22,357 nt of DNA from positions 1 to 22,357 of IMG/VR virus record IMGVR_UViG_3300021181_000045. The stretch is one strand, 5' to 3'. Shown here in pieces: positions 1 to 22,357 of this stretch. The translations under genes were made by a program, and so were the position numbers. Source of the DNA: a virus. The notes under the pieces are model-generated. The model saw only the letters and a program-made list of their open reading frames with translations. It made no database searches and was not told the DNA's origin. Positions within the stretch are counted from its first letter, which is position 1. Each line of letters starts with the position of its first letter.

Positions 1-42
1 GAGCGGCTGACGGCCACGGAATTGGAAGCAAAGTCGGCGTGA
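1..42 (+). CDS. Possible 3' end of an upstream plus-strand gene (partial)
   Basis: The first forward frame reads 13 codons (ERLTATELEAKSA) and ends in TGA at 40-42, 15 bases before the next plus-strand ATG. The amino acid mix is that of an ordinary charged helical C-terminus. It is far too short to identify. One competing frame (from position 3) also stays open here, so this call rests mainly on spacing and composition. Confidence 0.3.
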   Translation, partial: ERLTATELEAKSA

Positions 43-57
43 GGGTAAAATCAGGCG

Positions 58-306
58 ATGAACCAAAAGCCCATCGAGACCGGTTATTACTGGTACAAAG
101 AAAAGGGGAGCCAAAAATTCCCCAGGGACTGGAGCCCGGTCTACGTCTATCAGGAAGAGCACCGCATTCAATTCAAAGAGGGGATCCCCCCGGACGATGG
201 CTGGCGCGTGATTGGCATCGGTTGGGAGATCGAAACCTACATGTCGCTGTGCGACGGCGAATGGGGCGACCGAATCCCGGAGCCGCCGGCTAACTCGGCG
301 GATTGA
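58..306 (+). CDS. Small Trp/Tyr-rich hypothetical protein
   Basis: An 82-aa protein that begins ATG 12 bases after a GAGGG Shine-Dalgarno-like stretch (41-45). It has seven Trp and several Tyr, with motifs such as TGYYWYKEKG near the N-terminus, WSPVYVYQ around residues 25-32 and DGWRVIGIGWEIE around 46-58. Short phage and host proteins with this pattern (a beta-rich fold opened by GYYW) are common and usually have no assigned function; I do not recognise a named family. The gene points toward the minus-strand late cluster and its last 17 bases overlap the end of that cluster's final gene tail to tail, so it lies outside the late operon. The reading is probably real because composition and start signal agree, but its function is unknown. 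Confidence 0.6.
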   Translation: MNQKPIETGYYWYKEKGSQKFPRDWSPVYVYQEEHRIQFKEGIPPDDGWRVIGIGWEIETYMSLCDGEWGDRIPEPPANSAD

Positions 307-2062
307 CGATCCGGTCGCCAGCGATGACAAGTTCGCCGGCCTCGGTGCACGTGATGAGCAAAGCCGGTCGTTGGCCGAGCGGATTCGGAGTAATGGCCGT
401 TGTCGTCACCTTGCCATCGGGCGTCACGATGTTGAGGTTCTTGCCGTCGACCGCGTAGAAGTTCTCGCCGTCGGTGTCCCAGCCTGTGATCGAGTTCGGG
501 AACGCCACGACCCATCGTTGTGTTAACGGAATCGTGGTCGGCGGAATGATGGGTGTGCCCGGGTCGTACCGACCGAACCCGGTGCCAAAGGAGAGCCCGA
601 AACTTCCGTCCGCGTATCGGAAAGCTCCGATGCCTCCGTTCCCATAGAAGTAGGTGCAGACCACCGCTCCAGTGTCCGGGTCCAATTGGGAGGTTTGAAG
701 CTCGCCGATCGGCACGCCGTTGAACGTGCTTATGTTTGAGACATAAGGAAGATTCTGAGCATCGACAAAGAAGTTCTGTGCGAGAGTGGAATCACCGTTG
801 CCGCCGATCGGTCCCATCGTCTCAATGCTGGCAACCCAAATGACAGACCCGTCGGTCGGGTCGATCTTCGCCAGATACGGAGCACCGGCGTATCCCGAAC
901 CGGCCATGCAGTTCCAGAGGTAGAGCTGCGTTCCGTCATCGCTGAAGCATGGAATGCCGCCGGTCGGCGTGATGAAACGCTGGATGCTGATTACGACGAA
1001 AAAAGTGGAGTCGATCAGGAGGGACAACGACGCCGCGAACGGAACGGAGAACGTCGACCGCCAAATGGCCCCGTCGAAGGCCGCGTTCACGTCGGCCTCG
1101 GCTCCAGAGAACGTGAAGTTGCCCTGCCCGTTCTCTCCGCTCGTGAAGGTGAGATTCTTGATCGTCGACAACAGAAGTGTTGCGTCTGGCGCCGAGACCA
1201 CGACTGTGATTGTTCCGGTCGCCACGAATGAGATTGTGTCGTCTCCGCTGTCTTCCGAGCCGAAGGTGTAGCTGCCATTCTTTTCCATCAAAACTTGTGC
1301 CGGCGCGGTGAACGATGGGTCACTTCCGCCCGAGTGTTGCCCAAAGTTCCAATCTCCCGGGGGGGCATAGGCGGTGCTCGGGTCTTCCCCCCAGAAAACG
1401 TTGCCCGCGGAGCCAATGGCGTACGGGTTGAGGCTCACCGACGGGCAAGATGCTGTAAGCGTGTCGACCGAATGGCTCTGATCGTTGAACTCGCCCTGTG
1501 GCCCTTGGCCCACGACCCAGATCTGGTCCTGGCCAAGCCCGGAATCGATCAGCGTGAACGGCGGAGGGATCGGCGGCGACGGGGGCGTGAATCCGCCCGT
1601 GAAACAAGCAGACGGGCACACGGCCGTCCCGTCGGCCGACGAGCAGACGACGTGCGATGCGTTGGCTGTGCCAGTCCAACTGCTCGCGACAACGAACGGA
1701 CCTGGATAAGTCGGGCTGGGCCCGAAGTTGTTGCCGAGGATGTTCGGGTCCGGAACTCGCCACGCCAGCGAACCAGAGAGATTGAAGCCTTGGACTTGTC
1801 CCCAGCCTTGGGTGAGGTTGGCGTTGAGCTGACCCACCCAATAGACGAACCCGTTGGCGTCTCCACCCACCGCATAGCATTGGACCGATATCGTCTGCGG
1901 CGGCTCGACTGAGAGGCCCTGGAAGGCATCGTAGGTCTGGATCGTGTTGCCGTCTGTGGACAGCTTCCGATGCGTGACGGCGGTGTTTGTGACCGAACAG
2001 CAGTGGCAGTGCCAGAAGAAGAGCGGCACGCAAACACAGCAGAGCAAGAGCGCGGTCAGCAC
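290..2062 (-). CDS. Exported Cys-rich protein with beta-propeller-like segments (last gene of late cluster)
   Basis: About 590 aa. The chosen start is GTG at 2062: it has GGAGAGG four bases upstream and forms a GTGCTGA overlap with the stop of the gene before it. An upstream TTG at 2080 is open but has no ribosome site. The N-terminus is a very hydrophobic, Cys-rich segment (LTALLLCCVCVPLFFWHCHCC), a signal peptide or membrane anchor. A Pro-rich linker follows near residues 158-169. An Ig/cadherin-like segment lies near 256-340, ending in the ADVNAAFDGAIW motif typical of such repeats. The rest shows blade-like segments of PQQ/NHL propellers (YLAKIDPTDGSVIWVASI; LNIVTPDGKVTT). The architecture suggests a surface or tail-tip-exposed protein. 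Whether it is in the virion or acts on the host surface cannot be told. It is convergent with the gene at 58-306. Confidence 0.75.
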   Translation of the reverse strand: MLTALLLCCVCVPLFFWHCHCCSVTNTAVTHRKLSTDGNTIQTYDAFQGLSVEPPQTISVQCYAVGGDANGFVYWVGQLNANLTQGWGQVQGFNLSGSLAWRVPDPNILGNNFGPSPTYPGPFVVASSWTGTANASHVVCSSADGTAVCPSACFTGGFTPPSPPIPPPFTLIDSGLGQDQIWVVGQGPQGEFNDQSHSVDTLTASCPSVSLNPYAIGSAGNVFWGEDPSTAYAPPGDWNFGQHSGGSDPSFTAPAQVLMEKNGSYTFGSEDSGDDTISFVATGTITVVVSAPDATLLLSTIKNLTFTSGENGQGNFTFSGAEADVNAAFDGAIWRSTFSVPFAASLSLLIDSTFFVVISIQRFITPTGGIPCFSDDGTQLYLWNCMAGSGYAGAPYLAKIDPTDGSVIWVASIETMGPIGGNGDSTLAQNFFVDAQNLPYVSNISTFNGVPIGELQTSQLDPDTGAVVCTYFYGNGGIGAFRYADGSFGLSFGTGFGRYDPGTPIIPPTTIPLTQRWVVAFPNSITGWDTDGENFYAVDGKNLNIVTPDGKVTTTAITPNPLGQRPALLITCTEAGELVIAGDRIVNPPS

Positions 2063-2361
2063 AAGACCTCTCCACGGCAAATGACGATATCGGCCCCGCA
2101 GGGCCGCCGCCCATGGCTGTGGTTCATTATCGACGGGTCAACAGAAATCGAATCCCAGTCAATCGGGATCGTCCCGTCGATCGACCAGTTAAATCCAATC
2201 TCGAAACTCCAAAGGTGCCGCGCTTCGTCCTTAGGCTCCCGAATTCTCCCCTTCGCATGAATGCGGTACGGGTGGCCACACCGAGGACAGTCGAACGAGA
2301 TTTCCAGCACGTCCGGCTCTGCCGTGATTCCAATCGCCGGATTGAGCGTCGAAAGTTTCAT
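2056..2361 (-). CDS. DUF6527-like small Cys protein
   Basis: A 101-aa protein. Residues near 25-28 carry a CPRC pair (DCPRCGHPYRI) and the C-terminal third reads DWDSISVDPSIMNH followed by RRPCGADIVICRGEVLC. That layout (one Cys-x-x-Cys pair early, a D-x-x-S/T-x-x-PS segment, then a late Cys and a G-x-V end) resembles the DUF6527 family, small presumed metal-binding proteins often found in phages and mobile elements. The family match is from memory of the motif and is tentative. It starts one base after the stop of the preceding gene (TGAGATG) and its own stop overlaps the GTG of the next gene, so it is translationally coupled on both sides. No enzymatic role can be proposed. Confidence 0.7.
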   Translation of the reverse strand: MKLSTLNPAIGITAEPDVLEISFDCPRCGHPYRIHAKGRIREPKDEARHLWSFEIGFNWSIDGTIPIDWDSISVDPSIMNHSHGRRPCGADIVICRGEVLC

Positions 2362-2362
2362 C

Positions 2363-3049
2363 TCAGCACGGGTCCGCGACGAACATCTGCCAGAACCCCT
2401 TCCCCGGGATGATCGACTGGCCGTTGGGGTTCCACCACTTGCAGAGCACCAGCTTGCCGGCGGGAATCAGCGTCATGCGGTTGACGCACGACAACTGCCG
2501 CTGGTTGCCGTTGGCATCGAACAGGTTGGTCAGGTTGACCGTGGCCGATGCGTTGGCCGGCGCGTCGTTGGGCAGAATGCCCTCGGCCATTCGCTCGAAG
2601 TAAGCGGAGGTGAACAAGAGGCCGTTGATCGGCGTGACCGTGATGAACGTGTCGACCGGGATATAGCTGTTGGAAGCCAGGTTGCAGACGTACTCGATGT
2701 CGCCCGGTCCGGCGTCCGAGCTGCACCAGTTTTGTGCCGCCGAGCCGAGCGCCCCGGTGTCCGGGACCGTATAGTTCATGTCGGAGATCAGCCCGGCCGG
2801 ATAGATGTTCGGCAACGACTCGATGTAGGGGTAAGTGCCGTCGACGTCGGGAGTCGTCTGATAGAGCAGCGTTTCGGCCGCTTCGAGCGCGACAATGTGC
2901 CGCCCCGATGAATTGACCATCATCGCCATGTTGGAGGAAACGATGCTCTGCTTCCGCAGCTCGTCGATCATCGCCTGGACCAACTCGGCCTTGAGAACGT
3001 CCCCTCGTTTGAGGGTCTGTTCCAGGATTTGGCTGAAGCTGGTGGGCAT
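2363..3049 (-). CDS. Hypothetical phage tail-region protein
   Basis: A 228-aa protein of no recognised family. The first 35 residues are a predicted amphipathic helix (SQILEQTLKRGDVLKAELVQAMIDELRKQ), and the rest looks beta-rich with five Cys and several aromatic clusters. The C-terminus reads LVLCKWWNPNGQ then GKGFWQMFVADPC. It is the second gene after the tape measure, where distal tail, baseplate or host-contact proteins normally sit, so a minor tail role is the best inference. No Shine-Dalgarno sequence lies in the nine bases between it and the preceding stop, so it probably depends on re-initiation. Confidence 0.7.
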   Translation of the reverse strand: MPTSFSQILEQTLKRGDVLKAELVQAMIDELRKQSIVSSNMAMMVNSSGRHIVALEAAETLLYQTTPDVDGTYPYIESLPNIYPAGLISDMNYTVPDTGALGSAAQNWCSSDAGPGDIEYVCNLASNSYIPVDTFITVTPINGLLFTSAYFERMAEGILPNDAPANASATVNLTNLFDANGNQRQLSCVNRMTLIPAGKLVLCKWWNPNGQSIIPGKGFWQMFVADPC

Positions 3050-3058
3050 CGTTGCGGT

Positions 3059-3955
3059 TTAGAGAGAGGGCGTCGGCAGTTGCGGCGGCGGCGGCAACGT
3101 GCCTGGCTGCTGCTGTGGGCTGTTGGGAATGAACAATTGGCTCTGGAACTGCGAGAAGGCTTGGGAGTTCGCGTAGAGCTGCGGAACGGTGTTTTCCCAT
3201 TTGCCGGTGGAGGGACGAAACACCTGGTTCCACAACTGGCTGCGGATGTCGAACGCCAGCTCCACGGTGCGGGCCTGCTTGAGAATCACATTGCCCGTGG
3301 TCGGGTCGCCGGCCATCGACGTGGTGTAGTCGGTCGTGGCCCCGGTGAAGAGGGCATAACCCGGCTGCACGCCCAGAAACGTGTCCGGGTTCACCGGATT
3401 CTGGCTCATCGTATAGAGGAACGGCTCGTTGATCTGCATGTCCTGGGGCACCATCGGGAAGCCGAGCTTGAGGATGATGTGCCCGATCCAAATCGTCGTC
3501 GGGTCGGTCTTGTTCTTGTGATCGCTGTTCCACTGGAACGAGTTGGGCGGAATCGACATGATCTCGCCACCGTATTCGAGCTTCTTCGTATAGACCGTCT
3601 GAAACTGCGCGTCCTGCTGCTCGAAGCTGAGCGACTTATAGTTAATCTCCAGCAGGCACCACTGGTTGAGAATCATGCCGTCGGCGGGATCAAACGAAAT
3701 CTTGTCTGTTTCGCTGAAGGGGCGGACGTTGATTTCGTTGACGTAGATGAACGAGCAGCGCGGGTGCGACGGCGGCAGGTAGAGGATCATGTTGCTGACG
3801 GAGCCCTGCGTGGACCACCACAGCTTGCCCGCCAGGGTGACAGCGTCCTGGCCGCGGCAGCGAATCAGTCGCTGCGCGGTGACTTCTTTCTGCCCGAATT
3901 TATAGATCCCCGAGCCCTTCGACTCGTAGGCCTCGATCCCGTACATCTGTCCCAT
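3059..3955 (-). CDS. Hypothetical phage distal-tail-region protein
   Basis: A 298-aa protein directly after the tape measure, with GGGAG before its ATG. The N-terminal 120 residues are beta-rich (GSGIYKFGQKEVTAQRLI; SNMILYLPPSHPRCSFIYVNEINV). The middle is aromatic and polar, and the last 25 residues are a Gln/Pro-rich low-complexity tail. I do not recognise the family. Position just downstream of the tape measure usually means a distal tail or baseplate-hub protein, which is an inference from gene order only. It contains no obvious peptidoglycan-hydrolase or receptor-binding motif. Confidence 0.7.
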   Translation of the reverse strand: MGQMYGIEAYESKGSGIYKFGQKEVTAQRLIRCRGQDAVTLAGKLWWSTQGSVSNMILYLPPSHPRCSFIYVNEINVRPFSETDKISFDPADGMILNQWCLLEINYKSLSFEQQDAQFQTVYTKKLEYGGEIMSIPPNSFQWNSDHKNKTDPTTIWIGHIILKLGFPMVPQDMQINEPFLYTMSQNPVNPDTFLGVQPGYALFTGATTDYTTSMAGDPTTGNVILKQARTVELAFDIRSQLWNQVFRPSTGKWENTVPQLYANSQAFSQFQSQLFIPNSPQQQPGTLPPPPQLPTPSL

Positions 3956-3975
3956 TGGCGACTCCCGTAGCGGCT

Positions 3976-6189
3976 TTATCCCAGAATTGCTGGCCCGGAG
4001 TTGGGGCGCAGCCAGCCCTGCTCGGATAGCTTTTGGAGCAGCTGTTTCTGCTCGGCTGCTTTCTGGTTCGCGGCCCGGGCTTCCTCAAGGTGTTGCTTTG
4101 CGATGGCCGCTGCGTCCTGCCCCACCTTAAGGTGTTGTTGTGCGACGCCAAGCACGGCGTGTGCCGCGTCGTTCTTTGATATGTCCTCTTGCACCTTCTT
4201 CCAGGCTTCTGTCAGCGACGAGAACGAAATCTCCTCGTGCGGCCGGCGGGTTTCGTCGGGCGATCCTCCTGGGGGCTTCTTCTTGGGGATCCATGCCGAC
4301 GTGTCCCAGGGTTCTGGCGGTTTCTCGTTGTGCTTGCGTTCCGTGTCGGCGATCCTCTTGTCGATCTCTGCCAGCTCGGAATCGATGGCTTTGGTGAGTC
4401 CGCCCTTGTTGGCGATCGATTTGCGGAAGGCGTCGGCCCCTTCCTTCTGCGCCTTAATGAACTCAGCGAACGCATCCTTATTGGGGGCGTTTTGCTGACC
4501 GGCCAGGGTATTGTTGAAAGCGTCCGAGAATGCACCGGTGATTCCAGCGGGGCTCCTGTTGGGATTCTGGTAGCGCCGGCCATCGATGATCACATACCGC
4601 TTATCGCTCTCTTCCAAGGCGGCTGCGATTCCTGCCGCAGTTGCCTTGAAGACGTTGATGAGTTCAGTGAGTCCGCCCTTGATGCTGTCGATGATCGTAG
4701 AAAAGAAAGTCTTGAGCCCGGACCACACGCCCACGAATGTGCCTGCCCAGCTGGTGAGCGGGGCCTCCATCTGGGGGAACGCCGTTAAGAACCCCTTGAC
4801 TATCAATAGGGCCGTTTTCTCGATTTCGTCTTTCAGGTTGCGGTATACAAACTTAACCTTTTCGACTCCGTCCTCCATCTTCTTCCAGACTGAGCTCATC
4901 TTTTCGCCGAAGGTTTCCCCTTCGCCAGTTGCCTCCACGATGATCGCTGCGACTCCGGCGATGGCGGCGATGGTGATGCCGACTGGTCCCGTGAGAAACG
5001 TAAAAGCAGCCCCCAATGCCGTTATGCCAGCGATGAACGCCGGGATTACCGTGCTCGTAATGGCACCGAAGGCCGCCACTCCCGCGGCGATACCTGCGAT
5101 GGCGGCAACAACCGCGGCGCCCGTTTCGATGCCCACCTTGTGCTCATCCCAAAATCGCTTAATCGACTCCTTGGCGGATGTTGCCCACTCGTGCACACTT
5201 TTAATCCCCTCCTTGAGGCTTTCAAAGATGTCCTTGCCGCTATCCATCGCGTCGCCCAGATCGAACACGTCGATCAGCGTTGCGCCCAGTTCCTTGATAG
5301 CGCCCTTCACCGATTCGGAGAGGATGCCCCACTTGCCCATCGCCGTGGCGAGATACTTATCCGTGGCGTTGGCGTACTGGCCGGTCCCTGTGGTCAGCCC
5401 GACGAGTGCCTTGTTGAACGTCGCGAACGAGATCTGCCCGGCCATGGCCAAATCGTCAATCGCGTCGATCGGCACGTGCATCGCGTCGGCGAGCAGCTTG
5501 TAGATCGGGACGCCCCGCGCGGCGAGCTGGTTGATCTCACCAAAGCTCATCACGCCGCGATTCTGGGCTTTCCCAAAGGACATGGCCAATTCATCGATCG
5601 GAACTTGGGTTGCCTTCGACAGGTTGCCCAGCATTTCCAGTTGCGGCACCACGCTGCCAACCGACGAACCGAATGTCAGCAGCTCCCGCGCGGCCTTGTT
5701 GACGTCCGCCGTCTCGAAGGCCTTCGAGATCTTGCTCTTTTCCAGCTCCTCCATCACACGCTTGGCGTTTTCCGCTGACCCTGCCACGATCTCGAAGCCC
5801 GCTTTGGCCGCTTCGGACTGCATGGCCAGCTTCACGCCCCAGCCGACCAGCGCCCCCTCGGCCAGTGGCCCGATCCACTTTTCGATCAGCTCGCCGATCG
5901 AATGGGCCTGCTCTTTGATTTCGTCCATCCGCTCTTTGATGCGGTGCAGACCAGACTCGGCGTGCTCGGTGTCGGCGGCAACGTGGATGTGGGCCTTGGC
6001 CCCGACTTCGCCGATGTGCTTGCCCAGTTCCTGCGTGGACTTCACGGCCTCTGCGGTGTTGGCCGAGACGTTGATCGACGGCACTTCCAGATTAGAAATC
6101 TGGCCGGGCAAGTCATTCAAAGCGCTGTCGAACTGATCCTGGTTGGCAGCAATCTCGACAATCGCGCGGGTGAGTGTTTCGTCGGCCAC
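3976..6189 (-). CDS. Tail tape measure protein
   Basis: A 737-aa protein starting at a GTG (6187-6189). It sets tail length and is packed in the tail tube until DNA ejection. Residues about 120-232 match the conserved N-terminal tape-measure domain (TIGR02675 type), including ELLTFGSS, MSFGKAQNRGVMSFGEINQLAARGVPIY and FNKALVGLTTGTGQYAN. A long Ala/Gly-rich hydrophobic stretch lies at 356-419, as is common for membrane insertion during ejection. The C-terminal 150 residues are charged and helical (coiled-coil-like). No lysozyme, peptidase or transglycosylase motif was seen. At roughly 0.15 nm per residue, the known ruler relation, this predicts a tail near 110 nm. The start lacks a clear Shine-Dalgarno sequence and lies six bases after the chaperone stop. 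Confidence 0.95.
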   Translation of the reverse strand: MADETLTRAIVEIAANQDQFDSALNDLPGQISNLEVPSINVSANTAEAVKSTQELGKHIGEVGAKAHIHVAADTEHAESGLHRIKERMDEIKEQAHSIGELIEKWIGPLAEGALVGWGVKLAMQSEAAKAGFEIVAGSAENAKRVMEELEKSKISKAFETADVNKAARELLTFGSSVGSVVPQLEMLGNLSKATQVPIDELAMSFGKAQNRGVMSFGEINQLAARGVPIYKLLADAMHVPIDAIDDLAMAGQISFATFNKALVGLTTGTGQYANATDKYLATAMGKWGILSESVKGAIKELGATLIDVFDLGDAMDSGKDIFESLKEGIKSVHEWATSAKESIKRFWDEHKVGIETGAAVVAAIAGIAAGVAAFGAITSTVIPAFIAGITALGAAFTFLTGPVGITIAAIAGVAAIIVEATGEGETFGEKMSSVWKKMEDGVEKVKFVYRNLKDEIEKTALLIVKGFLTAFPQMEAPLTSWAGTFVGVWSGLKTFFSTIIDSIKGGLTELINVFKATAAGIAAALEESDKRYVIIDGRRYQNPNRSPAGITGAFSDAFNNTLAGQQNAPNKDAFAEFIKAQKEGADAFRKSIANKGGLTKAIDSELAEIDKRIADTERKHNEKPPEPWDTSAWIPKKKPPGGSPDETRRPHEEISFSSLTEAWKKVQEDISKNDAAHAVLGVAQQHLKVGQDAAAIAKQHLEEARAANQKAAEQKQLLQKLSEQGWLRPNSGPAILG

Positions 6190-6195
6190 TGTTAA

Positions 6196-6875
6196 TTAAC
6201 CGATCCTGTTAAGCCGCTTGAACTCGCGCATGGCAACGACCGCGTCCGCGTGCGACACGCCGGCATGGCCGCCTGTGCCGCCTGTCTCGTCCGTGAACTC
6301 TTTCATCCGCAGCGCCAGTTCGAGTTGGTGCCAGGTCAGCCGGGCCACGTCCGCGGGTTGCATCTCGAAATAAAACCAGAACCGAGCGAACACCCGCTCC
6401 CAATCGATCGGTTCGGCTACTTTCCCGAGTCGTCGCCTTCCTCTCCCTCCTTGGGCTTCTCGCCCTTCTTTTTCATGTTGAGCTCGTTGAAAGCCTGCTG
6501 GATCTCCGGCACGTCCTCAAACGTCACGGATTTCTGGATCATCTCCCGCGTGACCTTGGGGTGATTGGCCTCGATCGACAGGGCCAGCATCTCGCAGATG
6601 GCGGGGAAGGACTTGAGCCCGGCGTTAAAGCCGTCGGAGCCCAGGAACACGCCCTCCGATTCCTTGACCGCTCCCTCCCAGATGATGCGGCGAGCCTCTT
6701 CCGGGAGCACCAGCGAGTCGGCTCGAGCCTTGGCCCGCAAGATCGGCTGGTTGCGGAGAAAGTCTTCGAGCTTGCCGAACTGGCCGAGGTTCAGCGGGGC
6801 CAGCGTGTACGAAACGCCGGCTACCGTGACGCTGCGGGTCTTGGTGCCGGCCAGATCCACGAGAGACGTGCTCAT
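6196..6875 (-). CDS. Tail assembly chaperone, frameshifted long form (gpG-T type)
   Basis: Product of a -1 ribosomal frameshift at GGGAAAG (6420-6426). It is translated in frame 0 from 6875 through the AAG codon (152 residues), then in the -1 frame from 6420 to the TAA at 6196-6198 (74 residues), about 226 aa in total. The second part starts VAEPIDWERVFARFWFYFEM and continues QPADVARLTWHQLELALRMKEF, the small helical domain typical of the T part of lambda-like chaperones, which recruits the tail tube while the G part coats the tape measure. A GTG at 6393 lies inside this frame and could look like a separate 65-aa gene, but it has no ribosome site and would cut off the conserved WERVFARFW start of the domain. 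The position between tail tube and tape measure is the classical one. Confidence 0.85.
6379..6414 (-). other. Stem-loop downstream of the frameshift site
   Basis: On the minus strand GAACCGA (6414-6408) pairs perfectly with TCGGTTC (6385-6379) across a 22-base loop. An inner AGCG/CGCT pairing (6398-6395 with 6388-6385) can stack on it if one base pair is given up. The stem starts five bases after the slippery heptamer, the usual distance for a structure that stimulates -1 frameshifting. Folding energy was not calculated. Confidence 0.6.
6417..6875 (-). CDS. Tail assembly chaperone, short form (gpG type)
   Basis: A 152-aa protein, the frame-0 product ending at TAG (6417-6419) immediately after the slippery heptamer. 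It begins MSTSLVDLAGTKTRSVTV and has a beta-rich N-terminus, then a helical central part (PLNLGQFGKLEDFL; EEARRIIWEGAVKESEG; VTREMIQKSV) and a Lys/Glu-rich tail. This is the usual look of phage tail assembly chaperones that wrap the tape measure during tail assembly and are absent from the finished virion. It is preceded by the widest intergenic gap in the cluster, which holds two hairpins, and its own ribosome site is weak. Both features fit a protein needed in smaller amounts than the tail tube encoded just upstream. Confidence 0.88.
   Translation of the reverse strand: MSTSLVDLAGTKTRSVTVAGVSYTLAPLNLGQFGKLEDFLRNQPILRAKARADSLVLPEEARRIIWEGAVKESEGVFLGSDGFNAGLKSFPAICEMLALSIEANHPKVTREMIQKSVTFEDVPEIQQAFNELNMKKKGEKPKEGEEGDDSGK
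6420..6426 (-). other. Slippery heptamer GGGAAAG for -1 frameshifting
   Basis: Read on the minus strand the sequence is G GGA AAG in the zero frame, directly followed by the TAG stop. This is a canonical X XXY YYZ site and the same heptamer used by phage lambda genes G and T. After slippage the two tRNAs re-pair with GGG and AAA and the next codon is GTA, giving the long chaperone. A 7-bp stem-loop begins five bases downstream. Confidence 0.88.
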
Positions 6876-6923
6876 GCCAAAAGTCTTTCAAAGAAAAGAG
6901 GACTGGGGTTGCGCATTTGTTGG

Positions 6924-6948
6924 GCGTCGGCCATTGCGCTGCCGACGC
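6924..6948 (-). other. Stem-loop in the gap after the tail tube gene
   Basis: A perfect 8-bp inverted repeat (GCGTCGGC at 6924-6931, GCCGACGC at 6941-6948) with a 9-base loop. It lies between the tail tube and chaperone genes. No T run follows directly in the minus direction, so it is more likely an mRNA-stability, processing or attenuation element than a full intrinsic terminator. Confidence 0.6.
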
Positions 6949-6965
6949 AGAGCCGAAGGCACCAA

Positions 6966-6980
6966 GCGACCATTGGTCGC
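6966..6980 (-). other. Short inverted repeat abutting the tail tube stop codon
   Basis: GCGACCA and TGGTCGC flank a single T, giving a 6-bp hairpin with a 3-base loop. It begins at the base after the tail tube TAG. Together with the stronger hairpin at 6924-6948 it occupies most of the 105-bp gap, and could protect the 3' end of the tail tube message. Confidence 0.5.
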
Positions 6981-7397
6981 CTAGCTGTCGATGTTGGCCG
7001 TGGGCTTCGTGCAGGCCAGCGTACCGGTGAAGTCGACGGAGTAGGTCACCTTGCCGGCCACGACCAGATCGACCTTCACCTTGTCGACGATGATGTTGCC
7101 GGAGTAAGTGCCGTTCGCGCCGGCCGTGTTCTCGACCATGAACTGCGCAGCGATGATCGCGCCTTCGTTGATGTCCGGCGGATCGACGTGCGGGTTTTGC
7201 GCGGCGTCGTAATTCGCGTCGAACGAGCCCGACCAGCCGTGCAGACCGTCGGCGTACTCGTACGCACCGCCCGACTCGCTGCCGGTGACGTCCTGCTTGT
7301 CGGCTTTCATCTCCAGGGAGAATTTCGTGACGGCGACGATCGTTCCGTCACAAGTCACTCGCCCGTTTTTACCTGCCAGCTTGCGAGGCGTTGTCAT
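6981..7397 (-). CDS. Major tail tube protein
   Basis: A 138-aa protein with an excellent ribosome site (AAGGAG five bases before ATG). The sequence pattern is that of siphovirus tail tube proteins: N-terminal GKNGRVTCDGTIVAVTKFSLEMKADKQDVTGSES, a central GLHGWSGSFDANYDAA segment, then alternating beta strands ending TGTLACTKPTAN. These subunits stack as hexameric rings around the tape measure. Position between the tail terminator and the chaperone pair is diagnostic. It ends in a region with two hairpins, in keeping with strong expression. Confidence 0.88.
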   Translation of the reverse strand: MTTPRKLAGKNGRVTCDGTIVAVTKFSLEMKADKQDVTGSESGGAYEYADGLHGWSGSFDANYDAAQNPHVDPPDINEGAIIAAQFMVENTAGANGTYSGNIIVDKVKVDLVVAGKVTYSVDFTGTLACTKPTANIDS

Positions 7398-7406
7398 GTC
7401 TGCTCC

Positions 7407-7826
7407 TTATTGCGGGTTGACCAAGCGTTGCATGTGCACGCGATACTCGATCGTGCCTTTGAACAAATTGCGGTTGACCGGATCTTGAGTCACCCAGTCG
7501 TTGAGGTATTCCAGCCACTGCATCAGCGGGTTGTCGCCGTACTCCACCTTCACGGCGTCGATCGCCGTCTTAAACTCCTCCACGATGGCTTCGGCGGTAG
7601 GGCGATCGGACGCGAAGGCATCGACTGAAATCACCTGTGTGTCCGTGCGGGCCTGACCTTCCTCGTCAGCCGTGTTCCATTCGTCGGCTTGTGCCGGCGT
7701 CGTTTCGTCGATCGAGGCGTACGGGTTGACCTGCAGCGTCTGCGGTACCTGGCCGACGACGATCCGGCTCTGTGGCACCGTCGTCACGGTGTTGAGCGCG
7801 TTGCGGATCATCAGGGTTGCGCGCAT
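7407..7826 (-). CDS. Tail terminator / tail completion protein
   Basis: A 139-aa protein with the features of the small minor tail proteins just upstream of the tail tube gene: MRATLMIRNALNTV at the N-terminus, a helical middle (SDRPTAEAIVEEFKTAIDAVK) and a beta end TIEYRVHMQRLVNP. That end is where such proteins describe amplitude-like outer strands. Family members (DUF3168/gpU type) cap the tail tube and join it to the head. Recognition is by order and general pattern, not by a decisive motif. Its start overlaps the end of the preceding small gene by 16 bases. Confidence 0.65.
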   Translation of the reverse strand: MRATLMIRNALNTVTTVPQSRIVVGQVPQTLQVNPYASIDETTPAQADEWNTADEEGQARTDTQVISVDAFASDRPTAEAIVEEFKTAIDAVKVEYGDNPLMQWLEYLNDWVTQDPVNRNLFKGTIEYRVHMQRLVNPQ

Positions 7827-8068
7827 GGAGCCCCCTTGTCTCGCCAGCGCTTGGCAGCGTTATATCCCAGCACTTCCGACCGCCGCTCTTCCAGCAGTTC
7901 GCCCGAAGACAACGCCTCACCGGAGCGCGGGTTCCGATTGCGGCAGACTCGCTCGCGCATTAGAGCGATCCGCTGCTCTCGGCACGCTTCGCTGTGCGGG
8001 CCGCTTTCGTCCCCACGGCGGTCGTCGTATTGGGCGCAAAAGTTGATTGGCGGCTGTGACGCTTTCAC
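7811..8068 (-). CDS. Small Cys/Arg-rich hypothetical protein
   Basis: An 85-aa protein. The start is taken as GTG at 8068: GGAGGG lies five bases upstream and the GTG forms a GTGA four-base overlap with the stop of the gp10-like gene. A longer reading from an ATG at 8134 would overlap that gene by 70 bases and is less likely. The protein is basic, with four Cys (one early in NFCAQY, others in SEAC, RERVC and APC), and helical segments EQRIALMRERVCRNRN and GELLEERRSEVLGYN. It could bind a metal, but spacing does not match a known finger. It sits between the gp10-like gene and the tail terminator. Function unknown. Confidence 0.6.
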   Translation of the reverse strand: MKASQPPINFCAQYDDRRGDESGPHSEACREQRIALMRERVCRNRNPRSGEALSSGELLEERRSEVLGYNAAKRWRDKGAPCAQP

Positions 8069-8451
8069 GATCGCCCTCCGGTCAAAAACAGACCCACTTG
8101 CCGGCGGTATTTCTCCCAGGTCACCCGGATCCATGGCCGGGCGGCCATGAACTTGGAGCCGTCCTCCAGGATCAGCCCGTAGTCGGCCGTGGCCGTGAGG
8201 CCCACGCAGCCTACCGGGTTGTCGTCCGTCGGCGGGTCGATCACCACGTTGTCATGCAACTGGCCGCTGACCAGCTTAGGCGGTTCGCCCGGCGCGCTCG
8301 GAAACTTCCCGCCCGGATTGGGCCGGCTGATCACCCGCTGCAACTGCTGCTGGATGAACAGGCAGGCATACATCACGTTCGTTTTCGAGGCCCGGCGGAC
8401 CTTGAGCTTGAGCGCGTTACCGTTCCAGGATTCGATCTTAACTTTGCCCAA
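8065..8451 (-). CDS. HK97 gp10-like head-tail joining / neck protein
   Basis: A 128-aa protein. It starts with TTG at 8451 behind AAGGAG at seven bases, overlapping the preceding gene's stop by 14 bases. The pattern matches HK97 gp10-like proteins: a helical N-terminal half with a run ACLFIQQQLQRVISRP, the conserved APGEPPKLVSGQLHDNV segment, a YGLILEDGSKFMAARPWI segment, and a helical end. These proteins take part in head-tail joining or neck assembly. Order (adaptor, gp10, tail terminator, tail tube) supports the call. Confidence 0.82.
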   Translation of the reverse strand: MGKVKIESWNGNALKLKVRRASKTNVMYACLFIQQQLQRVISRPNPGGKFPSAPGEPPKLVSGQLHDNVVIDPPTDDNPVGCVGLTATADYGLILEDGSKFMAARPWIRVTWEKYRRQVGLFLTGGRS

Positions 8452-9091
8452 CTAGCGGCTCCTTCAGCGTGACGACGCTCATCAGCGAAGTCAGGGTCTG
8501 CCGGTTCTTCACCTGCTTGATCGAATAGACGCCGCCACAAAAGCGAATCCGATGGGCCGTCGTCAGTGGCAAGTCCGCCAACAGGAAGATCTCGTGCGTA
8601 ACCGTCAGGCGGCGGGTATCGGCGTTGATCTCCAGGTCCTGGTCGAGCGGCTGCACGCGGGCGATCTGCCGCGGATAGAGGACCACCCACTGCTCGGACG
8701 CGGCCCCCGTCGTGTCGACCGTGGACTGGTTCGCCACTTCGATATCGACAAGGTCCTGCAGCAGGTACTCGATGATGAAGTTGCGACAGAGGCAGACGTA
8801 GACGCCCGACATGCGATCGAGCGTCACCGCGATCGTGATTAGCTGCTCGCTGCCAACTGTGATCGTGTCCCGCAGCTTGGGAATCCAGGTGTTGACCTCC
8901 TTCTGCGGCAGGATCAGCTTGACGTCCCGCGTGGTGTAGACCCCGTTCGAGCGCGCGGCCTCCCGCACCGAGATCGTGCTCCGCTGGACGTTGTTGACCT
9001 TCTGCTGCTGGATGGTGCCGGCGCGCGACAGCACCAGACCTTGCAAGAGGCCGTCAATGCTCAAATAGTCGGAGGTCAGGTCGACGCTCAT
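8438..9091 (-). CDS. Head-tail connector / head closure protein
   Basis: A 217-aa beta-rich protein. The C-terminal third, HRIRFCGGVYSIKQVKN then LTSLMSVVTLKE, has the look of phage head-tail joining (SPP1 gp16 / Phage_H_T_join) proteins: a hydrophobic strand, GG.Y.I, then a short strand. An earlier part, LRDTITVGSEQLITIAVTL then GVYVCLCRNF, repeats the same pattern (residues about 73-105), so the protein may hold two copies of the fold. It lies between a small 73-aa gene and the gp10-like gene, the normal connector position. Confidence 0.65.
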   Translation of the reverse strand: MSVDLTSDYLSIDGLLQGLVLSRAGTIQQQKVNNVQRSTISVREAARSNGVYTTRDVKLILPQKEVNTWIPKLRDTITVGSEQLITIAVTLDRMSGVYVCLCRNFIIEYLLQDLVDIEVANQSTVDTTGAASEQWVVLYPRQIARVQPLDQDLEINADTRRLTVTHEIFLLADLPLTTAHRIRFCGGVYSIKQVKNRQTLTSLMSVVTLKEPLVGQS

Positions 9092-9096
9092 TTAGC

Positions 9097-9318
9097 TCAC
9101 GCCAGGATGCGGGTCTCGTGCTCCCACGGGCCTTCTTCTTCTTCCATGACTTTCAGTTGCGCCCAGTCGATCTGTTCCTTCAGATACTCCTGGTACTCCT
9201 TCCAACTGAAAGTCCGTCCGTCGACGGAATACGACAACTTGGGTGGACCGGTCAGGCACGCCAGCAATTGCTGCTGTGCGGCCGCCAGAATTTGTCCGTA
9301 CGGTCCGAGCGTCGTCAT
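9097..9318 (-). CDS. Small conserved head-tail-region protein
   Basis: A 73-aa helical protein. The stretch KLSYSVDGRTFSWKEYQEYLKEQI (split as SYSVDGRTFSW and KEYQEYLKEQI) is a pattern seen repeatedly in short phage proteins encoded next to connector genes: a helix, a Tyr-Ser-x-Asp-Gly-Arg turn, then a helix of the form W.EY..YL. Its function is not established. It ends five bases before the connector gene start. It probably belongs to the neck region or assists assembly. Confidence 0.65.
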   Translation of the reverse strand: MTTLGPYGQILAAAQQQLLACLTGPPKLSYSVDGRTFSWKEYQEYLKEQIDWAQLKVMEEEEGPWEHETRILA

Positions 9319-9356
9319 GATTTCAGCCCCCCAGTTGGTTTCGGAACGCGCGTCCT

Positions 9357-9734
9357 TTACCCGTTAGCCCGAACCGCCCACCAATCGACGATTCGATAGC
9401 CGCGCTCTTCGGCCACACCGATCAATCGGTACGCGGAATAATCAAACCGGGCATTTTTCCCGTGCCCCATCGAGATCGCGACGTAGCCTTCTCCGAAGTG
9501 TTCGACGTGAAGGTGGAACACCTGGATCTCGTGGTAAGAAACAAACTCCGGCATCCCGAGCATGTGGATCGGATCGTCATTCGGATCGTCCATTGAACGA
9601 GGGAGCCGGTTCGGACTTTGAACGCGGCCACTCTTAGAACTCTCGCGCGGGTGTTTATCCGGCTTGCAGTCGTCTCCAACAGCGCACGAGAAAATCGCGA
9701 TGATGGCCAGCATGGCATAGAGGTATCTGTGCAT
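9357..9734 (-). CDS. Small secreted or lipoprotein-like protein inside the head-tail module
   Basis: A 125-aa protein with a clear export signal: MHRYLYAMLAIIAIFSCAVGDDC. The hydrophobic core ends in IFSC, an imperfect lipobox, so it could be a lipoprotein or a secreted protein. Residues 24-50 are Lys/Arg/Pro/Asp-rich and probably a disordered linker. The C-terminal 75 residues look folded (EFVSYHEIQVFHLHVEHFGEGYVAI; YRLIGVAEERGYRIVDWWAV). A signal peptide is unexpected between capsid and connector genes. Such morons often act at the host envelope, for example in superinfection exclusion, but nothing in the sequence proves it. The gene is flanked by short gaps on both sides, unlike its overlapping neighbours. 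Confidence 0.72.
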   Translation of the reverse strand: MHRYLYAMLAIIAIFSCAVGDDCKPDKHPRESSKSGRVQSPNRLPRSMDDPNDDPIHMLGMPEFVSYHEIQVFHLHVEHFGEGYVAISMGHGKNARFDYSAYRLIGVAEERGYRIVDWWAVRANG

Positions 9735-9790
9735 CTCTCAAGCTCCCAAGTTTGTTCCGAAACAGTTGGATTGCCGCTTTGCTGCAGGTC

Positions 9791-10150
9791 CTATTCGGCC
9801 GCCGCGGGAACCGGCTGTTCCGGCATTTTGAACGGCCTGATCTTGTACTCGTGCGACGTCGCCCGAATGCCGTGCTGCCGCTTGAAATGGATCCAGGCCA
9901 TCTCGTTGTCATCTTCGATCGGAATGTCATAGACGAGGTCCGGGACGCCCTGGAGCGACACAGTGAGCCGCTTCATGCCGTCGGGGATCGGGGTGACGCT
10001 GGCGATCTTGGGCGACATGCCCCGCGGGTGGGCTTTGGCTTCGTGCTCTTTCTTCTGGGTGGCGTCCATCTTGTGAACGGACATTGTGTCGGTGCCGGTG
10101 CCTTTGTCGGCGGCCGGTGCTCCGAGCGTTTCGGTGCTGGACTTGGCCAT
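9791..10150 (-). CDS. Hypothetical protein downstream of the major capsid gene
   Basis: A 119-aa protein with a Ser/Thr/Gly-rich, likely disordered N-terminal 40 residues and a folded C-terminal part (GMKRLTVSLQGVPDLVYDIPIEDDNEMAWIHFKRQHGI). No family recognised. It is the first gene after the intrinsic terminator that follows the major capsid gene, so it and all later genes depend on read-through or an unseen promoter. Position fits a head-completion or minor head protein, by inference only. Confidence 0.68.
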   Translation of the reverse strand: MAKSSTETLGAPAADKGTGTDTMSVHKMDATQKKEHEAKAHPRGMSPKIASVTPIPDGMKRLTVSLQGVPDLVYDIPIEDDNEMAWIHFKRQHGIRATSHEYKIRPFKMPEQPVPAAAE

Positions 10151-10194
10151 GGGGAATCGATCTTTCTTTTGCTGGAGGAAAGGAAAACTAGAAG

Positions 10195-10216
10195 AAAAAG
10201 AGAGCTGGGGGCTCTC
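10195..10216 (-). terminator. Rho-independent terminator after the major capsid gene
   Basis: In the minus direction GAGAGC (10216-10211) pairs with GCTCTC (10205-10200) around a CCCCA loop and is followed at once by TTTTT and then CTTCT. It lies 11 bases past the capsid stop codon. A 6-bp GC-containing stem with a run of five T is a moderate intrinsic terminator, so partial read-through is expected. Confidence 0.8.
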
Positions 10217-10227
10217 GGTCTTTGGGA

Positions 10228-11394
10228 CTACGAAGTTGCCGTGTTACGGAGCACGGCGCGCGGCTCGTTGACGTTCGGCACGCCGCGTTCGCTACAGCGA
10301 TACCGCAACACGATGTCGCGCTCGAAGGACGCCTCCATGTTCGGAGCTGCCTGTTGGATTTCCATCCCCCAGTTCTCCATGTAATTGAAGGCCTCCTTAA
10401 AGTCCCCGTAGTACCACGTGAAACCGGCGTTCGAGCTGCCATATCCTGCAATCTCACGCTGGTACGCGATGGCGGACGACACGATCTTCGTCGCCATGCC
10501 CGCCATCGGGCTCGGCGAGAGTTGGACCAGGTTACCGGACTCGGTGGTATGCCGAACCTCTGTTGCCCCAAGCACACGCGAAGACGTGAAGAGCTTGGGC
10601 GGGTAGACCAACACCGTGTTCGGCGTGATCATGATCGGCTCGTTGTTGTAAGGATCAACCAGCAACGCGAACGTCTGAAGAGCGACGTCGAAGTTGGTCC
10701 AATCGATGAGCGGATTGGAGATCTGGTTGGTCCACAAAGCACCCGACGTCTGGTACGTGTTGTAGTTCGTACCCAACCGGGTGTACGGATTCACGACACC
10801 GATGACCACGTCGATGATTCGACGCTCGCGGTCGATGCCGAGACGCTTGCCGATCGCGCCCGCCTTCCGCAGGAGTTCGCCGGTCCGGTCGAAGAAGATG
10901 GTCTCCTTCGTGACGGACAGGATCGCTCCGTGCTTCGCGGTCTCGGGCGTTTGCAGGTAGTCTTCCTGCATCGAGAGTTCCGGAAACGGCATGCCGTCCG
11001 GGATCTGCTCCACGTTCCCGATGATGTTCGAGATGCCGGGAATCTTCTCGGTCTTGAACTTCGTCGGAACCGTCGAGCACAGCGAGTCAGCAACCAATCC
11101 GACGTCCTTGTAGGACGACATGATCTTGCTGAAAATCAGCTGGCCGATGATGTTCGAGAACGCGGTGACGTCCACGGCATCGCCGGCTTCGAGCAAGGGC
11201 ACCAGGCCGCCGCGTTGACGACGATCGGGGTCCCAGCGATCGAACCATTGCTCTCCCAGGAAAGCAAAAGCCAGCTCCTTGATATCGAACTGTTCCGGCT
11301 TCATTTTGCCGGACGACATGGCTTCTTCGAGCAAGTTGAGCGTGTGATTCGCCCCGTTGCTCTCGTAGACACGTCTGAGGTTTGCACCTCGCAT
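10228..11394 (-). CDS. Major capsid protein
   Basis: A 388-aa protein with a strong ribosome site (AAGGAGA seven bases before ATG). It follows the protease and decoration genes and is itself followed by a terminator, the standard place for the main capsid subunit. Recognisable features are the N-terminal helical arm (residues 1-45), a block TGELLRKAGAIGKRLG then RERRIIDVVIGVVNPY around 170-200, and the sequence FDVALQTFALLVDP then PNTVLVYPPKLFTSSRVLG in the centre. These resemble Mu gpT-like and related HK97-fold capsid proteins. The fold is inferred from pattern and order. The length is typical. Confidence 0.85.
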   Translation of the reverse strand: MRGANLRRVYESNGANHTLNLLEEAMSSGKMKPEQFDIKELAFAFLGEQWFDRWDPDRRQRGGLVPLLEAGDAVDVTAFSNIIGQLIFSKIMSSYKDVGLVADSLCSTVPTKFKTEKIPGISNIIGNVEQIPDGMPFPELSMQEDYLQTPETAKHGAILSVTKETIFFDRTGELLRKAGAIGKRLGIDRERRIIDVVIGVVNPYTRLGTNYNTYQTSGALWTNQISNPLIDWTNFDVALQTFALLVDPYNNEPIMITPNTVLVYPPKLFTSSRVLGATEVRHTTESGNLVQLSPSPMAGMATKIVSSAIAYQREIAGYGSSNAGFTWYYGDFKEAFNYMENWGMEIQQAAPNMEASFERDIVLRYRCSERGVPNVNEPRAVLRNTATS

Positions 11395-11433
11395 GCCAAT
11401 TCTCCTTTATGGCGTTTTGTGGCCAGAACAGGA

Positions 11434-11919
11434 CTAAACGGTCGCAGCCAACTGCGTTCCGCCAGCGTCCGTGGTGAGCGAACCAGCGATGCGGACCCGG
11501 ACCGTCGTCGTGTTGGAGGGATACTCCTTCACGACGCGCCCGATCGCTTCACCAGCGGTCGTCACCTTGACAACCTGATTCTGGTAGAGGGCCGTCCCGC
11601 CGTTGTTGGCCGGGCCGACGTAGTCTCCCGTGTGGAACGTGGCCGCCGCACAGGCAAAATCGAACACGCCTTCGGTCGCCACGCGAACGGGGTCCGAGTC
11701 GAGATTGGCTCGGGACCGCTGCATGGCCACCCCGGCGTACAGGGCGTGGAAGGCAAGCTGCGTGTCCGCCAGATTGGTGGTCCACGCCACGTCGCACGCG
11801 CGAATCAAAACGCCACTGCTCATGCCCACCAGATCGCCGATGTCGATCTGTTGGGTCTCCAGCAGCGGGAGATTGACCGGGTTGGTTTCCCCGTACTTGT
11901 AGGGGCTTGGCTCCGGCAT
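11434..11919 (-). CDS. Capsid decoration (cement) protein, DUF2190-like
   Basis: A 161-aa beta-rich protein with a GAGTGAGGAT leader before ATG. The segment DLVGMSSGVLIRACDVAW, the LADTQLAFHALYAGVAMQ stretch, and the end GEAIGRVVKEYPSNTTTVRVRI are typical of small phage head decoration or head-fibre proteins (DUF2190-like) that bind the capsid surface and stabilise it. It lies between the protease-scaffold gene and the major capsid gene, where cement proteins are often encoded. Confidence 0.78.
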   Translation of the reverse strand: MPEPSPYKYGETNPVNLPLLETQQIDIGDLVGMSSGVLIRACDVAWTTNLADTQLAFHALYAGVAMQRSRANLDSDPVRVATEGVFDFACAAATFHTGDYVGPANNGGTALYQNQVVKVTTAGEAIGRVVKEYPSNTTTVRVRIAGSLTTDAGGTQLAATV

Positions 11920-11984
11920 ATCCTCACTCCTTGTCAGAGAACCTTTTCACTCAAAACTGAAAGTCCGCGTTCGTCCGCCGTCAG

Positions 11985-13181
11985 CTACTTCAGCGCCGCC
12001 ACCAGCTCGTCGGACGTCGTGATCTTCTTCTCCTGGCCAGCATGTTCGAGCAGCGTCTGGCTGCTGCTCTTCACTTGCGTATGGCCCTTGGTCGGCTGCG
12101 GCTTGCCAGGCGCGAACCAGACCGTCTTGCGGTCTTCGATCAGCCGCGTCACGGCCGAATCGTCGGCCGCTTCCAAGAGCTGCGATTGGAAGAGATCGGA
12201 GATCGCCTCCTTCGGCAGCTTGGCCTCTTCGAGCAGACCGCTGATCTTGGTCCGGCGGTCCGCGATCTTCTTCTCCGTTTCCAGCACGTCGACGCGCGCC
12301 TTGAGCGTCTTTCGCTCTTCGAGCAACACTTGCTGCTCCTGGCTCGACTTGTGTTCGAGCAAGACGGCGTCGACGATGTCCGGACGCTCCTTGCGGAGCT
12401 GTTCCAGCGTCACACCTTTGAAGTCCATGGCCTCAAACTCCTCAGTAACGACCTGGGAGTTTGCCCCCGTGGACCCAGCGTCCTTGGTGAGCAGTGCCTC
12501 CCATTCATCCAACACGGCAACGATCCTTGCCTTCTTCTCCGATGGCGTCAGATCGGAATCTGCGTAGTCGCCATAGCAGCCAAGAATGCTGCTGACCAAC
12601 TCCTGGGCGATGTTGCTGATTTTGCGAGTAGCTTTCAGTTGCTCGTCGGTCTCGATCTTGTCGGAGATCAGCCCTTCGAACAGGCTCTTGTTGGTGCCGC
12701 CGTCAGCCACCAGGTCGATTGAGCGCACCTTGGCCACGCTTTCGATGCACAACTCGCCGTTCTCGATCCGCCCCCGCCCGTCGGCGTTCTGGCTCAAAGC
12801 CACGGCGGCCGGCTGGTTGTCGGCCCACCATTCGAGGGTCTTGGCCCAGGGGTGAGCCGGGTTGTAATGCAAATCCCCGAACGTCCCCTCCGTCGCATTC
12901 ACAAACCTCGCGTTTTTGATCAGACCGATGCGATCGGTGAAGGTCCGGGGCCGATCGGCTTCCGCTTCCGACGGGGGATGATTGACGTTGACGCCGATGC
13001 CTTCGCAGAGCCCGGCCTGCTCTTTGAGGGCGTTCTCGCTATAGCGACGGCGCGAGTAGTTGGCCCGCGAGTTGCGGCTGATCGGACCCAGCAGCTTGAC
13101 GCCGTAGATCACGCCGGCCGTTTTGTCGATCCGGGGGCTGCTGGTCACCGTCTCCAGAATCGGAATCTCGATCGATTTCAT
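11985..13181 (-). CDS. Capsid maturation protease fused to a scaffold-like domain
   Basis: A 398-aa protein (numbering here counts from the GTG two codons upstream). ATG at 13181, ten bases after AGGAG, is preferred; GTG at 13187 is an alternative that forms a GTGA overlap. The N-terminal 170 residues carry the prohead-protease pattern: GVKLLGPISRNSRANYS, then GVNVNHPP with His 70, a PAAVALSQNADGRGR segment with Ser 132, and KVRSIDLVADGGTNKSLF with Asp near 158. The C-terminal 130 residues are acidic and coiled-coil-like (LEERKTLKARVDVLETEKK), as in scaffolding domains. The fusion would make both activities in one chain, with the scaffold removed after cleavage. The catalytic residues are assigned by pattern only. 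Confidence 0.82.
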   Translation of the reverse strand: MKSIEIPILETVTSSPRIDKTAGVIYGVKLLGPISRNSRANYSRRRYSENALKEQAGLCEGIGVNVNHPPSEAEADRPRTFTDRIGLIKNARFVNATEGTFGDLHYNPAHPWAKTLEWWADNQPAAVALSQNADGRGRIENGELCIESVAKVRSIDLVADGGTNKSLFEGLISDKIETDEQLKATRKISNIAQELVSSILGCYGDYADSDLTPSEKKARIVAVLDEWEALLTKDAGSTGANSQVVTEEFEAMDFKGVTLEQLRKERPDIVDAVLLEHKSSQEQQVLLEERKTLKARVDVLETEKKIADRRTKISGLLEEAKLPKEAISDLFQSQLLEAADDSAVTRLIEDRKTVWFAPGKPQPTKGHTQVKSSSQTLLEHAGQEKKITTSDELVAALK

Positions 13182-13183
13182 GG

Positions 13184-13396
13184 TCACCCATCTCCTGAAT
13201 GTACGTTGCCCCGCTCGCTAGACCTGTTCAGAAAATCAACGAACTGCTCGCCGAGGGGCGTTAGTCGCTTTCCAGTGCCACGGCATCTGCCGCAGCGGAA
13301 AACAGCGCAAAAGTTGTGAGAGCACGGCTCCTCAAGGGCGTCTATGAACTCGCTCCAATTGATTTTCAGCTCCGCAGAGACTCTGGCTTCGCTCAT
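13184..13396 (-). CDS. Small zinc-finger-like protein between head genes
   Basis: A 70-aa protein. ATG at 13396 forms an ATGA overlap with the stop of the head-morphogenesis gene, which fixes the start; a longer reading from 13438 would only add residues that overlap that gene. Four Cys form CSHNFC then RCGRCRGTG, that is C-x4-C and C-x2-C, a DnaJ-like or rubredoxin-like knuckle. After it comes KRLTPLGEQFVDFLNR, a helix. The motif C-x-x-C-x-G-x-G followed by T-x-x-G-x-x-x-x-x-L is frequent in small phage proteins of unknown role. Metal binding is likely. It lies between the gpF-like gene and the protease. Confidence 0.68.
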   Translation of the reverse strand: MSEARVSAELKINWSEFIDALEEPCSHNFCAVFRCGRCRGTGKRLTPLGEQFVDFLNRSSERGNVHSGDG

Positions 13397-14922
13397 GGGA
13401 TTGTTCCACTCGTGTTGTCGTTGACGGTCACCATCCAAGAGGCGCCGCGGCCTCTGCGGGGATCGCGGAAAATCGCCGCATGAATGCCGGCCTCTCTGAA
13501 CTCTTCCGCGCGAGCTTCGGCCGCCGCCTTCGACAGCCCGGACGCGACCACTTTGCTGCCATTGAGCAGATGGGTCAGGTGCGGGTAGTCGATCTGCGCT
13601 TCGTTGGGTACGCCCGTCGCCGCGCCAATGCTCTGCGTCGTGCCCTGGTCGAAGAACCCGAAGCGATCCAACTGCTTGGCCTGGGATTGCTGCTGTTGCA
13701 GCGTGGCGATGTTCTGGCCGCTGTCCTGAATCAGCTCCGCGCGCTCCATCCCCCGCAAATCAGCCAGCGAGCGGAGACCGCCCGTCTCGGGATCGAGAAA
13801 GTTGTGGAAATGAATGCCCGTATCGTCGAAGCCCAGCAGATCCTTGACGAGCCGATAGCGGGTCTTGCCCACGGCCTGGACGCGGGTCTTCTCAGGCTGC
13901 TGGTCGAACCATTGCTCGTGGCTGACGGGGTCGACGGCGTCCGGGTCGGGATCGGAGAAGGCCGACAGCAATTCCGGATGGTCCTTCGCCCAATCAGGCG
14001 TCTTCATCACGACCGTGTACCAGCAGCGGCAGTTGGGCTCGTCCGGCAGATCGGACTTTTCGTCGGCCGTGAACTCGCCCTTATCGGGATCCTTCCAATA
14101 GATGCGACCCGACCGCGCGGCATGCGCGGGCCGTGAGCGTTCGTCGAGTGGGTTGCGAATCTGGAACCCGTCGATAATCTCGCCCATCGCCTCGTACGAC
14201 TTGTCCTGCATCTTGTTGGCCACCCGCCGTGTCTCCGTCCGGGCAATTCGCTTGGCCGAAGAATTCACGTCGGACACGTAGGGCTGAATCTGCTTGGCAA
14301 TCTTCTGCCACTTCGTGCCCTGGGCCATTTGCTGCACGATGATGTCGGCCAGCGTGTCCGGGTTGGTCACGCGGTGCGACAGCGTGTCGAGCCGCTGCTC
14401 CCAGTTCTGCCCGTTGAGCGGGGCATAAATGATCTCGCGGACTTCCTTCTGGGATGGCGGCTTGAACAGCAGCCGGCGTGCTTCTTCCTTCGTGGGCTTG
14501 GCGGATGTCGCGGTCCGCTTTGGTCCCAATCCCAGTTGCAGCTCGCCGTCGTCGCGCGTGTCGTCGTCCATCCGCTCCAAGAGCGTCCGCTTGACTCGTG
14601 GCAGCGCGGCCCACCACTTGGGCGGGATCACCGACAGCGTGTCGGCCACCGCCGTGCGAAAGCCCCAATCGGCGGTGTGGAGCAGTTCCTTGGCCACGGT
14701 CGCTTTGATGTCGTGGAACACCCGCCACATGGCGGCCGAGATGATCGACCGCGCGGCCAAGTGATGCTCGTACTTGGCCCGGAGCGCCTTGAGCATCCGT
14801 CGCCAGGCCTGGGTCGTGATCCGGTTGATATGGTCGACCACCTGCGCAACCCGAGCCGCGATCGCGTGCTGGCGAATCTCAGTCTTGCTGAGGAATGTCG
14901 CGTCGAGCGGGTGGCGCATCAT
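13393..14922 (-). CDS. Head morphogenesis protein, Mu gpF / SPP1 gp7 type
   Basis: A 509-aa protein with an ATGA overlap to the gene before it. Residues about 223-303 hold the signature of the Phage_Mu_F family: AKRIARTETRRVANKMQDKSYEAMG, then DERSRPAHAARSGRIY and finally PDEPNCRCWYTVV. These proteins bind the portal and are packaged as minor head proteins. The N-terminal 200 residues are helical and basic, as usual. The C-terminal part (WFDQQPEKTRVQAVGKTRYRLV, then a Gln-rich stretch QQQQSQAKQ) extends beyond the core domain. A further C-terminal small domain (KVVASGLSKAAAEARAEEFREAG) may be an add-on. Position after the portal supports the call. Confidence 0.9.
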   Translation of the reverse strand: MMRHPLDATFLSKTEIRQHAIAARVAQVVDHINRITTQAWRRMLKALRAKYEHHLAARSIISAAMWRVFHDIKATVAKELLHTADWGFRTAVADTLSVIPPKWWAALPRVKRTLLERMDDDTRDDGELQLGLGPKRTATSAKPTKEEARRLLFKPPSQKEVREIIYAPLNGQNWEQRLDTLSHRVTNPDTLADIIVQQMAQGTKWQKIAKQIQPYVSDVNSSAKRIARTETRRVANKMQDKSYEAMGEIIDGFQIRNPLDERSRPAHAARSGRIYWKDPDKGEFTADEKSDLPDEPNCRCWYTVVMKTPDWAKDHPELLSAFSDPDPDAVDPVSHEQWFDQQPEKTRVQAVGKTRYRLVKDLLGFDDTGIHFHNFLDPETGGLRSLADLRGMERAELIQDSGQNIATLQQQQSQAKQLDRFGFFDQGTTQSIGAATGVPNEAQIDYPHLTHLLNGSKVVASGLSKAAAEARAEEFREAGIHAAIFRDPRRGRGASWMVTVNDNTSGTIP

Positions 14923-15140
14923 TCAAACTCTACGATCAGTGGTGCAGGAGCCATGAAGCCCTCGCGCTGAGCCTCGTTATGGTGCACGATGATGTGGTTG
15001 CCGGACGTCGTCTGAAATCGTTCAATCCAACCTGAATCGGTGTCGCATTCGATTACCCTTGTCCATTGCCGTCCGGCGGCGTCTATCACCCTCTTGACGC
15101 GCCTACCGACTCCGACCGTGTTGTCGACCGTGTAGATCAT
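14919..15140 (-). CDS. Small hypothetical protein between portal and head morphogenesis genes
   Basis: A 73-aa protein starting at ATG 15140, which shares one base with the preceding TGA (TGATG); a GTG three bases upstream is also possible. It is beta-rich: MIYTVDNTVGVGRRVKRVIDAAG, then WTRVIECDTDSGWIERFQ. I recognise no family. It resembles the short beta-barrel-like proteins found in many head modules, but no function can be stated. Confidence 0.65.
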   Translation of the reverse strand: MIYTVDNTVGVGRRVKRVIDAAGRQWTRVIECDTDSGWIERFQTTSGNHIIVHHNEAQREGFMAPAPLIVEFE

Positions 15141-15292
15141 CACAGCACGCTCAGCACCATCAGGAGGACGACGAGGATGATCAGCACGCCCAGGCAGCCG
15201 CTCGGGCCGTACCCGAACCCCTGGCTGTGTGGCCAGGCGGGCACGACGCCCATCAACAGCAGGATCAGGATCACGAGAATCAACAGTCCCAT
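15140..15292 (-). CDS. 50-aa DUF3309-type membrane peptide
   Basis: A 50-residue protein with GGAGG seven bases before its ATG. It has two strongly hydrophobic stretches (residues 2-17 and 34-50, mostly Leu, Ile and Val) joined by the motif PAWPHSQGFGYGPSG. That motif and the length match DUF3309, a family of tiny two-helix membrane peptides of unknown function found in many proteobacterial genomes. Its stop overlaps the start of the next gene by one base (TGATG), and its start lies four bases after the portal stop, so it is firmly embedded in the head module. A role in the host membrane, such as a holin-like or pinholin-like role, or a stress or exclusion function, is conceivable but unproven. 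Confidence 0.8.
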   Translation of the reverse strand: MGLLILVILILLLMGVVPAWPHSQGFGYGPSGCLGVLIILVVLLMVLSVL

Positions 15293-15295
15293 CGG

Positions 15296-17056
15296 CTAAC
15301 CTCCCGGATCCGTAGCCGGCCCCGTGGCTGCCGGCGGTTTGTCTTTGGTCGGCGCGCCCGGCTTCGGCGCGATCGTTGTCGGCGGTTTCTCACCGCCAAC
15401 GGCCGTGTCTTCCGCGTCGTCCTCACCCGGAGCGGGAATGCTCAGGTCCGGCCCCTGCCGTTCGCCAACGGTCGCCACGTGCTCGTCGATGTTGGCTTGC
15501 TCGGCCTCGTAATCGAGGTCTTCACGCTGCGACCAGCTCTGCGGTGACAACACGCCCTCTTGTTTCAGAATCTGATTCTTCTGCGTGTCCTGGAGCGCGT
15601 CGCGGACGGCCAAGGTGGGCGCCACCACGTTCAGCTCGACGATGTCCATCAGCGCGTCTAGCAACGCTTCGTTGTCGCCGCTGTCGACTTCCAGACCGTC
15701 CAACAGCGCGCCCAAGTCGAGCTGCCCGGTTTCGATCATCCACGCGACCGTCTTCCAGACGATCTCCGCGAAATAATCCTTGAACAGATCCTGCAAGCGC
15801 TGGAACGACCGCACGGCCGGACCTTCGGCCACCATCGTGCTGGCGAAATTGGCGTTGCTGGCATCCGAGGTGAACATGAACTCGGGCATCTGGACCGACG
15901 CCGCACAGGCACGCAATTCCGCCTGCAACGCAGCCACCAGCTTGTCGACGTTCACGCCCACGATCGGGAACTCGTAGTCGACGTTCTTCGGCACGTCGAG
16001 ATTGCGTGGGTCGCTCTCAAAGCGGTAGCGGTGCGTCTTGCCGGTGACTTCGTTGGTCACCATGGCGTCGGCTTTATCGTTTAAGAAGCTGGCCACCACG
16101 TTCGAGGCGTTCTTGGTGCCGTGCTTGCGAATCATGCCGATCGAGGCTTGCGCCGCCACCACCACTGACATGTTTCGCAACAGCTTGTCGGCCCGCCGCA
16201 AGTTCTCGTTGATGCAATAGGTGGTCGGGATCCCGCGCTTCACGTTGGAGTCGACGTTCATCTTGAGATAGGCGATGTCGTCAGCAGGCACCCGGTCCGG
16301 CACGCTGGCGTCTTTGTCCGGGTCGGCGATCCAGAAGGCGACCGGCGCGTTCTTGTCGATGCCGTTATCCTCCACGCCGAACGCCACCGCCTTGGGGCTG
16401 ACGCTTGTCGTCTCGCCGGGAGAGCGGACCATGTCCGATTCGACGAACCGCAGCTCCACCTTGCCGTCTTGCATGTCGAAACGGCGGATGATCGACTCGC
16501 CGTCGCGATCGGCCCGCCGCACGGCCTCCTGCTCGATGAAGCTCATCTTGACTTTGCGGAGCCACTTGTTGATCGGCTTCTGGATCTTCTTGGCAATGGC
16601 TGCCGCCTGCGAATCGTCCTCGTCGACCGGGGCGAACTCGTATTTGAAACCGGAGCCCACGACGTAGTTGACGCGATTCTCCACCAGGTTGCGGGCGAAG
16701 CCGTTGGAGACGTTCAGCCACCGGGACTGGTAGCGGATCATCCGCAGGCCCGTCTCGTCCTGGAACGGCACCGAGGTGTTGTAGCCGAAGAGATCGCCGC
16801 CCCGGTTGATGGTCTGCCAGAGCGTGCCGTCCGAGTCGATGATGCGGTCAGCCACCATCGAGACAACGTCATACTCGTTGAACATCGACAGGTATTCTTC
16901 GGTCAGCCGCAGTTCGAGCTGAGTCTGCTTGAGCTCCAATTGCTCCAGGCAGGCGGCTTTGTCCTGGGGCATGGCAGACCGCGCGCGGGGATCGTTCGGG
17001 CCGCGCTGTTTCGCGTGGCCGTTGCCGCCGATCGGTTCGACGAACACGGTGTCCAT
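15296..17056 (-). CDS. Portal protein (lambda family type)
   Basis: A 586-aa protein. ATG at 17056 overlaps the preceding stop by one base (TAATG) and has GGAGG ten bases upstream; a GTG at 17062 is an alternative. The sequence matches the portal pattern: an N-terminal acidic and helical arm, TGLRMIRYQSRWLNVSNGFA, then VVGSGFKYEF, RRADRDGESIIRRF, and the helical core from about residue 280 (CINENLRRADKLLRNMSVV) with MPEFMFTSDASNANFASTM. The end, about 90 residues, is Pro-, Asp- and Thr-rich. The portal forms the dodecameric DNA gate at one vertex and is bound by the terminase. It follows the terminase and precedes the gpF-like gene. Confidence 0.9.
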   Translation of the reverse strand: MDTVFVEPIGGNGHAKQRGPNDPRARSAMPQDKAACLEQLELKQTQLELRLTEEYLSMFNEYDVVSMVADRIIDSDGTLWQTINRGGDLFGYNTSVPFQDETGLRMIRYQSRWLNVSNGFARNLVENRVNYVVGSGFKYEFAPVDEDDSQAAAIAKKIQKPINKWLRKVKMSFIEQEAVRRADRDGESIIRRFDMQDGKVELRFVESDMVRSPGETTSVSPKAVAFGVEDNGIDKNAPVAFWIADPDKDASVPDRVPADDIAYLKMNVDSNVKRGIPTTYCINENLRRADKLLRNMSVVVAAQASIGMIRKHGTKNASNVVASFLNDKADAMVTNEVTGKTHRYRFESDPRNLDVPKNVDYEFPIVGVNVDKLVAALQAELRACAASVQMPEFMFTSDASNANFASTMVAEGPAVRSFQRLQDLFKDYFAEIVWKTVAWMIETGQLDLGALLDGLEVDSGDNEALLDALMDIVELNVVAPTLAVRDALQDTQKNQILKQEGVLSPQSWSQREDLDYEAEQANIDEHVATVGERQGPDLSIPAPGEDDAEDTAVGGEKPPTTIAPKPGAPTKDKPPAATGPATDPGG

Positions 17057-17293
17057 TACCACGGGGCCTCCGTGCTGCGATCAAACTCGACAGAGCAACG
17101 CGGACAGCGAATCGTCATGCGAAGAATTTTGCTCAACAGCCAGCCGGCGGGCGTGTCCCAGTCCGCAAACTGGCCGCAATCGGCGCATCGGCGCTTGATG
17201 ACTGCGAACGTGAACGAGCACGCCAGCGCGATCAAAAGCGACGATAAACACGATGTCGAGCATCAGGTACGACTCAGGTGATCCGATTTTCAT
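17056..17293 (-). CDS. Membrane-anchored zinc-ribbon protein with a broken frame
   Basis: The ATG at 17293 overlaps the terminase stop (TAATG) and the TAA at 17056-17058 overlaps the portal ATG (TAATG), so a coupled gene is expected across the whole interval. The frame opened by that ATG gives MKIGSPESYLMLDIVFIVA, hydrophobic, then turns into an unremarkable Arg/His-rich sequence. The frame that reaches the second junction holds LIALACSFTFAVIKRR, then CADCGQFADWD and CPRCSVEFDRS, a C-x2-C/C-x2-C zinc ribbon. Joining them needs a +1 shift at the TTTT run (AAAA on the plus strand, 17234-17237) and yields a 78-aa protein: one membrane helix plus a ribbon. Either there is an extra T in the sequence, a true +1 frameshift, or translation starts at a TTG at 17235 (59 aa). 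Confidence 0.65.
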
Positions 17294-18921
17294 TACGCGG
17301 CCCCCGCAAGTGCGACGTCGTTATCGAGCTCGATCGCCAGCCGCAGCGCCATCTCCAGCGCGTCGGGGCCGTCGTCGTGGTCTCCCGTGAACAGGTCGCG
17401 CATCTGGTTGACCAGCATCAGCGTGCCCGGCGAGCGGGTCTTAAACCGGAACAGGCGGCGGGACAGGTACGGACCCAGCCGGCGGATGCGGACTTCTTTG
17501 CGGACCACGTTCACGATTTCGTAGATCGGCAGCATGATCCCCTGCAGCTGGGACTCGCGGAGGAAGTCGCCCGCGAGCAGTTCCTGGAACTGGTTGGTCT
17601 CGATGGCGAAGCCCTGGCAGCCGGGAAAACGCCTGTAAACGTCGATCCCATCGTCCACGATCTTGGCCACGTCCCGCCGCTCCAAATCGGCCTCCACGTA
17701 CAGGATGCCGTCACGCGCGCGGGCCAGCTTGACGATGGCCGAGTAGTCGCCGCGTCGCGCGTCGCGTCCCTTGGACGGATCGAGGGCCATGACTTTGAGC
17801 GTGAGCGTCTTGGCGTCGGGCCACTGCTCGAACCAAATGCGATCGTCGTCCAGCCATTCGCTGGGGAACTCGCAGGCTTCGGGATTGACGGGGTTGCCTT
17901 GCTTCTCCGACTCAAACGCATTCCGCCCTTCCCGCACGCGCATCTGCATCAGCTCGTACAGGCTCTCCTGTTCCGGCCAGAGCAACACGGCGCCTTCATC
18001 CATCTGTTGCTTGTTTCGCTCATAGAACTCGCGGGCCTCGTCCTGATAGCGGGGGTTTTGAATGTCCGTATAGATCGTTTCCCACTGTGCCCACAGCTCC
18101 ATGTGCTTGGGCCATTGCTCGATGGCCTGGAACAGGTCGTGAGCCCAGCCGGGCGTACGTGCGAGCGTCAGCGGCAGGCATTCACGATGCAGCACGGTTC
18201 CCAACACCAGGACGTTCGTGTCCTTGTTGCCGCATTTCATCAATGCCCGGTTGAACCAGGAGCGCGCTCGCTCGCGTTGCCTGGGAGAGAAAATGTGGTC
18301 GTCGTTCTCCAAGTCGTCAGCAACAATTAACGATGGGCGGTGCTGTTTGCGTCGACGTCCACGGATTTTGTTTCCGGTGCCCAAGGCGTCCACGGCCACT
18401 CCGTTTCTGGCAACAATACGATTAGTTCGCCAAATACTGCCGATGCCGCAAGCACCTGGATAGGCGTCAGCGAGGGCCGAGTTTGTTTCGAGTTCATTCT
18501 TGATCGCCTCCAGGAAGGTATAGCTCTGGTCGGCCGTGTCGGACGTCAGAAAGATGTAAGTCTCCACGTGCTCGCAGATGCACTTGAGCACGTAGGTCAG
18601 CGACACGAACGTGGACTTGGCCGAGCCGCGGGGAGCGATGATCACCCGGCGCGTGCCGCGGGCTGAATGCATGCACGAAATTGTTTCGCTCACCGAGCGG
18701 TGCATGCGGGAAGGCGCGCGATCGTAGTAATGCGGCAGAAACCGCTTGCCCCAGTCCAGCACGCTGTCGCTGACTTCTGTGGTTGGCGGGCACAGCTGCT
18801 CGCGAAATGAGCCAACGACGTCATTGAGGTCTTCGTTGGAGAACAGATTCCCAAGAGAGCCCAGGTCGACGGACCCGACTTCTTCGCGAAGCTCTTGAAT
18901 GAGGGTGTTACTCTGTGGCAT
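17293..18921 (-). CDS. terL: Terminase large subunit
   Basis: A 542-aa protein that packages DNA into the prohead. Walker A is APRGSAKST (residues 96-104), the Walker B strand with its acidic pair is LIVADDLEND (198-207), and a coupling segment with LGTVLH follows at about 240. The RNase H-like nuclease shows MALDPSKG (Asp 381), FAIETNQFQ (Glu 441) and DHDDGPDALE (Asp 516-520), the three acidic sites of the family. The N-terminal 60 residues are acidic and may contact the small subunit. The ATG overlaps the small-terminase gene by 14 bases. All catalytic elements look intact. Confidence 0.95.
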   Translation of the reverse strand: MPQSNTLIQELREEVGSVDLGSLGNLFSNEDLNDVVGSFREQLCPPTTEVSDSVLDWGKRFLPHYYDRAPSRMHRSVSETISCMHSARGTRRVIIAPRGSAKSTFVSLTYVLKCICEHVETYIFLTSDTADQSYTFLEAIKNELETNSALADAYPGACGIGSIWRTNRIVARNGVAVDALGTGNKIRGRRRKQHRPSLIVADDLENDDHIFSPRQRERARSWFNRALMKCGNKDTNVLVLGTVLHRECLPLTLARTPGWAHDLFQAIEQWPKHMELWAQWETIYTDIQNPRYQDEAREFYERNKQQMDEGAVLLWPEQESLYELMQMRVREGRNAFESEKQGNPVNPEACEFPSEWLDDDRIWFEQWPDAKTLTLKVMALDPSKGRDARRGDYSAIVKLARARDGILYVEADLERRDVAKIVDDGIDVYRRFPGCQGFAIETNQFQELLAGDFLRESQLQGIMLPIYEIVNVVRKEVRIRRLGPYLSRRLFRFKTRSPGTLMLVNQMRDLFTGDHDDGPDALEMALRLAIELDNDVALAGAA

Positions 18922-19432
18922 TCGTTGTCTTCTTAGCCGGCGACAAACCCAGTCCCGCCAGCAAGTCCGAAAGTCGCGTGTCGATCTCTTTCCGCAAGGT
19001 GCTGTCCTTCACCACGTCGTTGATGACCTGGCTCAGGCTGAGCATCAGCATCAGCATTTGCTCGCGGGTAAAGCTGTCCGGTGTTCTGGCGGCGAACTCT
19101 CGCCACCACTTGCGCTCGAGCATCCAAGCCGACGCCCGCCACTGATCGTCGCCCTTGTAGAGTTTCTGCAGGTGGTGGTGCTTGCCTTCCGCTTCCGCCT
19201 TTTCGATCCGCGCCTTGAAGTCCGGGTGTCGCTTCGTGGTGTCGCCCAACATCATCAAGTCGGCGACCGAGCCAGACCGACCGATCAGCTTCATGGCGTC
19301 CGTGCGCGAGCCACCGACCCGCAGGCAGCGGAGAATGACCCTTTCCTCGGCCACGCCAATCGTCTGGACGCGATCCGAGCCCTTCCTGCGATAGGCTGCC
19401 CCGGCGTCTGTTTTTGGCTTCTGCTTGGCCAT
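18908..19432 (-). CDS. terS: Terminase small subunit
   Basis: A 174-aa protein starting at ATG 19432; the longer reading from TTG 19468 is less likely because it would overlap the stop of the previous gene. It opens with a basic stretch (MAKQKPKTDAGAAYRRKG), then a helix-turn-helix-like part (EERVILRCLRVGGSRTDAMKLIGRSGS), a helical central region rich in Lys and Glu (DFKARIEKAEAEGKHHHLQKL), and an end ALAGL-like tail with KKTTN. These are the usual parts of small terminases that recognise the packaging site and form a ring that regulates the large subunit. The adjacent large terminase supports the call. No strong ribosome site is seen. Confidence 0.82.
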   Translation of the reverse strand: MAKQKPKTDAGAAYRRKGSDRVQTIGVAEERVILRCLRVGGSRTDAMKLIGRSGSVADLMMLGDTTKRHPDFKARIEKAEAEGKHHHLQKLYKGDDQWRASAWMLERKWWREFAARTPDSFTREQMLMLMLSLSQVINDVVKDSTLRKEIDTRLSDLLAGLGLSPAKKTTNATE

Positions 19433-19454
19433 AGCCCACAAGAACACTAAGGTT

Positions 19455-19832
19455 TCAACCACCTGCAAAGATCGACGTGCCGTCCGTCGGGAAAATGTTG
19501 ATCTGGTAATCTGTGCCCGTGCAGGGGAAGTGCTCTAGCGCCCCCGCGTTGTTCACGATGAACCAGGCGTAGAACTTGCCCGGACTGGCCACGTCGGCCG
19601 ACTGCCATTCGTAAGCCACGATCCCCTCCGCTGCGTTGATGATCAGCGCGCCGGCGTTGGCGATCGTAGGGACGGGCGGACTCGACGGAATCGCTGGCAC
19701 CATCCGAAACGCCACGGTCATGCCGGTCAGGTTCATCGGCACCTTGTTGCCGTTCGTGTCGGTCACGAACAGCTGAGCCGTGGGCAGCTTCAGCAGGTCG
19801 CCGACCGAGAAACTTTGGACGTTTGACGCCAT
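19455..19832 (-). CDS. BppU-like baseplate upper protein N-terminal domain
   Basis: A 125-aa protein with a TAATG overlap to the gene before it. The sequence follows the BppU (DUF2479-like) beta-sandwich: SFSVGDLLKLPTAQLFV then DTNGNKVPMNLTGMTVAFRMV, GALIINAAEGIVAYEWQSADV, GKFYAWFIVNNAGALEHFPC and an end GTDYQINIFP. Such domains attach receptor-binding proteins to the tail tip in lactococcal and related phages. Here it is a stand-alone domain next to the repeat protein, suggesting that the two act together. The assignment rests on strand pattern and on the W, G and P positions. Confidence 0.72.
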   Translation of the reverse strand: MASNVQSFSVGDLLKLPTAQLFVTDTNGNKVPMNLTGMTVAFRMVPAIPSSPPVPTIANAGALIINAAEGIVAYEWQSADVASPGKFYAWFIVNNAGALEHFPCTGTDYQINIFPTDGTSIFAGG

Positions 19833-21433
19833 TACCGCACGGCCCCCGTGTTCACCAAGGCGTCATTCGAGATCAGGGCCAGTGCGTCTTCCTGGAGTGA
19901 GACCCAGGGAAGATCCTCGATCCAGATACTGGCCGGCGCGTGGTTGTTGTAGATCGGGACCGGATACATCGTCTTGAGGTCAGCCGTCACGAACGACGCC
20001 AGGAAGAACGAGTCAGCTCCCGTGCCGGTGTCGGTCACGCTGTCGATGATCGTGGCCTGCAGGATGTTGTCGCTGCCCACACCGGCGTCAGTGAGCGAGT
20101 ACGTGATCACGGTGCCCAGCGAGTCCGTGCCGGTGAGCGTGTCGACGAACGGCACGAAGGCCGTAAGCCCCAGCACGTCCACTCCCACCGCGGCAATGCT
20201 GTCGACCAGGGAGATGGGCAACTCTTGTCCGGCAACGTCCGCCCCGGAACTCGCGTCAGCCCATTCGTTGCCGACGCCGACGGACATGGCATCCAGGCCA
20301 ACCGATGATTCGGAGTAGACGTTGATCGGAACGGCTGTCAGCGTGTCGAGCCCCGAGCCCGTGTCGAACTGTGCCAAACCGCCGAAGAACGTGGTTTCCG
20401 TGCCTGTGCCAGTGTCCGTATCCATGAACGTGGCGATGGTGCTTTCGCCATCGTTGGCCGTCATCACGTCGGAGAGCAGGATTGAGCCGGAGAGGCTTTC
20501 CGTGCCCAGTCCCACGTCGATCGCCAGGCTGTCGACCAGCGGGAACGCGTCTGTTGCGGAGCCCGTATCGATGCCGAACGACAGCTGCAGGTCGAACTCG
20601 GTTTCCGTACTCGAGCCCGTGTCCGTAACCGACAGAGCAATCGAGGCGACTTCGGTTCCGCTCGACGTGTCGGTGGCCAGCGAGTCGAGCACCGGGAAGA
20701 CATCGGCGGCAGCGCCGCTGTCTGGATAAGAGACCGAGACCAGCGGGTAGGTGCCGACCCCAACATAGAGCAGCCCGTTCCAGACGTAGACTTCGGGGCC
20801 GTCGTTGGCGGAAGTGGCGTCAGCCAACGGCAGATTGAGGGTCGGGGCTGCGTCTGCTCCGGTGCTTGAATCAGCGAACGACTGCTGCCAGACAATCGAG
20901 GTGGTGTCTGAGCCTGAGCCGGTGTCGGCGAGGGAGACTGGGGTGCCGCTGGTCGTATAAGTGACCGTAATCAGCAGCCCGAAATAGTTTCCGCTCGAAT
21001 CACCGCCCATCGCCGTTTCGACGACCACCCGAAAATTATTCCAGAGGGACGGCGTCGAGTTGTTGATGGTCAGTGCGGTTGGCCCAGACGTGATCTCTGA
21101 TCCGCTGGTGGTCGTGATCTTGCTGGACATCGACGCGAGGAGCGTTGCGCCGGTGCTGTCGTAAATCTTCAAGAGAAAGTCGGAGGTCGCTTTGCTGGTC
21201 GCCTGCCATTTGGCTGTATAGGTGGCGCCAGAAATTGCCGTGATAGTGCCGGTATTGAATGTGCAGGCGCCGATGTAATTGTTCGTGCCGCCCGTGCCAG
21301 ACGCCTGTGTGATGTAATGCGTGCCGTCGCCCGCACCACCCGATGCCGAAAGCACGCCCCAGAAATTGGACCCAGTTGTTGTCCAATCTGTTGTGGTGAT
21401 GTCGCTGCTAGGAACGACGTTTGAGCTGGGCAT
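19832..21433 (-). CDS. Repeat-built receptor-binding / tail fibre-type protein
   Basis: A 533-aa protein with three parts. Residues 1-165 look like a beta-sandwich of carbohydrate-binding type (SDFLLKIYDSTGATLLASM; LWNNFRVVVETAMGG; YFGLLITVTYT). Residues about 170-475 consist of 17 degenerate repeats with core D-x-G-x-G-x-D/E, spaced mostly 16-20 residues apart. The last 55 residues are different (MYPVPIYNNHAP; WIEDLPWVSLQED). The protein is very rich in Thr, Ser, Gly and Asp with few Lys or Cys, typical of a fibrous virion surface protein. A receptor-binding or fibre role is inferred from this build and from the neighbouring BppU-like gene. It starts directly after the stop of the preceding gene (TAA then ATG). 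Confidence 0.72.
   Translation of the reverse strand: MPSSNVVPSSDITTTDWTTTGSNFWGVLSASGGAGDGTHYITQASGTGGTNNYIGACTFNTGTITAISGATYTAKWQATSKATSDFLLKIYDSTGATLLASMSSKITTTSGSEITSGPTALTINNSTPSLWNNFRVVVETAMGGDSSGNYFGLLITVTYTTSGTPVSLADTGSGSDTTSIVWQQSFADSSTGADAAPTLNLPLADATSANDGPEVYVWNGLLYVGVGTYPLVSVSYPDSGAAADVFPVLDSLATDTSSGTEVASIALSVTDTGSSTETEFDLQLSFGIDTGSATDAFPLVDSLAIDVGLGTESLSGSILLSDVMTANDGESTIATFMDTDTGTGTETTFFGGLAQFDTGSGLDTLTAVPINVYSESSVGLDAMSVGVGNEWADASSGADVAGQELPISLVDSIAAVGVDVLGLTAFVPFVDTLTGTDSLGTVITYSLTDAGVGSDNILQATIIDSVTDTGTGADSFFLASFVTADLKTMYPVPIYNNHAPASIWIEDLPWVSLQEDALALISNDALVNTGAVR
20009..20926 (-). repeat. Seventeen-copy Asp-Gly repeat tract in the fibre-type gene
   Basis: Copies of the core D-[TSA]-x-[ST]-x-x-[DE] start at residues 170, 188, 205, 238, 255, 271, 289, 306, 322, 340, 357, about 374, 393, 411, 431, 449 and 468 of the protein. 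Spacing is 16-20 residues (48-60 bases), except one 33-residue interval at 205-238 that holds an insert (EVYVWNGLLYVGVG). The repeats are degenerate at the DNA level, so they arose by old duplication and are kept by selection on the protein. Confidence 0.8.
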
Positions 21434-21835
21434 TTAGAAGTGCCTCAGCGCATTGGGATCGTTGGGGAATGCCGTCGCATCGATCGGCACAATTTCCCAG
21501 TCATTTTCCTCCAAGAACCGGTCGCGGTTGGCCAGCCTGGCGGCCATCGTGTCCTCTTGCGGCCCAACCACAGTGGCGACCACGGGCACCGGCCGACTGA
21601 TGATGAACGCCTGCATGTGGGCGGCGTGGGGTCCGGTGAAAGTGTTCGCACACATCCACTTCGTCGGGGCGCCCTTGCTGCCTTTGGGTCTCAGCGGAGT
21701 TGGCAGCATTTCAGCTACGGTCACCCGCGAATGCGGATTGATGAGCACGTGCCACTCGACACAAAGCGGCCGAGCCACCGGCGCTTCTTCGGCCGTCGCC
21801 ACAATACAAACCGTAAAAAGCTGTGAACTATTCAT
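21434..21835 (-). CDS. Hypothetical protein, first gene of the late cluster
   Basis: A 133-aa protein of no recognised family. It starts at ATG 21835 with no clear ribosome site; a CG/TG alternating tract precedes it. The N-terminal half is beta-rich (LFTVCIVATAEEAPVARPL; EWHVLINPHSRVTVAEML), the C-terminal half helical and polar (QEDTMAARLANRDRFLEENDWE). It ends exactly where the repeat protein starts, so the two are co-transcribed. It may be a chaperone or an additional host-contact protein, but there is no sequence support for either. Confidence 0.6.
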   Translation of the reverse strand: MNSSQLFTVCIVATAEEAPVARPLCVEWHVLINPHSRVTVAEMLPTPLRPKGSKGAPTKWMCANTFTGPHAAHMQAFIISRPVPVVATVVGPQEDTMAARLANRDRFLEENDWEIVPIDATAFPNDPNALRHF

Positions 21836-21876
21836 CGCGCGCGTGCGTTAGGATGGTCTGGGGGAGGGTTGGGACA
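21836..21876. promoter_or_regulatory. 41-bp divergent interval between the late cluster and the plus-strand membrane gene
   Basis: The interval opens with a 12-base alternating purine-pyrimidine tract (CGCGCGCGTGCG, 21836-21847) and ends with a GGGGGAGGG stretch that serves as ribosome site for the plus-strand gene. Both genes need a promoter here or within the other coding region. No convincing -35/-10 pair was found on either strand, so promoters are not called. Confidence 0.35.
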
Positions 21877-22357
21877 ATGTCGCGTTCTACGATCTTTGGT
21901 TACATTGCCTACATGTTGGCATTCCTCGGCGCCGCGAAGGCGTGCTATCTCGCAGGCACTACACCCGAGCTATTCGGAGCCGACGAGCTTTTTCACTTCG
22001 ACCTCGTGTCGCACTATTCACAGTTGGAGACTCCCCGGTCGTTCGTGGGGCTCACGCTGGAAGCCGGCCGGCACATCAACTCGCCGATCCCCCTGGTCAA
22101 TCACGAGTCCCTTGAGCCGCCGCTTTACTACGCGATCGCCGGCGCTTGGCATGCGGTGGGCCAGATCGCCGTTGGCCTCAACCGAATGCCGTTGTGGGAC
22201 CGTCTGCTTTCCGCCGCGTTCGCGTTTGCGGCCGTCATCGTTGGCTGGCTGGTCGGCAGAGAGATTTTCCCCGGAGACGACTTTCGGCAACTTATCGTCC
22301 CGGCCGTCATTGCGATCATTCCGCAGCGCGACCTTTGCATGGTGAGTGACGATTCCC
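21877..22357 (+). CDS. DUF2142 / GT-C-like multi-span membrane protein, 5' part only
   Basis: The first 160 codons of a plus-strand gene that runs out of the window. ATG at 21877 has GGGGGAGGG about eight bases upstream; another frame open from 21869 lacks these signals. The protein starts with a membrane helix, then GADELFHFD (the acidic pair of GT-C glycosyltransferase first loops), LVNHESLEPPLYYAIAGAW (the PPLYY motif), a second hydrophobic region, and IPQRDLCMVSDDS, which matches the P...V-N/S-N/D-D segment of DUF2142 and ArnT/PMT-like proteins. Such enzymes transfer a sugar from a lipid carrier to surface glycans or proteins. The orientation is opposite to the late cluster, so it may be a host gene flanking a prophage or a phage gene that alters the cell surface. 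Confidence 0.78.
   Translation, partial: MSRSTIFGYIAYMLAFLGAAKACYLAGTTPELFGADELFHFDLVSHYSQLETPRSFVGLTLEAGRHINSPIPLVNHESLEPPLYYAIAGAWHAVGQIAVGLNRMPLWDRLLSAAFAFAAVIVGWLVGREIFPGDDFRQLIVPAVIAIIPQRDLCMVSDDS

Follow-up and report, generated by a model that had tools for sequence, protein, structure and literature searches.

The tail assembly chaperone gene described here very probably carries a programmed -1 ribosomal frameshift of the phage lambda G/GT type. The gene lies in the window, by which we mean the whole stretch of DNA analyzed, a 22,357-base contig from an uncultured virus, with its structural genes on the minus strand. Our reading is based on the slip site, the frame in which it is read, the open -1 frame, the conservation of both the arrangement and the class of heptamer, and the gene order. 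The features concerned, from upstream to downstream, are the following:

7407..7826, minus strand: probable tail terminator (PHROG hits to tail terminators are weak, E = 0.009 at best)
6981..7397, minus strand: major tail tube protein, directly upstream of the chaperone pair (PHROG hit to the major tail protein family phrog_1407, E = 5e-5; L089 has a relative with 55% identity)
6875..6417, minus strand: zero-frame gene for a G-like tail assembly chaperone of 152 aa (open reading frame, profile homologues, weak fold resemblance)
6426..6420, minus strand: slippery heptamer GGGAAAG, read G GGA AAG, with zero codons before the TAG (same class in 8 of 8 homologues with a -1 frame)
6196..6420, minus strand: -1-frame T-like domain that follows the slip, with 74 aa and then TAA at 6198..6196 (8 relatives have homologous domains in their -1 frame)
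3976..6189, minus strand: tape measure protein, directly downstream (Pfam TMP_3, E = 9e-16; several PHROG tape-measure families)

Slip site, reading frames and gene order

The chaperone open reading frame ends GAC TCG GGA AAG TAG, giving the C-terminus DDSGK*, with the TAG at 6419..6417. The heptamer is thus in the correct zero frame with the stop adjoining it (G GGA AAG TAG, 6426..6417), as the initial annotation had proposed. It had also described the -1 frame as open back through the slip site, and we find this frame open from 6516 to the TAA at 6198..6196. Adding the 74 residues after the slip to the 152 aa of the zero-frame product yields the 226 aa previously predicted for the fusion. 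The junction would read ...DDSGK-VAEPIDWER..., continuing as ...DDSGK-VAEPIDWERVFARFW... Here one earlier detail needs correction: VAEPIDWERVFARFW had been placed ahead of a GTG codon at 6393, whereas only nine residues, VAEPIDWER, precede that codon, which is the V of ERVF.

The neighboring genes confirm that the chaperone pair lies between the tail tube and tape measure genes, as in lambda. Specifically, the order terminator, tube, G, T, tape measure in the window corresponds to U-V-G-T-H in phage lambda, where GGGAAAG likewise occurs close to the 3' end of G, read in the same frame, with T in the -1 frame. Lambda T has about 144 aa, while the T part in the window, with 74 aa, is about half as long, and five codons separate GGGAAAG from the G stop in lambda, while in the window the TAG follows the heptamer immediately.

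Similarity to lambda gpG and gpT was not detected (hhalign probability 1.1% and 0.2%), Pfam gave no convincing match for either the G-like or the T-like half, and the PHROG matches of both halves were weak, to families mostly of unknown function. We counted the lack of lambda G/T similarity and of a convincing Pfam match against a lambda-type reading. A structural model of the G-like protein, of moderate confidence (pLDDT 67.5), weakly resembles known tail chaperone folds: the HK97 chaperone (PDB 2ob9) was second in the PDB list with E = 1.4, and several annotated tail assembly chaperones were among the fold matches in a viral library at E values of 0.05 and above, including phage N15 GT (probability 0.96, E = 0.05, not significant). 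Because homology to lambda G/T was not found, we describe the gene as a member of the mechanism class and not as a demonstrated sequence homologue of lambda G.

Homologue search

Used directly as queries, the chaperone and the T-like domain matched nothing but a second contig of the same virus, and no phage records. This 50-kb contig, IMGVR_UViG_3300050821_009614, differs from the window by 1 mismatch in 12,188 bases and by none in the 15,062 bases of the other compared stretches; given this near-identity, we treat it as the same virus and not as an independent relative. Searches with the tape measure and tube proteins found little beyond this second contig, and those with the terminase and portal returned mostly short or distant contigs. 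Related virus contigs were gathered via portal and capsid alignments, the major capsid protein being the anchor that worked. The only relative of the portal/capsid module in a genome collection was L009 (JAGQOS010000160.1), located in a Planctomycetales metagenome-assembled genome, which weakly hints at a planctomycete host.

Profile searches of the related contigs identified ten G-like homologues, with 14-26% identity to the window protein. A mechanical screen for overlapping -1 frames produced many chance pairs, and we kept only those supported by protein homology. One homologue, L153, came to notice in part because of its heptamer; protein homology alone led to the seven others with a -1 frame. 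GGGAAAG also occurs in -1 overlaps of L108 and L085, which were rejected because the proteins encoded there are unrelated to the window chaperone.

The related contigs also contain other candidate pairs. L157 (14748-15559), L141 (7815-8620) and L151 (10433-11430) have a different gene pair before a long, tape-measure-sized open reading frame, and all three have in common AAAAAAC where the frames overlap in -1, with an extension rich in cysteine; the heptamer of L151 is immediately followed by a TAA. A further candidate -1 pair before a long open reading frame, with TTTTTTG and a 70-aa extension, occurs in L093 (13750-14510) and in L092 and L094. It was not recovered as a relative of the window chaperone.

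Conservation of the frameshift arrangement

The heptamer alone is weak proof, because GGGAAAG occurs 2 times in the window against 3.2 expected. The other copy (5568-5574, minus strand) is within the tape measure gene and is probably there by chance. Considering any of four strong heptamers (GGGAAAG, AAAAAAG, GGGAAAC and AAAAAAC) in frame in the window overlap, codon shuffling gives P = 0.03. In other words, the local evidence is only modest, and the evidence beyond chance is comparative.

A domain homologous to the T-like domain is present in all ten relatives, with the pattern W......Y....E...LT..Q conserved across the set (the L082 domain is cut in the fetched locus but whole in the full record). 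It is in the -1 frame in eight of the ten homologues, and each of these eight has an in-frame heptamer at the G-T junction:

AAAAAAG: L089 and L145
GGGAAAG: L144
GGGAAAC: L148, L153, L082 and L134
AAAAAAC: L142

The initial annotation had suggested aligning homologues to look for any without a slippery site; all eight with T in -1 keep a strong one in frame, an outcome that favors its interpretation. Codon-shuffle probabilities for the individual homologue genes were 0.009-0.065. Their product over seven homologues (without L153) is about 1e-12, a figure that summarizes the pattern and should not be taken as a formal P value, because the sequences share ancestry. Judging from these junctions, it is the heptamer class that is conserved and not the exact heptamer. 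For example, two aligned residues distinguish L144 (GEADLGK-V) from L145 (GEADIKK-V), and both have a top heptamer; that it is kept despite two residue changes points to selection for slipperiness. The heptamers of L144 and L145, like G_GGA_AAG, are among the most efficient in E. coli (PMC4066793), a ranking that belongs to E. coli and whose efficiencies cannot be carried over to the host of the window virus and its lysine tRNAs. A similar switching among GGGAAAC, AAAAAAC and GGGAAAG is seen in the haloviruses HCTV-1, -2 and -5 (PMC5009743), which are archaeal viruses, the comparison being drawn from heptamers only. Since the same arrangement recurs at the same place in distant relatives, the signal is almost certainly real and of the ordinary kind.

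The adjoining stop codon bears on how the ribosome would slip. The stop is flush with the heptamer in the window, while 10-39 codons lie between them in the homologues, and a P-site Lys-tRNA on A AAG could slip alone, not in tandem, while TAG waits in the A site. With the stop adjoining, such a single lysine tRNA slip would give the same protein product as a tandem slip. We consider it unlikely, since homologues whose stop lies farther off retain complete X XXY YYZ heptamers and tandem slippage is the conserved part.

The same alignments address the case for two separate genes, in which the T-like protein would start at GTG 6393 with GGGAG as its ribosome binding site and the heptamer would be incidental. 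The GTG-started open reading frame of 65 aa (6393..6196) is present as the initial annotation described it, its GTG (6391..6393, minus strand) has a weak Shine-Dalgarno-like duplex (-6.5 kcal/mol, 2 nt spacing), and the heptamer is not rare by itself in the window. However, a start at this GTG, which lies behind the conserved DWER, drops VAEPIDWER and with it a tryptophan that every homologue retains, as well as the beginning of the first helix predicted. Moreover, none of nine sequences has an ATG, GTG or TTG in the -1 frame between the slip and the conserved tryptophan, so internal initiation cannot make the whole T domain. Separate genes are therefore highly improbable, and the frameshift remains our reading of the pair.

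Relatives with a single-frame fusion

In the two remaining homologues, L105 (16025-17137) and L096 (15838-17580), the G-like and T-like domains are in one open frame. Neither has an in-frame heptamer. An out-of-frame, weak GGGAAAC near the L105 G-T junction was judged to be chance because it is absent from L096. Both fusions continue for about 135-190 further residues after the T-like domain, and no long tape-measure open reading frame lies directly downstream of either. These two same-frame fusions show that the G and T parts belong to one protein; that L105 and L096 do without a frameshift we counted against the frameshift reading. The frameshift may conceivably have been lost in the L105/L096 lineage of the chaperone family, with G and T made as one protein, a suggestion that we put forward tentatively. 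Although such fusions exist, there is next to no chance that an error of assembly or sequencing created the frame break in the window from a single continuous G-T gene, since both parts are encoded without any difference in the longer contig IMGVR_UViG_3300050821_009614, and the -1 arrangement with a heptamer recurs in eight diverged relatives.

Stem and possible upstream stimulators

We examined the sequence around the slip site for elements that might stimulate frameshifting, including a stem described in the initial annotation:

6414..6408 and 6385..6379, minus strand: 7-bp stem with arms GAACCGA and TCGGTTC, exact pairing, 5-nt spacer, 22-nt loop
6452..6445, minus strand: AAGGAGGG, candidate Shine-Dalgarno-like stimulator 18 nt upstream of the heptamer (16S-tail pairing -11.5 kcal/mol)

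The 7 bp, spacer and loop of the stem are exactly as claimed, but its value as a signal was not borne out. Shuffled sequences fold as well as the region downstream of the heptamer (z = -0.73; -0.77 and +0.28). A published rule calls for a hairpin that starts 4-10 nt after the motif with 7.6 kcal/mol or more (PMC4066793); the window site has one of -12.3 kcal/mol at a spacer of 5, and 57% of random minus-strand positions also satisfy the rule. Being at chance level, the stem adds no weight to the argument. A search of Rfam produced no match. Some homologues have strong hairpins soon after the heptamer (L082, z = -4.7; L148, z = -3.5; a short GC stem in L153).

Upstream of the heptamer, the element AAGGAGGG, overlooked in the initial annotation, is one of only two minus-strand 8-mers with 16S-tail pairing this strong, an observation made after the fact. 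A site as strong at a distance of 5-20 nt is found for 0.14% of positions. Weaker Shine-Dalgarno-like words, GGAG, GAGG and AGGA, lie 17, 14 and 13 nt upstream, respectively; words at 13-17 nt are within the range of distances covered by experiments in E. coli (PMC4066793). A rule from the same paper that looks for a Shine-Dalgarno-like word 6-17 nt upstream picks out the window site, along with 17% of minus-strand positions. It is possible that the upstream Shine-Dalgarno-like sequence acts as a stimulator.

Proposed mechanism and implications

Slippage in the host, how often it happens and what each product does are inferred, as follows. Ribosomes would decode GGA and AAG, and most would terminate at TAG to release the 152-aa G-like chaperone. 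A minority would slip one base back on GGGAAAG, re-pair on GGG and AAA, and resume at GTA, producing the 226-aa G-T fusion. In lambda, G and GT are made at about 30:1 and neither product is present in the mature virion; the binding partner of G is the tape measure protein, and that of T is the tube protein (PMC5009743). By analogy with lambda, the G part in the window virus would attach to the tape measure protein, with tube subunits being recruited by the T part.

For annotation, the consequence is that gene callers would give proteins of 152 aa and 65 aa, missing the 226-aa fusion and the nine residues with which its T domain begins. The chaperone family appears to be new in sequence and the frameshift to be of an ordinary type. 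The conserved G/GT frameshift is extended to a family without detectable lambda G/T similarity or a Pfam match. What is kept is the class of heptamer rather than the sequence, and no new mechanism is opened. The lineage with single-frame fusions is the more unusual lead: if the frameshift has truly been lost there, a comparison of recoding with non-recoding relatives would allow a test of whether free G has to outnumber GT.
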